From Aestuariivirga sp. (GTDB lineage: Bacteria > Pseudomonadota > Alphaproteobacteria > Rhizobiales > Aestuariivirgaceae): 64,000 nt of DNA. Positions 1 to 64,000 of this stretch are shown one piece after another; the first letter of the stretch is position 1, and every line of letters begins with the position of its first letter. The notes under the pieces are model-generated. The model did not search any database and had not been told where the DNA came from. It was given only the letters and a program-made list of their open reading frames with translations. The translations under genes and the position numbers were made by a program. Location: assembly GCF_020252395.1 (NCBI RefSeq), contig NZ_JADCDB010000009.1:1-64000 (forward strand), read 5' to 3'.

Positions 1-28
1 GGCCAAAAACGCTCATGAACTTCATCAT
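1..28 (-). CDS. possible 5' end of a gene running off the left edge
   Basis: On the minus strand an ATG at 28 (or 25) opens a frame reading MMKFMSVFG that continues past the left edge. A purine-rich GAAGGG lies about 12 bases upstream. Nine residues are too few to assign a family. It sits next to a pair of direct repeats (97-133) that resemble the repeated ends of some insertion sequences, so it may be the first codons of a transposase gene. Weak call. Confidence 0.2.
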
Positions 29-96
29 TCGCACAACCCTTCGGGCTTCCGTCCGGCTCATGCTGACCCCCAAAAAAGGGCCAGCCTACCGGACAG

Positions 97-133
97 ATCG
101 TGTGCTACTTAAACCGGTCATATCGTGTGCTAC
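97..133. repeat. pair of 12-bp direct repeats
   Basis: ATCGTGTGCTAC occurs at 97-108 and again at 122-133, a period of 25 bases. Multiple short direct repeats of this spacing occur at the ends of IS21-like elements, and they could also be tandem protein-binding sites. They lie between the possible minus-strand gene at the left edge and hemB. The repeat itself is certain; its role is not. Confidence 0.5.
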
Positions 134-273
134 CGACACAGACCACACGGCGCCCTTGCGGGCCTAACCCCAAAGCAGTATCCTGAAAAGAACCGCGAAT
201 AGAAAACCTCCCCTTCTCATTTCCCGTGATCCCAGACAGCCGGTTGCGCGGGCGCGCGCACTGTTGTTAATGA

Positions 274-1290
<1,017 letters not shown>

Positions 1291-1350
1291 GGACGGCCTC
1301 ACCGCCAGTCACGCCAACAGGCGGCTCGAGCGGGGCGTCAGTATTCGCAG

Positions 1351-1380
1351 TTGCGCACAAGATTGCGCATATCTGCGCAA
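1351..1380. promoter_or_regulatory. TTGCGCA repeat cluster, possible operator
   Basis: TTGCGCA occurs at 1351 and 1363, and its inverse TGCGCAA at 1374-1380. The last two form an 18-bp hairpin or dyad with a TATC centre (1363-1380). The DNA here is much more AT-rich than hemB. The cluster precedes the small gene at 1530 and looks like a binding site for a dimeric regulator. No regulator can be assigned, although the XRE protein encoded at 1878-2819 is the nearest candidate. Confidence 0.35.
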
Positions 1381-1529
1381 TACATAGATGCGCTACTTAG
1401 CGAAATGCGCTCATTAGAGAATTTACAACAAGCTGATATTGAAGGACTTTCTGCGTAATCTCGTGAGCGTTTCCCTAACGGAACGTGTACGCGTGACAGA
1501 GACGTCTACAATGAATGGGAGAACGACCT

Positions 1530-1853
1530 ATGGTTGCATTTGATAGTGAAACGACAAGGAACGGCGATCACCGAATCCTCGACGCTGAGGCAACGCGCGA
1601 AGAGTTGGATCATCTTCTGGAGCGGGGCTTCAATCCGGAGGCTTTGAGGCGGGAACCGCTGCATCCCATCGAGACTGCGAGGTTCATTGCCGAACAAGCC
1701 AGAAAGCTTCGCCTTGCCGCTCTCAGGTCAGGAAGCCACCGGCTCATCTGGATGATCGAGAACCTCTACTACGAGGCCTACAGCGTCGGTTGCGCCTCGG
1801 AACATTCGGCTTACTCAAAAAAGATGGCGGACAGTCCGCGAGGCCGCAGATAG
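1530..1853 (+). CDS. small hypothetical protein
   Basis: A protein of 107 residues, or 112 if translation starts at the ATG at 1515. I chose 1530 because GGGAGAAC lies just upstream of it. It is hydrophilic and charged, with a predicted helical middle (ATREELDHLLERGF, ETARFIAEQARKLRLAAL), no signal peptide and no recognisable domain. It converges on the XRE regulator gene with only 24 bases between the stops. The lower GC of this stretch and the isolated position suggest acquired DNA. Function unknown. Confidence 0.6.
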   Translation: MVAFDSETTRNGDHRILDAEATREELDHLLERGFNPEALRREPLHPIETARFIAEQARKLRLAALRSGSHRLIWMIENLYYEAYSVGCASEHSAYSKKMADSPRGRR

Positions 1854-1877
1854 TTAAGGAGGATCACGCAATCTGGA

Positions 1878-2819
1878 CTAACGAATATCGCGGCCCCAAG
1901 TTTTCGATGCAGGCCTCGAGTCTGCCAACAGGTCGTCCACCGACCATGAATGGATGTGGCCCATCCCGCCGTTGCGGGACGGATCCATAATCAGGGCCAC
2001 GAGGGAATCGAGCGTTGGGTCAGAGAGGCTGATGGAACCAATCGCCCTCAGATGTTCACGCCAACGCTTGCTCTTTCCCAAGAACTGCAGCGCGCACGTC
2101 GTGGCGATGTGCTTTTGACCGTTTCTGGTCAGCGAAAGTCCGGCAAAATACTTGCCGTCCAGTATCGACATTGTCTGCAGGGTAAGAAAGCTCAGTTGCC
2201 TCGGCGGAAGCCGGTTGACGCCGACGAAATAGACCTCGGGACCGTTGGTCAAGACGATTCCGGTGTGCTTACCGCGGAAGTTCAGATGTCTTCCGCCATC
2301 ATTCATGGTGAAATACGTGCGCCTGCTGAAATACATCGTGCCGGCCCTCTCCTGTATGGAGACAAGAGATCGCTGGAGCGCCGTCGACGACTGGTGCAGC
2401 GGAAAGTAGCAGTAGTATAATCCGGTCGGAAGGACACCGACAGCTGTGCCTACGCTTCCGCCGCTGATGGCCTTCAGCCTTTCGCTCGCGAAGGCAGACA
2501 GCATATCTGTGCTGCCGATATACTCAGTATCCGAAAAGCGGGGAAGCGACTGCCGGGGCGAACCTCCCGCCGAAGCGGAACTCGACATCAGCTCCTCTTC
2601 GCTGACCCCGAGAACCTCACAAATCTTGCGAAGCGAGCGGGCGCTCGGGAGCATTTTGCCGGACAGGTATTTCCCGAATTGCTGACGGTTGATCCCCGTG
2701 TCTCTGCAAACCGACGATATGGAGGGAAAGCGGTTGCAGTGCTTCCTCAATTCCTTGGCAAACAACTCAGAACCCATGACATACTCACCACAACGAGTTG
2801 CATTTTTCATATATTTCAT
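1878..2819 (-). CDS. helix-turn-helix (XRE/Cro-CI) transcriptional regulator
   Basis: A 313-residue protein with an N-terminal XRE-type helix-turn-helix at about residues 17-78 (SVCRDTGINRQQFGKYLSGK, then LRKICEVLGVSEEEL). A long C-terminal region of about 230 residues has no obvious enzyme motif and may sense a ligand. The ATG at 2819 follows GAAGAAG at about 10 bases; an internal ATG at 2777 (MGSELFAKELRK) would remove 14 residues and leave the domain intact. A palindrome abuts the start (2820-2829), which suggests autoregulation. GC is lower than in the flanking genes, consistent with horizontal transfer. Confidence 0.85.
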   Translation of the reverse strand: MKYMKNATRCGEYVMGSELFAKELRKHCNRFPSISSVCRDTGINRQQFGKYLSGKMLPSARSLRKICEVLGVSEEELMSSSASAGGSPRQSLPRFSDTEYIGSTDMLSAFASERLKAISGGSVGTAVGVLPTGLYYCYFPLHQSSTALQRSLVSIQERAGTMYFSRRTYFTMNDGGRHLNFRGKHTGIVLTNGPEVYFVGVNRLPPRQLSFLTLQTMSILDGKYFAGLSLTRNGQKHIATTCALQFLGKSKRWREHLRAIGSISLSDPTLDSLVALIMDPSRNGGMGHIHSWSVDDLLADSRPASKTWGRDIR

Positions 2820-2829
2820 GTGTTAACAC
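2820..2829. promoter_or_regulatory. palindrome GTGTTAACAC next to the XRE gene start
   Basis: A perfect 10-bp palindrome lies immediately upstream of the ATG at 2819. Its position between the Shine-Dalgarno-like GAAGAAG and the start codon suits an autorepression operator for the XRE-type protein. This is inferred from position only. Confidence 0.4.
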
Positions 2830-3052
2830 TTCTTCGCAATGCAACGTTTGATCCTTAATGGATGGCGAGATCGTTAATAATTTCCCATTGTCCAGGGGTG
2901 TCCTTAATTGATTATTTGCCAATGCAATGCTTTGCAGCCGGCTCTGACGTCAAAGTTTGGTTAATCGGGGGTAACCGTCGCGTGGTTTGAGACAGACCGG
3001 TTCGTTGACCATGGAGACCCTGGCCGTTACGCGCGCCAGACGGTCCGCCGGC

Positions 3053-3934
3053 TCAGCGGGTGCGATCCAGGTTCTGGAACCGTGCAATCAGGCTCGAGGT
3101 GTCCCATCTGCCGCCGCCCAGCCTCTGTACTTCGGCGTAGAACTGGTCGACGAGGGCGGTGACGGGAAGCGGCGCACCGTTGCGGCGGGACTCGGCAAGG
3201 CAGATGCCAAGGTCCTTGCGCATCCAGTCGGCGGCGAAGCCGAAGTCGAACTTGCCGGCGATCATGGTCTTGTGACGGTTTTCCATCTGCCAGGAGCCTG
3301 CCGCACCCTTGGAGACCACCTCGATCACCTCCTCCATCGGCAGGCCTGCCTTCATGCCGAAGTTGATCGCCTCTGCAAGGCCCTGGACGAGACCTGCGAT
3401 GGCGATCTGGTTCACCATCTTGGCGAGTTGGCCCGAGCCCGGGGGGCCCAGCAGCTTGCACATACGCGAGAAATGCCCGATCAGCGGCTTTGCCCTTGCA
3501 TAATCTTCCGGGTCGCCGCCGCACATCACGGTGAGCACGCCATTCTCCGCGCCGGCCTGGCCTCCCGAGACGGGCGCATCTACGAAGCCCAAACCCCGGG
3601 CCTTGGCGGCGCCATGAAGCTCGCGCGCAACCAGGGCGGAGGCAGTCGTGTGATCGACGAAAACCGCGCCTCTCTTCATCGTGAGGAAGGCGCCCTCGGG
3701 GCCGGCCGTCACCTGGCGAAGGTCGTCGTCGTTGCCGACGCAGGCGAAGACCACGTCGGCGTCCTGTGCCGCCGCCGCGGGCGTGGCTGCGGCGGGACCC
3801 CTGAAGGCGTCCGACCATCTTCCGGCTTTGGACGCGGTCCGGTTATAGACGGTGACCTCCAGCCCGCCGCGTGTGACGAGATGCCCCGCCATCGGATAGC
3901 CCATCACGCCAAGACCGATCCACGCCACGCGCAT
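3053..3934 (-). CDS. NAD(P)-dependent beta-hydroxyacid dehydrogenase (3-hydroxyisobutyrate dehydrogenase family)
   Basis: A 293-residue member of the family that oxidises beta-hydroxyacids such as 3-hydroxyisobutyrate or tartronate semialdehyde to the semialdehyde or ketone. The N-terminal Rossmann motif is GLGVMGYPMAGHL. The family signature DAPVSGGQAGAENG lies near residue 120, and the catalytic lysine is in GSGQLAKMVNQI near residue 170. The start at 3934 is preferred over the upstream ATG at 4018 because GGGAGAGGTGC precedes it and the Rossmann fold begins at once (MRVAWIGLG). The exact substrate cannot be read from the sequence. Divergent from bpt. Confidence 0.9.
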   Translation of the reverse strand: MRVAWIGLGVMGYPMAGHLVTRGGLEVTVYNRTASKAGRWSDAFRGPAAATPAAAAQDADVVFACVGNDDDLRQVTAGPEGAFLTMKRGAVFVDHTTASALVARELHGAAKARGLGFVDAPVSGGQAGAENGVLTVMCGGDPEDYARAKPLIGHFSRMCKLLGPPGSGQLAKMVNQIAIAGLVQGLAEAINFGMKAGLPMEEVIEVVSKGAAGSWQMENRHKTMIAGKFDFGFAADWMRKDLGICLAESRRNGAPLPVTALVDQFYAEVQRLGGGRWDTSSLIARFQNLDRTR

Positions 3935-4081
3935 TTCGCACCTCTCCCTCGCTGTTGCCAGCTTCGTAGGCCATCGCCCGATGGGAATCAACGCACGAGC
4001 CCCGCGTGAGTCTTGCATGGCAGGCTGCGCGTGGCATTATACGGCAATAGTCGGTTGACGCATGCACCGGAGCAGGCTGAC

Positions 4082-4825
4082 GTGAGCATCGAGCGGCGGA
4101 ATTTCCCGCAGTTCTTCATTACCGCACCCTCGCCCTGCCCCTACCTCACGGGACGGGTGGAGCGGAAGGTTTTCACCCATCTTGTGGGCCATGACGCGCG
4201 CAGCCTCAACACGCAACTGAGCCAGGGTGGCTTCCGCCGCAGCCAGAACATCGCCTACCGCCCGGCCTGCGACGGTTGCGCGGCCTGCGTTTCGGTGCGC
4301 GTGCCGGTCAACACCTTCGAACTGACACGCGGTTTCCGCCGGGCGCTGAAAAGCAACGCGGACGTCACCGCGGCGGTCGTGAAAAGCCACGCGACATCCG
4401 AGCATTTCGCCCTGTTTCGCGGCTATATCGACAGCCGCCACAGCGATGGCGGCATGGCAGACATGACGGTGCTCGATTTTTCGGCCATGGTGGATGACAA
4501 TTTCGTCGACAGCCGCCTTGTGGAATACCGCGTGCGCGATGCGCTCGATCCCGCAGGCCGTCTGGTGGGAGCGGTGCTCATCGACATTCTCGGCGACGGC
4601 ATATCGATGATCTATAGCTTCTACGATCCAGGAGAGGCGGCCCGCAGCCTCGGCACATTCATGATCCTCGACAACATCGCCCGGGTGCGCCGCTTGGGGC
4701 TGCCCTATCTCTATCTCGGCTACTGGGTGCGCGGTTCGCGCAAGATGGATTACAAGGCGCGATTCCTGCCGCAGGAAAGGCTCACAGCGGAAGGCTGGAC
4801 GCTGCACCGCAGCGAAAACGTCTAG
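4082..4825 (+). CDS. bpt: aspartate/glutamate leucyltransferase (arginyl-tRNA-protein transferase family)
   Basis: Bpt transfers leucine from Leu-tRNA to proteins with N-terminal Asp or Glu, marking them for ClpS/ClpAP (bacterial N-end rule). The N-terminal ATE domain shows [16 protein letters not shown], then [24 protein letters not shown] with the clustered cysteines. The C-terminal GNAT-like domain follows, including [16 protein letters not shown] and [20 protein letters not shown] chose the GTG at 4082 (247 residues, the usual family size, with GGAG about 10 bases upstream). An ATG at 4013 would add 23 residues not typical of the family. Confidence 0.92.
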
Positions 4826-4902
4826 CCATTTGGATGTTATTGACCTTACGTTAGAATTAAGTTTGAGTGGCGAGGTTCTTAGCGTCTAGCCTGAGAGCCT
4901 GT

Positions 4903-5832
4903 ATGTCTATTGATTCGCTGTCATCTGGCCGCCAGACCGGCGCCGCGTTCGTCCTCACCGCTCTGGGCGGCCTGCTGTTCACTTTCGACCTTCCCCTTCT
5001 TCGCCTGTCCATGGCGGATCAGTGGACCATGGTGTTTGTGCGCGGGCTGCTGTTGTTCGCCACCCTGTCTCTCGGCTGGGCCGTGGCGCGGTGGATGGGA
5101 GACCGTACGCCATATCTTGCCGGCGCCGCGGGCATTGCGGTGGCCTGCGCCAGTACGCTCGGCAACATCTCTTACATTGGCGCCGTGGTGCATGCACCTG
5201 CCGCAAATGTCGTGTTCCTCATCGCGCTTACGCCCGTCATTGCAGCGTCGCTGTCGCATGTGGTGCTCGGCGAAAAGGTGCATGCCTACACCTGGGCGGC
5301 CACCCTGCTGGCGCTTTGCGGCGCGGCGCTGATCGCCTCGCAAGGCATAGAAAGCGGCCACTGGGTTGGCGATGGACTGGCCATGATATCGGCCTTCTGC
5401 TCGGCGGCGATTCTCACCATCATCCGCGCCACCGGAGGCAGGGTGGCCACCAGCCTGGCGCTCGGCAGCCTGGCCTCCTCAATGATTGCCCTCGCCTGTT
5501 TTGACATCGCCCCATCCACCCTGTTGGGGGCCGGCGCCTTCGGCGTGCCCACGCTCGTCTGGCTGGGTCTCAACGGCCTCGTCGTAATGCCGCTGGCGAC
5601 CGTCCTGCTGGCGCGCGGGCCGAGGATGTTGCCTTCGGCCGATGTCAGCATGTTCTTCATGCTGGAAACAATTCTCACCCCCATCTGGACCTGGCTGCTG
5701 TTCGCCGAAATCCCCTCTCCGCGCGTCATGCTCGGGGGTCTGCTGCTCGTCGCGACGCTTATGGTCCACAGCTGGTGGCGCTTCGCCGTTTCGATGCGGC
5801 AGACAGTGCGCCCGCCGGCGGATGGTCAATGA
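4903..5832 (+). CDS. EamA/DMT-family membrane transporter
   Basis: A 309-residue integral inner-membrane protein with about ten hydrophobic segments and a two-fold EamA repeat, as in drug/metabolite exporters of the DMT superfamily. Typical features are an N-terminal run near AAFVLTALGGLLFTF and the AWEIPSPRV-like loop (LFAEIPSPRVMLGG) before the last helix. The substrate is unknown. The start is uncertain: ATG at 4903 is the first ATG, while a GTG at 4867 would add 12 residues; neither has a strong ribosome site. It follows bpt by 77 bases and may be cotranscribed. Confidence 0.85.
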   Translation: MSIDSLSSGRQTGAAFVLTALGGLLFTFDLPLLRLSMADQWTMVFVRGLLLFATLSLGWAVARWMGDRTPYLAGAAGIAVACASTLGNISYIGAVVHAPAANVVFLIALTPVIAASLSHVVLGEKVHAYTWAATLLALCGAALIASQGIESGHWVGDGLAMISAFCSAAILTIIRATGGRVATSLALGSLASSMIALACFDIAPSTLLGAGAFGVPTLVWLGLNGLVVMPLATVLLARGPRMLPSADVSMFFMLETILTPIWTWLLFAEIPSPRVMLGGLLLVATLMVHSWWRFAVSMRQTVRPPADGQ

Positions 5833-6006
5833 ATGTGCCGCTCTTCCTGCAAACGTTTAGAATTGAGATACGATATGCACCATATAATTGAGTTGACGCT
5901 GCGTATGGTTTGGTTGATCATTCTTGAAGTCTGACCTGCAAAGCTGTCCCAGGCAGCCAATCCCAGTCCACCGGGCCGTTCGTTTTGACATGTCGAGGTA
6001 ACTTGT

Positions 6007-6777
6007 ATGTATGCGTTGAATGTGGGCCTTCAGGGCGTTCAGCCCCTCGGCGCTGAAACCGGACTGGCAGATCCGCTGCGCACCGTGACGGCGATTTACA
6101 CTCTGCTTGAGGCCGGGGCGGAACAGGGCCTCAGCTTCCACATCTCCTCCGACTTTGCCGCTCTGGCGCGCGAGCGCCGCCGCCTGCGCAATTCCGAAAT
6201 CTCGCCGCTGTTCGACCCGTCCGCCTGCCGCAGCCTCTCCGAGCGTGGCTTCTGGATGTCGCTGGCCGACCGGGACGGGAATACGGTGGGCCTGCAGGCC
6301 TTCCGCCTCGACGACGCCGACCCGAACCTCGCCGAATGGGTTCTGGGCTGGATGATGGGACTTTATGCCCGCCGCCGGGAAATGATTGTGCCGCGCGCCG
6401 TCATGCCGCCGGAACATTCGCTGACGCACCTGATCCGCGGGCGCATCGCATATCACGGCGAATTGTGGATCGACAAGCACTGCAAGGCGGGCTTTCCAGT
6501 TTTCCCGCGCATCGGCATGCTGCTTGCGATGGTGAAGTGGCAGCCGGAAGCCATCTGGGCGCTCACCGGCCAGTCCATGGCGACCCGCGGCCACATGGTG
6601 CGCATGGGTTATGGCCACCTCGAACAGAGCTTCTTGACCTGGGAATGGGAACCCGATGGCGCCGAGCAGGCCGAGTGGATCGGCATGGCGCTGCGCCGCC
6701 ACCTCGAGTTCTCGATCGCCGAACTTTCCTCCGGCGCTTCTACAGAGGCGAAATATCAACCTCTGCAAGCTCCGTAA
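6007..6777 (+). CDS. hypothetical protein, convergent overlapping partner 1
   Basis: A soluble 256-residue protein with no signal peptide or membrane segment and no family I can name with confidence. It is rich in Trp, Met and Arg (WVLGWMMGLYARRREM, WIGMALRRHLEF). A stretch around MATRGHMVRMGYGHLEQSF could belong to a GNAT-like fold, but no acetyl-CoA loop is clear. The 3' end overlaps the end of the opposite-strand gene (6740-7504) by 38 bases. The ATG at 6007 follows AGGTAACTTGT. Confidence 0.75.
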   Translation: MYALNVGLQGVQPLGAETGLADPLRTVTAIYTLLEAGAEQGLSFHISSDFAALARERRRLRNSEISPLFDPSACRSLSERGFWMSLADRDGNTVGLQAFRLDDADPNLAEWVLGWMMGLYARRREMIVPRAVMPPEHSLTHLIRGRIAYHGELWIDKHCKAGFPVFPRIGMLLAMVKWQPEAIWALTGQSMATRGHMVRMGYGHLEQSFLTWEWEPDGAEQAEWIGMALRRHLEFSIAELSSGASTEAKYQPLQAP

Positions 6778-7504
6778 CGACGCGCACTCCCTTTTTGTTG
6801 CGTCCCTGGACGAGCGGCAGCACCACGCGCTGGTAGGGAACCCAGACGACATCTCCCCTGGCTGAGGCCATGGCCGCATAGATGTGGTCGTAATGCGGTT
6901 CGCCCGTGCGGGTGACCTTTGGATAGGCTTGGCTCACAGCCTCGTCGTAGGAGTGCCCGATCAGGCAGGGGTAGGACACTGGGTTCAGACCCCAAAGCTT
7001 GGCAATGGTCGACTGCGGCCCGACGCGCGCCACGCGGTAACGCTGCGACGAAGGATCATAGGCGCAGTCGATCGACACATCCTCGCTCGCGGCATTGTCG
7101 CGGATCGCCTTCTGCAGCAGCGGCGGCGTCCGGCATCCGCAGCCCGCCGCCTTGTGAATATAAACCGTTTTCGAGAGATGAACGTCGCTCTTGTGGATCA
7201 GGTGGTGGATGCGGCCGGCGGCTGACCACGGCTGCTCGTGACGTTCGTTGAACCAGCCGGCGGAATAGTATTGCAACTGGTAGGGCCCGAAAGCGCCCTG
7301 CAGCCATTCGGCCGCAAAATAGAGCGAGGCCCAGTTGCGCGAAAACATGCTCCAGCGGATCGACGTGCCCTGCTCGCTCCCGGTCATTTTCACGAATCCG
7401 GTACGCTGCAGAAGGTCGCGTTCGTCGATAACCGGGTCACCTTCCGCCTGCGGCGGCGGGGGCACGATGCGCCCATCCAGCACCCAATGAACGCACGTCG
7501 CCAT
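6740..7504 (-). CDS. hypothetical protein, possibly with a PAS-like domain, overlapping partner 2
   Basis: A soluble 254-residue protein. The C-terminal half (about residues 145-235) reads like alphaproteobacterial PAS-like proteins: RYRVARVGPQSTIAKLWG, GHSYDEAVSQAYPKVTRTG and HYDHIYAAMA, followed by VPYQRVVLPLVQ. That assignment is tentative. The N-terminal half contains several cysteines and histidines (HKAAGCGCRT) that could bind metal. It converges on, and overlaps by 38 bases, the gene at 6007-6777. The ATG at 7504 has GAGG just upstream. Confidence 0.7.
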   Translation of the reverse strand: MATCVHWVLDGRIVPPPPQAEGDPVIDERDLLQRTGFVKMTGSEQGTSIRWSMFSRNWASLYFAAEWLQGAFGPYQLQYYSAGWFNERHEQPWSAAGRIHHLIHKSDVHLSKTVYIHKAAGCGCRTPPLLQKAIRDNAASEDVSIDCAYDPSSQRYRVARVGPQSTIAKLWGLNPVSYPCLIGHSYDEAVSQAYPKVTRTGEPHYDHIYAAMASARGDVVWVPYQRVVLPLVQGRNKKGVRVVTELAEVDISPL

Positions 7505-7961
7505 GGCCTCGCCCCGCAGTCCTCACCTAATTTGACGTGTGGACAATACAACATAAGAGCTTAACTCAACCTTAGCGCGCGCAAGCGCTTGCAACCCCAG
7601 CCGAGGGTGATCCAAGGTTTGGGAGCGGTGCAAGAGGCCGAAAACTCCAGCCTCAGGCGATCCAGGGAATGGGGGCAGAGCAGCCGAAAACCGCAGCGGC
7701 GGCCCGCCATGGCGCCGCCATGGCCTCCGGCACACGCGGTTCCAACCCGTTCTTTCCGTCCATGCTACACTTCCATTTATGCGACCGGTAGCGCAGCAGA
7801 CTGTCCTAGGAAACCGTGCCCCGGCCCAGACGCTGCACCCGTCATCTTCTTTGCTTTGCCAAGATGTGGCGGCGGCCGACAGATTTTCTCCTTATCGGGA
7901 CCATGCTGGAGCCGCTTTTCTGCTGTTCCCTTCTCTGCAATCGAGCAAGGAGCTGGAGCCG
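7505..7961. other. 457-base intergenic region with little recognisable content
   Basis: No convincing gene is visible. The part next to 7504 is AT-rich and on the minus strand holds TTGAGT and TATTGT about 15 bases apart, a weak promoter candidate for the gene at 6740-7504. A 12-bp palindrome GCAAGCGCTTGC lies at 7581-7592, and two copies of the palindromic octamer GCCATGGC at 7706-7713 and 7717-7724. Frames open through here lack ribosome sites and are shadows of GC-rich composition. Confidence 0.5.
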
Positions 7962-8612
7962 ATGAAACTGGTGGAGATTGTGATGCTCATGGGGGCTCAT
8001 TGCGTGAGCCCGGTCGAGCACGGCGCAATGATGACGGAAGCCGCCAAGGTACAGTGCGCCGTGATGATCGAGAAGGACGCCGACCGCGGCACGCTCGTGG
8101 TGACGCCGCCGGATGCGGCGAGCGTGCCGCAGGTGGCGGCCGCCATGGCGCGCATCGGCGCGGCCACCGCCGGTCCGCAGAGCAGCGGCAGCACCAAGAT
8201 CGTTCCGGCCTCGGCGCCAGCTGGCGCGCCGGCAAGCGAAATCAAGCTGCCGCCACCGAAAGCGCCGCCTGCCGAAGCACCCCCGGCGGCGATCACGGCG
8301 CCAGCCGCAGGGACCGGCGCAGCAGCGGAGCTTCCGGCCCCAGTGCCGAACGGAGCAACATCGCCGCCCTCTGCCACGAAGGCCGCGCCGATGCTGGACT
8401 CCAAGGTGGCCACACTTGTACCGCCGCCGCCGAAGCGCCCGGCCGTGACGGCGGCAGGCACGCCGAAGCGGAAAGTGCAGCCCGCCGCTGCCCAGCAGCC
8501 GGTTCAGTGCAAGAGCGGCACCCTTCTCAGATGGACCCGAACGGCTGACGGAAAGAGACTATACCGCTGCGTGAAACCCGGCCGCGACAGCGCGCTGAAC
8601 CAAATCTACTGA
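7962..8612 (+). CDS. Pro/Ala-rich hypothetical protein
   Basis: A protein of 216 residues. The N-terminal part (MKLVEIVMLMGAHCVSPVEHG) may be a short globular domain. The middle, about residues 70-170, is low-complexity Ala/Pro (KAPPAEAPPAAITAPAAG). The C-terminal segment has paired cysteines (CKSGTLLRWT, YRCVKPGRD). That layout, a conserved head and tail joined by a flexible linker, suits an envelope or periplasm-spanning protein, but no clear signal peptide is seen. The start at 7962 is supported by AAGGAG upstream. Function unknown. Confidence 0.75.
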   Translation: MKLVEIVMLMGAHCVSPVEHGAMMTEAAKVQCAVMIEKDADRGTLVVTPPDAASVPQVAAAMARIGAATAGPQSSGSTKIVPASAPAGAPASEIKLPPPKAPPAEAPPAAITAPAAGTGAAAELPAPVPNGATSPPSATKAAPMLDSKVATLVPPPPKRPAVTAAGTPKRKVQPAAAQQPVQCKSGTLLRWTRTADGKRLYRCVKPGRDSALNQIY

Positions 8613-8665
8613 CCGCCGCAATGTGGGGCGGACAGCCTTCGGCTATCGAGTCTGACGGGGGACGA

Positions 8666-8750
8666 TGGTGCGGCCAAGAGGACTCGAACCTCCACGGTGT
8701 TACCCGCTAGCACCTCAAGCTAGTGCGTCTACCAATTCCGCCATGGCCGC
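8666..8750 (-). tRNA. tRNA-Leu (GAG)
   Basis: Read on the minus strand, the gene begins GCGGCCATGGCGGAATTGG and ends TTGGCCGCACCA, with CCA encoded. The acceptor stem GCGGCCA pairs with TGGCCGC. The anticodon arm is CTAGC-TTGAGGT-GCTAG, giving anticodon GAG (leucine, CUC/CUU). A long variable arm follows, as expected for class II tRNA-Leu, and the T-loop GTTCGAGTC is present. It stands alone between two plus-strand protein genes. Confidence 0.96.
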
Positions 8751-8941
8751 ACGCCACATCGTCGATGACGCGCTGTCTAACAGCGCAGTCTCCATTAATC
8801 AACCCCCTTCGGGACGCCTGCGAACAGCCCGTCGTGGTGAATGTTTTACTACCGCAGCACGCTGCATTTGCCCGCCCGTCTGAACGCGATCTCAAAGGCT
8901 TGCCGTCTAGTCTCTGCGGCATGAGCAGAGCGATGGGGAGC

Positions 8942-9586
8942 ATGATGAGGAGGATTACCGGAGCCGCGGCGGCTGTCCTGCTGTTGGCCCTCGCGGCGCC
9001 AGCCGGTGCGGCCACCGGCAGCGCCGCAACGCGCGGCGAGAGGGCCCCCGGCGCAACACCGACCTTTGGCCGCACCCTGCCGCCCGTGGGCTTCGTGCGC
9101 TTCTGCGGCCGCAGGCCCGAGGCCTGCGCGGCACGCCCGGCGGGTGCCGTGCGCCCCGTGCTCACCGCCCGGCAGTGGGAACTGGTGACCCGGATCAACG
9201 ATTACGTGAATGCCGACGTCACGCCGGCCAGCGACGAAGATGTCTATGGCGAAGCCGAGCGCTGGGACTATCCCCTCCGGCGCGGAGACTGCGAGGACTA
9301 TGCCCTATTGAAGCAGCGCTATCTTGAGGCGCTGGGCCTGCCACGCTCGGCCCTGCTGCTGACAGTGGTGCTCGACGACAAGCAGGAGGGTCACGCCGTC
9401 CTCACCCTCGCCACCTCCGAAGGCGATTTCATCCTCGATAACCGGCGCGATGGCGTCCGGCGCTGGTCGGACAGCGACTATACCTTCCTGAAGCGCCAGT
9501 CGCAGGCCGACCCGCGCGAATGGATGGCGCTGGCGCCAGACCCGCCGATGCGCGGCGGCACGGTGGCGGTGCGCGCCGCCCGCTAG
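8942..9586 (+). CDS. periplasmic transglutaminase-like cysteine peptidase (BTLCP family)
   Basis: A 214-residue protein with an N-terminal signal peptide (MMRRITGAAAAVLLLALAAP, cleavage near AGAAT). The catalytic region shows the family triad: Cys in RRGDCEDYALLKQRYL, His in KQEGHAVLTLATSEGD and Asp in ILDNRRDGV. These bacterial transglutaminase-like cysteine peptidases are periplasmic; relatives (LapG) cleave surface adhesins under c-di-GMP control, but no lapD or adhesin is in the window. The start is ambiguous among ATGs at 8921, 8942 and 8945; GGGGAG lies just ahead of the last two. Confidence 0.88.
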   Translation: MMRRITGAAAAVLLLALAAPAGAATGSAATRGERAPGATPTFGRTLPPVGFVRFCGRRPEACAARPAGAVRPVLTARQWELVTRINDYVNADVTPASDEDVYGEAERWDYPLRRGDCEDYALLKQRYLEALGLPRSALLLTVVLDDKQEGHAVLTLATSEGDFILDNRRDGVRRWSDSDYTFLKRQSQADPREWMALAPDPPMRGGTVAVRAAR

Positions 9587-9645
9587 AACATACATCGAAT
9601 ACGCGCCCGGTCGCCGTCCCCACCCATTCCCAGACCGGGACCGCG

Positions 9646-9678
9646 GGAGCCGGCACAGCCCCACCCTGTGCCGGCTCC
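9646..9678. repeat. perfect 13-bp stem hairpin downstream of the cysteine peptidase gene
   Basis: GGAGCCGGCACAG (9646-9658) pairs perfectly with 9666-9678 around a 7-base loop. No T-run follows, so it is not a standard intrinsic terminator. It may protect the 3' end or be a REP-like unit. Flanking CACCCATT sequences on both sides are near-repeats. Confidence 0.7.
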
Positions 9679-9822
9679 ACCCATTTCCGGCCTGCCCAGC
9701 CAGCGGAGTTGCGCGGCGCGGCGCCCGCATCGCCGGGCCGGCGGCAGGCCCTTCCGCGCCATTGCCAAGCCGCAGCGCCGCCGCTAAATTTGTAGGACAA
9801 AAGCCGGAGGGGACGGGTTGCA

Positions 9823-10575
9823 ATGGGTCACACGGGCCAGCGCCGGAGGAAGCCCGCCCGGGGGCCGCAGCGCAAGCCGGGAAGCCGGGTCCACTCCGAA
9901 CTGGCGGCCGGCATCGGCCGGCGCATCCTCGACGGCACCTATCAGCCGGGGTCGCTGCTGCCGAATGAGGCCGAATGGGGCGAGATCTTCGGCGCTTCGC
10001 GCACCGCGGTGCGCGAAGCGATCAAGACGCTCAACGGCAAGGGGCTGCTCGTGTCGCGGCCCAAGATCGGCTCGCGCGTCGAACCGCGCGAGCGCTGGAA
10101 CCTGCTCGACCGCGACGTGATGGCCTGGCACCGCGCGGCGCTGGACGAGCGCACCTTCCTGCTTTCGCTGCAGGAAATCCGCCGCATTCTCGAACCCGGC
10201 GCGGCCGTGCTGGCCGCGCAGCGCCGTTCGCCGCAGCAGCTCGCCGCGCTGGAGAAGGCGCTGGCGGACATGCAGTCCGCCGTAGCCCGCTCCGAAGCCA
10301 TGGTGGCGGCCGACGTGCGCTTCCACCTCGCCCTCCTCGCCGCCGCCAACAACGAGCTGCTGGCGCCCTTCGGCATCGTCATCGAGCAGGCGCTGGCCAG
10401 CATGTTCGCCTATACGACAAGCCATGCAGTGCACCCCGAGCAGATGCTGCCGCTCCACGCGCGGGTGGTGAAGGCCATTGCCGCCCGCGCTCCCGAGGCC
10501 GCCCGGAAGGCGATGACGGAGTTGCTCGACGATACGGATGAGACGCTGGGGGCGGCGGCCGGAGCACAGGCCTAA
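9823..10575 (+). CDS. FadR-subfamily GntR transcriptional regulator
   Basis: A 250-residue regulator. The N-terminal winged helix spans about residues 20-90 ([40 protein letters not shown]). The C-terminal FCD ligand-binding domain is all-helical, with metal-binding residues in [15 protein letters not shown] and [11 protein letters not shown]. Members usually control sugar-acid or organic-acid catabolism genes. No catabolic operon adjoins it, so the target is unknown. A strong ribosome site GGAGGGG precedes the ATG. The stop overlaps the convergent carbonic anhydrase gene by four bases. Confidence 0.92.
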
Positions 10576-11099
10576 GTGGCCTTGAGCCCCTTCGCGAAAC
10601 GCTGCCAGTTCTTGACATAAGTCTCCGCTGAGCGCCTGAGCCTGGCGATAGCGTCCTCGTTGAGTTCGCCGGCGATCTTGCCGGGCTGGCCCATCACAAG
10701 CGAATTGTCGGGAATCGCCTTGCCCTCGGTGATCAGCGCGTTGGCGCCGATGAGGCAGTTGTTTCCGATCTTCGCGCGGTTGAGGATGACGGCGCCCATG
10801 CCGATCAGCGTGTTGTCGCCAATAAGGCAGCCGTGGAGTATGGCCTTGTGGCCGATGGTACAGTTGCGGCCCACGGTGAGCGGCAGGCCCGGGTCGGTGT
10901 GCATCACCGCGCCATCCTGCACGTTGGAATTCTCGCCGATGGTAATGAGCTCATTGTCGCCGCGGATCACCGCGCCGAACCACACCGAAGCGAAGCGCCC
11001 CAATTTCACTTTGCCAACGACGGCGGCTGACGGCGCGATCCAGCAGGCGCCCTCTTCCGGCAGCTCGGGCAAAACGCCTTCGAGCGCATAGACCGTCAC
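10572..11099 (-). CDS. gamma-carbonic anhydrase family protein (hexapeptide-repeat)
   Basis: A 175-residue left-handed beta-helix protein built of hexapeptide repeats. The three zinc-ligand histidines are in MHTDPGL and [12 protein letters not shown], and the downstream repeats ([14 protein letters not shown]) are intact. It resembles YrdA/CaiE/PaaY-type proteins, which are homotrimers; carbonic anhydrase activity is variable in the family. It lies two bases downstream of the DUF3126 gene and ends the cysE operon. The C-terminal helix is typical. Confidence 0.92.
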
Positions 11100-11101
11100 G
11101 A

Positions 11102-11314
11102 TCAGTCCTCGAGGTCGAAGTCTAGAATGGCCATGGAGAAGTTGTAGGAGAGCTCGCCATCCTCATCGTCGCGGAAGATGACGCCCACGAACTCCTCGCC
11201 GATATAGACTTCCGCCGAGTCGTCCTTCTGCGGGCGCTTCCTGACGCTGATTGCTGGAAGTTCGAACTTGGCGCGCAGGAACTTCGTCAGCTTGGCGATT
11301 TCATCGGGTTTCAA
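11102..11314 (-). CDS. DUF3126 family protein
   Basis: A 70-residue protein that matches DUF3126, a small family of alphaproteobacteria with no known function ([19 protein letters not shown] and [18 protein letters not shown]). It is acidic, soluble and without a signal peptide. It sits between cysE (39 bases upstream) and the gamma-carbonic anhydrase gene (2 bases downstream) in one minus-strand operon. Confidence 0.9.
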
Positions 11315-11353
11315 GGGCGGCCTCTCAACAAGGGGACTGCCGCCCGATTAGCC

Positions 11354-12181
11354 CTATTCCGGCTGTGCCGCAACCTGCTCCACATTATGGTCCATGGCGC
11401 GGGCGGGCTCGGTGCAACCGGCATAGCCCACCACCTTGGCGGGCACCCCCGCCACCGTGGTATTGGCCGGCACGTCATGCAGCACCACCGAGCAGGCAGC
11501 GACGCGCGAGCAATGCCCGATCTCGATATTGCCGAGGATCTTGGCGCCGGCCCCCACAAGGACGCCATGGCGGATCTTGGGGTGGCGGTCGCCCGCCTCC
11601 TTGCCGGTGCCGCCCAGCGTGACCCCCTGCATGATCGAGACATTGTCCTCAATGACGCAGGTTTCGCCGATGACGATGTCATGGCCGTGGTCGACCATGA
11701 TGCCCTTGCCGATGCGCGCGGCCGGGTGGATATCGATGGACGTCAGCACCGACAGGCGGCTCTGCAGGTAATAGGCGAAGTCCTTGCGGCCGAGGTTCCA
11801 CAGCGCATGCGCCATGCGGTGCGTCTGAATGGCCTGGCAGCCCTTGAAGTAGAGCAGCGGATCGATATAGCGGTGGCAGGCCGGGTCACGGTCGAAAGTG
11901 GCGATAATGTCGGCGCGCGCGGCGTGGCCAATTTCCGGCTGGGCGTCGATGGCGTTGCGGAAGGCGTGGACGATGAGGTCCGCGCCGATGTCGGCATTTC
12001 CGAGGCGCTGCGCGAGCCGGTGCGCCAGCGCCTCCTCGAAACTGTCATGATTGAGCACGAGCGAGAAGATGAAGCCGCCCAGTGCCGGTTCCTTGCGGGC
12101 GATCTCCTCGGCCTCGTCACGGATGCGGCTCCAGACGGGGTCGAGCTTCCCGACGGACTGGGTCTTGGCGGCCTGACGCAT
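11354..12181 (-). CDS. cysE: serine O-acetyltransferase
   Basis: CysE acetylates L-serine with acetyl-CoA to O-acetylserine, the committed step of cysteine synthesis. The 275-residue protein has the N-terminal helical domain (DPVWSRIRDEAEEIARKEP) and the C-terminal hexapeptide beta-helix. The active-site His/Asp region is GIMVDHGHDIVIGET, followed by TLGGTGKEAGDRHPKI, a CysE hallmark. The C-terminal tail that normally docks CysK is present (extending past AKVVGYAG), though it ends QPE rather than the usual isoleucine. First gene of the operon with DUF3126 and gamma-carbonic anhydrase. Confidence 0.96.
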   Translation of the reverse strand: MRQAAKTQSVGKLDPVWSRIRDEAEEIARKEPALGGFIFSLVLNHDSFEEALAHRLAQRLGNADIGADLIVHAFRNAIDAQPEIGHAARADIIATFDRDPACHRYIDPLLYFKGCQAIQTHRMAHALWNLGRKDFAYYLQSRLSVLTSIDIHPAARIGKGIMVDHGHDIVIGETCVIEDNVSIMQGVTLGGTGKEAGDRHPKIRHGVLVGAGAKILGNIEIGHCSRVAACSVVLHDVPANTTVAGVPAKVVGYAGCTEPARAMDHNVEQVAAQPE

Positions 12182-12284
12182 CGTTGCAACTCCTCGACTG
12201 GGCGGAGACTATACCGCAGCACATGGGATATGGGTATCCCTTCAGCGCATTGTGAAGGTGTCAGCTTGGGCCTAGGCTCAGATT

Positions 12285-13082
12285 ATGACTCCGCTCCCCT
12301 CCCCCAGCCCGCTCGTTCAGTCTTTCATTTACGGTTCAACGGGTTGGATCGTGCTCAACCGCGCCGAACGGCGCAATTCCCTCAATGCCGAGATGTGGGC
12401 GGCGATCCCGCCATTGATGAAATTGCTTGATGAGCACGCTGATGTGCGGTCGATCGTCATCCGCGGTGCGGGGGCGGAGGCCTTCGCCTCGGGCGCCGAT
12501 ATCTCCGAGTTCGGCGAGGCCCGCAATGATGCCGCGGCGGCGGCCCGCTACGAGCAGCTCAACGGCGAGGCCTTCGCGGCGATCCGCGGCGCGTCGAAGC
12601 CGGTGATCGCGCGCATTCAGGGCTACTGCATCGGCGGCGGCCTGGCGATTGCGCTTGCCTGCGACCTGCGCGTGGCTGATGGCTCCGCCGTCTTCGGGCT
12701 GCCGCCCGCCCGGCTCGGCCTCGCCTATCCGCTGGATGGGTTGCGCGACCTCGCCGCCGCCATCGGGCCATCGGCCGCCAAGGAGATGATCTACACCGCC
12801 CGCCGCCTGACGGCGCAGGACGCGCTGCGCATCGGTCTGATCGGCCGCGTGGCGCAGGACATCGATGCCGAAATCGAGGCTCTGTGCGCCGAAATCGCCG
12901 AAGGCGCGCCCCTGACCATCACCCACGCCAAGCGGGCCCTCGACCACGTCACGGGCCGCCCCGGCCACGGGGACGAAGCCGAGATCGCCCGGCTCAGCCA
13001 GCGCTGCTTCGACAGCGCGGATTACATCGAGGGCCGGAAGGCCTTTGCCGAAAAACGCAAGCCGAGGTTCCTGGGCGCGTGA
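12285..13082 (+). CDS. enoyl-CoA hydratase/isomerase (crotonase) family protein without catalytic glutamates
   Basis: A 265-residue crotonase-fold protein with CoA-binding and oxyanion-hole segments (FASGADISEF and RIQGYCIGGGLAIALACDL). True hydratases carry two glutamates, one in GGGxE and one in PEI of the following strand. Here these positions read GGGLAIA and LPPARLG, so both are missing. The reaction is therefore probably not simple hydration and could be decarboxylation, isomerisation or hydrolysis. Divergent from the cysE operon. The C-terminal AFAEKRKPRF tail is typical. Confidence 0.9.
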   Translation: MTPLPSPSPLVQSFIYGSTGWIVLNRAERRNSLNAEMWAAIPPLMKLLDEHADVRSIVIRGAGAEAFASGADISEFGEARNDAAAAARYEQLNGEAFAAIRGASKPVIARIQGYCIGGGLAIALACDLRVADGSAVFGLPPARLGLAYPLDGLRDLAAAIGPSAAKEMIYTARRLTAQDALRIGLIGRVAQDIDAEIEALCAEIAEGAPLTITHAKRALDHVTGRPGHGDEAEIARLSQRCFDSADYIEGRKAFAEKRKPRFLGA

Positions 13083-13190
13083 GTCGGCAGCCTGCCGGGC
13101 CATGCGCCGCGGCAGCATATTCGACATAATGTTGGAAGAAGCTGCCGCTGACCCGGAATTGAAAGGCCAAGCCACCGGCGTGGACTGCAA

Positions 13191-15758
13191 ATGAACGACG
13201 GCCCCACCATCATCCAGCAGTCCTCTCTGCCCGCCGCAGCGCTGCTGGAGCAGCTGCGGAGCTCGCCGGAGGGTCTCAGTGCGGCGGAAGCCGCCGGACG
13301 GCTCACCAGTTGCGGCCCCAACCGCATTGCCCAGCAAGCGCAATCCGGGGTTCTGCAGGAACTCTATGGGCGGCTGAAGAACCCGCTCAACGGCCTGCTG
13401 CTGGTGCTGGCTGGCGTGTCCTGGGCGACTGGCGACCTGCGCGCCGCCATCCTCATATTCGCCATGGTCGTGCTGAGCGTCGGGCTCGCTTTCCTGCAGG
13501 AGCACCGGTCCGGCAAGGCAGCGGAAAAGCTGCGCGCCATGGTGCGCACCCGCGCGACGGTGCTGCGCCGTGGCAGCGGCTGGACGGAGGCCGGCATCGA
13601 AGACCTCGTTCCGGGCGACATCGTGAAGCTGGCGGCAGGCGACCTGATCCCCGCCGACCTGCGCATCCTCAGCGCCAAAACATTGCATGTGAACCAGTCG
13701 GCGCTGACGGGCGAATCCCTGCCCGTCGACAAGTCCGACGCCGTGCCGGACGGCGCCACGCAGGAACCCCTGGCGCTCTCCAACATCTGTTTCATGGGCT
13801 CGAGCGTGATCAGCGGGGCTGCCACCGGCGTGGTTCTGCGCACCGGACGGAACACCCTCTTTGGCGGCATTGCCGGCCGGATCGCCGCGAACCCGCCGCA
13901 GCAGACAAGCTTCGACCGCGGCATCGCGGGCTTCACCGGCCTGATGATCGCATTCATCGTGGCGATGGCGCCGCTGGTCTTCCTCATCAACGGCCTCACC
14001 AAGGGGAATTGGCTGGAGGCCATGCTGTTTGCGCTCGCCGTGGCGGTAGGCCTGACGCCCGAGATGCTGCCCATGATCGTGACCGTGAACCTCGCCAAGG
14101 GCGCCCTCGCCATGGCGGGCAAGCGCGCCATCGTGAAGCGGCTCAGCTCAATCCAGAACTTCGGGGCCATGGATGTGCTGTGCACGGACAAGACCGGCAC
14201 GCTCACCCAGAACAAGGTGATCCTGCAATACCACCTCGACTTCGAGGGCGAGGAAAGCGACCGCGTGCTCGAATACGCCTATCTCAACAGTTACCACCAG
14301 TCGGGCCTGCGGAACCTGATGGACGAGGCGATCCTCTCGCATGCGCGCAAGCCCGAGCACGTGGGCCACATCGCGGCCTTCAGCAAGGTTGACGAAATCC
14401 CCTTCGACTTCGAGCGGCGGCGCATGTCGGTGGTGCTGCGCACGCCGGAAGGCGGGCTGCTGATGATCACCAAGGGTGCGGTCGAGGAGGTGCTCGCGGC
14501 CTGCACCAACTACAGGATCGGCGAGGAGACCGGCACGCTCGACCCGCACCACCTCGAAGATGCCCAGCGCGAGATGGCAAAGCTCAACAGCGAGGGCTTC
14601 CGCGTGCTGGCCATCGCCTTCAAGGAGCTTGCGAGCCCGCTGCCCGTCTATGACGAATCGACCGAAACCGGCCTCACGCTGCTGGGCTATGCCGCCTTCC
14701 TTGACCCGCCGAAGGACACCGCGCGCGACGCCATCGCGCAGCTCCGGGCCGCGGGCGTCGCCGTCAAGATCCTCACCGGCGACAATGACCTCGTCACCCG
14801 TGCGGTGTGCAAGCAGGTGGGGGTCGATGCCGATGACATCCTGCTGGGGCGCGACATTGCGGCGTTGTCTCCGGAAGCGCTCGGCGCGGCGGCGGAGAAA
14901 TGCGCGGTCTTCGCCAAGCTGGCGCCCGAGCAGAAATCCGCCGTCATTGACGCCCTGCGTGGCCGCGGGCATGTGGTGGGTTTCCTCGGCGACGGCATCA
15001 ACGACGGCCCGGCGCTGAAGGCGGCGGACGTCGGCATCTCGGTTGACACCGCCGTCGACATCGCGAAGGAGTCGGCCGACATCATCCTTCTGGAAAAAAG
15101 TCTCACTGTGCTTTGCGACGGCGCCATCGAGGGCCGCAAGGTGTTCGGCAACATCGTCAAGTACATCAAGATGGGCGCGAGCTCCAATTTCGGCAACATG
15201 TTCAGCGTTCTGGGCGCCAGCCTGTTCCTGCCCTTCCTGCCCATGCTGCCGATCCAGGTGCTGACCAACAACCTGCTCTACGACCTTTCGCAGACCGCCA
15301 TCCCGACTGACAATGTCGATGCCGAATACCTGACGGCGCCGCGGCGCTGGGACCTGAGCAACCTCACGCGATTCGTGCTGACGATCGGACCGATCAGCTC
15401 GATCTTCGACTACGTCACCTTTTTCGTGATGCTCCACGTGTTCAACGCCTGGACAGAGCCCGGCCTGTTCCAGGCTGGCTGGTTCGTCGAGTCCATCGTC
15501 ACCCAGACGCTGATCATCCACATCATCCGCACGGCGCGCATTCCGTTCTTTGAAAGCCGGGCCAGCAACCGGCTGATCCTCGCCACGCTTGCCACCACCT
15601 GCATCGGCGCGATCATTCCCTACACGCCGCTCGGCCGCACGCTCGGCTTCCAGCCGCTGCCTGCCCTCTACTGGCCGATCCTGCTGGCCATGGGACTGGG
15701 CTACGCGGTGCTGACCCATATCGTGAAGACGTGGTTCATCCGGCGCTATGGCGTCTAG
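13191..15758 (+). CDS. mgtA: magnesium-translocating P-type ATPase
   Basis: An 855-residue P3B-type ATPase that imports Mg2+ across the inner membrane using ATP. It has the cation-ATPase N-terminus, an actuator domain with LTGESLPVDK, and the phosphorylation site CTDKTGTLTQ near residue 330. The hinge GDGINDGPALKAADVGI lies near residue 605, and about ten membrane helices include the C-terminal six. MgtA-specific segments include NSYHQSGLRNLMD and IPTDNVDAEYL. The 108-base leader shows no M-box I can identify. It ends four bases into the convergent hydrolase gene. Confidence 0.95.
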   Translation: MNDGPTIIQQSSLPAAALLEQLRSSPEGLSAAEAAGRLTSCGPNRIAQQAQSGVLQELYGRLKNPLNGLLLVLAGVSWATGDLRAAILIFAMVVLSVGLAFLQEHRSGKAAEKLRAMVRTRATVLRRGSGWTEAGIEDLVPGDIVKLAAGDLIPADLRILSAKTLHVNQSALTGESLPVDKSDAVPDGATQEPLALSNICFMGSSVISGAATGVVLRTGRNTLFGGIAGRIAANPPQQTSFDRGIAGFTGLMIAFIVAMAPLVFLINGLTKGNWLEAMLFALAVAVGLTPEMLPMIVTVNLAKGALAMAGKRAIVKRLSSIQNFGAMDVLCTDKTGTLTQNKVILQYHLDFEGEESDRVLEYAYLNSYHQSGLRNLMDEAILSHARKPEHVGHIAAFSKVDEIPFDFERRRMSVVLRTPEGGLLMITKGAVEEVLAACTNYRIGEETGTLDPHHLEDAQREMAKLNSEGFRVLAIAFKELASPLPVYDESTETGLTLLGYAAFLDPPKDTARDAIAQLRAAGVAVKILTGDNDLVTRAVCKQVGVDADDILLGRDIAALSPEALGAAAEKCAVFAKLAPEQKSAVIDALRGRGHVVGFLGDGINDGPALKAADVGISVDTAVDIAKESADIILLEKSLTVLCDGAIEGRKVFGNIVKYIKMGASSNFGNMFSVLGASLFLPFLPMLPIQVLTNNLLYDLSQTAIPTDNVDAEYLTAPRRWDLSNLTRFVLTIGPISSIFDYVTFFVMLHVFNAWTEPGLFQAGWFVESIVTQTLIIHIIRTARIPFFESRASNRLILATLATTCIGAIIPYTPLGRTLGFQPLPALYWPILLAMGLGYAVLTHIVKTWFIRRYGV

Positions 15759-16498
15759 GCGAGGAAGGCCAGAACCGCGTCCTTGTAGCCGCGGTCGCCC
15801 ACCGCATTCATGTGGTTGCGGTTGGGAAGCACCACGCCCCTCGCACCCGGGATGGCCTTGACGAGCGTCTCGACATCGCCCGCCACATCGTCCTTTTCGC
15901 CCGCCACCACCAGCACCGGCACGCGGATTGTTGCAAGCTCCTCCACCGTGATCTTCTCGCGCGAGGAGCGGATGCAGGCGGCGAGGGCCTTGAGATCGCT
16001 CTTCGTCTGTTCGGCGAAGATGCGGAAGGCCCTGGCGCCGATGTCGGAAACATCATTGCGCGACGGTGCTTCCAGCGCCTTGGCAATCGCCTCCGCCCCG
16101 CCGACGCCGGTGATCATGCGCGACGCCAGCCCGGCGAAGACGGCGCGTCGCACGCGATTGGGGTGCGCGATGGTGAGGAAGGCCGAGACGCGGGCCCCCA
16201 TCGAATAGCCCATCACGTCGGCCTCAGCGATGCCCAGATGGTCGAGAAGGCGGCGCGCGTCCTCCGCCATCTCTGCGGCGGGATAGCGGGCGCTGTCGTA
16301 GAGCTTCTCGCTTGCCCCGTGGCCGCGGTGGTCGAAACTGACGACGCGGCGGCCGGCCTCGGTGAGCGTCCGAACCCAGGAGGTGTCCCACCAGTTGACG
16401 CGGGCGTTCGATGCAAAGCCGTGGATCAGCAGGATGGGCGGGCCTTCGCCAGCCTCCTGGTAGGCGATCTCCACGCCGCCCGAATTGAATTTGTGCAT
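15755..16498 (-). CDS. alpha/beta hydrolase
   Basis: A 247-residue alpha/beta-hydrolase fold protein. The oxyanion region is LLIHGFASNARVNWW, and the nucleophile elbow is VMGYSMGARVSAFL with Ser near residue 100. The acid and His of the triad are likely in VAGEKDDVAGDVETL and NHMNAVGD. The substrate is unknown; the family includes esterases and C-C bond hydrolases. Overlaps the 3' end of mgtA by four bases and diverges from the zinc-finger gene across 49 bases. Confidence 0.9.
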   Translation of the reverse strand: MHKFNSGGVEIAYQEAGEGPPILLIHGFASNARVNWWDTSWVRTLTEAGRRVVSFDHRGHGASEKLYDSARYPAAEMAEDARRLLDHLGIAEADVMGYSMGARVSAFLTIAHPNRVRRAVFAGLASRMITGVGGAEAIAKALEAPSRNDVSDIGARAFRIFAEQTKSDLKALAACIRSSREKITVEELATIRVPVLVVAGEKDDVAGDVETLVKAIPGARGVVLPNRNHMNAVGDRGYKDAVLAFLA

Positions 16499-16547
16499 GC
16501 CCGCGAGAATATGCTACTTGGCCCTCAAGACAAGCATTTCGAGGATC

Positions 16548-16796
16548 ATGATGGCCGCGGGCGCGACACCCCATTTCCAGAACCAGCAGGGCCTCGCCGT
16601 CATCGAGATCGGCGCGAAGGAATTCATGTGCATCGGTGCACTCCCGCCGTTCGACCACCCGCACGTCTTCATCGACATGGGAGGGGACTCGGAGGCGATC
16701 TGCCCCTATTGCTCGACCCTCTATAGGTTCAACGCGATACTGGGCCAGACTGAGTCGGTTCCCCCCAACGCTCACTGGAACGACCAGGCTGCGTGA
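16548..16796 (+). CDS. zinc-finger (CHCC-type) domain protein
   Basis: A protein of 82 residues with the CHCC zinc-binding pattern: a Cys in EFMCIGALPPF, His in DHPHVFIDMGG and the knuckle AICPYCSTLYRF. Relatives are the bacterial counterparts of the NDUFS6 accessory subunit of complex I, although bacterial members are often simply annotated as zinc-finger proteins. The start at 16548 has GAGGATC in front; an ATG at 16551 is equally possible. The stop is five bases from the likely start of the following GNAT gene, which implies translational coupling. Confidence 0.88.
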   Translation: MMAAGATPHFQNQQGLAVIEIGAKEFMCIGALPPFDHPHVFIDMGGDSEAICPYCSTLYRFNAILGQTESVPPNAHWNDQAA

Positions 16797-16800
16797 GCGG

Positions 16801-17274
16801 CTGACCATCCGCAATTACCGCGACGGCGACGAAGCGGCCGTCCTTGCCGTGCTGCGTGACCTGCAGGCGCATGAGTTCCGGATCTACGACCGCACCCGCC
16901 CGCCGGAAACGATGGGCCCCTGGTACATCGACAGGCTGAAACAAACCACCGGCGAAGGCCGTGGCCATATTCTCGTGGCCGAGGGTGACACCGGCATTCT
17001 CGGCTACGCCTCAATGCTGACCAGGGTTTCGGCGGAGGATGAGAGAGACGAGATTCCCTATACCTATGCCTATGTCGACGACCTGGGCGTGCTGGCCTCC
17101 GCCCGCAGCCGCGGCGTGGGCGCCGCCCTGCTCGACGCCTGCGAGGCGATCGCGCGCGAGGCGGAGCAGCGCTGGATCAGGCTCGGCGTGCTGGCCGGCA
17201 ATGAGCGCGCCCGCAGCTTCTATGCGCGCCAGGGCTATGGCGAGGTCCTGCTGACGCTAGAAAAGAGGCTCTGA
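16801..17274 (+). CDS. GNAT-family N-acetyltransferase
   Basis: An acetyl-CoA-dependent acyltransferase of about 157 residues. The GNAT core is clear: TIRNYRDGDEAAVLAVLRDL, the acceptor strand DDLGVLASARSRGVGAALLD with the pyrophosphate loop RSRGVG, and NERARSFYARQGYGEV. No ATG, GTG or TTG opens the domain. CTG at 16801 (or 16789) gives the expected N-terminus, while the only upstream canonical start, GTG at 16636, would add 55 unrelated residues lying inside the zinc-finger gene. Overlaps the next gene by one base. Substrate unknown. Confidence 0.85.
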   Translation: MTIRNYRDGDEAAVLAVLRDLQAHEFRIYDRTRPPETMGPWYIDRLKQTTGEGRGHILVAEGDTGILGYASMLTRVSAEDERDEIPYTYAYVDDLGVLASARSRGVGAALLDACEAIAREAEQRWIRLGVLAGNERARSFYARQGYGEVLLTLEKRL

Positions 17275-18479
17275 TGGCGGAGAGCCTGTCGCTCGCCCAG
17301 GCCCGCCGCGTGGCTCTGGCGGCGCAAGGCTTCTCCTTCCCCGACCGGACGAAGAAGGTGACCTGGGCTCACATGGCCCCGATGATCCGGCGGCTGAACC
17401 TGCTCCAGATCGACAGCGTCAACGTCGTCACCCGCTCGCATTACCTGCCGCTCTATTCCCGCCTTGGCGCCTATGCCCAGGCGACCTTGGACGAGCGCGC
17501 CTTCGGCCGGAAGAAGCGCGCCCTGTTCGAATGCTGGGCGCATGAGGCGAGCCTTCTGCCGCTGGAGCTTCACCCCCTCACGCGCTGGCGCATGGCCAGG
17601 GCCCGGGCGGGCCAAGGCACCTACAAGGCGATGGACCAGTTCGGACGCGACGAGCGCGGCTATCTCCGTGCGGTGCTCGACTTCGTCACCCGCAAGGGCC
17701 CCACCGTCGCGAGCGAGGTGCCGGGCGGCGGCAAGGCCGAGGGCGGCTGGTGGGGCTGGTCAAAGGGCAAGCTGGCGCTTGAGACGCTGTTCGACCAGGG
17801 CCTCGTCACCACCGCGACGCGCGATGGCTTCGAGCGGCTTTATGACATCCCCGAGCGGGTGATACCGGCGGAGGTGCTGGCGCTGCCCACACCGTCCGAG
17901 GCCAATGCGATCCGCCAGCTTCTGGACCTTTCTGGCCAGGCGCTGGGGGTGGCGAGCGAGATCGACCTCCGCGACTATTTCCGCCTGCCCATTGCGGAAA
18001 CCAAGCGGGCCATCGCCGAGCTGGTTGAAGAGGGCGTGCTGCTCCCCGTTAAGGTGGAGGGCTGGAAGCCTCAGGCCTACCTGCACCGCGATGCTGGGCT
18101 TCCCCGCAAGGCCGGCGGAACAGCGTTGCTCTCGCCCTTCGACCCCATTGTGTGGGAGCGCTCACGGGCTGAGCGCCTCTTCAACTTTCACTACAGGATC
18201 GAGATTTATACCCCTGCCCCACAACGGAAATTCGGCTACTACGTTCTGCCCCTTCTGCATCATGACAGGATCATGGGCCGCGTCTGCCTCAAGGCCGACC
18301 GGCAAGCCGGCGTTCTGCGCGCCAATGCCAGCCACCATGAAGCCGATGCCAACCCGGCAGAGACGGCGAAAGCTCTGGCGGGGGAACTGCAACTGATGGC
18401 AGGCTGGCTGGGGCTTGGGGATGTCGCGGCAGGCCCCTCCGGCAATCTCGCCCGCGCACTGCGGAACGCGCTTCGATAA
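17274..18479 (+). CDS. YcaQ/AlkZ-type DNA glycosylase (winged-helix)
   Basis: A 401-residue protein of the family that removes alkylated bases and unhooks interstrand crosslinks. The catalytic QxD motif is visible in LNLLQIDSVNVVTRSHYL (residues about 44-61). The tandem winged-helix body and the C-terminal beta-rich part (LLSPFDPIVWERSRAERLF) follow. Length fits YcaQ. The ATG shares its A with the TGA stop of the GNAT gene, so the two are cotranslated. An E. coli YcaQ-like role in crosslink repair is inferred. Confidence 0.9.
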   Translation: MAESLSLAQARRVALAAQGFSFPDRTKKVTWAHMAPMIRRLNLLQIDSVNVVTRSHYLPLYSRLGAYAQATLDERAFGRKKRALFECWAHEASLLPLELHPLTRWRMARARAGQGTYKAMDQFGRDERGYLRAVLDFVTRKGPTVASEVPGGGKAEGGWWGWSKGKLALETLFDQGLVTTATRDGFERLYDIPERVIPAEVLALPTPSEANAIRQLLDLSGQALGVASEIDLRDYFRLPIAETKRAIAELVEEGVLLPVKVEGWKPQAYLHRDAGLPRKAGGTALLSPFDPIVWERSRAERLFNFHYRIEIYTPAPQRKFGYYVLPLLHHDRIMGRVCLKADRQAGVLRANASHHEADANPAETAKALAGELQLMAGWLGLGDVAAGPSGNLARALRNALR

Positions 18480-18512
18480 GAAGCAGGTCAGGCGTAAGAC
18501 ATCATCTCCCTG

Positions 18513-19043
18513 ATGGATGATTTGATGACCACTGCGCCCGGCACCATCGACGATCTGACACGACACTTTCCGGAGACGACCGCCGGAACGCAGTGGCAGA
18601 TGTTGTCTGACGCGGTCATGGGCGGCGTATCGGCGGGGCGCATGTCGCGCACCGTCCTTGCGGGGCGTCCTGCCATCCGGATGGAGGGCGACGTCAGCCT
18701 CGAGAACAATGGCGGCTTCATCCAGATCGCGGTCGATCTGGCGCCAAACGGCGCCACCTTCAACGCAGCAGGGTTCTCAGGCATTGCCATCGACGTTCTG
18801 GGCAACGATGAGGATTATGGTTTGCACCTCAGAACTTCGGAGCTGTCCCGCCCCTGGCAATCCTACCGGTCGAGCTTCATTGCCAAGCCTGTGTGGCAGG
18901 AGATCAAATTCCCGTTCTCCAGCTTCGCGCCTCACCGTACCGAGATACCGCTGAACGTGCACTTGCTGCGCAGGCTCGGCATCGTGGCGATTGGCCGAAT
19001 CTTCTCGGCCGATGTCGCGATTGGCGGCATCCGCCTCTATTGA
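18513..19043 (+). CDS. CIA30 family protein
   Basis: A 176-residue protein with a CIA30 (complex I intermediate-associated protein 30) domain, a galactose-binding-like beta sandwich. Diagnostic segments are WQMLSDAVMGGVSAGRMS, NNGGFIQIAVDL and ELSRPWQSYRSSFIAKPVWQEIKFPFSSF. In mitochondria the family helps complex I assembly; bacterial function is unclear. It contains no signal peptide. An in-frame ATG at 18525 is a possible alternative start. It lies 34 bases after the YcaQ-like gene. Confidence 0.9.
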   Translation: MDDLMTTAPGTIDDLTRHFPETTAGTQWQMLSDAVMGGVSAGRMSRTVLAGRPAIRMEGDVSLENNGGFIQIAVDLAPNGATFNAAGFSGIAIDVLGNDEDYGLHLRTSELSRPWQSYRSSFIAKPVWQEIKFPFSSFAPHRTEIPLNVHLLRRLGIVAIGRIFSADVAIGGIRLY

Positions 19044-19123
19044 ACGAAAGAAGCCGGGGCCTTGCGGCCGCCGGCTGTCTGTTCTCAGTCCCGGGCGGTC
19101 CTCTCGGTCCGCCCGGACTATCC

Positions 19124-20524
19124 TCAGATGACGCCTTCGGCCTTCAACTCGGCCGTGACCTTGACGATGGCCCGCTTCAGCGTGCCGGCCACGAAATCCG
19201 CCTGCTCCTTCGTGATGGTGAGCGGCGGCGACAGCACGTCGAGGTGACCGATGGGCCGCACCAGCAAGCCGTCGGCCTCGCAGGCGTTGGAAATGCGCTT
19301 CGAGATGTTGCAACTGTCGGGCAGCCGCTCGCGCGTCTTCTTGTCCCGCACGTACTCGACGCACATCATCAGCCTGCGGCCGCGCACGTCACCCACGATG
19401 TCGAAGCCGCGCAGCTCGCCCAGCCGCTCCTCGAGATAGTCGCCCACCCGCGCGGCATTGCCGCAGAGGTCTTCGCGCTCGATGATCTCGATGTTCTTCA
19501 AGGCCACCGCGCAGGCCACCGGATGGCCCGCGTAGGTGTAGCCATGGGTGAACCACACATCCGGGTCCGCGGCCGAAATCACCTCATGCACCTTGTCGGA
19601 ATAGATCACCGCGGAGAGCGGGATATAACCCGAGGTGAGACCCTTGGCGGTGAGGATCATGTCCGGCACGATGCCGAACTCGGCTTCCGACGCGAAGAAA
19701 TGGCCGAGCCGCCCGAAGGCCGTGACGATCTCGTCCGCGATGAACAGGATGCCGTGCCTGGTGCAGAGATCGCGCATGCGCGGCAGGTAGTTCGGCGGTG
19801 GCAGGGTGACGCCGCCCGAGGCCTGGGCGGGCTCCGCGATGAAGCAGGCGATGTTCTCCGCTCCCAGCTCCGCGATCTTGGCTTCAAACTCGCTGACGAG
19901 GTGATCGCTGAAAGCCTCGAGGCTCATGCCGTCGGGCCGGCGATAGGGATAGGGGGCCGAAAGATGGTGCACGAGGTCGGGCACATATTTGAAATGCTCC
20001 GACTGGTCGCCGTCGCGCAGGCCCACCGTCATGCCGAGATAGGTCGAGCCGTGATAGGAATTCTTGCGCGAGATGACATAGCGGCGCGTGCCCTGCCCGC
20101 GGCGCGACTGATAGAAATGGGCGAGCCGGATGGCGGTGTCGACCGCGCAAGAGCCCGACGTGGCATAGGCCACGTGATTGAGGTCACCGGGCGCGAGTTC
20201 CGCGAGCTTGGCGGCAAGCCGCGAAGCGGGCGCATTGGTGACGTCGACGAAGGTCGTCGTGTAGCAAAGCTGCAGGGCCTGCTCGGCCATGGCCTCGGCG
20301 ATTTCCTTGCGGCCGTAGCCGGCATTGACGCACCACATGCCGCCAATGCCATCGAAATAGCGCCGCCCGTTGGCGTCCGTGACATAGCAGCCGTCGCCCT
20401 CCACGAGGACGAGCGAGCCTTCCTTCTTGAAACTGTCGAAATGCGTATAGGGGTGCAGGACATGGTCATGGTCCTGTTGCCAGAGTTCCTGGGCGTTGAA
20501 GCGGTTGCCAGCCTGATGCAGCAA
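19124..20524 (-). CDS. class-III aminotransferase (omega-aminotransferase type)
   Basis: A PLP-dependent class-III aminotransferase of 466 residues. It has the aromatic N-terminal segment (HPYTHFDSFKKEG), the cofactor phosphate region ATSGSCAVDTAIRLA, IADEIVTAFGRLGHFFAS with the PLP-ring aspartate, and the PLP lysine in LTAKGLTSGYIPLSA. Relatives transfer amino groups from diamines, beta-alanine or taurine to pyruvate; the donor here is unknown. The start is a TTG at 20524 with AAGGAGAG six bases upstream; no ATG suits the N-terminus. The neighbouring gene upstream is also a class-III aminotransferase. Confidence 0.92.
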   Translation of the reverse strand: MLHQAGNRFNAQELWQQDHDHVLHPYTHFDSFKKEGSLVLVEGDGCYVTDANGRRYFDGIGGMWCVNAGYGRKEIAEAMAEQALQLCYTTTFVDVTNAPASRLAAKLAELAPGDLNHVAYATSGSCAVDTAIRLAHFYQSRRGQGTRRYVISRKNSYHGSTYLGMTVGLRDGDQSEHFKYVPDLVHHLSAPYPYRRPDGMSLEAFSDHLVSEFEAKIAELGAENIACFIAEPAQASGGVTLPPPNYLPRMRDLCTRHGILFIADEIVTAFGRLGHFFASEAEFGIVPDMILTAKGLTSGYIPLSAVIYSDKVHEVISAADPDVWFTHGYTYAGHPVACAVALKNIEIIEREDLCGNAARVGDYLEERLGELRGFDIVGDVRGRRLMMCVEYVRDKKTRERLPDSCNISKRISNACEADGLLVRPIGHLDVLSPPLTITKEQADFVAGTLKRAIVKVTAELKAEGVI

Positions 20525-20647
20525 GATGGGCTCTCCTTATCCAAGTTGAATGGCTATTCAGTATCACAGATCGGGGGATGTTGCCAGAGACGGAAAATCA
20601 CCCGGCGTGTGACAATAAATTACTTGTCGCGGGCCGCTTTCTCCCGC

Positions 20648-20726
20648 TCATCATCGCCGGGCGCGTCCCGGCGATCCTTCTTGCGGACGCAAAGAAGTTG
20701 CCCGGGACGGAGCCCGGGCATGATGA
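20648..20726. repeat. REP-like complex palindrome between aminotransferase genes
   Basis: Two hairpins, CGCCGGG-CGCGT-CCCGGCG and GCCCGGG-ACGGAG-CCCGGGC, flank an imperfect palindromic centre (CTTCTTGCGGACGCAAAGAAG-like). The outer ends TCATCATCG and CATGATGA are near inverses, so the whole 79 bases is one nested palindrome. It has the structure of dispersed intergenic palindromes common in Hyphomicrobiales genomes. Confidence 0.75.
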
Positions 20727-20746
20727 ACTCGGGAGTGAGCGAGCCC

Positions 20747-22036
20747 TTAAACCAGCAATTCCCGCCGGCGGTTCACGTAATCCTCAACCGCCCCCACGAC
20801 GCGGCCGCAGTCAGCGTCCGTCACCATCAACGACAGGGCCATGAAGCCGCGCTCGGCCATGTAGATGCCCTGGTCGAGGAGGTCGAGGAACAGGAGCTGG
20901 CGGAGGCGCTTGTCGGTGTGCTCGATGTCATGCGGCGAGTTGATTGTGCTCGCAGTGGGGTGGATGACGATCATCGAGCCCTGCCCCATGGCCTTCATCT
21001 TCACCTGGTAGCGCATGAAGAGGTCGTTGAGCGCCTCCCGCAGCCGGTCGCCGCGGGCATTGAGCTCGTCGCAGGCGGCGGGCGTGTAAATCTCCGTCAT
21101 CGCCACATGGCCCACATTCATGGTGAGCGTGTTGTTGTTGAAAGTGCCGGCATGCGGCAGCGCCGTGGGGCTCGCCGGGTCGAACAGCGCCATGATGTCC
21201 GCCCGGCCGCCGAACGCGCCGAAGCTCATGCCGCCGCCCACATATTTGCCCAGCGTCTTCAGGTCCGGCTCGATGCCGAGCTTGGCCGAAAGGCCGCCGG
21301 GGTGCAGCCGCGAGGTCATCACCTCGTCGAAGATCAGAACGATGCCGCGCTTCTGCGTTTCCTCGCGCAGCATGGCGAGGAAGTCATGGCTGGCCGAAAT
21401 GCCGCCACCGCCGCCGAGCATGGGTTCGAGGATCACCGCGGCGAGGTCGTCGGCGTTCTCGATGATGCGCTCCCGCGTAATCTCGACGTCATTGTATTCG
21501 CCCATAACGCAGTCGAAGGGCGCATTCACCGGCGAGGCGCCGTGGCTGAAATAGAGCGTGCCGCCGTGATAGCCGCCATCCATCGGCATGATCTTGCTTC
21601 GCCCTGTGAAGCAGCGCGCCGCCGAGAGCGCCATCATGTTAGCCTCGGTGCCGGAATTGGTGAAGCGCACGAGGTCCATGTTGAAGCGCTTGGTCACCAC
21701 CTCGGCGAGTTTCACCTCGCCCTCGTGGTGCGCGCCATAGTTCAGGCCCTTGTCGAGGGCCGCACGCGCGGCCTCGAGAATGCGCGGGTGCGAATGGCCG
21801 TAGATGCCGGCGGAATATTCGCCGAGGAGGTCGAGATAGCTGTGGCCGTCGATGTCGGTGATGGTGGAGCCCGAAGCCGTCTCCACCCGCAGCGGGAAGG
21901 GAGCGGTGAACAATACGGTACGCGTGTTGCCGCCCGGCATGACATGCGCTGCGCGCTCATGCAACGCGCGGGTCTTGGGGCGCTTCGCAGCGAACTGCGC
22001 CTTGGCGTGGTCCAGCGTGGCCTCGACGTCAGCCAT
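20747..22036 (-). CDS. class-III aminotransferase (glutamate-1-semialdehyde aminomutase-like)
   Basis: A 429-residue PLP enzyme. It resembles the GSA-aminomutase branch: HVMPGGNTRTVLFTAPFPL near the N-terminus, FTNSGTEANMMALSAAR, FDEVMTSRLHPGGL and the PLP lysine in LKTLGKYVGGGMSFGAFGG. This branch includes HemL and many aminotransferases of unknown substrate; the variant GEYSAGIYGHSHP argues against true HemL. The ATG at 22036 overlaps the stop of the upstream gpt gene (TGATG), so I prefer it over an in-frame start 23 codons upstream. The two genes are translationally coupled. Confidence 0.9.
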   Translation of the reverse strand: MADVEATLDHAKAQFAAKRPKTRALHERAAHVMPGGNTRTVLFTAPFPLRVETASGSTITDIDGHSYLDLLGEYSAGIYGHSHPRILEAARAALDKGLNYGAHHEGEVKLAEVVTKRFNMDLVRFTNSGTEANMMALSAARCFTGRSKIMPMDGGYHGGTLYFSHGASPVNAPFDCVMGEYNDVEITRERIIENADDLAAVILEPMLGGGGGISASHDFLAMLREETQKRGIVLIFDEVMTSRLHPGGLSAKLGIEPDLKTLGKYVGGGMSFGAFGGRADIMALFDPASPTALPHAGTFNNNTLTMNVGHVAMTEIYTPAACDELNARGDRLREALNDLFMRYQVKMKAMGQGSMIVIHPTASTINSPHDIEHTDKRLRQLLFLDLLDQGIYMAERGFMALSLMVTDADCGRVVGAVEDYVNRRRELLV

Positions 22037-22533
22037 CACGCCGTTGCCTTGTCGCCGATGGGCGGCGCGAAGGTGAGGTGCATGTCCCACGGCAAGTAAA
22101 TCCACGTGTCCTGTGAGACCTCGGTGATGAAAGTGTCGACCAGCGGCCGGCCTGCGGGCTTGGCATAGACGGTGGCGAAATGCGCCTGGGGCAGCATCTC
22201 GCGCACCACGCGCGCCGTGGCGCCGGTGTCGACGAGATCGTCGACGATCAGCACGCCCTTGCCGCCATCCTTGCCCGCGATTGACTCCGAAATGGGTTTG
22301 AGGACCTGGATCTCGCCCTGCTTGTCATATTCATAAGAGGCAACACAGACCGACTCGATCACCCGGATGCCGAGTTCGCGCGCCACCACCGCGGCGGGCA
22401 CAAGCCCGCCGCGCGTCACCGCCACCACGGCATGGAAGGGCCCCGCCGCGGAGAGCCGCCAGGCGAGTGCGCGCGCATCGCGGTGGAACTGGTCCCACGA
22501 CACCGGGAAACTCTTCTGCCACTTCTCGTCCAT
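22036..22533 (-). CDS. gpt: xanthine phosphoribosyltransferase
   Basis: A 165-residue purine salvage enzyme that converts xanthine (and guanine) with PRPP to the nucleotide. The PRPP-binding loop [17 protein letters not shown] is intact, preceded by [19 protein letters not shown]. The C-terminal [15 protein letters not shown] is characteristic of Gpt. The start at 22533 ([16 protein letters not shown]) matches family N-termini, with GAGGGCAGGG upstream; an ATG at 22548 adds five residues. First gene of a two-gene unit with an aminotransferase. Confidence 0.94.
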
Positions 22534-22595
22534 TGGCCCTGCCCTCATTCGTCCTGTCCCGGTTTATGCCCCTCGCGGGAGGGCAGCGCAACGCC

Positions 22596-23357
22596 TCACG
22601 CCCAACCGCGCGCCTTGCCTTCCGCTGTCAGCGCCTGGGCCATGCGGCAGACTGCCTGATAGGCCTCCTCCAGCGCTTGGCCATCGCGCGAGCGCAGCAC
22701 CAGGTTGGTGGCGAAACCATCAGGCGCCTGGAACGGGTAGGAGCCGATCACCACGCCTGGATAGAGCCGCTGGATCTGGCCCAGAGGCTGCGCCGCATCG
22801 CCCTCGCCGCCGCGGAACTCGACATTGCGCGACTGCATGGGAATGCCGCGGGTGAGCCGCTTGGCCACATCCTCCATCATCGCGTTCATGATCTTAGGCA
22901 CGCCCGCCATCACGAAAACATTGCCCATCTGGAAGCCCGGCGCCCTGGAGACCGGATTATCGATCAGCAAGGCCCCCTTCGGGATGCGCGCCATGCGCAT
23001 GCGCGCCTCGTTGGGCTCGCGGCCCGTTTCCTTGAAATAGGAAAGCAGAATCTCCACCGCCTGTGGATCATGATCGATTTCGACGCCGAAGGCCTTGGCA
23101 ACGGCATCCCCCGTAATGTCGTCATGGGTGGGGCCGATGCCGCCGGTGGTGAAGACATAGCTGTAGCGGTGGCGCAGCGCATTGAGCGCCGCCACGATCT
23201 CCTCCTCCACATCCGGCACGAGGCGGGCCTCTTTCAGGTCGATGCCCAGGGCCGTCATGTAATCGGCGATGAAGCCCAGGTTCTTGTCCTTGGTGCGGCC
23301 GGAGAGGATTTCATCGCCGATCAGCAGGACGGCGGCGGTGGGTTGTGCGCTGGTCAT
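22596..23357 (-). CDS. molybdopterin-binding (MoCF) domain protein, CinA N-terminal type
   Basis: A 253-residue protein with a single MoCF-fold domain. The start is AAVLLIGDEILSGRTKDKN, and the MoCF signature is TTGGIGPTHDDITGDAVAKAFG near residue 95. It corresponds to the N-terminal half of CinA (ADP-ribose pyrophosphatase activity in some members) and lacks the C-terminal nicotinamide-nucleotide amidase domain. Such short forms are common in alphaproteobacteria. It ends 62 bases before the gpt start and may share its transcript. Confidence 0.9.
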   Translation of the reverse strand: MTSAQPTAAVLLIGDEILSGRTKDKNLGFIADYMTALGIDLKEARLVPDVEEEIVAALNALRHRYSYVFTTGGIGPTHDDITGDAVAKAFGVEIDHDPQAVEILLSYFKETGREPNEARMRMARIPKGALLIDNPVSRAPGFQMGNVFVMAGVPKIMNAMMEDVAKRLTRGIPMQSRNVEFRGGEGDAAQPLGQIQRLYPGVVIGSYPFQAPDGFATNLVLRSRDGQALEEAYQAVCRMAQALTAEGKARGWA

Positions 23358-23553
23358 TCGAAGCCCCTGTTCAACCCTTGCAGTGCCAGCCGGAGGCCCA
23401 GCCTGTCAATGCGGCAGGCTCCGCCCTTGCGTGGGGCCTCCAAGCCCATTATCTGCACGCCACGCGGCGGAAAGCGGCTGTTGTGGCGGCCCCCCGATCC
23501 TGTAAACTCGCCGCACTTGACCTTTATGCCCGCTTGGGCCGGATTTATTGCGA

Positions 23554-24372
23554 ATGACCTACGCCGCAGACGAAGCCCCCTCCCGCTCGACCCGCATCGA
23601 GCTCCATGGCCCCGCCGATTTCGAAGCCATGCGCAAGGCCGGGCAGCTGACGGCCGGGGCCCTCGACCTGCTGGTGCCGCTGGTGAAGCCTGGCGTCACG
23701 ACGGATGAGCTCGACCGGGTGATCGTGGAGTTCGCCAGGGACCACAAAGCCATCCCCGCCCCCTATAATTACCGCGGTTATCCAAAGTCGATCTGCACCT
23801 CGGTCAACCACGTGGTCTGCCACGGTATCCCCAATGACAAGCCGCTGCGCGAGGGCGACATCGTCAACATCGATGTGACGCTCATCGTCGACGGCTGGCA
23901 TGGCGACAGCTCGCGCATGTATATGGTGGGCGAGGTGAACCGCAAGGCCGAGCGCCTTGTCGAGGTCACCTATGAGAGCCTGATGCGCGGCATCGCCATG
24001 GTGAAGCCCGGGGCGCATCTGGGCGACGTCGGCTATGCCATCCAGAGCTATGCCGAGGCCGAGCGCTGCTCGGTGGTGCGCGACTTCTGCGGCCATGGCC
24101 TGGGCCGCACCTTCCACGACCACCCCAACGTGCTGCATTACGGCCGCATGGGCGAAGGCGTCGAACTCAAGCCCGGCATGTTCTTCACCATCGAGCCGAT
24201 GATCAATCTGGGCAGACCGCACGTGAAGATCCTTGGCGATGGCTGGACGGCGGTGACGCGGGACCGTTCGCTCTCCGCCCAGTTCGAGCACACGGTGGCC
24301 GTGACCGAGACGGGGGTGGAAATCTTCACCCTCTCGCCCAAGGGCTTCGACCACCCGCCTTACAAGGTCTGA
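23554..24372 (+). CDS. map: type I methionine aminopeptidase
   Basis: Map removes the initiator methionine from nascent proteins. All five metal ligands are visible: two Asp in [19 protein letters not shown], His in [13 protein letters not shown], and Glu in [11 protein letters not shown] and [10 protein letters not shown]. The 272-residue length includes a short N-terminal extension without a zinc-finger linker. The ATG at 23554 is used; a TTG two codons upstream is possible. It is followed after five bases by radC on the same strand. Confidence 0.96.
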
Positions 24373-24377
24373 GCCCC

Positions 24378-25082
24378 GTGTCCGGCTTCGAGGACGCCGG
24401 CAACAAGCCGCCGCCTCACTTCCTGGGGCATCGAGAGCGGCTGAAGGAACGCTTCCGCGAATCAGGTCCCGATGCCCTGCCCGATTACGAGCTGCTCGAG
24501 ATGGTGCTGTTCCGCGCCATCAAGCGCGGCGATACGAAGCCCATCGCGAAGCAGCTCCTGGCCCGCTTCGGCACCTTCGCCGAGGTGTTGAGCGCCGAGC
24601 CCAAGCGGCTGATGGAGGTGCGCGGCGTGGGCGAGGCTGTCGCCACCGAGATCAAGATTGTGCACGCCGCCGCCGTGCGGCTGTTGCGCGGCCAGGTGCT
24701 GAACCGCCCGGTGCTCAACACCTGGAACGCCATCCTCGACTATCTGCGCGCCGCCATGGCCTTCAGCGACAACGAGCAGTTCCGCATCCTATTTCTCGAC
24801 AAGAAGAACCAGCTGGTGGCGGATGAAGTGCAGCAGGAGGGCACGGTGGACCACACGCCGGTCTACACCCGCGAGGTGATCAAACGCGCGCTGGAACTTG
24901 CCGCCTCGGCCATCGTGCTCGTCCACAACCACCCCTCGGGCGATCCCTCGCCGTCACTGGCGGATATCGAGATGACGAAGAAGATCGTCGATGCCGGGCA
25001 GCGTCTGGGGCTCGTGGTGCACGACCACGTGATCGTGGGGCGGAAGGGGCACTTCAGCTTCAGGTCGAACGGGTTGATCTAG
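24378..25082 (+). CDS. radC: RadC family JAB/MPN-domain protein
   Basis: A 234-residue protein with the N-terminal helix-hairpin-helix region ([20 protein letters not shown]) and the C-terminal JAMM metal site [18 protein letters not shown] (H-x-H-x10-D). Despite the name DNA repair protein RadC, the family has no settled enzymatic role. It starts with GTG at 24378, five bases after the map stop. The 3' end overlaps the convergent molybdenum-cofactor gene by 23 bases. Confidence 0.94.
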
Positions 25083-26700
25083 CGGCGCCGGCCCTCATCC
25101 GGCCGCGAAGTGCCGCCAGCGCCTCCGGCGTGTCGGCATCCAGCAGCACCGCCCCATCCGGCATCTCGACATCGACGATCTCGTCACTCAGCTGATCAAA
25201 CAGCACGCGGGCGCCCCTGTCGCCGGTCATGCCCTTCAGCGTCTCGAAGTGCTGCCGGCCCCACAGCACCGGGTTGCCGCGCTCGCCCCTGAATGCCGGC
25301 ACGCAGATCGAGCGGTGTTCCGCCGGGCTGTAGGCTGCAATCAGCCGCCGCACCGCCTCGGGGCCGACCAGCGGCATGTCGCCGAGTGCTATGACTGCCG
25401 CATCCGTATCCGGCGGCAATGCCTCCATGCCGGCGCGAAGCGAGGTGGACATGCCCTGGGCGAAGTGCCGATTGTGTACGAGCGTTACCGGAAGGCCTTC
25501 CAAAGCCTTGGCCACCTCCGCCGCATCCCGGCCCGTGACGACCACCGTCACATCCGCCGCCTGCCGCATCGCCGCGACGGTGCGGCGGATCATCGGCTGG
25601 CCTTGCAAGTCAGCGAGCAGCTTGTTCGACGCCATGCGGGAGGATTGCCCGGCGGCCAGCACCACGGCGGCAACGCGCGGGGCGCGCTGGGGTTTCGGCT
25701 TGCCTTCGCGAGGGCTGGGGCGCGTCGGGATTTCGGCCAGCAGCCCCCCTGCCCCCATGTCCATGATGTCCTCAGGCGTCACCTTCACACCCGCCATGAC
25801 GCGAGCCAGAACCCAGTCGAAGCCGTTGAGCTTGGGGGAGCGCGCGCAGGAGGGAACGCCGATCACCGGCACATCGCCCAGCGCGCCGAGCATCATCAGG
25901 TTTCCGGGGTCCACCGGCATGCCGAGGTGCAGCACCTGGCCTCCGGCCTTGGTCACAGCAACCGGGATCACGTCGCCGCGGTCGGTGATGGCGGAGGCGC
26001 CGAAGACCAGGATAGGGTCGCAAGCCATGGCCTGCATCCCGGCAATCGCGGCGGTGACAGGGGCGATCTCATGCGCCACCACGCGCACCGCGGCCAGCGT
26101 GCCGCACAGAGCGCCGATGCGCTCGCGCATCGCGTCCTCGGACTTGGAAATGATCGCGGGCTTGGTCTGCGGCAGCCGGGTGATGACGAGGCCCGCCCGC
26201 TTGTCGCGGAAGGCGGCGACGCGGACGAGTGGCTCCGTGCCGATGACGGCCAGCGCCTTGTCCAGCACATCGCGCGGCACGGCGAAGGGGATGACCTTGA
26301 CGGTCGCCACCATCTCGCGTTCCTCGACGATGGCGAAGGGCTGCACGGTGGCCAGCGTCAGGCTCTCATGCAGTCGGTTCAGCGCGCGCACGCGGTCCAC
26401 ATCGACGAGGGCGAGGCCGTGGCAGGCGGCATGGAGATTGGCGCGGCCGGTGAAGGGGGCCTGCGCCTTTGTGCCCTCCGCGCCGATACGCTGGGCCACG
26501 GCGGCAGCGGCCTCGTCCTCCGGCACGTCCTCCGTGCCGAGCTTCGCAGCGAAGACATGGCCGACGCCGGAGGCCTTTAGGATGGCGATGTCATCCGCCG
26601 TCAGCGTGCGGCCCTTCTTGAACATGCCGCCGTCATGCTTCACCGAATGGGCGAGGATGGCGCCCTCGGCCTCTGACAGCGGCAGTTCGCCGAATTGCAT
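25060..26700 (-). CDS. MoCF-domain / MobA-like NTP transferase fusion (molybdenum cofactor cytidylyltransferase type)
   Basis: A 546-residue two-domain protein. Residues about 1-330 are a MoeA/CinA-like molybdopterin-binding region. Residues about 345-530 are a MobA/MocA-type nucleotidyltransferase with the loop [17 protein letters not shown] and the metal Asp in [11 protein letters not shown]. Such fusions attach CMP to Moco, making the cytosine dinucleotide used by CO-dehydrogenase-family hydroxylases. It is the last gene of the hydroxylase maturation unit: its ATG directly follows the TGA of the XdhC gene. Overlaps radC tail-to-tail. Confidence 0.9.
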
Positions 26701-27365
26701 TCAAGCACCCAGCCTGAGGCACCGGGTGACCTCACCCATGATCGACACGGCGATCTCCGGCGCACCCTTGGCGCTGATGTTGAGTCCGATGGGGCCATGG
26801 ATGCGCGCGATCTGCGCATCGCTGAAACCCGCTTCTTTCAGCCGCTGCGCGCGCGAGGCTTGCGTCTTCTTGGAGCCCAAGGCGCCGATGTAGAAGACAT
26901 CCGACTTCAAGGCCGCGTTCAGCGCGGGATCGTCGATCTTCGGATCATGGGTGAGCGCGACGAGCGCCGTGCGCGGGTCAAGGCCGATCTGCGGGATCAC
27001 CTCGTCCGGCCATTCGGCATGAAGCGAAATGCCGGGGAAGCGCGCGCCGGTGGCAAAGGCCCCGCGCGGGTCGATGACCGTCACGTCGTAACCCAGCTGT
27101 TGCGCGATGGGGATGACGCTTTGCGCGATGTGGACCGCCCCGATGATGACGAGGCGCAGCGGCGGATTGTGGATGTTGATGAACTGGCCATCATGGCTCC
27201 CTGACTGGTCGAAGCGGAAGGCCTCGTCGAGCTTCGCCGCCAGCGGATCGGACGCCGCCGCACTGCGCGGCACGATGCGCTGCTCGCCCGTGTCGAGATG
27301 GGTGATCAGCGCCACCGCCTGCCGGTTGGCGCGTGCGGCGAGCAGCTGGTCGAGAAGGTGGCGCT

Positions 27366-27369
<4 letters not shown>
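26701..27369 (-). CDS. XdhC family protein, Rossmann-domain part
   Basis: A 222-residue XdhC/CoxF-type protein with the NAD-like Rossmann fold: RLVIIGAVHIAQSVIPIAQQLGYDVTVIDPRG, then ALVALTHDPKIDDPALNAAL and YIGALGSKKTQASRAQRL. XdhC proteins bind molybdenum cofactor, protect its sulfurated form and deliver it to the large subunit. The usual N-terminal CoxI domain is short here and is supplied as a separate protein by the gene just upstream (4-base overlap). Confidence 0.9.
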
Positions 27370-27689
<320 letters not shown>

Positions 27690-27737
27690 GAGTGTGGTTC
27701 CTTGAATTCGTCTGCCTTCGCCGGGTTCAAACCTTTA

Positions 27738-28988
27738 TCACTGCACCGCCCGCAGCCATTTCCGGGGATCATGCTCCGGCCCCGTTGCCCCGGCAAGGGC
27801 GGCGGCAAGATCGCGCAAGCTGTCCAGCGAGTGCACCGGGCGGAACTCATCGACATAGGGCATCATCGCGCGCACGCCGCCGGCCAGCGCCTGGAAGCCG
27901 TCGTAGCGCAGGAGCGGGTTAAGCCAGGTGATGCGCTTGGACTGGCGGCGCAGGCGCTGCATTTCATGTTCGAGCGTGCCCACGTCCTCGCGGTCGAGGC
28001 CATCGGTCATGATCAGCACGTGTGCTCCTTGCGTCAGCACGCGGCGGGCCCAGTGGTAATTGAACTCCTTCAGCGTGGTGCCGATGCGCGTGCCGCCGGA
28101 CCAGTCCTTCACCGCGCCCGAGACCTTGGCCATCGCCTCGTCGATGTCGCGCCGCTTCAGTTCGCGCGTGACGTTGGTAAGCCTGGTGCCGAACAGGAAG
28201 ACATGCACCCGGTCACGGTCATTGCTGAGCGCGTGCAGGAAATGGAGGAACATGCGCGAATAATTGGAGCATGAGCCCGAAATATCGCAAAGCACGACGA
28301 GCGGCGGCTCGTGCCACTGCTTCTCCCGGCGCGCGAGATCGATGAAATGGCCCCCTGCCCGCATCGAAGCTTTGAGGGTGCGGCGCATGTCGATGGACGG
28401 GCCGCCCGGCGCGCGCTGCCAGCGGCGCGTCATGATCTCAATGCGGTGCATGCGCAGCCTTGCGATGGCCTCCCTCGCCTGCGCCTGCTCGGCCACCGTC
28501 ATCTGCTCGAAGTCCTTGCGGCGGAGATATTCATCGGCCGAGGCTGTAAAGGTGGCGTCGACCTCCAGTTCGTCCTTCTTCTGGCGCGGCTGACTCTGGG
28601 TCTGCTTCTGGTCGAACATCGCTTCGGCGAGGCGGCGGAAACCGGCCTTCTTCGCCTCCTCCGGCGTATTGCGGGCGATCTGGTGGAAGAACAGCTGCAT
28701 CAGCTGCTCCAGCATCTTGGGCTTCTTCCAGAAGACATGGAAGGCCTGGTCGAAGACCTCGTTCTGGTCGCGCCGCTTCACGAAGACGGCATGCAGCGTC
28801 CAGTAGAAATCGTCCCGCGTGCGGAGCGTGCCTGACATCGCGGCATCGAGCGCGTCGATCACCGCGCCCGGCCCGGCGGGGATTCCGGCCTCGCGCAGCA
28901 CGCGGGCGAAATGCATGATGTTCTCCGCCAGGCGGCCTGAAATCGGACGCTGGTTCTGGTTGGCGGGGCTGGAGAACGGGTTCTGCAT
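27738..28988 (-). CDS. coxE: vWA domain protein, CoxE family
   Basis: A 416-residue protein with a C-terminal von Willebrand A domain. The MIDAS metal site is seen in LCDISGSCSNYSRMF (DxSxS), GGTRIGTTL and MTDGLDRED. The N-terminal part is charged and helical (QKQTQSQPRQKKDELEV). CoxE works with the MoxR-type ATPase CoxD in maturation of the Mo active site of CO-dehydrogenase-family enzymes, as shown for Oligotropha. It is six bases downstream of the ATPase gene, which is consistent with a stable pair. Confidence 0.92.
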   Translation of the reverse strand: MQNPFSSPANQNQRPISGRLAENIMHFARVLREAGIPAGPGAVIDALDAAMSGTLRTRDDFYWTLHAVFVKRRDQNEVFDQAFHVFWKKPKMLEQLMQLFFHQIARNTPEEAKKAGFRRLAEAMFDQKQTQSQPRQKKDELEVDATFTASADEYLRRKDFEQMTVAEQAQAREAIARLRMHRIEIMTRRWQRAPGGPSIDMRRTLKASMRAGGHFIDLARREKQWHEPPLVVLCDISGSCSNYSRMFLHFLHALSNDRDRVHVFLFGTRLTNVTRELKRRDIDEAMAKVSGAVKDWSGGTRIGTTLKEFNYHWARRVLTQGAHVLIMTDGLDREDVGTLEHEMQRLRRQSKRITWLNPLLRYDGFQALAGGVRAMMPYVDEFRPVHSLDSLRDLAAALAGATGPEHDPRKWLRAVQ

Positions 28989-28993
28989 GGCCC

Positions 28994-29914
28994 TTATGTA
29001 TGCGACATGGTCCGGATTTCATCCTTGATCTGGTCGAGGATGCGCTTGGCCTCGCTGCCCTGCATGCGGCTGATGTCGTCCTGGTATTTGAGCAGCACGC
29101 CCAGCGTGTCGTTCACCATTTGAGGGTCGAGCGAGAGCGAGTCGAGCTCGTTCAGCGCCGTGACCCAGTCCAGCGTCTCGGCCACGCCCGGGGCCTTGTA
29201 GAGGCCGCCGCCGCGCAGCGACTGGACGAAGAGCACGACTTCCTTCGCCAGCGCATCCGGCGCCTTGGGGCGGCGGGCCTTGACGATTTCGAGCTCGCGC
29301 TTGGCATCGGGGTAGCCCACCCAGTGATAGAGGCAGCGCCGCTTCAGCGCGTCATGCACTTCGCGGGTGCGGTTGGAGGTAATGACGACGATGGGCGGTT
29401 CTTCCGCCTTGATGGTCCCGAGTTCGGGGATCGTCACCTGGAAATCCGACAGCACTTCGAGCAGGAAGGCCTCGAAGGCCTCATCCGTGCGGTCGAGTTC
29501 GTCGATGAGCAGCACCGGCGCCTGGCCCTTGGGTGCCTCCAGCGCCTGCAGCAGCGCGCGCTTGATGAGGAAGCGTTCGGCGAAGATGTCGTTGCCCAGC
29601 CGCTCGCGGTCGAGCTCGCCCGCCGCTTCCGCCAGCCGGATCTCGATCATCTGGGCGGAATAATTCCACTCATAGACGGCGGAGTTGATGTCGAGGCCCT
29701 CATAGCACTGAAGGCGGATCAGCTTGCGCCCCAAGGTCTCCGCCAGAACCTTGGCGATCTCGGTCTTGCCCACACCCGCCTCGCCCTCGAGGAACAGTGG
29801 CCGGCCCATCTTGAGCGACAGGAATACGACCGTCGCAAGGTCACGCCCCGCGATATAGCCGGTGGAGCGGAGCAACTTCACCGTCTCGTCGATGCTGGTG
29901 GGCAGTTTGGTCAT
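28994..29914 (-). CDS. coxD: MoxR family AAA+ ATPase (CoxD-like)
   Basis: A 306-residue AAA+ ATPase with Walker A FLEGEAGVGKTEIAKVLAE, Walker B VLLIDELDRTDEAFEAFL, sensor region VVITSNRTREVHDALKRRC and the MoxR-typical FQVTIPELGTIKAE. MoxR ATPases pair with vWA proteins as metal-site chaperones; here the partner is the next gene. The start at 29914 has GGAGAG upstream; an earlier frame opening at 30013 runs through the terminator hairpin and is rejected. Symbol by analogy with Oligotropha coxD. Confidence 0.92.
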   Translation of the reverse strand: MTKLPTSIDETVKLLRSTGYIAGRDLATVVFLSLKMGRPLFLEGEAGVGKTEIAKVLAETLGRKLIRLQCYEGLDINSAVYEWNYSAQMIEIRLAEAAGELDRERLGNDIFAERFLIKRALLQALEAPKGQAPVLLIDELDRTDEAFEAFLLEVLSDFQVTIPELGTIKAEEPPIVVITSNRTREVHDALKRRCLYHWVGYPDAKRELEIVKARRPKAPDALAKEVVLFVQSLRGGGLYKAPGVAETLDWVTALNELDSLSLDPQMVNDTLGVLLKYQDDISRMQGSEAKRILDQIKDEIRTMSHT

Positions 29915-29973
29915 GTGTTTCACTCTCCGGTACTTCTTCCCCCTCTCCACGAGGGGGAGGGAACCCTTCAATG

Positions 29974-30005
29974 AAAAAGGCCCGCGACCAATGCGCGGGC
30001 CTTTC
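29974..30005 (-). terminator. intrinsic terminator after the hydroxylase structural genes
   Basis: On the minus strand an 11-bp GC-rich stem (AAAGGCCCGCG with its complement, 7-base loop) is followed by a run of five T. It lies 18 bases past the stop of the medium subunit gene and ahead of the MoxR gene, so it should end or attenuate transcription of the three structural genes. Confidence 0.85.
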
Positions 30006-30022
30006 TCACGCAATCGTCAAGC

Positions 30023-30811
30023 CTACTTCGCCGCGTCGACGGCGCGCTTCGCCATGACCGTGATCAAATGCGCGCGGTATTCGGCGGAGGCGTGGAGGTC
30101 GCTGTTGAGGCCCTTCGCCGGCACCGCGGCGCCGGTAAGGGAGCCCGCGGCGAAGCCCTTGCCCAGCGCGCTTTCGAGCGCCGAGGCGCGGAACACGCCC
30201 GCACCCGCACCGGTCACCGCCACGCGCGGGCCTTCGGCGGTGTCCGCCGCGAAGACGCCGACCATGGCATAGCGCGACGCCGGGTTGGGGAACTTGGCAT
30301 AGCCCGCTTTCTTCGGGATCGGGAACTCGATCGCCGTGATCACCTCACCATCCTCAAGCGCGGTCGAGAACATGCCGGTGAAGAAGTCCTCCGCCTTGAT
30401 CTTGCGGGCATTGGTGTGGATCGTTGCGCCGAGCCCCAGGCAGGCCGAGGGATAATCCGCTGCCGGATCATTATTGGCCACCGAACCGCCGATCGTGCCC
30501 TTATGGCGCACGTGCGGGTCGCCGATGCCGCCGGCGAGCGCGGCGAGCGCCGGGATCGCCTTCTTGACGTCGGCGCTGCTGGCCACCTCGGCGTGCGTGG
30601 TGCCCGCCTTGATGACCACAGTGGCGCCCACCGCGATGCCGCTGTTCTTCAGCGCGCCCAAGTCGATGATGTCGGAGGGCGACGCGAGGCCCTGCTTCAT
30701 CGTGGGGATCAGCGTCATGCCGCCCGACATGTATTTGGCGTCGGGCTTGGCCTTGGCTGCTTTCACCGCGTCGTCAACCGAGGCGGGGCGATAGTAATTG
30801 AAGTTTTCCAT
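30023..30811 (-). CDS. coxM: FAD-binding medium subunit of molybdenum hydroxylase (CoxM family)
   Basis: A 262-residue flavoprotein subunit that passes electrons from the iron-sulfur clusters onward. FAD-contact motifs are AGGIGDPHVRHKGTIGGSVANND (the paired AGG and TIGG turns) and KYMSGGMTLIPTMKQ near the N-terminus (MENFNYYRPASVDDAVKAA). The length fits short CoxM-type subunits. It follows the large subunit gene by 18 bases and is followed by an intrinsic terminator. Symbol by family only; substrate unproven. Confidence 0.92.
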   Translation of the reverse strand: MENFNYYRPASVDDAVKAAKAKPDAKYMSGGMTLIPTMKQGLASPSDIIDLGALKNSGIAVGATVVIKAGTTHAEVASSADVKKAIPALAALAGGIGDPHVRHKGTIGGSVANNDPAADYPSACLGLGATIHTNARKIKAEDFFTGMFSTALEDGEVITAIEFPIPKKAGYAKFPNPASRYAMVGVFAADTAEGPRVAVTGAGAGVFRASALESALGKGFAAGSLTGAAVPAKGLNSDLHASAEYRAHLITVMAKRAVDAAK

Positions 30812-30829
30812 GTGTCTGGTCCTCCCGCC

Positions 30830-33196
30830 TTATTCCGCAGCCTTCTTGAGGTGCTGCATGTACTTCCACACCACGTGCGGCGTTGCCGGCATGGGCACGT
30901 CCACCACACCCAGCGCATCCGTCACCGCATTCATCACGGCCGCCGGAGAGGCGATGGCGCCCGCCTCGCCGCAGCCCTTCATGCCGAGCGGGTTCGACGG
31001 GCACGGGGTGCAGGTGAAGCCCAGCTTGTAGGACGGCACGTCGGCCGCGCGCGGCATCTGATAGTCCATGTAGGAACCGGTCAAGAGCTGGCCCGACTCC
31101 TTGTCATAGACTGCGCCTTCGGCCAGCGCCTGGCCGATGCCCTGGGTGATGCCGCCATGCACCTGGCCTTCGACGATCATCGGGTTGATGACATTGCCGA
31201 AGTCGTCAACCGCCGTGTAGTTCACGACCGTGGTGACACCGGTGTCGCCGTCGATCTCCACTTCGGCGATGTGCACGCCGGCCGGGAAGACGAAGTTGGA
31301 CGGGTCATGGAAGGCTGACTCCTTCAGGCCCGGCTCGACCTGGGCCGAGTTGAACTTGTGCGCCACATAGGCCGACAGCGCCACCTCGCCGAAGGCCATT
31401 TTCTTGTCGGTGCCCTTCACCGTGAAGGTGCCGTTCTTGAACTCGACGTCGTCGGGCGAAGACTCCATCACAGCGGCGGCGATGCGCTTCGCCTTGGCCT
31501 CGATCTTATCGAGGGCCTTGGAGATCGCCGTCATGCCCACCGCACCCGAGCGCGAGCCATAGGTGCCCATGCCGAACTGCACCTTGTCGGTGTCGCCATG
31601 AACGATCGACACATTGTTGATGTCGATGCCGAGGCGGTCCGACACGAGCTGGGCGAAAGTCGTCTCATGGCCCTGGCCGTGGCTGTGAGACCCGGTGAGG
31701 ATCTCCACCGTGCCGACTGGGTTGACGCGCACCTCAGCCGACTCCCACAGGCCCACACCGGCGCCGAGCGAACCCACCGCCGCCGACGGCGCGATGCCGC
31801 AGGCTTCGATATAGGCCGAGTAGCCCAAGCCCCGGTAATTGCCCTTGGCGGCGGAGGCCGCCTTGCGGGCGGCGAAGCCCTTCACATCGGCAATCTCCAG
31901 CGCCTTGTCGAGGGTCGCTGCATAATCGCCCGCGTCATAGCACATGATGACGGGCGTCTGATGCGGGAACTGGGTCACGAAGTTCTTCCGGCGGAACTCC
32001 GCCGGGTCCATCTTCAGCTCGCGCGCCGCGGTTTCGACGATGCGCTCCACCACATAGGTGGCTTCCGGACGGCCCGCACCGCGATAGGCGTCAACCGGGG
32101 CGGTGTTGGTATAGAGCGCGTCCACCTCGGCATAGATGTTCGGGATGTTGTACTGCCCCGACAGCAGCGTGGCATAGAGATAGGTCGGCACGCAGGACGA
32201 GAAGGTGGAGAGGTACGCCCCCATCGCCGCCTTGGTGTGAACCTTGAAGCCGATGATCTTGCCATCGGCATCGGTGGCCATTTCGGCATGGGTGACGTGG
32301 TCACGGCCATGCGCGTCGGCGAGGAAGCTTTCGGTCCGCTCGGCCGTCCACTTCACCGGGCGGCCACCCACGAACCTGGAGGCCCAGACGCAGACCACCT
32401 CTTCGGCATAGATGAAGATCTTGGAGCCGAAGCCGCCGCCCACGTCAGGGGCGATGACGCGCAGCTTGTGCTCAGGCGCCAGGCCATGGAAAGCCGAGAT
32501 CACCAGTCGCGCCACATGCGGATTCTGGCTGGTGGTGTAGAGCGTGTAGTGCTCCGCACCCGTGTCGTAACAGCCAATGGCCGCGCGCGGCTCCATGGCG
32601 TTGGGGATCAGCCGGTTGTTGACCAGGTCAATCTTGGTGATGTGCTTGGCCCGCTTGAAGGCGGCATCCGTCGCGGCCTCGTCGCCGATCGACCAGTTGT
32701 AGACGCGGTTGTCGGGCGCCACGTCATGGATCTGCGCCTTGTGGCCCATGGCGTCCGCCACGTCCACCACATGCGGCAGCACGCCGTAGTCGACCTCGAC
32801 CGCCGCGGCGGCAGCCTTGGCCTGCTCGCGGGTCTCGGCGATGACGACGGCCACGTGGTCACCCACATAGCGCACCTTGCCGAGCGCCAGGATCGGGTGC
32901 GGGCCGGCCTTCATCGGCGAGCCGTCCTTGGAGTGGATCATCCAGCCGCAGATCAGGCCACCCAGCTTGGTGGCCGCCACGTCCTCGCCGGTGAAGATGC
33001 CCACGACGCCCGGCATGTTCCTGGCCTTGGACGTGCCGATCTTGTTGATGGTGGCATGCGCATGCGGGCTGCGCACGAAATAGGCGTAGGTCTGCTTTGG
33101 CAGGTTGATGTCGTCGGTGTAGTTGCCCTTGCCGGTGAGGAAGCGATGATCTTCCTTGCGCTTGACGCGGGCGCCGATGCCGGTTCCGTTATCCAT
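30830..33196 (-). CDS. coxL: molybdopterin-binding large subunit, CO-dehydrogenase-like form II
   Basis: A 788-residue catalytic subunit holding the Mo-cytosine dinucleotide cofactor. It starts GIGARVKRKEDHRFLTGKG, typical of CoxL-like proteins. The active-site loop reads VDAYRGAGRPEATYVVER, the form II motif, instead of AYRCSFR of proven CO dehydrogenases, so it lacks the Cu/S-binding cysteine. The base-catalyst glutamate is in MKGCGEAGAIASPAAV near residue 745. Form II enzymes oxidise unknown or various substrates (aldehydes, N-heterocycles, perhaps CO). The middle gene of the S-L-M order. Confidence 0.93.
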   Translation of the reverse strand: MDNGTGIGARVKRKEDHRFLTGKGNYTDDINLPKQTYAYFVRSPHAHATINKIGTSKARNMPGVVGIFTGEDVAATKLGGLICGWMIHSKDGSPMKAGPHPILALGKVRYVGDHVAVVIAETREQAKAAAAAVEVDYGVLPHVVDVADAMGHKAQIHDVAPDNRVYNWSIGDEAATDAAFKRAKHITKIDLVNNRLIPNAMEPRAAIGCYDTGAEHYTLYTTSQNPHVARLVISAFHGLAPEHKLRVIAPDVGGGFGSKIFIYAEEVVCVWASRFVGGRPVKWTAERTESFLADAHGRDHVTHAEMATDADGKIIGFKVHTKAAMGAYLSTFSSCVPTYLYATLLSGQYNIPNIYAEVDALYTNTAPVDAYRGAGRPEATYVVERIVETAARELKMDPAEFRRKNFVTQFPHQTPVIMCYDAGDYAATLDKALEIADVKGFAARKAASAAKGNYRGLGYSAYIEACGIAPSAAVGSLGAGVGLWESAEVRVNPVGTVEILTGSHSHGQGHETTFAQLVSDRLGIDINNVSIVHGDTDKVQFGMGTYGSRSGAVGMTAISKALDKIEAKAKRIAAAVMESSPDDVEFKNGTFTVKGTDKKMAFGEVALSAYVAHKFNSAQVEPGLKESAFHDPSNFVFPAGVHIAEVEIDGDTGVTTVVNYTAVDDFGNVINPMIVEGQVHGGITQGIGQALAEGAVYDKESGQLLTGSYMDYQMPRAADVPSYKLGFTCTPCPSNPLGMKGCGEAGAIASPAAVMNAVTDALGVVDVPMPATPHVVWKYMQHLKKAAE

Positions 33197-33215
33197 ATCT
33201 TCGGTCCTCCCAAGT

Positions 33216-33680
<465 letters not shown>

Positions 33681-33934
33681 ATAGTTCCTCCCGATTTGGA
33701 CTCCCCCGGCCCGGTTCTGTGCAGTCGCGCCGTCCTGCGCCCCTGCCCGGTGCCGTGGAATTCTCTGATTGCCGGACCGCATACTCAACCGGCAATCATG
33801 AACCGTCAAGGGTGCGGCAGGCCCTGCGGCAAAGCAAAAAGTCTGATGACTCAACGATGCTGCAGCGCACACGCCAATCCGCCGCAGCCGCTTTGGCGTA
33901 AACGACCCGAAACCAGCAGCCCACGGAGACTGCC

Positions 33935-34360
33935 ATGCGCCTCATCATGTGCCTCCTCGCCGCCTTCCTGACCCTCGCGCTCCCCGCCCGCGCAGAGTCG
34001 CTCTCGCCCCAGGACGAGGCCGACTTCCGCGCCGTGATCGCCGACCAGATCGCCGCCTTCCAGGCCGATGACGGGGCCCGCGCCTACAGCCACGCCGCCC
34101 CGATGATCCGCCAGATCTTCCCCGACCCCGGCCGCTTCATGGCCATGGTGAAACAAGGCTACCAGCCGGTCTACCGCCCGCAGTCCTACAGTTTCGGCAC
34201 AGCCGGCTTCTCCGCCTCCGGCCGCCCGATCCAGCGGGTGATGATCGTCGGCCCGGACGGGCTTAATTACGAGGCCATTTACACCATGGAACGCCAGCCA
34301 GACGGCACCTGGCAGATCAACGGCTGCGCGCTGGTCAAGGCGAAGGACGTGAGCGCGTGA
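33935..34360 (+). CDS. DUF4864 domain-containing secreted protein
   Basis: A 141-residue protein. The N-terminus is a signal peptide ([20 protein letters not shown], cleavage before ESLSP). The mature part is a small cystatin/NTF2-like domain matching DUF4864 ([53 protein letters not shown]). Function unknown; found widely in alphaproteobacteria. ATG at 33935 follows a GGAGACTGCC ribosome site. Confidence 0.9.
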
Positions 34361-34506
34361 CGTCAGAGTCCAATCTCAGTTCTCACCTCGCACGGACTTG
34401 ATCTGCGCATCCTCCTCAGCGCCACCGAAAAGACGCCCGGGTCACGCCTGGGCGAGTTGAAAACCGGGGATTTCGCCGGGAAGACGTCCTGAAGTAGGGT
34501 TGCACC

Positions 34507-35088
34507 ATGTCTTCCTCCAGCCGCATCTCCCGCACCTCCCTATTCACCGTCGCCGCCATCATCGCGGTCACCGCCCTCACCCTCTGGCTGATGGGCCGGG
34601 TTCCCATCTGCACCTGCGGTTACGTGAAGCTGTGGGAGGGCGTGGTGAACAGCCCCGGCAATTCCCAGCACCTCGCCGACTGGTATTCGCCCTCCCACAT
34701 CATTCACGGTTTCATTTTCTACGGCGTGCTCTGGCTCCTCGCCCGCCGCCTGCCCCTCGGCACCAGGCTTGCCATCGCCACACTCATCGAGGCCGCCTGG
34801 GAGATTTTCGAGAACACCCCCTTCATCATCAACCGCTACCGCGAGGCCACCATCTCGCTCGACTATTTCGGCGACAGCGTGCTCAATTCCGTCTCCGACC
34901 TCCTGATGATGGTTCTGGGCTTCTGGCTGGCCAGCCGCCTCCCCGTCTGGGCCACAGTGCTGACCGCCATCGCACTGGAGCTCTTCGTGGGATACATGAT
35001 CCGCGACAACCTCACCCTCAACATCATCATGCTGGTCTGGCCCCTCGACGCCATCCGCCACTGGCAAATGGGGGCCGCCCCGCAGTGA
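34507..35088 (+). CDS. DUF2585 family membrane protein
   Basis: A 193-residue inner-membrane protein of the DUF2585 (UPF0314) family. It has about four to five hydrophobic segments. Family signatures are [32 protein letters not shown] and [15 protein letters not shown]. The motif HxxHG and clustered Glu residues in the membrane part hint at metal or lipid chemistry, but no function is known. Start ATG at 34507. Confidence 0.9.
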
Positions 35089-35175
35089 CGCCGCAGGCTG
35101 GGAAAAAATGATTCACAATGTCAATCAGCAGGAAGCACTTAAGGTTTGTGTTCCTAGCATGGATTGAGGAGAAAG

Positions 35176-36156
35176 TCAAGGACTATGTTCCTTATATAAG
35201 AACGCTCGCAACGGCGATCGGGCTCTCAGCGCCGAGGGTGGCCTTCCGTAGCGGGCCCGGAAACTGCGCGAGAACAGCGGCAGCGAGGAAAAGCCGCAGG
35301 CCACCGCGATCTCCCGCATGCTCATGGTGGAATAGGTGATCAGCCGTTCCGCCTTCTCCAGTCTAAGCTTGAGGTAGAAGCCCATCGGCCGCTCGCCCAG
35401 CTTTTCGGCGAAGAGCCGCTCCATCTGGCGCACCGAGATGCCTGCCATCCCTGCGAACGCGGCGGCACCGAGCGGGTCTTCGCCCTGCTCCTCCATGGCG
35501 GTGATGATGCGAAGAAGCCGCGCATCCGTGGTGCCATAGCGCGCCGCGGCCGGAAGCCTCGCTTCGCCGGGCTGCTCGGACGACCGGTAATGCACCAGCT
35601 GGTCCGCCACCAGCACGGCCAGGGGGCGGCCCAGCAGCCGGCCGATCCAGTCCAGCATCATGTCGATGGCGGCGGCTCCGCCAGCACAGGTCATGCGGTC
35701 CCGGTCCGTCACGTGGAGAGCCTGTTCGGCCTGCACCTTGGGGAAGCTCTCGCGGAAACCCGGCAGGCTCTCCCAGTGGCAGGTGGCGCGGTAGTCATCG
35801 AGAAGGCCTGCCTGTGCAAGCAGGAAAGGGCCCGTGTCGATCGCCGCCAGCAGCACGCGCTTCCGTGCCAGGGTCTTGAGAGCCGAGAGCATGGGCCGGG
35901 TGACGCCCTTCTCCGGCTCATAGCTCGCGGAGATTACCGCCATGTCCGGTTTGCCGATGTCCGCAAGTCCGCCCGAGACCGATACGGGGATCTCGTTCGA
36001 GGCCGCCACCGGCTGTCCGTCCGCCGAGACGAAGCGCCAGGAGAAGGTGTTCGCGCCTGCGAAACGGTTGGCCACGCGCAGGGGCTCCAGTGCGCCATAG
36101 AGCGCGATCATGGAAAACTTCGGGACCAGCAGAAATGCGACGTCGTAATGGGCCAT
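35176..36156 (-). CDS. cdhR: GlxA-family AraC transcriptional regulator (CdhR-like)
   Basis: A 326-residue regulator. The N-terminal DJ-1/PfpI-like domain covers residues about 5-190 (VAFLLVPKFSMIALYGALEPLR, TCAGGAAAIDMMLDWIG), and the C-terminal AraC helix-turn-helix pair is EDPLGAAAFAGMAGISVRQ and MSMREIAVACGFSSLPLFSR. This architecture is that of CdhR, the carnitine-responsive activator of Pseudomonas, and GbdR. It is divergent from the carnitine operon over 89 bases, the classical arrangement for its regulator. Ligand assignment is inferred from context. Confidence 0.88.
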   Translation of the reverse strand: MAHYDVAFLLVPKFSMIALYGALEPLRVANRFAGANTFSWRFVSADGQPVAASNEIPVSVSGGLADIGKPDMAVISASYEPEKGVTRPMLSALKTLARKRVLLAAIDTGPFLLAQAGLLDDYRATCHWESLPGFRESFPKVQAEQALHVTDRDRMTCAGGAAAIDMMLDWIGRLLGRPLAVLVADQLVHYRSSEQPGEARLPAAARYGTTDARLLRIITAMEEQGEDPLGAAAFAGMAGISVRQMERLFAEKLGERPMGFYLKLRLEKAERLITYSTMSMREIAVACGFSSLPLFSRSFRARYGRPPSALRARSPLRAFLYKEHSP

Positions 36157-36245
36157 GGCGGAAATAGGAAAGATTCTGGCGGGAAAAGTTAAACGCGGGA
36201 TTTACCACAGGCCTAGCCTCCGCGCCACAGGATCAGGAGGATTCC

Positions 36246-37136
36246 ATGCAGCCCAAAGTCATCATCACCTGCGCGGTCACCGGAGCGGGCGACACGGTCG
36301 GCAAGCACCCGGCCATTCCGGTGACGCCGGAGCAGATCGCCAATTCCGCCCTCGAGGCGGCGGGCGCGGGGGCCACGGTGGTCCACTGCCACGTGCGTGA
36401 GCCGTCGACCGGCAAGGGCTCGCGCAAGGTCGCGTACTACGCCGAGGTGATGGAGCGCATCCGGGCGAAGAACAGGCAGGTCATCATCAATCTCACCGCC
36501 GGCATGGGCGGCGACGTGGAGGTGGGTTCGGGTGCGAAGCCCCTCGACTTCGGCCCGGGCACGGATTGCGTCGGCCCCGAGGAGCGCCTTGTCCACGTCA
36601 AGGAGCTCCGTCCCGAAATCTGCACGCTCGACTGTGGCACGCTGAACTTCGGCGATGGCAATTCCATCGTGATCCAGACCCCCACACAGCTGCGTGAACA
36701 GGCGAAGCTCATCCGGTCCTATGGCGTGAAGCCCGAAATGGAAATCTTCGACAGCGGAAACCTGTGGTTCGCCAGGCAGCTCTGTGCCGAAGGCCTGATC
36801 GATGGCCCGCCGCTGTTCCAGCTCTGCCTCGGCATTCCCTGGGGTGCCCCCTATGACACAGAGACCATGGCCTACCAGAAAGCCCAGCTCCCCGAGGGCG
36901 CCGTCTGGGCAGCCTTCGGCATCGGCCGCAACGAATTCCCCGCCGTTGCGCAGGCCGTACTGCTGGGTGGCCACGTGCGCGTCGGCCTCGAGGACAATCT
37001 TTGGCTCGAGCGCGGGGTGCATGCCTCCAACGGCACGCTGGTCGAGAAGGCCGTGAAGATTATCGAACTCCTCGGCGCCAAGGTCGCCTCGCCCGACGAG
37101 GGCCGCGAGATCCTGAAGCTTAAGCCGAGGCAGTAA
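36246..37136 (+). CDS. cdhC: beta-keto acid cleavage enzyme (3-dehydrocarnitine cleavage type)
   Basis: A 296-residue BKACE (DUF849) family protein. It uses acetyl-CoA to cleave a beta-keto acid; for 3-dehydrocarnitine the products are betainyl-CoA and acetoacetate. The N-terminus [20 protein letters not shown] and the metal-binding HCHVREP (HxH) are family hallmarks, as are ILEIFDSGN-like ([14 protein letters not shown]) and the C-terminal [15 protein letters not shown]. The next gene is L-carnitine dehydrogenase, which supports 3-dehydrocarnitine as substrate. A strong AGGAGG ribosome site. First gene of the operon. Confidence 0.93.
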
Positions 37137-37149
37137 GTTACAATAAGTC

Positions 37150-37172
37150 CCCCTCCCCACAAGGAGGAGGGG
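37150..37172. repeat. GC-rich hairpin between cdhC and carnitine dehydrogenase genes
   Basis: CCCCTCC (37150-37156) pairs with GGAGGGG (37166-37172). It resembles the CCTCTCC...GGAGAGG hairpins at 40216-40351 and the TTCCCCCTC...GGGGGAGGGAA sequence near 29938-29962, so all three may be fragments of one dispersed palindrome family. Confidence 0.5.
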
Positions 37173-37200
37173 AAAACAGAACCGGCAGGGAGAAACCCAA

Positions 37201-38223
37201 ATGGCCAAGGCCGCCGCGAAAAAGAAGACCGGGAAATCCAAATCCCCCAAGATCAAGACGGTCGGCATCGCCGGCACCGGCCTGATCGGCGCGGGCTGGG
37301 CGGCGCGCCTCTTGTTCCGGGGCTATGACGTCATCGCCTATGACGTCTCGCCCGCCGCGGAGGAAAAGCTCAAGGCCCAGATCAAGACGGCCTGGCCCTC
37401 GCTCGAGGCGCTTCTCGGCAAGCCCAAGAAGAAGGGTAAGCTCTCCTTCACCACCGACTTGAAGGCGATGGCGGCTAAGGCCGGCTTCATCCACGAGGCG
37501 GCGCCCGAGCGCGAGGATCTGAAGATCAAGCTGTTCCGCGACATCGACGCCGTGGCGGCCCCGCACGTCATCATCGCGTCCTCCTCCTCGGGCTTCCTGC
37601 CGACCAACCTGCAGAGCCAGTGCCAGCACCCGGAGCGCGTGGTGATCGGCCACCCGTTCAATCCGGTCTACCTGCTGCCCCTCGTCGAGCTCGTGCCCGG
37701 CGAGAAGACCTCGGCCGAGGCCATGGACCGCGCGGCCCAATACTTCGAGGCCATCGGCATGCATGTGCTGCGGCTGAAGAAGGAGATCATGGGCTATATC
37801 TGCGATCGCCTGCAGGAAGCTCTGTGGCGCGAGGCGCTGCACATCCTCAACAAGGACATCGGCACGACGGCCGACATCGACGACTCGATCGTCTATTCCG
37901 CCGGCATGCGTTGGGCCTTCATGGGCTCGTTCCTGACCTATCATGTGGCCGGCGGACCGGGGGGCATGCGCGACTTCATCAAGCAGTTCGACCCGGCACT
38001 GGAGCTGGACTGGACCGACCTCAAGTTCCCGAAGTGGAACGAGGCGCTGGAAACGCGCTTGGTCGAGGGTTGCGAAGCTCAGGCCCAAGGGCGCAAGGTC
38101 TCCGAGATCGAGGCCAAGCGCAACGCCGTGCTGGTGGACATGATGAAACTGTTCAAGAAGCACAAGATCGGCTCTGGCATGGTTCTGGACCGTGAAGTGA
38201 AAGCGCGCAAGAAGAAGGCCTGA
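37201..38223 (+). CDS. lcdH: L-carnitine 3-dehydrogenase
   Basis: A 340-residue NAD-dependent enzyme of the 3-hydroxyacyl-CoA dehydrogenase superfamily that oxidises L-carnitine to 3-dehydrocarnitine. The NAD site is VGIAGTGLIGAGWAARLL. Carnitine-dehydrogenase features include FIHEAAPEREDLKIKLF, the catalytic His in VVIGHPFNPVYLLPLVELV, and MRWAFMGSFLTYHVAGGPGG. The N-terminus carries an extra Lys-rich stretch (AKAAAKKKTGKSKSPK) and the C-terminus another (KARKKKA), unlike Pseudomonas homologues. Upstream cdhC acts on its product. Confidence 0.94.
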   Translation: MAKAAAKKKTGKSKSPKIKTVGIAGTGLIGAGWAARLLFRGYDVIAYDVSPAAEEKLKAQIKTAWPSLEALLGKPKKKGKLSFTTDLKAMAAKAGFIHEAAPEREDLKIKLFRDIDAVAAPHVIIASSSSGFLPTNLQSQCQHPERVVIGHPFNPVYLLPLVELVPGEKTSAEAMDRAAQYFEAIGMHVLRLKKEIMGYICDRLQEALWREALHILNKDIGTTADIDDSIVYSAGMRWAFMGSFLTYHVAGGPGGMRDFIKQFDPALELDWTDLKFPKWNEALETRLVEGCEAQAQGRKVSEIEAKRNAVLVDMMKLFKKHKIGSGMVLDREVKARKKKA

Positions 38224-38249
38224 GACAGTCAGCCATCGGGAGGAACGAC

Positions 38250-39020
38250 ATGGCACAGCAACGCGTGATGATCACCGCCGCGGCGGACGGCATCGGCAAG
38301 TCGATTGCCCGCGCCTTCGCGGCGGAGGGAGCTATGGTCCACATCTGCGACGTGAACGAAATAGCCCTCGAGCAGTTCCGCCGCGAGTTCCCCGACATTG
38401 CGGCGAGCAAGGTGAACGTCAGAAACGAGGGCGAGATCCACGCGTGGTTCGATGACGCGCTGGAGGACCTTGGCGGGCTCGACGTCATGATCAACAATGC
38501 CGGCATCAAGGGGCCGACAGCCCCCGTCGAGGACATCGGGCTCGAAGGCTGGCGCGAGTGCCTGGAAATCTGCCTCGACTCCTACTTCCTCTGCGCCAGG
38601 CGTGCCGCACCGGTGATGAAGGCGCAGAAATCGGGCCTTATCCTCAACATGTCATCCAATGCCGGCCAGCACGGCTTCGGCAACAGGACACCCTATGCGG
38701 CGGCCAAATGGGGCGTCATCGGCCTCACCAAGTCGCTGGCGATCGAGCTCGGCCCCTATAACTGCCGTTCGAACGCCATCTGCCCAGGCTCGGTGAAGGG
38801 CGACCGCATCAACCGGGTGATCCAGGGCGAAGCGCAAGTGCGCGGCGTGCCCTTCGAGGTGGTGGCGAAGGAGATCGTCGGCAACCAGTCGCTCGAACGC
38901 CTGACCGAGGCGCATGAGGTGGCGGCACTCGCCGTCTTCCTCGCCTCCCCCGCCGCCTTCATGATCAACGGACAGGACATCGCCATCGACGGCCATGTCG
39001 AGACCTTCCACATCAAGTGA
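38250..39020 (+). CDS. short-chain dehydrogenase/reductase
   Basis: A 256-residue SDR with the cofactor motif MITAAADGIGKSIARAF (TxxxxGIG), NNAGIKGP, the active-site Ser in MSSNAGQHG and YxxxK in PYAAAKWGV. In this operon it may oxidise the other carnitine enantiomer (D-carnitine dehydrogenases of Agrobacterium are SDRs) or a related hydroxy-betaine. That is inference from position; the substrate cannot be read. Ribosome site GGGAGG; 26 bases after lcdH and 10 bases before the acyl-CoA dehydrogenase. Confidence 0.9.
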   Translation: MAQQRVMITAAADGIGKSIARAFAAEGAMVHICDVNEIALEQFRREFPDIAASKVNVRNEGEIHAWFDDALEDLGGLDVMINNAGIKGPTAPVEDIGLEGWRECLEICLDSYFLCARRAAPVMKAQKSGLILNMSSNAGQHGFGNRTPYAAAKWGVIGLTKSLAIELGPYNCRSNAICPGSVKGDRINRVIQGEAQVRGVPFEVVAKEIVGNQSLERLTEAHEVAALAVFLASPAAFMINGQDIAIDGHVETFHIK

Positions 39021-39030
39021 GAGTGACCTG

Positions 39031-40194
39031 ATGGATTTTAATCTCACCGGCGAACAGCAGATGATCGTCAAGACGGCGCGTGACTTCGTCGAGAACGAGC
39101 TCTACCCGCATGAGGCCGAGATCGAGGAGACGGGCGTTCTCCGCCATGAGCTGCGCGACCAGGTCAAGGCCAAGGCCATCGAGGCGGGCCTCTATGCCGC
39201 CAACATGCCGGCCGAGGTGGGCGGTGCGGGCCTCGATACCCTCACTTGGGTGCTCTACGAGAAGGAACTGGGCCGCGCCAACTATGCGCTGCACTGGACC
39301 TGTGTCGCCCGCCCCTCCAACATCCTGATGGCCTGCCAGGGCGAGCAGCGCGAGAAGTACCTGTTCCCCGCCGTGCGCGGCGAGAAATCGGACTGTCTCG
39401 CCATGACCGAGCCCGGTGTCGGCTCCGACCTGCGCGGCATGAAGACCTTCGCCCGGGCGGACGGCGATGACTTCGTCATCGACGGCACGAAGCACTTCAT
39501 CAGCCATGCCGACGAAGCGGGCTTCGTCATCCTCTTTGCCGCCACCGGCGAGGAGGAAACGCCGCGCGGCAGGAAGAAGCTGATCACCGCATTCCTGATC
39601 GACATTGGAACGCCGGGCTTCACCGTGCGCGCCGGCTACAAGAACGTCTCGCACCGCGGCTATAACAACTGCATCCTCGAATTCACCGATTGCCGGGTGC
39701 ACAAGAGCCAGATCCTCGGCGAAATCCACAAGGGCTTCGAGGTGGCGAACGACTGGCTGGGCGCCACGCGCCTGCAGGTCGCCGCCACCTGCATCGGCCG
39801 TGCCGAGCGCGCCCTCGACCATGCCAAGCAATATGCGGTCGATCGCCAACAGTTCGGCCAGCAGATCGGCAAGTTCCAGGGCGTGTCCTTCAAGCTCGCC
39901 GACATGGCGCTGGAGCTGAAGGCGGCAGAGCTGCTGACGCTCGAAGCCGCCTGGAAGTTCGACAACAAGACCGTCACCGATATGGACATGGCCATGGCCA
40001 AGCTCAAGGCCACCGAGATGCTGGCCTTCGTGGCGGATGAGGCGATCCAGATCCACGGCGGCATGGGGCTGATGTCGGACCTGCCGCTGGAACGCATCTG
40101 GCGCGATGCGCGCGTGGAGCGGATCTGGGAAGGAACGAGCGAGATCCAGCGGCATATCATCAGCCGCGCCCTGCTCAGGCCACTGGGGGGGTGA
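39031..40194 (+). CDS. acyl-CoA dehydrogenase (gamma-butyrobetainyl-CoA dehydrogenase candidate)
   Basis: A 387-residue FAD enzyme. Typical parts are the substrate/FAD segment LAMTEPGVGSDLRGMKTFA, RQQFGQQIGKFQGVSFKLADM, IQIHGGMGLMSD and the catalytic glutamate in ERIWEGTSEIQRHI. The N-terminus MDFNLTGEQQMIV resembles CaiA. In context it would oxidise gamma-butyrobetainyl-CoA to crotonobetainyl-CoA; a crotonobetainyl-CoA reductase role is the reverse alternative. I chose 39031 over an upstream frame opening because GAGAGTGA precedes it. Followed by a palindromic element, not a gene, before the synthetase. Confidence 0.92.
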   Translation: MDFNLTGEQQMIVKTARDFVENELYPHEAEIEETGVLRHELRDQVKAKAIEAGLYAANMPAEVGGAGLDTLTWVLYEKELGRANYALHWTCVARPSNILMACQGEQREKYLFPAVRGEKSDCLAMTEPGVGSDLRGMKTFARADGDDFVIDGTKHFISHADEAGFVILFAATGEEETPRGRKKLITAFLIDIGTPGFTVRAGYKNVSHRGYNNCILEFTDCRVHKSQILGEIHKGFEVANDWLGATRLQVAATCIGRAERALDHAKQYAVDRQQFGQQIGKFQGVSFKLADMALELKAAELLTLEAAWKFDNKTVTDMDMAMAKLKATEMLAFVADEAIQIHGGMGLMSDLPLERIWRDARVERIWEGTSEIQRHIISRALLRPLGG

Positions 40195-40215
40195 GATGAT
40201 GACGCGCACCGCACG

Positions 40216-40351
40216 TCCTCTCCCGCTTGCGGGAGAGGAAAGGACCCGCCGCGTGCGGCGGGGAGGTGAGGGGCCGCAAGCTCCGCACCTGCTTCCCCTC
40301 ACCTACCCCGGCTGCGCCGGGGCCCCCTCCTCTCCCGCGCGCGGGAGAGGA
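40216..40351. repeat. 136-bp nested palindromic element with inverted 11-bp arms
   Basis: The left end is the palindrome TCCTCTCCCGC-TT-GCGGGAGAGGA and the right end TCCTCTCCCGC-GC-GCGGGAGAGGA. Inside, GGAGGTGAGGGG and CCCCTCACC are inverted, CGCCGCGTGCGGCG and CCCCGGCTGCGCCGGGG form hairpins. The whole folds on itself. It fills the gap between two operon genes and its right arm provides GGGAGAGG, the only ribosome-site-like sequence for the synthetase gene that starts at 40354. Confidence 0.85.
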
Positions 40352-40353
40352 CG

Positions 40354-42390
40354 ATGAAATCCCTCACCCGCCTCCTCAATCCCACCTCCATCGCCTTCGT
40401 CGGCGGCAATGAATGCGCCATCGCCATCAGGCGCACGCAGGAACTGGGCTTCACCGGCACGATCCATGCCGTGCACCCCAAGCGCGACGAACTCTCGGGT
40501 GTCCCGGCGCTGAAGTCGCCGGAAGACATTCCGGAAGGCGTCGATGCCGCCTTCATCGCGGTCAAGAACGAGCCCACCATCTCAGTCGTCCGTGAACTGA
40601 GCAAGAAAGGCTGCGGCGGCGCGGTCATCTATGCCGCGGGCTTCGCCGAGACGGGAAACACCGAGTTGCAGCGCAAGCTGCTGGAGGCCGCCAACGGCAT
40701 GCCGCTGATGGGGCCGAATTGCTATGGCTTCGTCAACACCCTCTCCCGCGCCGCACTCTGGCCGGACGAGACGGGGCTCGAGCCGGTGGAGCGCGGCGCC
40801 GCACTCATCACCCAGTCCGGCAACATCGCATGCAACTTCACCATGATGATGCGCGGACTGCCCGTGGCCGCCGTCTTCTCCATCGGCAACCAGGTGGACG
40901 TCGGCATGCATGACATGGTGGAGACGCTCTCCGCAGATCCGCGCATTTCAGCCATTGGCCTCCATGTCGAAGGCCTGCCCGATGTCGCAGCCTTCGCGAA
41001 GGCGGCTGCCATTGCAAGGAAACGCAAGGTTCCCATCGTGGTGCTGAAGACCGGCCGTTCGGAACAGGGTGCGAAGGTGGCGATGAGCCATACCTCGTCC
41101 CTTGCCGGCGCCGACACGCTCTATGACGCGCTGTTCGAGCGCTATGGCATCGCGCGCATGAAGTCCGTGTCCGCCTTCGCCGAGACGCTGAAGTTCCTGC
41201 ACAACGGCGGCCCCATCGCCGGCTCGCGGTTGGTCTCCCTCTCCTGCTCCGGCGGCGAGGCCGCACTGGTGGCGGACATGGCGCTGGAGAAGAAGGTCAG
41301 CTTCCCGCCCTTCAATGCCGGGACGAAACCGCGCGTCGCGGCAACGCTGAATGAATATGTCGCCGTCGACAATCCGCTCGACTACCACACCTTCATCTGG
41401 GGCCAGCCGGAGAAACTGACGGCCACTTTCACCGAAGTTCTCAAGGGCGGCTTCGACGTCGGCATGGTGATCCTCGACACGCCCACCCACCCCAAGATGA
41501 AGCCGGACAGCTGGGCCACCACGGCCCGCGCCATGGCGGCGGCGTCCAAGGCCACGGGTGCGCGCGCCACCGTCGTCGCGTCGCTGTCGGAAGGCATGCC
41601 GCTGTGGCTCGCCGGTGAGCTGTCGCAATCCGGTGTCGCCCCGATGATGGGCCTCGACGATGCGCTCACCGCCTTTGAGGCCGCGGCTTTCATCGGATGC
41701 AACTGGACGCGGGGCGAAGACCCGCCGGAGATGCTGCCGCCACTCGTCAAGGGGCATGACGAGCACGTGTTCAGTGAATCGGCGGCGAAGGAATTGCTGA
41801 AGAACCATGGTCTGTCCGTTCCCGAGGGCATCGTCTGTCCGGCGGAGGATGCGGTGGCCGCAGCCGAGACGCTCGGCTATCCGGTGACGCTGAAGGTTTC
41901 CTCCGCGGCAATTGCCCATAAGACGGAAGCGGGCGGCGTGGCGCTCAACCTGCGCACCGCCGATGAAGTCAGAGAAGCCGCTGCTCGCATGGCGAAGCTC
42001 GCGCCCGATGTTCTGGTCGAACGCATGGTGAGCGGCGCGGTTGCCGAACTCATCATCGGCCTCACCTCGGACCCGCAGTTCGGCACGGCACTGGTCGTCG
42101 GCGCGGGCGGCATCCTCACCGAACTCCTGAAGGACTCGGTGACGCTGATCCTGCCGACCACGCGCAGCGAGATCGAGCGCGCGCTGAAGACGCTGAAAGT
42201 GTGGACCCTGGTTGAGGGTTTCCGCGGCAAGTCGGGCGACAGCCAAGCCGTGTTCCGCGCCGTCGAGGCGGTGGCCGATTTCGCCAATGCCAACCGGGGC
42301 CTCGTCGAGGAGCTCGACGTCAACCCCCTGCTCGTTCTGAAGGACGGTGCTGTCGCCGTCGATGCCCTGATCAAGATGAGGACGCCATGA
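40354..42390 (+). CDS. ADP-forming acyl-CoA synthetase (acetate-CoA ligase family)
   Basis: A 678-residue NDP-forming acyl-CoA synthetase. The order is CoA-binding Rossmann domain (NPTSIAFVGGNECAIAIRR), succinyl-CoA-ligase-like domains (FVNTLSRAALWP, ALITQSGNIACNF; a phosphohistidine site is expected near TSSLAGADT), then the ATP-grasp domain from about residue 460 (GYPVTLKVSSAAIAHKTEAGGVALNL). In this operon it should activate gamma-butyrobetaine, carnitine or crotonobetaine to the CoA ester, replacing the AMP-forming CaiC of enterobacteria. Overlaps the next gene by four bases (ATGA). Confidence 0.92.
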   Translation: MKSLTRLLNPTSIAFVGGNECAIAIRRTQELGFTGTIHAVHPKRDELSGVPALKSPEDIPEGVDAAFIAVKNEPTISVVRELSKKGCGGAVIYAAGFAETGNTELQRKLLEAANGMPLMGPNCYGFVNTLSRAALWPDETGLEPVERGAALITQSGNIACNFTMMMRGLPVAAVFSIGNQVDVGMHDMVETLSADPRISAIGLHVEGLPDVAAFAKAAAIARKRKVPIVVLKTGRSEQGAKVAMSHTSSLAGADTLYDALFERYGIARMKSVSAFAETLKFLHNGGPIAGSRLVSLSCSGGEAALVADMALEKKVSFPPFNAGTKPRVAATLNEYVAVDNPLDYHTFIWGQPEKLTATFTEVLKGGFDVGMVILDTPTHPKMKPDSWATTARAMAAASKATGARATVVASLSEGMPLWLAGELSQSGVAPMMGLDDALTAFEAAAFIGCNWTRGEDPPEMLPPLVKGHDEHVFSESAAKELLKNHGLSVPEGIVCPAEDAVAAAETLGYPVTLKVSSAAIAHKTEAGGVALNLRTADEVREAAARMAKLAPDVLVERMVSGAVAELIIGLTSDPQFGTALVVGAGGILTELLKDSVTLILPTTRSEIERALKTLKVWTLVEGFRGKSGDSQAVFRAVEAVADFANANRGLVEELDVNPLLVLKDGAVAVDALIKMRTP

Positions 42391-43187
42391 CCGTCAAGGA
42401 AACAACGACCGGACCGATCCACGTCACCAAGAGCGGACGCGTGCTGGAAGTCAGGATCGAGCGCGGCAAGGCCAATGCCATCGACGCCGCGACGAGCCGC
42501 ATCATGGGCGATGTCTTCGCCTCCTTCCGCGATGACCCAGAGCTGCGCGTCGCCATCCTCACCGGCACCGGCGAGAAATTCTTCTGCCCCGGCTGGGACC
42601 TCAAAGCGGCGGCCGAGGGCGAGGCGCCGGATTCGGATTATGGCGTGGGCGGTTTCGGCGGATTGCAGGAACTGCCCGGTCTCAACAAGCCCGTGATCTG
42701 CGCTGTGAACGGGCTTGCCTTCGGCGGCGGCTTCGAGATCATGATCTCGTGCGACATCATCATTGCCGCCGAGCACGCGACCTTCGCGCTCCCCGAGATC
42801 AACTCCGGCACGGTGGCCGATGCCGCCTCGATCAAGCTGCCGCGCCGCATTCCCTATGCGGTCGCCATGGAGATGCTGTTCACCGGCCGCCGCATCGACG
42901 CCAAGGAAGCCAAGCACTGGGGCCTCATCAACGAGGTGGTGCCCGCCGGCCAGCTGATGGCGCGCGCCCGCGAAATGGCCAGCCAGCTGGCCGACGGCCC
43001 GCCGCTGGTCTTCGCAGCCATCAAGGAAATCACCCGCGAGACCGCGCACCTCCCCGTGCAGCAGGCCTTCAACATGGTGACCAAGCGCAAGCTCAAGACC
43101 GTGGACGTGCTCTATTCCAGCGACGACCAGCTGGAAGGTGCGCGCGCCTTCGCCGAGAAGCGGAAACCCCAGTGGAAGGGGAAGTAG
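42387..43187 (+). CDS. caiD: crotonobetainyl-CoA/carnitinyl-CoA hydratase (CaiD-like)
   Basis: A 266-residue crotonase close in pattern to E. coli CaiD: KANAIDAATSRIMGDVFASF, GEKFFCPGWDLKAAAEGEAP, INPV-type NKPVICAVNGLAFGGGFEI and ADEKRKP-type end AFAEKRKPQWKGK. Both catalytic glutamates are present (GGGFE and LPE), in contrast with the crotonase at 12285. It should hydrate crotonobetainyl-CoA to L-carnitinyl-CoA. The last gene of the operon, coupled to the synthetase; a hairpin follows. Confidence 0.92.
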   Translation: MTVKETTTGPIHVTKSGRVLEVRIERGKANAIDAATSRIMGDVFASFRDDPELRVAILTGTGEKFFCPGWDLKAAAEGEAPDSDYGVGGFGGLQELPGLNKPVICAVNGLAFGGGFEIMISCDIIIAAEHATFALPEINSGTVADAASIKLPRRIPYAVAMEMLFTGRRIDAKEAKHWGLINEVVPAGQLMARAREMASQLADGPPLVFAAIKEITRETAHLPVQQAFNMVTKRKLKTVDVLYSSDDQLEGARAFAEKRKPQWKGK

Positions 43188-43203
43188 GTCCCGGCCAGAA
43201 AAT

Positions 43204-43227
43204 GGCCCCGGCTGTGACCCCGGGGCC
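43204..43227 (+). terminator. GC-rich hairpin, likely terminator of the carnitine operon
   Basis: GGCCCCGG (43204-43211) pairs with CCGGGGCC (43220-43227) around an 8-base loop, 16 bases after the caiD-like stop. Only TTC follows, so intrinsic termination may be weak or Rho-assisted. Confidence 0.55.
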
Positions 43228-43341
43228 TTCAGGGGAGAGAGGGTTCAGCCGGCGGGCCACATGCGGCTCGGGTGGTGGTTGCGGGCCTGCGCGCTGTCCA
43301 GGGCTTCGAACACCGGGGCCTGGGCGGATCGATCTTGAGGC

Positions 43342-44136
43342 TCATTCCGGAGACAGTGCCGGATGCTGTTCGAACACCGCGACCGGCATCTGCTCGTAAT
43401 CGATGATCGCCCCCGTCATCATCTGGGCGGAGGGCGAGACGAGATAGGCGACGAGGCCCGCGACATCATCGGGCGTGATCATGCGGCCCGCCGGCATGCG
43501 CCGGCCGATGGCCTCCGCCCAGTCCTGCGGCATGTTGTGAAAGCCCGTCTGCAGCGCATGCTCGCCGTCGGAATTCACCCAGCCCAGGTTGATGGCGAAG
43601 ATGCGGATGCCGTCGCGCGCCACTGTCTGGGCGGAGGAGCGGGTGAGGATGTTGAGCGCCGCCTTCGACGCCGAATAGGTGGTGAGGTTGGGGGGCCCGC
43701 CGTGCGACAGCATGGAGGACATGTTGATGATGGTGCCGGAGCGGTTCGGGCGCATCGCCTTCACCGCCTCCTGCATCATGAACAGGGGGGCGCGGGTGTT
43801 GACGGCGAAGAGCCGGTCGAAGGCCTCGGGGCTGGTGTCGTCGAGCCCGCAGCGCTCGGTATTGCCGGCGGCATTGACGAGCACATTCAGGCCGCCGAAG
43901 GCCGAGACGGCGGCGGAGACCGCGCGGGCCGGAAGCATCACGTCCATCAGGTCGCCCGCCAGCGTCTCCACCTGGCCCAGGGCCTGCAGCCTCGAGGCCG
44001 CCTCCGCCAGTTTCGCCGCATTGCGATCCAGCAGCAGCACGCCGCCGAAGCCCAGTTCCAGAAACCGCTTCGCCGCCGCGAAGCCCATGCCCTGCGCGCC
44101 CCCCGTGACGAGCGCGAACCGTCCGTCAGACATCAC
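43342..44136 (-). CDS. short-chain dehydrogenase/reductase
   Basis: A 264-residue SDR of the classical type with TGGAQGMGFAAAKRF, NAAGNTERCG, the catalytic Ser in INMSSMLSHGG, YSASK and the loop LGWVNSDGEHAL. The terminus YEQMPVAVFE is typical of the sugar/alcohol dehydrogenase subgroup. It converges on the carnitine operon. It is probably not part of it, since it lies on the opposite strand behind a hairpin. Substrate unknown. Start at 44136 or the next ATG. Confidence 0.9.
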   Translation of the reverse strand: MMSDGRFALVTGGAQGMGFAAAKRFLELGFGGVLLLDRNAAKLAEAASRLQALGQVETLAGDLMDVMLPARAVSAAVSAFGGLNVLVNAAGNTERCGLDDTSPEAFDRLFAVNTRAPLFMMQEAVKAMRPNRSGTIINMSSMLSHGGPPNLTTYSASKAALNILTRSSAQTVARDGIRIFAINLGWVNSDGEHALQTGFHNMPQDWAEAIGRRMPAGRMITPDDVAGLVAYLVSPSAQMMTGAIIDYEQMPVAVFEQHPALSPE

Positions 44137-44225
44137 GTCTCCCCGCCGACTCCGAAGGCAAGCTTAGGCGATTTGCGGGGCCGCCTCAAACTGTGGAAAC
44201 CATGCCCGGCAAGCAGAGCTGAGCA

Positions 44226-44573
44226 TCAGTAGGAAGCGGGTGTGCACCACACGCGGCCCTGCTTGTAATCGATGCGGTAAACGCGCGAGGGGCGGCCGAA
44301 CTCCTTGCTGCAGAGCTGCTGTGCGCGCTCCATCATCTTCTGGCGGTCTGCGGCAGAATAATCGTCGCGGCCCTTTCTGTTGCTGCTGGTGGGTGGATTC
44401 CGCGTCTTCTTCTTGGTTACGGCGCTCTGTTTTGTCTTGTTTGGCGCGGCCGTCTGCCCGGCCTTGCACTTGCCTCCGGTCGACCGCTGGCAATTATTGG
44501 CCGCCTCGGCAGCTGACGTGGCGGAGAGCATGAAGGCAAGGAAGCCTGAGACGATAAGCGCGGAACGCAACAT
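44226..44573 (-). CDS. small secreted hypothetical protein, basic
   Basis: A 115-residue protein with a signal peptide (MLRSALIVSGFLAFMLSATS, cleavage near AEAANN). The mature part is Lys/Arg/Gln-rich with four cysteines that could form disulfides (NNCQRSTGGKCKAGQ, AQQLCSKEFG, GRVWCTPASY). No known family. The start at 44573 is chosen because the signal peptide begins there and AGGTG precedes it. Periplasmic or extracellular by prediction. Confidence 0.75.
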   Translation of the reverse strand: MLRSALIVSGFLAFMLSATSAAEAANNCQRSTGGKCKAGQTAAPNKTKQSAVTKKKTRNPPTSSNRKGRDDYSAADRQKMMERAQQLCSKEFGRPSRVYRIDYKQGRVWCTPASY

Positions 44574-44657
44574 GGGGCACCTCTGCTGTTGACCTTCCCC
44601 CAAGCGTCATACAAGTGCGTCGGCGTTGCAACAATAAATTCTGGCGGGTTGCCCTTT

Positions 44658-45197
44658 TCAGCGGAGCGGCGTTTCGGCAAGAGTCTTCAGCTTGGCCAGA
44701 CCCCGCTCGTATTCGGCGCCCACCGTGCGGTCGATGCCGAGCCCGGCCCAGCGGTCAACCACGCCCGGAAGCGCCGACTGGAACACCCAGGTCACCCGCG
44801 TTCCGGCGTCATCCGGAACGATGTCCATGATGGCGGTGGAGGTTCCGAAGCCGGTGTAGCCGGACGCCATGGCCACACGCACATCGGGCGTGGCCGCCGT
44901 CACCCGCAGCGTGCCGCTGCCGACCATCGGGTTGTTGGAGGACCAGCGCATCACCTGGCCCGCGCCTTCGGCGGGGCCTTCGAAGCTGAACGCCGTCTTC
45001 GGATCGGTTTCGATCCAGGGCGACCATTCCGGCCAGCGGCGCAGGTCCGCCACAATGGCGTAAACCTTCTCCGGCGGCGCCGCGATGACGGCCGAGCGCT
45101 CCACCCGCGCCTCGCCCGGCAGCATATAGGCTCCGCCATAGAAGATGACGGTGAGCGTCATGACGACGAAGACAATGACCTTGATGACGGATTTCAT
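44658..45197 (-). CDS. SRPBCC family protein with N-terminal membrane anchor
   Basis: A 179-residue protein: a single N-terminal hydrophobic segment (MKSVIKVIVFVVMTLTVIFY) and a START/SRPBCC (polyketide cyclase type 2) domain (AVIAAPPEKVYAIVADLRRW, WSPWIETDPKTAFSFEGP, GTRVTWVFQSALPG). SRPBCC domains bind hydrophobic ligands; function here unknown. The start at 45197 matches the membrane segment. Divergent from the FAD oxidoreductase gene across 96 bases. Confidence 0.88.
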   Translation of the reverse strand: MKSVIKVIVFVVMTLTVIFYGGAYMLPGEARVERSAVIAAPPEKVYAIVADLRRWPEWSPWIETDPKTAFSFEGPAEGAGQVMRWSSNNPMVGSGTLRVTAATPDVRVAMASGYTGFGTSTAIMDIVPDDAGTRVTWVFQSALPGVVDRWAGLGIDRTVGAEYERGLAKLKTLAETPLR

Positions 45198-45293
45198 GGA
45201 CGCCTTAGGACCACAGCCCAGCCTCCTTGGCAAGGCCGGGTTGCCGCGCGTGCGGCTTGCCACCGCACCCGTTCCCCGCGCAAACTGCCGGAC

Positions 45294-46601
45294 ATGAGCA
45301 ACGCGATCTTCACCAAGGACTTCAAGCCCCGCCCCTTCTGGTGGGAGGCCCATGAGCCGAAACCCCTGCCGGAGGTGACGCTGCCGGAACGGGCCCGCGT
45401 GGTTGTCGTGGGTGCGGGCTATGCCGGGCTCAATGCGGCGCTTGAACTGAACCGCGAGGGGCTCGATTGCATCGTGCTCGACGCCAATGAACCGGGCTTC
45501 GGCGGGTCGTCACGCAATGGCGGCATGGTGTCGGGCGGCGTCAATGTCGGCAAGCGCTATATGGCCAAGGCGATGAGCGATGACGAGGCTGCGCCCTTCC
45601 TCCACGATGCGGCGGACGCCTTCGCCCACGTCGAGAACCTGATCGCGCGCGAGAAGATCGAGTGCGGCTGGCGCCGCGCGGGCTATTTCCTCGGCGCCTG
45701 GTGCAAGAGCCATTATGACGGCATGGGGCACAAGGTGGAGCTGCTGAACGAGACCGCCAGTTCGGAAGCCTATCTCGTACCGCCGGAGAAGCAGCGCGAG
45801 GAAATAGGCTCCGACTATTACCGCGGCGGCATGGTGGTGGGGCGTGCGGCGCACCTGCACCCTGCCCTGTTCTTCAAGGGCCTGCTCGATCTCTGCCAGC
45901 AGCGCAACATTCCCATCGCCTCGAAGACGCCCGCAACGAAACTGACGCAGACCGGTTCCGGCTGGCGGGTGGACACGCCGCGCGGCGCCATCGAAGCCGG
46001 TGACGTGATCATCGCCACCAATGGCTATACGGGCGGCGTGACGCCGGAGTTGAAGCGGCGCGTGGTGCCCGTCGGCTCCTACATCATCGCCACCGAGGAA
46101 CTTTCTCCCGATCTGGCCAGAACCATCAGCCCGAAGAACCGCTCCTTCGCCGACACGCGGCGCGTGCTCACCTATTACCGCATGTCGCCTGACGGCAAGC
46201 GGCTGATCTTCGGTGGCCGCGCCAAGTTCGGCCACACCGATCCTGTGGAGACCGCGCCCATTCTTCATGGCTTCATGACCGACCGATTCCCGCAGCTGAA
46301 AGGAACGAAGATCACTCATGCCTGGACCGGCAACGTGGCCTTCACGCTCGACGAGATGCCGCACATGGGCACGTTCGACAACATGCATTATGCGCTGGGC
46401 TGCAACGGCTCGGGCGTGGCCATGATGAGCTATCTCGGCCACCAGACGGCGCGCAAGATCGCCGGCAAGGTGAACCGCATCTGCGCCTTCGACCGGCCGG
46501 AATTCCCGGACCACGCGCTCTATTCTGGCAACACCTGGTTCCTGCCGTGGATCGGGCGCTATTTCCGCACCCGCGACTGGATCGACCGGCGCTTCGGATG
46601 A
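45294..46601 (+). CDS. FAD-dependent oxidoreductase (DAO family, PuuB/DadA-like)
   Basis: A 435-residue flavoenzyme of the D-amino-acid oxidase superfamily. The dinucleotide motif is VVVVGAGYAGLNAALELNREG (residues about 35-55), with GSSRNGGMVSGGVNVG and the C-terminal FAD contact YALGCNGSGVAMMSYLGHQTARKIAGK. The pattern resembles gamma-glutamylputrescine oxidases and glycine/sarcosine oxidases, so an amine or N-methyl amino acid is a likely substrate. I chose 45294 (MSNAIFTKDFKPRPFWWE), which begins just before the family N-terminus. Confidence 0.9.
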   Translation: MSNAIFTKDFKPRPFWWEAHEPKPLPEVTLPERARVVVVGAGYAGLNAALELNREGLDCIVLDANEPGFGGSSRNGGMVSGGVNVGKRYMAKAMSDDEAAPFLHDAADAFAHVENLIAREKIECGWRRAGYFLGAWCKSHYDGMGHKVELLNETASSEAYLVPPEKQREEIGSDYYRGGMVVGRAAHLHPALFFKGLLDLCQQRNIPIASKTPATKLTQTGSGWRVDTPRGAIEAGDVIIATNGYTGGVTPELKRRVVPVGSYIIATEELSPDLARTISPKNRSFADTRRVLTYYRMSPDGKRLIFGGRAKFGHTDPVETAPILHGFMTDRFPQLKGTKITHAWTGNVAFTLDEMPHMGTFDNMHYALGCNGSGVAMMSYLGHQTARKIAGKVNRICAFDRPEFPDHALYSGNTWFLPWIGRYFRTRDWIDRRFG

Positions 46602-46689
46602 TCTTCGAGACGGCGAGGCTCATCGCCTTTGGCTTCGCGAGCATTCCGCTCCACCGCATCGCCGCTCCGCCCGGCGCGCGGGCTGAGCC

Positions 46690-47046
46690 TCAGCCGCACT
46701 TTGCCTGCATGCGCCATTTGCCGCCGGTATAGGCCGGGTTGGCCAGCAACTTTCCCTTCTGCCCGTCAGGGCAGGCGAAATAACCGAGCGATGAGGTGGC
46801 GACCGCCACCGCATCCTTCTGCTGCGACGGGCCCATGCCGGAGACGGCCATCTCGAACTGGTTCGGCCCTTTGGGCGAGAAGTCAAGCTTGTAGGTCCGT
46901 CCATTGTAGAAAACCGGCTCGCTGCGCGGCGCCATCACAACCTGATCCGCAGGCTTGTCGCGCGTTACGCGCACGCCGCTGTCGCCGCAAGCCGCAAGGC
47001 CAAGCGCCGTCACGAGGAGAATCAAGCCAAAGCCATGTTTCTGCAT
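46690..47046 (-). CDS. predicted lipoprotein
   Basis: A 118-residue protein with a lipoprotein signal (MQKHGFGLILLVTALGLAAC, lipobox LAAC). The mature part (KLDFSPKGPNQFEMAVSGMGP, GYFACPDGQKGKLLANPAY, WRMQAKCG) is small with a cysteine pair. It is anchored to the periplasmic face of a membrane by prediction; function unknown. The start at 47046 fits the signal. Divergent from the aminotransferase gene by 58 bases. Confidence 0.85.
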   Translation of the reverse strand: MQKHGFGLILLVTALGLAACGDSGVRVTRDKPADQVVMAPRSEPVFYNGRTYKLDFSPKGPNQFEMAVSGMGPSQQKDAVAVATSSLGYFACPDGQKGKLLANPAYTGGKWRMQAKCG

Positions 47047-47104
47047 GGCCGCCTTATGCCCGCCATCCCTCGACCGGGCAAGCGCGCTGACGTATAGGGA
47101 GTGC

Positions 47105-48316
47105 ATGACACAGTTCGATCCCTCAGCCCTGCTCGCTTCCCGTTCGAAGACCGCCGATGAGGGTGCCATCATCCGCATGTCGCAACGTGCCCGCGAGCTT
47201 CGCGGAACGGGCGTGGACGTGGTGAGCATGACGCTGGGCGAGCCCGATTTCGACACGCCCGGCAACATCCAGGCCGCCGCCACCGAGGCGATGCGCAAGG
47301 GTTTCACCCATTATTCGCCGGTGATGGGGATCCCTGAGCTGCGCACGGCGCTATCGAAGAAGCTCTGGACCGAGAACGGGCTCGACTATTCGGCGGGCGA
47401 GATCGTGCTCGCCAATGGCGCGAAGCAGGCGATCGCCAATGCCATGCTGTCGATCATCGAGCCGGGCGACGAGGCAATCATGCTCGCGCCCTTCTGGGTG
47501 TCCTACGAGATCACCGTGCGCTTCTGCGGCGGCACGCCGGTGGTGCTGCAGGCGGGGGTGGACGAAGGCTACAAGGTGCCCGCCAGCCGCATCGCCGCGG
47601 CGATCACGCCCCGGACCAAGCTCATCGTACTGAACTCGCCATCCAACCCTTCCGGGGCGGTGTGGAGCAAGCCTGAACTCGAGGAACTGGCGGAGGTGGT
47701 GCGCCAGCACCCGCAGTTGATGGTGATGTCGGACGAAATCTACGAATACATCATTTTCGACGGCGAGATGCAGTCCTTCGGTGCACTGCCCGGCATGCGA
47801 GAGCGCACGATCACGGTGAACGGCTTCTCCAAGGGCTTCGCCATGACCGGCTGGCGGCTGGGCTATGCCGCAGCGCCGGAGCCCATCGCCAAGGCCATGG
47901 CGCGCATGCAGAGCGCTATAAGCGCCGGCGCCAACCAGTTCGTGCAGCGGGCGGCGATCGCGGCACTGGAAGGCCCGCGCGACGCGGTCGAACGCATGCG
48001 CAAGGAATACCAATTGCGCCGAGACATGATGCAAGGCGGGCTCAATACCATTCCCGGCGTGAGGATGGGCAACATCCCAGCCACCTTCTATGCGTTCCCG
48101 GATGTCTCGGGCCTGCTCGGCAGGAAGGCCGGGAACCATGTTCTCGACACCACCGACGCGCTGTGCGACTGGCTGCTGGAGGCGCATGCGGTGGCCACCG
48201 TGCCCGGCTCCGCCTTCGGCGCGCCGGGCTCGATCCGCCTCTCCTTCGCCTGCAGCGAGGCGGAAATCGGCAAGGCCATGGCGCGGTTGCAGGAGGCGCT
48301 GGGGTCGCTGGCCTGA
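47105..48316 (+). CDS. pyridoxal phosphate-dependent aminotransferase (AspC-like, class I)
   Basis: A 403-residue class-I aminotransferase. The PLP-binding lysine is in TVNGFSKGFAMTGWRLGY near residue 240, with SPSNPSGAVWSKPELEEL and MSDEIYEYIIFDGEM. The N-terminus (SKTADEGAIIRMSQRAREL) and TLGEPDFDTPGNIQAAA are as in aspartate/prephenate aminotransferases of alphaproteobacteria. Aspartate or an aromatic/prephenate donor is likely. The start at 47105 gives the typical N-terminus. The REP-like and IS110 sequence follow immediately. Confidence 0.93.
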   Translation: MTQFDPSALLASRSKTADEGAIIRMSQRARELRGTGVDVVSMTLGEPDFDTPGNIQAAATEAMRKGFTHYSPVMGIPELRTALSKKLWTENGLDYSAGEIVLANGAKQAIANAMLSIIEPGDEAIMLAPFWVSYEITVRFCGGTPVVLQAGVDEGYKVPASRIAAAITPRTKLIVLNSPSNPSGAVWSKPELEELAEVVRQHPQLMVMSDEIYEYIIFDGEMQSFGALPGMRERTITVNGFSKGFAMTGWRLGYAAAPEPIAKAMARMQSAISAGANQFVQRAAIAALEGPRDAVERMRKEYQLRRDMMQGGLNTIPGVRMGNIPATFYAFPDVSGLLGRKAGNHVLDTTDALCDWLLEAHAVATVPGSAFGAPGSIRLSFACSEAEIGKAMARLQEALGSLA

Positions 48317-48413
48317 AGCGCTTTCCGAATTCCCCATGCCGGCCGTCATGCCGGCGAAAGCCAGAGTGACAATAAGAAAATGCGCTGCACCAAGAAAGCC
48401 ATCTGTGTTCCGG

Positions 48414-49394
48414 TCAAGCGGGTTTTGGAGCGGTTGGGAGCCACATTCTGTTTTGAGCAATAAGGGTGTTTGCGAGGAGCAGAAGCTTGCGGGCGACGGC
48501 GATGAGTGCGCATTTCGGAGGTTTCTTTGCGAGCCTGAGGCGCCTATAGAAGGCCTTGAGCGTGGGATTGCAGCGGACGGCCGAAAGTGACGCGATATAG
48601 AAGCCGCGGGCGAGGCACGGCCTGCCGCCTTGCACGCGACGTTGCCCATCGCGCTTTCCGGACTGGTCTGCGATGGGAGCAAGGCCTGCGAGCATGGCAA
48701 TCTCCTTGTCGCTGAGGCTGCCCAGTTCGGGGAGCTTGGCAATGGCCAGGGCTGCCGTGACCTCGCCAATGCCGGGGATGGAGCACAGGATGGCCTGCCG
48801 TGCGGCGAGTGCGGGGTCAGCCTTGATGCGCCGCTGGATTTCCGCGTCGAGGTTTTCGATCACCTTCTCGGCAGCCCTGATCCGCTTCAGGAGCTGGCGC
48901 TTGAGGAAGCGGTCGCAGGCGGCGTGTTGCTGGTTCTTGAGGCGCACCAGTTCGGCCACCGCGCCGTCACGGGCGGTGATGAGTTCTGCAATGGCGTCAA
49001 TGGCTTCCGAGGGCAATGGGCGGGCAGCCGCACCCATCGTGGCGGCGAAGGCGGCAAGCACGGCGGCATCGAGCCGATCGGTCTTGGCGAGCAGGCCTGT
49101 GATCTTGGCGAACATGCGCACGCGGGCTGGATCGGTGACCATGACCGGAAGCCCTGCGGCGATGAGGCTGCGACAGAGCGCACGGTGCCACTTGCCGGTG
49201 GGCTCGAGCGCCACGCAGGCTATTTCGAGGCCGGCAATGTGCCGCTTGAGCCGGCGATGGCCCTGCGCATCATTGGGGACCCGGAACACCTGCAGGGAGG
49301 GCAGGACATGGACATCGAGCCAGTGTTTGCTGACGTCGATGCCAATGTTAGACTTCTGGCCTGACGAGACTTCGGTAGCTTCCTGACCTTGCAT
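48414..49394 (-). CDS. IS110-family transposase
   Basis: A 326-residue DEDD-type recombinase. Catalytic acidic residues are in GIDVSKHWLDVH (first D), CVALEPTGKWH (E) and AKTDRLDAAVL (paired D). The C-terminal transposase_20 domain has CSIPGIGEVTAALAIA and GLAPIADQSGKRDGQRRVQGG; its serine, typical of the family, should lie near FYIASLSAVR. The start at 49394 has GGGAGG nine bases upstream; an ATG seven codons earlier (49415) is possible but lacks a ribosome site. The gene appears intact, so the element could be active. Confidence 0.93.
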   Translation of the reverse strand: MQGQEATEVSSGQKSNIGIDVSKHWLDVHVLPSLQVFRVPNDAQGHRRLKRHIAGLEIACVALEPTGKWHRALCRSLIAAGLPVMVTDPARVRMFAKITGLLAKTDRLDAAVLAAFAATMGAAARPLPSEAIDAIAELITARDGAVAELVRLKNQQHAACDRFLKRQLLKRIRAAEKVIENLDAEIQRRIKADPALAARQAILCSIPGIGEVTAALAIAKLPELGSLSDKEIAMLAGLAPIADQSGKRDGQRRVQGGRPCLARGFYIASLSAVRCNPTLKAFYRRLRLAKKPPKCALIAVARKLLLLANTLIAQNRMWLPTAPKPA

Positions 49395-49415
49395 ACGGGA
49401 CGACCTCCCTGACAT

Positions 49416-49560
49416 CTGTTGAGGACAAGCGCCGGAGAACGGGTGGGCCAGGCTTTTTTGCGGTGCTTAACACCAAGATGCCCGGCGGCCCCACCCGTCC
49501 GCGCAGGGACCGATGGCCATCGGTCCCTGCGCACCTCAATCCTGCAGCAGTTCACTGAAG
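49416..49560 (-). ncRNA. candidate bridge RNA region upstream of the IS110 transposase
   Basis: IS110-group elements transcribe a bridge RNA from the non-coding end ahead of the transposase; it base-pairs with donor and target DNA. Here the upstream stretch holds an imperfect stem (ACGGGTGGGCC near 49439 with GGCCCCACCCGT near 49487-49498) around a large loop, then a 32-bp perfect palindrome. No direct transcript evidence; the boundaries and loops are inference. Confidence 0.35.
49501..49532. repeat. perfect 32-bp palindrome in the IS110 upstream region
   Basis: GCGCAGGGACCGATGG is followed at once by its exact reverse complement, with no loop. As RNA this would form a 14- to 16-bp hairpin. 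It belongs to the transposase-proximal non-coding region and may be a bridge-RNA stem or a transcription stop. Confidence 0.85.
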
Positions 49561-49568
49561 AATGTCAG

Positions 49569-49604
49569 GCCTATCCAATATGCAAGGCCTATCCAATATG
49601 CAAG
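49569..49604. repeat. 18-bp tandem duplication next to the IS110 element
   Basis: GCCTATCCAATATGCAAG occurs twice head-to-tail (49569-49586 and 49587-49604). It lies just outside the likely right end of the IS110 element and ahead of the RND gene stop at 49654. It may mark the target or a past slippage or insertion event. Confidence 0.85.
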
Positions 49605-49653
49605 ATGGCCGGGACATTCCCGTCCACTATGGGTGTTTGGAGTGGGACTTGCC

Positions 49654-52600
49654 CTATTCAGCCGCCTTCGGCACGGGCCGCATGTCATTGGCGGGCCGGT
49701 CCACAAGCGGGGAGAGCACGTCGGACGCGTTCTCGCGGTCGTGCATGTGGCGGCGGTCGCGCGCCACGAAGGAATAAATCGCCGGAGTGATGAACAGCGT
49801 GAACAGCGTGCCGATGGTCATGCCCGCGGCAATGACCACGCCGATGTCGAAGCGGCTCCTGGCGCCCGCGCCATTGGCAACAAGCAGAGGGGTGACGCCG
49901 ATGACCATGGCGGCCGTCGTCATCAGAATGGGCCTCAAGCGTGTGGCGGCCGCTTCCTTGATGGCCGTGTCCTTGTCGTAGCCCTTGGTCTCCTGGAGCT
50001 TGTTGGCGAACTCCACCATCAGGATGCCGTGCTTGGCGATGAGGCCGATGAGCGTGACGAGTCCGATCTGCGTATAGATGTTGATCGTGCCGGAGCCTAA
50101 GTTGACCGGTGGGTTGTTCATCATCGCGCCATTGATCTCGCCAAGGATGAACAGCACGAACAAGGCGCCGAACACCGTGGCGGGAAGGCCGATGAGGATG
50201 ATGAAGGGGTCGCGGAAGCTTTCGAACTGCGCGGCGAGCACCAGATAGATCAGCAGCAGCGCCACCGCGAAGGTGACGGTCAGCGTGTTGCCTTCCTTCA
50301 CGAATTGGCGGCTCTCGCCCTTAAAGTCATAGGACATGCCCTGCGGCATGATCTCTTCCGCCTTTTGCTTGAGGAAGGCGATGCCCTCGCCGATGGTGCG
50401 GCCAGGGAACGGCACACCCTGCAACATGGCGGAGTTGAGCTGCTGGAAGGTGGCGAGCCCGTTGGGCTGAACCGTCTTCGAGACCTCGGTGAAGGCCGAG
50501 AGCGGCACCATCTGCCCGTCCGCCGCGCGCACACGGAAATCCAGGATCTGGCCGACCGAGGATCGCTCGGTGCGCGGCACTTGCGGGATCACCTGATAGC
50601 TGCGGCCATCCACCGTGAAACGGTTGACATTGTTACCGCCCAGCAGCGTTGCCAGCGTGGCGCCGACATCCTGCATGGTGACGCCCAGGCGGTTGGCGCG
50701 GTCCTTGTCCACCACCAGCTCCACCTGTGGCGTCTGGAAGCGCAGGTCGGCGTTGGTGAAGATGAAGAGGCCGGACTTGTTGGCCTCCGTCTTCAGCTTG
50801 TCGAGCGTATCCGCCAGCCGCGTGTAGTCTCCAGGATAGGTGAGCACGAACTCGATCGGCAAATCGCCCGCGCCGATCGGGATGGCAGACGGCGCAGTGG
50901 CGAAGATATTGACGCCCGAAACGCTCTTGAACTTCGGCTGGAGCTCGCCCAGCACAGTGAGGTCGGTGCGTGACCGTTCGTCCCACGGCTTCAGGATCAG
51001 GCCCATGAAAGACTGATGCGTGTTGGGAAAGCCGTCGATGGCGAAGAGGTTCTGACGCTCCGGCACCGCCATCATGATCCTTGTCAGGTCGTCGGTGTAG
51101 GTGGTGAGATAGTCGAGGTTGGTGTGCTCCGGCGCATTGACGAAGGCAAAGAGCACGCCCTGGTCCTCCGCCGGCGCAAGCTCGCGGCCCAGCGCATTGT
51201 AGAGCACGCCCGACAGCACGATGGTCAGCACCGCGACCCAGGCGAAGACCGAGCGCTGCTTGATGGCGCCGTCGAGACGGCGGTGGTAGAAACGCTGCAA
51301 GCCGCCGAAGACGCGCTCGACGAGCCTGCCGAACCACGACAGCTTCGCGTGCGGCTTCAGCATCTTCGACGTCATCATCGGCGAGAGTGTGAGGGCGATG
51401 ACGCCCGACACGATGACAGCACCCGCCAGCGTGAAGGCGAATTCGCGGAACAGCGCGCCGGTGAGGCCGGAGGTGAAGCCGATGGGCGCATAGACCGCCG
51501 CCAGCGTGATGGTCATGGCGATGACGGGGCCGGTGATCTCGCGCGCGCCGCGGATTGCGGCATCGAAGGGTGTCATTCCCTCCTCGATGTGGCGGTGAAT
51601 GTTTTCGACCACCACGATGGCGTCGTCGACGACGAGGCCGATGGCCAGCACCAGCGCGAGCAGCGTCAGGAGATTGATCGAATAGCCCAGCGCCACCAGC
51701 ACCAGCGCCACGCCGATGAGCGAGAGCGGGATGGTCACCACCGGGATGATGGTCGAGCGGATGGACCCAAGGAACAGGAAGATGACGACAATGACGATCA
51801 CGCTGGCTTCCAGCAGCGTCTTGCCGACTTCCCAGATCGAGGCGTTGATGAACAGCGTCGCGTCATAGGCGATATTGGCTTCGAGCCCCGACGGCAGCTG
51901 ACGCTGGATCTCCGGCATGGTGTCGCGCACCGTGCTGATGACGGTGAGCGGGTTGGCGTCGGGCGTGGTCTGGATGCCCATGAACACCGCCTTGAGCCCG
52001 TCGAAGGCCGAGCGCGTATCGTAATTCTCGGGCCCCAGATCGACGGTTGCCACCTGACCGAGCCGGATCACCGTGTCGCCGCGGGTGGCGACGACGAGCT
52101 GCTCGAACTGTTCCGGCGTTTGGAGCGAAGTTTGGGCGTTGATGTTTTGCTGGGTGAAATCCGACTTCACCTCGCCCGCCGCCGTGGTGAAGTTGTTGGC
52201 GGCCAGCGCGTTGCGCACGTCGAGCGGCGTGATGCCCAGCGCCGACATCTTCTCCGGGTTCAGCCACACCCGCATTGCGAAGGTGGAGCCGCCGAGGATT
52301 TCAGCCGAAGCGACGCCATTGATCGCCTGCAGCTTCGGCTTCACCACGCGGTCGAGATAATCCGAAATCTGCGGGGCGGACATCTGCTCCGACTTGAAGC
52401 TGATATACATCAGCGCGAAGCCCGCCCCGGTGGTGCGCTTGACCACGGGGTCGTTCGCCTCCTCCGGCAGGACGCCCTTCACCTCGTTCACCTTGGAGAG
52501 AACGTCGGCCAGCGCCCGGTCGGCATTGGCGTCCAGCCGCAGCTTCAGCGTGATGGTCGAGACATTCTGCGAGGAGCGGGACTCGATGATGTCCACGCCC

Positions 52601-52824
52601 TCGGTGGAGGCCACCGCCTGCTGCAGCGGCGTGGTGATGAAGCCCTTGATCTGGTCGGCGTTGGCGCCTGGATAGATCGTGGTGATCTCGATCTTGGTGT
52701 CGGAGACCTCCGGGAACTGGCGGATCGGCAGCTTGAACACGGCCTGGAGGCCGGCCAGCAGGATGAGCAAGCTGACGACCGTCGCGAGGACCGGACGCTT
52801 GACGAAGATGTCGGTGAAATGCAT
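49654..52824 (-). CDS. RND efflux pump, inner-membrane permease (HAE1/AcrB type)
   Basis: A 1056-residue proton-driven exporter with 12 membrane helices and two large periplasmic loops. The N-terminus MHFTDIFVKRPVLATVVSLL and the helix-4 proton-relay residues in GLVVDDAIVVVENIHRHIEEG (paired Asp) are typical. The second half has LVLAAQFESFRDPFIILIGL and LIGLIAKHGILMVEFANKL. Likely substrates are drugs, dyes or detergents. The membrane-fusion partner is the gene 10 bases upstream; no outer-membrane channel gene is present, so a TolC-type protein elsewhere must complete it. PadR control is likely. Confidence 0.94.
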   Translation of the reverse strand: MHFTDIFVKRPVLATVVSLLILLAGLQAVFKLPIRQFPEVSDTKIEITTIYPGANADQIKGFITTPLQQAVASTEGVDIIESRSSQNVSTITLKLRLDANADRALADVLSKVNEVKGVLPEEANDPVVKRTTGAGFALMYISFKSEQMSAPQISDYLDRVVKPKLQAINGVASAEILGGSTFAMRVWLNPEKMSALGITPLDVRNALAANNFTTAAGEVKSDFTQQNINAQTSLQTPEQFEQLVVATRGDTVIRLGQVATVDLGPENYDTRSAFDGLKAVFMGIQTTPDANPLTVISTVRDTMPEIQRQLPSGLEANIAYDATLFINASIWEVGKTLLEASVIVIVVIFLFLGSIRSTIIPVVTIPLSLIGVALVLVALGYSINLLTLLALVLAIGLVVDDAIVVVENIHRHIEEGMTPFDAAIRGAREITGPVIAMTITLAAVYAPIGFTSGLTGALFREFAFTLAGAVIVSGVIALTLSPMMTSKMLKPHAKLSWFGRLVERVFGGLQRFYHRRLDGAIKQRSVFAWVAVLTIVLSGVLYNALGRELAPAEDQGVLFAFVNAPEHTNLDYLTTYTDDLTRIMMAVPERQNLFAIDGFPNTHQSFMGLILKPWDERSRTDLTVLGELQPKFKSVSGVNIFATAPSAIPIGAGDLPIEFVLTYPGDYTRLADTLDKLKTEANKSGLFIFTNADLRFQTPQVELVVDKDRANRLGVTMQDVGATLATLLGGNNVNRFTVDGRSYQVIPQVPRTERSSVGQILDFRVRAADGQMVPLSAFTEVSKTVQPNGLATFQQLNSAMLQGVPFPGRTIGEGIAFLKQKAEEIMPQGMSYDFKGESRQFVKEGNTLTVTFAVALLLIYLVLAAQFESFRDPFIILIGLPATVFGALFVLFILGEINGAMMNNPPVNLGSGTINIYTQIGLVTLIGLIAKHGILMVEFANKLQETKGYDKDTAIKEAAATRLRPILMTTAAMVIGVTPLLVANGAGARSRFDIGVVIAAGMTIGTLFTLFITPAIYSFVARDRRHMHDRENASDVLSPLVDRPANDMRPVPKAAE

Positions 52825-52834
52825 CGCCCTGTTC

Positions 52835-53980
52835 CTACTGGATCGTCGCCGTGTCCTGCAGCTTCAGCGCGATCGAATTGTCGATCACCACCTTGCTGCC
52901 CTGGTCGATCTTGTTCTGGCCGGCGGTGACGACCTTGTCGCCATCCTTGATGCCGCTGACGATGGACACGCGCCCGCCGCGCACCGGGCCTGCTTTGACG
53001 AAGCGGCGCTCGACCACGAGCTCGTCCACATCCTTGCCGTCCTTGTCCTTCGCCTTGGTGGCGTTCACCACGAAGACATTGTCGCCATAGAGCGAATAGG
53101 TGACGGCGGTCTGCGGCACGGTGACCACCTTTTCGGCCGCGCCCACATCCACCAGCACATTGGCATACATGCCGGGCACCAGCTTCTTGTCCGGATTGTC
53201 GATCTCGGCCCTGACCAGGATCATGCGGTTGATGTCCGACAGCCGCGCATCGGTGGTCACGATCTTGCCGGTGAAGGTCTGGTCCGGATAGGCGTTGAGG
53301 CTGACCGTCACCTTCTGGCCGTCCTTGATGCGGGCATAGTCGGCTTCGGTTACATTGAAGTCGACGTAGATCGGGTCGATCTGCTGCAGCCAGGCGATTT
53401 TCTGGCCGGGGGCGAGATAGCTGCCCACCGCGATATCACGCAGGCCCACGCGGCCGTTCCACGGCGTGTAGATGAACTTCTGCGCAACCTCGGCGCGCCT
53501 GCGGTCCAGCGTCGCCTGCAGCACGCGCTGCTTTGTCCGGAGCGCATCCAGTTCGGTGATGGCGACAACGCCCTTGGACACCAAACCCTCGCGGCGCTGC
53601 AACTCGGTCTGGTTATTGGCGAGTTCGGCGGAAATCGAACGGATGTCCGCCTCTTCCGTGTCGGTGTCGAGCTTCACCAGAAGCTGGCCCTTCTTCACAT
53701 CCTGGCCGGACTCGAAATTGATCTCGGTGACGATGCCGCCAACCTGGGGCGTGATGTCGATGCCCTGAAAAGCGGTCACGGTGCCAATGGCGGCGATCTG
53801 CGTTTGCCAGGTGTCGGTGCGCGCGGGCTCGGCCGAAACGGTCTCCGGCGGCTGCGGGGCGCCGAGGATAACGGTCGCCAGCATCTTCGGCTTGAAGTCG
53901 AAGGCATAGTAGCCGATCGCTCCGGCGAGGCCGCCGAGCAGAACGGTGACGAGGAAAAGATAAAGAATACGGCGTATCAT
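52835..53980 (-). CDS. RND efflux periplasmic adaptor (membrane-fusion protein)
   Basis: A 381-residue AcrA-type protein that links the permease to the outer-membrane channel. The N-terminal hydrophobic anchor (ILYLFLVTVLLGGLAGAIGYY) keeps it in the inner membrane. The lipoyl half-motifs (GGIVTEINFESGQDVKKGQL), an alpha-hairpin (ISAELANNQTELQRREGLVSKG) and beta-barrel domains follow. Its gene lies 20 bases after padR and 10 bases before the pump gene, one operon. Confidence 0.94.
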   Translation of the reverse strand: MIRRILYLFLVTVLLGGLAGAIGYYAFDFKPKMLATVILGAPQPPETVSAEPARTDTWQTQIAAIGTVTAFQGIDITPQVGGIVTEINFESGQDVKKGQLLVKLDTDTEEADIRSISAELANNQTELQRREGLVSKGVVAITELDALRTKQRVLQATLDRRRAEVAQKFIYTPWNGRVGLRDIAVGSYLAPGQKIAWLQQIDPIYVDFNVTEADYARIKDGQKVTVSLNAYPDQTFTGKIVTTDARLSDINRMILVRAEIDNPDKKLVPGMYANVLVDVGAAEKVVTVPQTAVTYSLYGDNVFVVNATKAKDKDGKDVDELVVERRFVKAGPVRGGRVSIVSGIKDGDKVVTAGQNKIDQGSKVVIDNSIALKLQDTATIQ

Positions 53981-54000
53981 GTGTTACTTTCCCGGATGTT

Positions 54001-54537
54001 CTACTCGGCTGCCCGCGGGGTGGCGAGCGGTGCAAGCTCCGCCTTCTTTTCGATGAGGACATTGACCGCGGCCGTCAGCACGGCCCGGCCATAGCTGGCG
54101 ACGAAACGCGCCCCGGCATGGGGTTGCTCGGCGCATTCGCAGTGGTCGATACGGGCGAGATCGGCGCGCAGATCGGCAAGCTGCTTGTCGATCGCCGCCA
54201 GCATGATGGCGGGCGTGATATACTCCATCAGCAGCATCTGGAACAGGAATTCGGATTTGTATTTGTCGCGCCCCGGCACCACCGAAATCGAGCGCGCCAG
54301 CGCATCCGTGCCCTTGGGCGTGATGGCATAGACCTTCTTGTCCGGCTTGCCCGACTGCTCCTCGGCGCGCACCGTCACCAGCCCCTCGCCCGCCAGTTGG
54401 GTAAGTGCGGGGTAGATCGAGCCGTAGCTCGCGTCGATGAAGTGGCTGAACAGCCCTTCCTCGATCTCCTTCTTGATCTCGTAGCCCGACGCTTCCCCCG
54501 AGGACAGGACGCCGAGGCAGAGAGTCCTGACGTTCAT
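54001..54537 (-). CDS. PadR family transcriptional regulator
   Basis: A 178-residue regulator. The N-terminal winged helix of PadR type is LCLGVLSSGEASGYEIKKE, EGLFSHFIDASYGSIYPAL and VRAEEQSGKPDKKVYAITPKG. A C-terminal helical dimerisation part follows with a Cys pair (DHCECAEQPH). PadR proteins commonly repress adjacent efflux genes and respond to drugs or phenolics; here the same operon carries an RND pump. The start at 54537 is preferred because family N-termini begin MNVRTLCLGVL; a longer frame runs into the operator. Confidence 0.93.
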   Translation of the reverse strand: MNVRTLCLGVLSSGEASGYEIKKEIEEGLFSHFIDASYGSIYPALTQLAGEGLVTVRAEEQSGKPDKKVYAITPKGTDALARSISVVPGRDKYKSEFLFQMLLMEYITPAIMLAAIDKQLADLRADLARIDHCECAEQPHAGARFVASYGRAVLTAAVNVLIEKKAELAPLATPRAAE

Positions 54538-54578
54538 GGCAATTCCGCTCCGATATATGCCAGCCCGATATAACGAGG

Positions 54579-54590
54579 CGATATATATCG
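54579..54590. promoter_or_regulatory. candidate PadR operator, CGATATATATCG
   Basis: A perfect 12-bp palindrome lies 42 bases upstream of the padR start. Two further CGATATA half-sites stand at 54551 and 54566, between it and the gene. A repeated AT-rich dyad in the autogenous promoter is the usual arrangement for PadR repressors. Confidence 0.55.
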
Positions 54591-54738
54591 GCTCGGAATA
54601 GAACGCAAGGACCCATGGCGGAACTTGGCTGTCCCGGCGCGCGGCCTCACGTGCTTGTGTTCGAAAACCGATCCATCTATGACAAACCCACGGCAGCCAA
54701 AAAAACCGGCGCCAGCAGGCAGTCATACAGGGGGGCCC

Positions 54739-55674
<936 letters not shown>

Positions 55675-55676
55675 TC

Positions 55677-57071
<1,395 letters not shown>

Positions 57072-57072
57072 C

Positions 57073-57945
57073 ATGGCAACCGCGACCAAGACCCCGGTGC
57101 TTTCCGTCGAGCACGTGACGATGCGTTTCGGCGGCCTCACCGCCATCTCGGATCTGTCCTTCGAAGCCTACCCCAACGAGATCACCGCGCTGATCGGCCC
57201 CAATGGCGCTGGCAAGACCACGGTGTTCAACTGCATCACCGGCTTTTACAAGCCGACCGGGGGAAAGATTGCGCTTCGCCATGCCGACGGGATGGAATTT
57301 CTGCTCGAGCGCATGGACGACTTCCGGATCTCGCAGCATGCGCGCGTGGCCCGCACCTTCCAGAACATCCGCCTGTTCTCCGGCATGACGGTGCTGGAAA
57401 ATCTCATGGTCGCCCAGCACAACAAGCTGATGCTGGCGTCGGGCTACACCATTGCCGGCGTACTCGGCAGCGGCCGCTACCGCCGCGCCGAAAAGGCGGC
57501 GATCGATCTCGCCAAGTCGTGGCTTGAGAAGGTGAGGCTCATCGACCGCGCGGACGATCCGGCGGGCGACCTGCCCTATGGCGACCAGCGCCGCCTCGAA
57601 ATCGCGCGCGCCATGTGCACCGAGCCACGCCTGCTCTGCCTCGACGAACCGGCGGCAGGCCTTAACCCGCGCGAGTCGGAGGAACTCAACAAGCTGCTGC
57701 GCGCCATACGTTCCGAGAATGACGTTTCGATTCTGTTGATCGAGCACGACATGAGCGTGGTGATGGGCATTTCCGACCACATCGTGGTGCTCGACTATGG
57801 CCAGAAGATCTCTGACGGCGATCCCCATCATGTGAAGACCGATCCGGCCGTCATCCGCGCCTATCTCGGCGTCGACGAGGAAGAGGAAGAAAAGGACGCG
57901 CTGGCCGCCAAGGCGGTTGCCGAAGCCCTGGGAGACCAAGCATGA
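57073..57945 (+). CDS. livG: branched-chain amino-acid ABC transporter ATPase
   Basis: A 290-residue ABC ATPase. Walker A GPNGAGKTTVFNCITGFY, the LivG-type Q-loop RTFQNIRLFSGMTVLENL, signature LPYGDQRRLEIARAM, Walker B LLCLDEPAAGLNP and the H-loop LLIEHDMSVVMGI are all intact. The C-terminal Glu-rich tail (GVDEEEEEKDAL) is unusually acidic. It overlaps livF by four bases. Confidence 0.96.
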   Translation: MATATKTPVLSVEHVTMRFGGLTAISDLSFEAYPNEITALIGPNGAGKTTVFNCITGFYKPTGGKIALRHADGMEFLLERMDDFRISQHARVARTFQNIRLFSGMTVLENLMVAQHNKLMLASGYTIAGVLGSGRYRRAEKAAIDLAKSWLEKVRLIDRADDPAGDLPYGDQRRLEIARAMCTEPRLLCLDEPAAGLNPRESEELNKLLRAIRSENDVSILLIEHDMSVVMGISDHIVVLDYGQKISDGDPHHVKTDPAVIRAYLGVDEEEEEKDALAAKAVAEALGDQA

Positions 57946-58664
57946 CCGAACCGCTTCTGAAGGTCCGGGGCGTGCAGACCTTCTACGGCAAGATCCAGGC
58001 GCTGAAGGGCATCGACATGGACGTCAATGCCGGCGAGATCGTCACCCTCATCGGTTCCAACGGCGCGGGCAAGTCCACCCTGATGATGACCATCTGCGGC
58101 ACTCCGCGCGCCCGCGCGGGTTCAATCACCTTCGACGGCAAGGACATCACCAAGACGGCCGTGCACAAGATCGCCCAGCTCGGCATATCGCAGTCTCCCG
58201 AAGGCCGCCGCATCTTCCCGCGCATGACGGTGCTCGAGAACCTGCACATGGGCGCCACGGTGAACGATCCGAAGTATTTCGACGATGACCTCGCCCGGGC
58301 CTTCAAGATGTTCCCCATCCTGGAAAAGCGCCAGGGCCAGCGCGGCGGCACGCTGTCGGGCGGCGAGCAGCAGATGCTGGCCATTGCCCGCGCGCTGATG
58401 TCACGTCCGCGGCTTCTGTTGCTGGACGAGCCGTCGCTGGGCCTCGCTCCCCTCATCGTCAAGCAGATCTTCGAGGCAATCAAGGAGCTCAACCGCACCG
58501 AGGGCCTCACCGTGTTCCTGGTCGAACAGAACGCCTTCCACGCGCTGAAGCTCGCGCATCGCGGCTATGTGATGGTCAACGGCAAGATCACCATGTCAGG
58601 GACCGGCAAGGAGCTGCTGTCGAAGCCGGAAGTCCGCGCCGCCTATCTTGAGGGAGGTCACTGA
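57942..58664 (+). CDS. livF: branched-chain amino-acid ABC transporter ATPase
   Basis: A 240-residue ABC ATPase, the partner of LivG. It has Walker A GSNGAGKSTLMMTICG, the LivF signature QSPEGRRIFPRMTVLENLHMG, LSGGEQQMLAIARALM and Walker B LLLLDEPSLGLAPLIV. ATGA overlap with livG shows coupled translation. Four bases separate its stop from the DUF6867 gene. Confidence 0.96.
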   Translation: MTEPLLKVRGVQTFYGKIQALKGIDMDVNAGEIVTLIGSNGAGKSTLMMTICGTPRARAGSITFDGKDITKTAVHKIAQLGISQSPEGRRIFPRMTVLENLHMGATVNDPKYFDDDLARAFKMFPILEKRQGQRGGTLSGGEQQMLAIARALMSRPRLLLLDEPSLGLAPLIVKQIFEAIKELNRTEGLTVFLVEQNAFHALKLAHRGYVMVNGKITMSGTGKELLSKPEVRAAYLEGGH

Positions 58665-58667
58665 ACC

Positions 58668-59009
58668 ATGTGGCTCGTTGGCGAACAAAACATCTGGATC
58701 TTCATCATCCTCACCCTGATCGGCGGCGGCGGAGCGGCCTTCCTGGCTGGCCGCGGCCTGGCGTCAAAGTGGCGTCCGGTCTGGATGCCCATCCTCGCCA
58801 TGGTGCCGCTGACCATGGGCCTGCGCTTCCTGCATTTCGCGCTGTTCGGCGAAGAACTGGCTTCGCTCCAGTATTTTCTCGTCGATTTCGTAATCCTGCT
58901 CGCCTTTTGCATGCTGGGCTACCGTATGACGATTGCCAGCAAGATGGTCAGGCAATATCCGTGGCTGTATGAAACCGCCGGTCCGCTCGGCTGGAAGACC
59001 AAAGGTTAA
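58668..59009 (+). CDS. DUF6867 family membrane protein
   Basis: A 113-residue protein with about three hydrophobic segments (IWIFIILTLIGGGGAAFLAG, MPILAMVPLTMGLRFLHFAL, FLVDFVILLAFCMLGYRM). It matches DUF6867, found in liv operons of Hyphomicrobiales. A role as small accessory subunit of the transporter is possible but unproven. Immediately follows livF and precedes livK by 132 bases. Confidence 0.85.
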   Translation: MWLVGEQNIWIFIILTLIGGGGAAFLAGRGLASKWRPVWMPILAMVPLTMGLRFLHFALFGEELASLQYFLVDFVILLAFCMLGYRMTIASKMVRQYPWLYETAGPLGWKTKG

Positions 59010-59141
59010 CAATCATTTACCCCCTTTCCAAGACGCCGTGTTTGCGCAAATATGGCGGCTAAGATGACGGCCCGTGGTCCGTCACTTCGCGTGGAACGCT
59101 CCACGAAAACAGAACGCCTAAATTCTATCAGGGAGACAGTA

Positions 59142-60257
59142 ATGAAGAAATTCCTCTTGACTGGCGTCGCCATTGGCTTTGCCGCAGCCCTCAGCGCCGG
59201 CTCGGCGCTGGCTGATATCACGGTCGCCACCGTGGGCCCGATCTCGGGCCAGCTCGCCGCTCTTGGCGAGCAGTACAGCCAGGGCGCCAAGAAGGCGGTC
59301 GCCGACATCAACGCGGCGGGCGGCGTCAACGGCGAGAAGCTGGTGCTCGAGATCGGCGACGACGCCTGCGATCCCAAGCAGGCGGTGAACGTCGCCAACC
59401 AGATGGCCTCCAAGGGCGTCAAGTTCGTCGCCGGCCACCTGTGCTCGGGCTCCTCGATCCCCTCTTCGAAGGTTTACGAGGAAGAGGGCATCCTGATGAT
59501 CACCCCGGCGTCCACCAACCCCAAGCTCACCGATGAGGGTGGCTGGAACGTGGCCCGCGTCTGCGGCCGCGACGACGCCCAAGGCAAGGTCGCCGGTGCC
59601 TACATCGCCAAGGCCTTCGCCGGCAAGAAGGTCGCCATCGTCGACGACAAGTCGGCCTACGGCAAGGGCCTCGCGGATGAAACCCGCAAGGCGCTGAACG
59701 CGGCTGGCCTCACCGAAGCGCTCAACGAGTCGATCAACGCCGGCGAGAAGGACTATTCCGCCCTGGTGTCGAAGCTCAAGGACGCCGGTGTCGATGCCGT
59801 CTACTTCGGCGGCTATCATCCGGAAGCCGGCCTCATCCTGAAGCAGATGGGCGAACAGGGCCTCAACGCCAAGATGTTCTCGGGCGACTCGATGAACAAC
59901 GTCGAGCTCTGGACGATCGCCGGCCCCGCCGCCCAGAACATGTTCTTCACCTTCGCGCCCGAGCCCCGCAACATTCCGGAAGCCAAGGCGATCGTCGATG
60001 AGTTCAAGAAGGCCGGCTACGATCCGGAAGGCTACACCCTCTACACCTATGCCGCCTTCCAAATGTACAAGCAGGCAGCCGAGGCGGTGAAGTCGAACGA
60101 CAACCAGAAGATTGCCGAGTGGCTGCGCGCCGGCAATCCGACCAAGACCGTGCTGGGCGACATCACCCTCGACAAGAAGGGCGACATCGTGAACCCGGTC
60201 TACGTCTGGTACAACTTCAAGGACGGCAACTACGCTGAAGTTCCTGACATGAAGTAA
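59142..60257 (+). CDS. livK: branched-chain amino-acid ABC transporter substrate-binding protein 1
   Basis: A 371-residue periplasmic binding protein. Signal peptide MKKFLLTGVAIGFAAALSAG, cleavage near SALA-DI. The Leu/Ile/Val-binding fold is plain: VATVGPISGQLAALGEQYSQG, the ligand-site HLCSGSSIPSSKVYEE, ITPASTNPKLTDEGGWNVAR, and GYTLYTYAAFQMYKQAAE. The start at 59142 has GGGAGA ahead. A strong intrinsic terminator (60310-60341) separates it from the paralogous gene that follows. Confidence 0.96.
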   Translation: MKKFLLTGVAIGFAAALSAGSALADITVATVGPISGQLAALGEQYSQGAKKAVADINAAGGVNGEKLVLEIGDDACDPKQAVNVANQMASKGVKFVAGHLCSGSSIPSSKVYEEEGILMITPASTNPKLTDEGGWNVARVCGRDDAQGKVAGAYIAKAFAGKKVAIVDDKSAYGKGLADETRKALNAAGLTEALNESINAGEKDYSALVSKLKDAGVDAVYFGGYHPEAGLILKQMGEQGLNAKMFSGDSMNNVELWTIAGPAAQNMFFTFAPEPRNIPEAKAIVDEFKKAGYDPEGYTLYTYAAFQMYKQAAEAVKSNDNQKIAEWLRAGNPTKTVLGDITLDKKGDIVNPVYVWYNFKDGNYAEVPDMK

Positions 60258-60309
60258 CCGGCTCTTGATCCGCGTGCCCGCCGCAAGGCTGGCGCGGGTG
60301 AGAGACATG

Positions 60310-60341
60310 AGACCCGCGCGCCCCGGTGCGCGGGTCTTTTC
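60310..60341 (+). terminator. intrinsic terminator after livK
   Basis: AGACCCGCGC (60310-60319) pairs perfectly with 60328-60337 around an 8-base loop, followed by a T-rich TTT. It would end the liv operon transcript, or reduce readthrough to the second binding-protein gene 48 bases on. Confidence 0.9.
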
Positions 60342-60388
60342 TTGCGCGCTGACGGTGAAAACCCGATACTCCGGTTAACCGAAGGACC

Positions 60389-61531
60389 ATGATGACCACA
60401 GCCCGTCTCACCCTCCTCCTGCTGCCCCTGCTGCTGAGCGCGCCTCCCGCCCTGGCCGATATCCTGATCGGCGCGGCGGCCCCGCTCTCCGGACCCTATG
60501 CAGGTTTGGGCGAGCAGCTGCGCCGCGGGGTGCAGGCGGCGGTCGAGGACCTCAACGCCACCGGCGGCATCAAGGGCGAGAAGCTCGCCGTGCAATTCGC
60601 AGATGACGGCTGCGATCCGCGCAAGGCGATCGACGCCGCCACCTCCTTCGTCTCGGCGGGCGTCAAGGCGGTGATCGGCCATTATTGCTCCGGCGCCTCA
60701 ATCCCGGCCTCCAAGGTCTACCAGAAGGCCGGCATCCTCCAGATCAGCCCGGCCTCGACCAACCCCAAATTCACCGACGAGGGCGGCTGGAACGTCATCC
60801 GCCTCGTGCCGCGCGACGATGCGCAGGCCGTGGCCGCCGCGGCCCTCGTCACGGACAGGTTCGCCGGACGGAAGTTGGCGGTGGTCAGCGACCAGACGGC
60901 GGCCTTCACGGCGCTTGCCAACCGGTTCACGGCAGCCCTGCAGCAGAGGGGCGTCACCCCTGCCCTGCAGCTCAGTTTCAAGGCCGGCGCCAAGGATTTC
61001 GGCTCGCTTGCCAAACAGGTGGCGGAGTCCGGCGCGGGCGTGGTCTATCTCGCGGGCTCCTATGTCGAGGGCGGCCTCATCGCCCAGGCGCTGCGCGCTG
61101 CGGGCTCCCAGGCCCAGATCGTGTCGGGCGACAGCCTCGTCACCGAGGACTATGGCAACCAGGCGAAGGACGCCGCCAACGGCACGCTGTCCACCTTCAC
61201 CTATGACGCCCGCAAGTTCCCCGCCGCCCAGGGCCTCGTCCAGCGCCTGCGTGCGGCAGACCAGAACCCGGAGGGCTTCACGCTCTATGCCTATGCCGCC
61301 GTCCAGGCGCTCGCTGCCGCGGTGGAGGCGACGGGCACGCTCGACAGCACCAGGCTTGCCGAATGGCTGCGCGGCGGCAACCGCTTCGACACGACGGTGG
61401 GCCCCGTCAGCTTCGACGCGCGGGGCGACCTTGCGAACCCCGCCATCGCGTGGTTCAAGTGGGTCGACGGCCGCTATGTCGAGGTCGATCCCAGAACCCT
61501 GCTGCCCCCCGTACTCGACACAACACCCTGA
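60389..61531 (+). CDS. branched-chain amino-acid ABC transporter substrate-binding protein 2
   Basis: A 380-residue periplasmic binding protein, paralogue of the one upstream. Signal peptide TTARLTLLLLPLLLSAPPALA, then GAAAPLSGPYAGLGEQLRRG, HYCSGASIPASKVYQKAG, SPASTNPKFTDEGGWNVIRL and EGFTLYAYAAVQALAAAVE. The two proteins align along their whole length with many substitutions, so the duplication is old or one copy was imported. Start at 60389 or 60392. It likely serves the same permease with different ligand choice. Confidence 0.94.
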   Translation: MMTTARLTLLLLPLLLSAPPALADILIGAAAPLSGPYAGLGEQLRRGVQAAVEDLNATGGIKGEKLAVQFADDGCDPRKAIDAATSFVSAGVKAVIGHYCSGASIPASKVYQKAGILQISPASTNPKFTDEGGWNVIRLVPRDDAQAVAAAALVTDRFAGRKLAVVSDQTAAFTALANRFTAALQQRGVTPALQLSFKAGAKDFGSLAKQVAESGAGVVYLAGSYVEGGLIAQALRAAGSQAQIVSGDSLVTEDYGNQAKDAANGTLSTFTYDARKFPAAQGLVQRLRAADQNPEGFTLYAYAAVQALAAAVEATGTLDSTRLAEWLRGGNRFDTTVGPVSFDARGDLANPAIAWFKWVDGRYVEVDPRTLLPPVLDTTP

Positions 61532-61543
61532 CCGGAGCCTCCC

Positions 61544-61783
61544 ATGCGTGCCTTCTTCGTCCAGATCAAATGCGAGCTCGGCAAGTCCTATGACGTGGCC
61601 ACCGCCATCGCCGATGCCGAAATCGCGTCGGAAATCTATTCCACGGCAGGGGGTTGGGACCTGTTGGTGAAGTTCTACCTGAAGGAGGATGAGGACGTCG
61701 GCCAGTTCGTCTCCCACCGCATCCAGACCATTCCCGGCATCCGCGACACCTATACCCTCATCACCTTCAAGGCCTTCAAATAA
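61544..61783 (+). CDS. stand-alone Lrp/AsnC ligand-binding (RAM) domain protein
   Basis: A 79-residue protein matching only the C-terminal RAM domain of Lrp/AsnC regulators: MRAFFVQIKCELGKSYDVATA, STAGGWDLLVKFYLKEDEDVG, HRIQTIPGIRDTYTLITFKAF. The DNA-binding half is absent. Such proteins can bind amino acids and may modulate partner Lrp proteins or transporters. It lies 12 bases after the second binding-protein gene, so amino-acid sensing for this operon is a reasonable guess. Confidence 0.9.
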   Translation: MRAFFVQIKCELGKSYDVATAIADAEIASEIYSTAGGWDLLVKFYLKEDEDVGQFVSHRIQTIPGIRDTYTLITFKAFK

Positions 61784-61828
61784 TCAACCCCAGCTTGACA
61801 TTTTGGGCGTTGTTGGCGTGAGTAGAGC

Positions 61829-63451
61829 ATGCCAGAAATCACTCCAATAAAGTTAGAAATTCCCTCCGTAGACCAAAATCCTGATGAGGTTCTGCTAAAT
61901 CCAGGCGACGTTGTTTTCGTCATGGGAGAAAACGGAGCTGGAAAATCTAGCCTTCTTCAAAGGATATTCGCGACGCATTGGCATTCTGCCCGCCGCATTT
62001 CCGCCCATCGACAGAATTGGCTTTACTCTAACCTATCTGCCTTATCTGCAGCAGACAGAAACAATGCGGGTCAAAACATAAATCATCACGACACAACTCC
62101 ACACTCCCGATGGAGAGACGATTATTCTACCCAACGACCGCAGATCACACTTTACGACCTAGTCGATGCGCAGAATGCTCGAGGTCGGGGAATCGCGGCC
62201 GCCGCAGATGCAGGAGATTTGAATGAAGTTCAGAGGTTGAGCAAGGAACGGGCACCACTAAGCACAATTAACCTGCTCATGCAGAAATCAAATCTCCCCA
62301 TTGAACTGAGTATAGGCAGTAGCGGCGAAGTACTCGCATCTAAGAATGGGTCCTATCCATATAGCGTTGCTGAATTGTCAGACGGTGAAAGGAATGCAGT
62401 ATTGATCTGCGCTGACGTCCTCACTGCGAAACATGGAACATTACTTCTTGTCGACGAACCAGAGAGACACCTTCACAGGTCGATCATTTCCCCTTTACTA
62501 ACCGCACTGTTCAACACGCGGCCGGACTGCACTTTTGTCGTATCCACTCACGATGTCACTCTGGCTATAGACAACCCAGATTCCAGGACGCTGCTACTGC
62601 AGTCATGTCAATACGCTCCCAACGGAATTGTAGCTTGGGACTATAAGCTATTTGGCCCTGAGCACGGGATCTCAGAAGAGACAAAGAAAGCTATTCTGGG
62701 AGCGCGAAGAAGACTCCTCTTTGTAGAGGGGCGCGAGAGAAGCCTTGATCTAAGTCTGTATCGCATCCTTTTCCCTAACATGACTATAGTGCCCAAGCAG
62801 AATTGCAGGGAAGTTATCCAGTCAGTTGTGGGTCTGCGTTCGTCCAAATCGCTCCATTGGCTTGAAGTATTCGGCCTAATTGATGGAGATCAGCGTACCC
62901 CGGTCGAAATCGAGGAACTAAGGAGCAAGGGTGTCTATACACTGCCACTCTATTCGATAGAATCTGTTTATTATCATCCAAAAATCTTCGAAGGTGTCGC
63001 AGAACGAAAATGCCAGATAACTGGTGACGACAAGGAGTTAGTCGTTGAAAACGGGAAAGCAGCAGCGATCGCGTCGCTGCGAAATCACCGGACCAGATTA
63101 TGTCACAAGGTGGTAAGTAGATCGATAACTCATAGGATATTCGCCTCGCTTCAAACCCAGGATGCCATAGAGAAGCGCGACGTCATCACCTTCAGAGTAG
63201 ATACAGGAGAGTTATTGAAACGCGAGGAGGAGCGGTTTGACCGGTTAATTGAAGAGAAGAACCTCGATGGCCTCCTTTCGATCTATCCACTGCGAGAAAC
63301 GCAGGCTCTGGGCTTGATGGCCGGAAGCTTGGGTCTTCGGCTATCAGAGTACGAGAAAGCTGTGCGTAAACTGCTGCTTGAAGATAGCCAGATTATTCAG
63401 TTTGCTAGGGGCATAGTCGAGCCATTACTCGAAGAGTTAGGTGAATGTTAA
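61829..63451 (+). CDS. AAA/ABC-type ATPase fused to TOPRIM-like (DUF4435) domain, possible defence protein
   Basis: A 540-residue protein. The N-terminal ABC-type ATPase has Walker A GENGAGKS (33-40), signature LSDGERN (183-189), Walker B LLLVDEP (205-211) and the H-loop STHD. From about residue 290 a TOPRIM-like DUF4435 region follows: LLFVEGRERSLDLSLYRILF (E300 of VEG), the QNCREVIQSVVGL segment and LIDGDQR (D352, D354), acidic residues expected for a nuclease. The C-terminal helices are Glu/Arg/Leu-rich. Such ATPase plus DUF4435 pairs form the PARIS anti-phage system. GC is clearly lower than neighbours, so it looks imported. Confidence 0.85.
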   Translation: MPEITPIKLEIPSVDQNPDEVLLNPGDVVFVMGENGAGKSSLLQRIFATHWHSARRISAHRQNWLYSNLSALSAADRNNAGQNINHHDTTPHSRWRDDYSTQRPQITLYDLVDAQNARGRGIAAAADAGDLNEVQRLSKERAPLSTINLLMQKSNLPIELSIGSSGEVLASKNGSYPYSVAELSDGERNAVLICADVLTAKHGTLLLVDEPERHLHRSIISPLLTALFNTRPDCTFVVSTHDVTLAIDNPDSRTLLLQSCQYAPNGIVAWDYKLFGPEHGISEETKKAILGARRRLLFVEGRERSLDLSLYRILFPNMTIVPKQNCREVIQSVVGLRSSKSLHWLEVFGLIDGDQRTPVEIEELRSKGVYTLPLYSIESVYYHPKIFEGVAERKCQITGDDKELVVENGKAAAIASLRNHRTRLCHKVVSRSITHRIFASLQTQDAIEKRDVITFRVDTGELLKREEERFDRLIEEKNLDGLLSIYPLRETQALGLMAGSLGLRLSEYEKAVRKLLLEDSQIIQFARGIVEPLLEELGEC

Positions 63452-64000
63452 AATTCTTTCGCAATCTGTGTCGACCAAGGGTTACAAACTACTACGCTGC
63501 TCTACTTCTCGCCCTCGGTTCTGCCCGCGCGCTGGCGGCAGACGGGGCGGCCTTCAATGCCATCGGCTATTCGCCTGACAGCCGCTACTTCGCCTTCGAG
63601 CAATATGGCGTGCAGGACGGCTCGGGCTTCCCCTACTGGGATGTCTTCGTCATCGACCTCAAGTCCAACGAATGGGTCAAGGGCTCACCCTATCGCGCCC
63701 TGATCGAGAGCGAGCAGGCGAGGCCCGCCGCCGCCCGCGACCAGGCCCATGCCGCCGCCGCACCCGCCCTCCAGGAACTCGCCATCACCGAGCCCGCCGA
63801 ACTGATCGCCGCCAATCCGGCGACCGAAGCCGTGCCGGAACGCGAGCGCCTGATCTTCGACCGCTGGTATGAAAGCCTCGGCGCCAGGTCTGGCCAGAAG
63901 AGCCAGCTCGGCGTCCGCTTCGAACTCTCCGTCGAGAAGATCCCTCTCTCCCGCCCGCCCAAATGCCCCGAGGGCGACGGCGAGAGTTACGGCGTCCGCG
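63445..64000 (+). CDS. DUF2259 domain secreted protein, 3' end beyond the window
   Basis: A frame open to the right edge (about 185 residues visible). From about residue 34 it reads GAAFNAIGYSPDSRYFAFEQYG, YWDVFVIDLKSNEWVKGSPY and IFDRWYESLGARSGQKSQLG, matching DUF2259, a predicted secreted protein of alphaproteobacteria. A signal peptide is plausible (YYAALLLALGSARALA). The first about 20 codons are AT-rich like the preceding ATPase gene, which overlaps the start by seven bases. This suggests that an insertion replaced the original 5' end. Partial. Confidence 0.8.
   Translation, partial: MLKFFRNLCRPRVTNYYAALLLALGSARALAADGAAFNAIGYSPDSRYFAFEQYGVQDGSGFPYWDVFVIDLKSNEWVKGSPYRALIESEQARPAAARDQAHAAAAPALQELAITEPAELIAANPATEAVPERERLIFDRWYESLGARSGQKSQLGVRFELSVEKIPLSRPPKCPEGDGESYGVR

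Follow-up and report, generated by a model that had tools for sequence, protein, structure and literature searches.

A single gene encoding an ATPase and a TOPRIM domain

The 64,000-nucleotide stretch of an Aestuariivirga sp. contig analyzed here (the window) contains an open reading frame that joins an ABC-type ATPase to a TOPRIM-like half, which raises the question of whether a PARIS defence system can reside in one polypeptide and how its nuclease would be switched on there. A first-pass annotation had proposed a PARIS-like ATPase-DUF4435 fusion. The gene, designated ariAB, is divided as follows.

61829-63451, + strand: ariAB, single-chain PARIS protein, 540 aa (open reading frame list, Pfam, PADLOC, profile comparison, alignment)
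61829-62563, + strand: OLD-type ABC ATPase half, residues 1-245 (AAA_21, hhalign to AriA, alignment)
62690-63031, + strand: TOPRIM domain (DUF4435) bearing ILGxR and VEGxxxSxD, motifs of the compact fusions (DUF4435 at residues 296-401, hhalign to stand-alone AriB)
63032-63448, + strand: C-terminal region, residues 402-540, with a conserved basic position, R489 (Pfam, PDB search, alignment)

The ATPase and TOPRIM-like motifs lie exactly where the first-pass annotation had placed them. The ATPase half carries Walker A (GENGAGKS, residues 33 to 40), the signature (LSDGER, 183 to 188), DEPE (209 to 212), and THD (240 to 242), all intact, including the Walker B glutamate and the switch histidine H241. 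The TOPRIM motif region begins about 50 residues past H241 and contains V299-E300-G301 and D352-G-D354, giving a catalytic set of E300, D352, D354, and E378. Pfam AAA_21 matches residues 124 to 245 (1.1e-13; 52.3 bits against a curated cut-off of 27), and DUF4435 matches residues 296 to 401 of the same chain (6.2e-09; 36.4 bits against a curated cut-off of 27), the latter over model positions 4 to 109 of 238 only. Among PADLOC families, the fused model AriAB PDLC02982 (570 positions) is by far the best (1.4e-67, 227 bits, best stretch residues 168 to 531), followed at a long distance by AriA (5e-14); the model of longer fusions, PDLC02981 (694 positions), gives only 1.6e-10. With both Pfam domains above their cut-offs and the AriAB match, the PARIS-like fusion that had been proposed is borne out at a level that chance would not produce.

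When the C-terminal half was scanned alone against 5,027 PADLOC models, AriAB (3.5e-38) and AriB (1.6e-07) were the sole matches at an E value of ≤1e-5, and no GajA or Old model was recognized at 1e-5. Residues 402 to 540 have no Pfam match. A PDB search with the C-terminal profile retrieved no AriB and no credible match (best E value 0.0077, to a 45-column stretch of the hypothetical protein TM0693); a stand-alone AriB used as the query likewise retrieved no AriB.

Conserved active sites and kinship to AriA and AriB

The motif residues of both halves recur in other single-chain proteins of similar size (compact fusions). All 33 aligned compact fusions have G33, N35, G36, G38, K39, S184, E187, H241, G291, E300, D307, D352, D354, and E378 in common; E210 and H216 are kept in 32 and D209 in 31 of them, and position 489 is K or R throughout. 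These 14 invariant positions come from 22 motif positions picked by the analyst, in an alignment in which many sequences were gathered by likeness to the window protein.

Profile-profile comparison (hhalign) related the fused C-terminal halves (n = 11) to stand-alone AriB (7 of 12) with 93.1% probability and an E value of 3.1e-07, over about 95 columns at 21% identity, and the fused ATPase halves (n = 13) to AriA (8 of 11) with 97.9% probability and an E value of 5.2e-13 over 124 columns. An HMM-HMM check of the C-terminal half had been suggested in the first-pass annotation, and this half gave no HMM hit to a non-TOPRIM family in place of AriB. In the alignment, E300, D352/D354, and E378 fall on the E, the DxD, and the following E of stand-alone AriB in the same order. 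E300 is probably the counterpart of E26 in E. coli AriB, whose E26A mutant shows no tRNA cleavage (PMC12409363); the B185 sequence lies outside the aligned set. The stand-alone AriB set comprises 12 proteins, 11 of them with an adjoining ATPase open reading frame; one came from a plasmid, and the others emerged when 289 class-level genomes (7 with a match) and 397 phylum-level genomes (24 with a match), the own genome included, were searched for DUF4435. L077, L096, and L097 are counted in this set though they score below the Pfam cut-off, and two weak matches (L078 and L079, below the cut-off) are left uncounted.

A PDB search with the whole-protein profile reached AriA chains 8ux9 and 8v45 at 3.5e-09 and 3.6e-09, respectively, with profile positions 124 to 248 aligned to AriA 304 to 432. 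The chains 9n69, 8j5q, 9e8z (retron Ec83), and 3ux8 (UvrA) ranked above them; because other ABC ATPases outrank AriA, the ATPase half by itself indicates an ABC ATPase and not PARIS in particular.

The window protein and two-gene PARIS (E. coli B185; AriA 8ux9, 8v45) thus share an ABC ATPase and a DUF4435 TOPRIM domain with an E, a DxD, and a further E in order. However, whereas two-gene PARIS has separate ariA and ariB genes and a long stretch from Walker A to the signature, the window protein is a single chain with no separable AriB, a shorter Walker A-signature region (151 residues), extra residues after VEG, and ILGxR before it.

Compact fusions as a class

The comparison covered 34 compact fusions with lengths of 518 to 601 aa. 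Their distance from Walker A to the signature is 139 to 168 residues in every case, as against 242 to 365 in all 11 two-gene AriA proteins. These ranges are not cleanly separated, because L057, a 482-aa protein (positions 2322-3770 of a Candidatus Brocadiaceae MAG contig), has a spacing of 198; it contains an EGxxxSxD-type motif, lacks ILGxR, and may connect compact fusions with AriA-type ATPases. Of the 34 compact fusions, 33 contain the motif EG-x(3-5)-S-x-D-x3-Y/F (in L086, G replaces S), and 33 contain an upstream ILGxR-type motif (R, Q, or P accepted; the exception is L090); both are absent from all 12 stand-alone AriB proteins and from L095 and L098. In the exceptional compact fusion L090 (628-2295), which sits on a very long branch, the link leading into the TOPRIM domain has diverged: ILGxR is missing, and TEG replaces VEG.

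In a TOPRIM tree of 46 rows, calculated without L046 (a near-copy of L045) and L090, the 32 compact fusions group together with support of 92/84, which is below the starred level, and there are long branches among the AriB rows; the single grouping is therefore suggestive rather than firm. Taken together with the compact motifs and the spacing, it makes the compact fusions look like one old lineage and not repeated recent joinings, in a collection biased toward likeness to the window protein, by which many of its rows were retrieved. Of 31 relative loci, L057 to L059 and L069 to L071 were not carried on. On re-inspection, L069 proved to be a compact fusion with a long N terminus (633 aa by the longest open reading frame, both motifs, spacing of 158, AriAB 325 bits), and L058, L059, L070, and L071 have neither motif.

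Longer fusions also place an ATPase and DUF4435 in one chain. They are represented here by L095 (692 aa, PDLC02981 at 364 bits), which has about 150 more residues and lacks the compact motifs. L098 (593 aa) was considered as another long AriAB fusion and rejected: its best match is AriA PDLC02979 (2.7e-33), followed by Old/GajA models, with no AriAB model at 1e-15, and the protein is OLD-like.

The first-pass annotation had taken the length of 540 residues as a possible sign of a minimal form or a distinct branch. Single-gene PARIS of about this size is already known: a fusion profile AAA_21+DUF4435 was built and such fusions were reported by Rousset et al. (2022), the compact length is modeled in PADLOC PDLC02982, and the label PARIS_II_merge is present in PMC12874462, making fused PARIS an existing annotation class. 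A minimal or shrunken PARIS was rejected on this ground and on the size range of the compact fusions, L069 included. The distinct branch survives in a narrower sense, as a supported sub-branch within the compact class and not as a class apart from known fusions.

In the full-length tree of 33 compact fusions (without L046, L095, and L098), the window protein falls into a sub-branch of 12 with support of 100/99. The window protein resembles the fusion type of PDLC02982 in length, domain order, and motifs, but its sub-branch differs at two sites. The residue after E378 is S, A, or G in all 12 members and N in 20 of the 21 others (L090 has A), and at position 489, 10 of the 12 carry R (L063 and L064 keep K), whereas all 21 others carry K. 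AriAB-model scores are 147 to 227 bits for the 12 sub-branch proteins; in the other branch, of which 8 of 21 were scanned, seven score 312 to 582 bits and L090 scores 166. The closest relative, L088, shares 48% identity over 530 residues and belongs to a genome of the same phylum but another class; L099 is 42% identical, and L040 and an Acidiphilium plasmid protein are each 39% identical to the window protein.

Insertion between two adjoining genes

The segment that carries ariAB and the genes that flank it are as follows.

61778-63510, no strand: inserted segment of about 1.73 kb, absent from relatives (flank alignment; right edge within 63494-63513, uncertain by about 20 bases)
61544-61783, + strand: left neighbour, Lrp/AsnC ligand-binding-domain protein (Pfam AsnC_trans_reg, 6.2e-14)
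63445-63999, + strand: right neighbour, DUF2259 secreted protein that continues beyond the window end (Pfam DUF2259, 7.1e-17)

The left flank matches relatives up to 61777, and the match resumes on the right at 63494 to 63513 in L012, L014, and L015, which give the longest matches, and slightly later in others. In seven aligned relative junctions, the Lrp-type gene ends in TGA and the DUF2259 ATG follows after 2 to 3 nt. In the window, the native stop of the left neighbour is replaced by insert sequence (TTC AAA TAA, compared with TTC TGA in the seven relatives), and insert sequence has likewise taken the place of the start and initial signal-peptide codons native to the right neighbour, whose listed open reading frame begins at an ATG at 63445 that overlaps the ariAB stop (ATGTTAA). 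The DUF2259 signal peptide (window 63445-63530) appears to have a new n-region partly derived from insert DNA.

The site is empty in all nine same-genus loci that have both neighbours (L011 to L016 and L019 to L021), with the two genes 36 to 56 nt apart by protein match. A total of 29 relative loci had been taken via the upstream binding-protein gene, of which 12 with an Lrp-like gene and no DUF2259 match and 8 with neither were uninformative. A search of 36 other genomes of the genus, not all of which are complete, found no full-length relative, G003 having a 27% match that spans 84 residues, and 4 of the 384 other genomes of the class sample have a match at an E value of ≤1e-20. Because relatives have empty sites, the segment is confirmed as imported, as the first-pass annotation had supposed, and ariAB was acquired by horizontal transfer; the empty sites and the absence from the 36 genomes led us to reject ariAB as a core gene. 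The lower GC noted at first is likewise real: GC is 47 to 49% inside the insert and mostly 58 to 70% outside, and ariAB has a GC of 48.4% and a GC3 of 47.9% compared with 56.7 to 69.5% and 82 to 88% for six neighbouring genes. Conservation at the same place with native composition in related core genomes, named beforehand as the finding that would speak against import, is thus not what the locus displays.

The gene had also been said to stand alone. It is the sole DUF4435 match in a whole-genome search, and the open reading frame list contains no other frame of ≥80 aa and no integrase-sized frame inside the insert. Repeats within 61500-63800 are short and weak, with no pair having one copy at each insert edge, and the only Rfam match at the gathering threshold is a tRNA at 8669-8750. 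Upstream of the left neighbour, the window holds two adjoining paralogous Peripla_BP_6 proteins (59139-61531, 45% identical) behind liv-type ABC transporter genes; in some relatives, three or four such binding-protein genes stand in a row.

Distribution of relatives

On plasmids, tblastn matched 51 of 72,556 records, 44 of them covering ≥80% of the query; 23 of the 51 are typed mobilizable and 21 conjugative. Among phages, 2 of 50,697 records matched, both entries of Oenococcus phage phi9805, with 44% of the query covered. A first search of genome contigs found no relative; a second found at least 10 loci (L052 to L056 used), and viral contigs yielded at least 10 (L062 to L068 used). Two IMG/VR relatives, L062 and L064, have a phage-integrase gene directly downstream, and a Kocuria copy adjoins genes for a TIR-domain protein and an N-6 DNA methylase.

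Compact AriAB also occurs on small plasmids (L045 and L046 among them), of which those in E. coli, at 5.3 kb, and in Salmonella, at 6.4 kb, have a Rop gene but little else annotated; the Salmonella one additionally has a ToxN/AbiQ-family toxin gene. In Paraburkholderia sabiae plasmid NZ_CP125297.1 (L051, 345-4620), AriA (PADLOC, 2e-27) and AriB (5.2e-23) are directly followed, in the same direction, by a compact AriAB (4e-175); this locus is a tandem of both PARIS forms.

Proposed mechanism and alternative explanations

Two-gene PARIS (PMC12409363, PMC9122126, PMC11455837) is explained by the release of AriB from the AriA hexamer and AriB dimerization upon a trigger. E. coli B185 AriB cuts tRNAs, tRNA-Lys(UUU) among them, between positions 40 and 41, and earlier data of the same authors favour activation of AriB by AriA over simple release, by a mechanism that awaits explanation (PMC12409363). 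We consider it probable that the window protein is a compact, horizontally acquired single-chain PARIS (AriAB) protein that provides abortive phage defence by ATPase-controlled cleavage of RNA, probably tRNA, with the nuclease activated in place. By analogy with the two-gene system, the ATPase half, probably oligomeric and ATP bound, would sense a phage-encoded protein (Ocr-like DNA mimics in the case of E. coli PARIS). The tethered nuclease would then be undocked locally and switched on in place, its TOPRIM domain pairing with another and acting as a two-metal RNase on tRNA, and the resulting stop of translation would abort the infection. The analogy underlies the proposed trigger, target, and outcome; activation without dissociation is suggested by the architecture, because with both halves in one chain and a link of about 50 residues the nuclease could not be released as free AriB and would have to be activated in place. 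Weighing against this explanation are the restriction of the AriB likeness to about 95 columns, the lack of an assignable counterpart for the last 140 residues, the nonspecificity of the ATPase half, the sub-branch change after E378, and the low AriAB scores of the sub-branch.

A more far-reaching version, which we hold only tentatively and regard as somewhat less likely than its negation, is that compact AriAB is a mechanistically separate PARIS that fires without dissociation by in-place TOPRIM pairing, and that the sub-branch of the window protein, altered around its active site, cuts RNAs other than tRNA-Lys(UUU); its grounds are the lack of a separable AriB and the shorter Walker A-signature region. 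No experimental study of fused AriAB was recognized by title or abstract opening, and two Nature 2024 structure papers may contain one. As natural single-chain forms cannot free the nuclease, one purified compact AriAB would show whether dissociation is needed, which makes ariAB a natural test of the PARIS "release" model; the branch markers after E378 and at position 489 offer a handle on a change of RNA target between branches.

The protein might instead cut DNA as an ATPase-TOPRIM oligomer, in the manner of class 1/2 OLD nucleases (P2 OLD, GajA), and have no tRNA step. These enzymes have the same order of ABC ATPase and TOPRIM in one chain with a short link, and the whole-protein profile also finds GajA PDB chains (6.3e-08, profile positions 165 to 302, mostly ATPase). 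PARIS is treated as part of the OLD family (PMC12839542, PMC12796447), compact fusions not being dealt with in the accessible portions of those papers, and fused AriAB may be a separate OLD class or unlike class 1, a matter that is not settled (PMC10568477). However, the exclusive AriAB and AriB matches of the C-terminal half, which no OLD or GajA model recognizes at 1e-5, render this unlikely. The frequency of relatives on mobilizable and conjugative plasmids, small enterobacterial ones included, would also suit a module serving mainly mobile-element maintenance or conflict, by addiction or plasmid-plasmid exclusion, rather than phage defence; but in E. coli PARIS, ariA or ariB can be deleted without toxicity, and phage defence is then lost (PMC9122126), and here ariAB sits by itself between two genes that are adjacent in other genomes of the genus, so that we rate such a role as quite improbable. 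Least credible of all is that the insertion is a decaying or silent passenger with no function in its present host. The promoter scan gave 3 promoter-like sites, compared with a mean of 1.6 after shuffling, but placed no sigma-70-like promoter before ariAB on the + strand, and the base composition is not ameliorated; yet all 540 codons are open, every catalytic residue is intact, and read-through transcription is possible because ariAB is codirectional with its neighbours and inserted where these sit 2 to 3 nt apart in relatives.

This genome offers no evident link to type I restriction: HSDR_N, a type I restriction subunit, has no match in it, and the "guard of restriction" logic known from E. 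coli PARIS therefore may not apply. N6_Mtase has one strong match on another contig and two weak ones; an N6_Mtase match of the same genome (G000:C9, 12069-12809) lies within a 1,088-aa open frame, a candidate single-chain restriction-modification enzyme.
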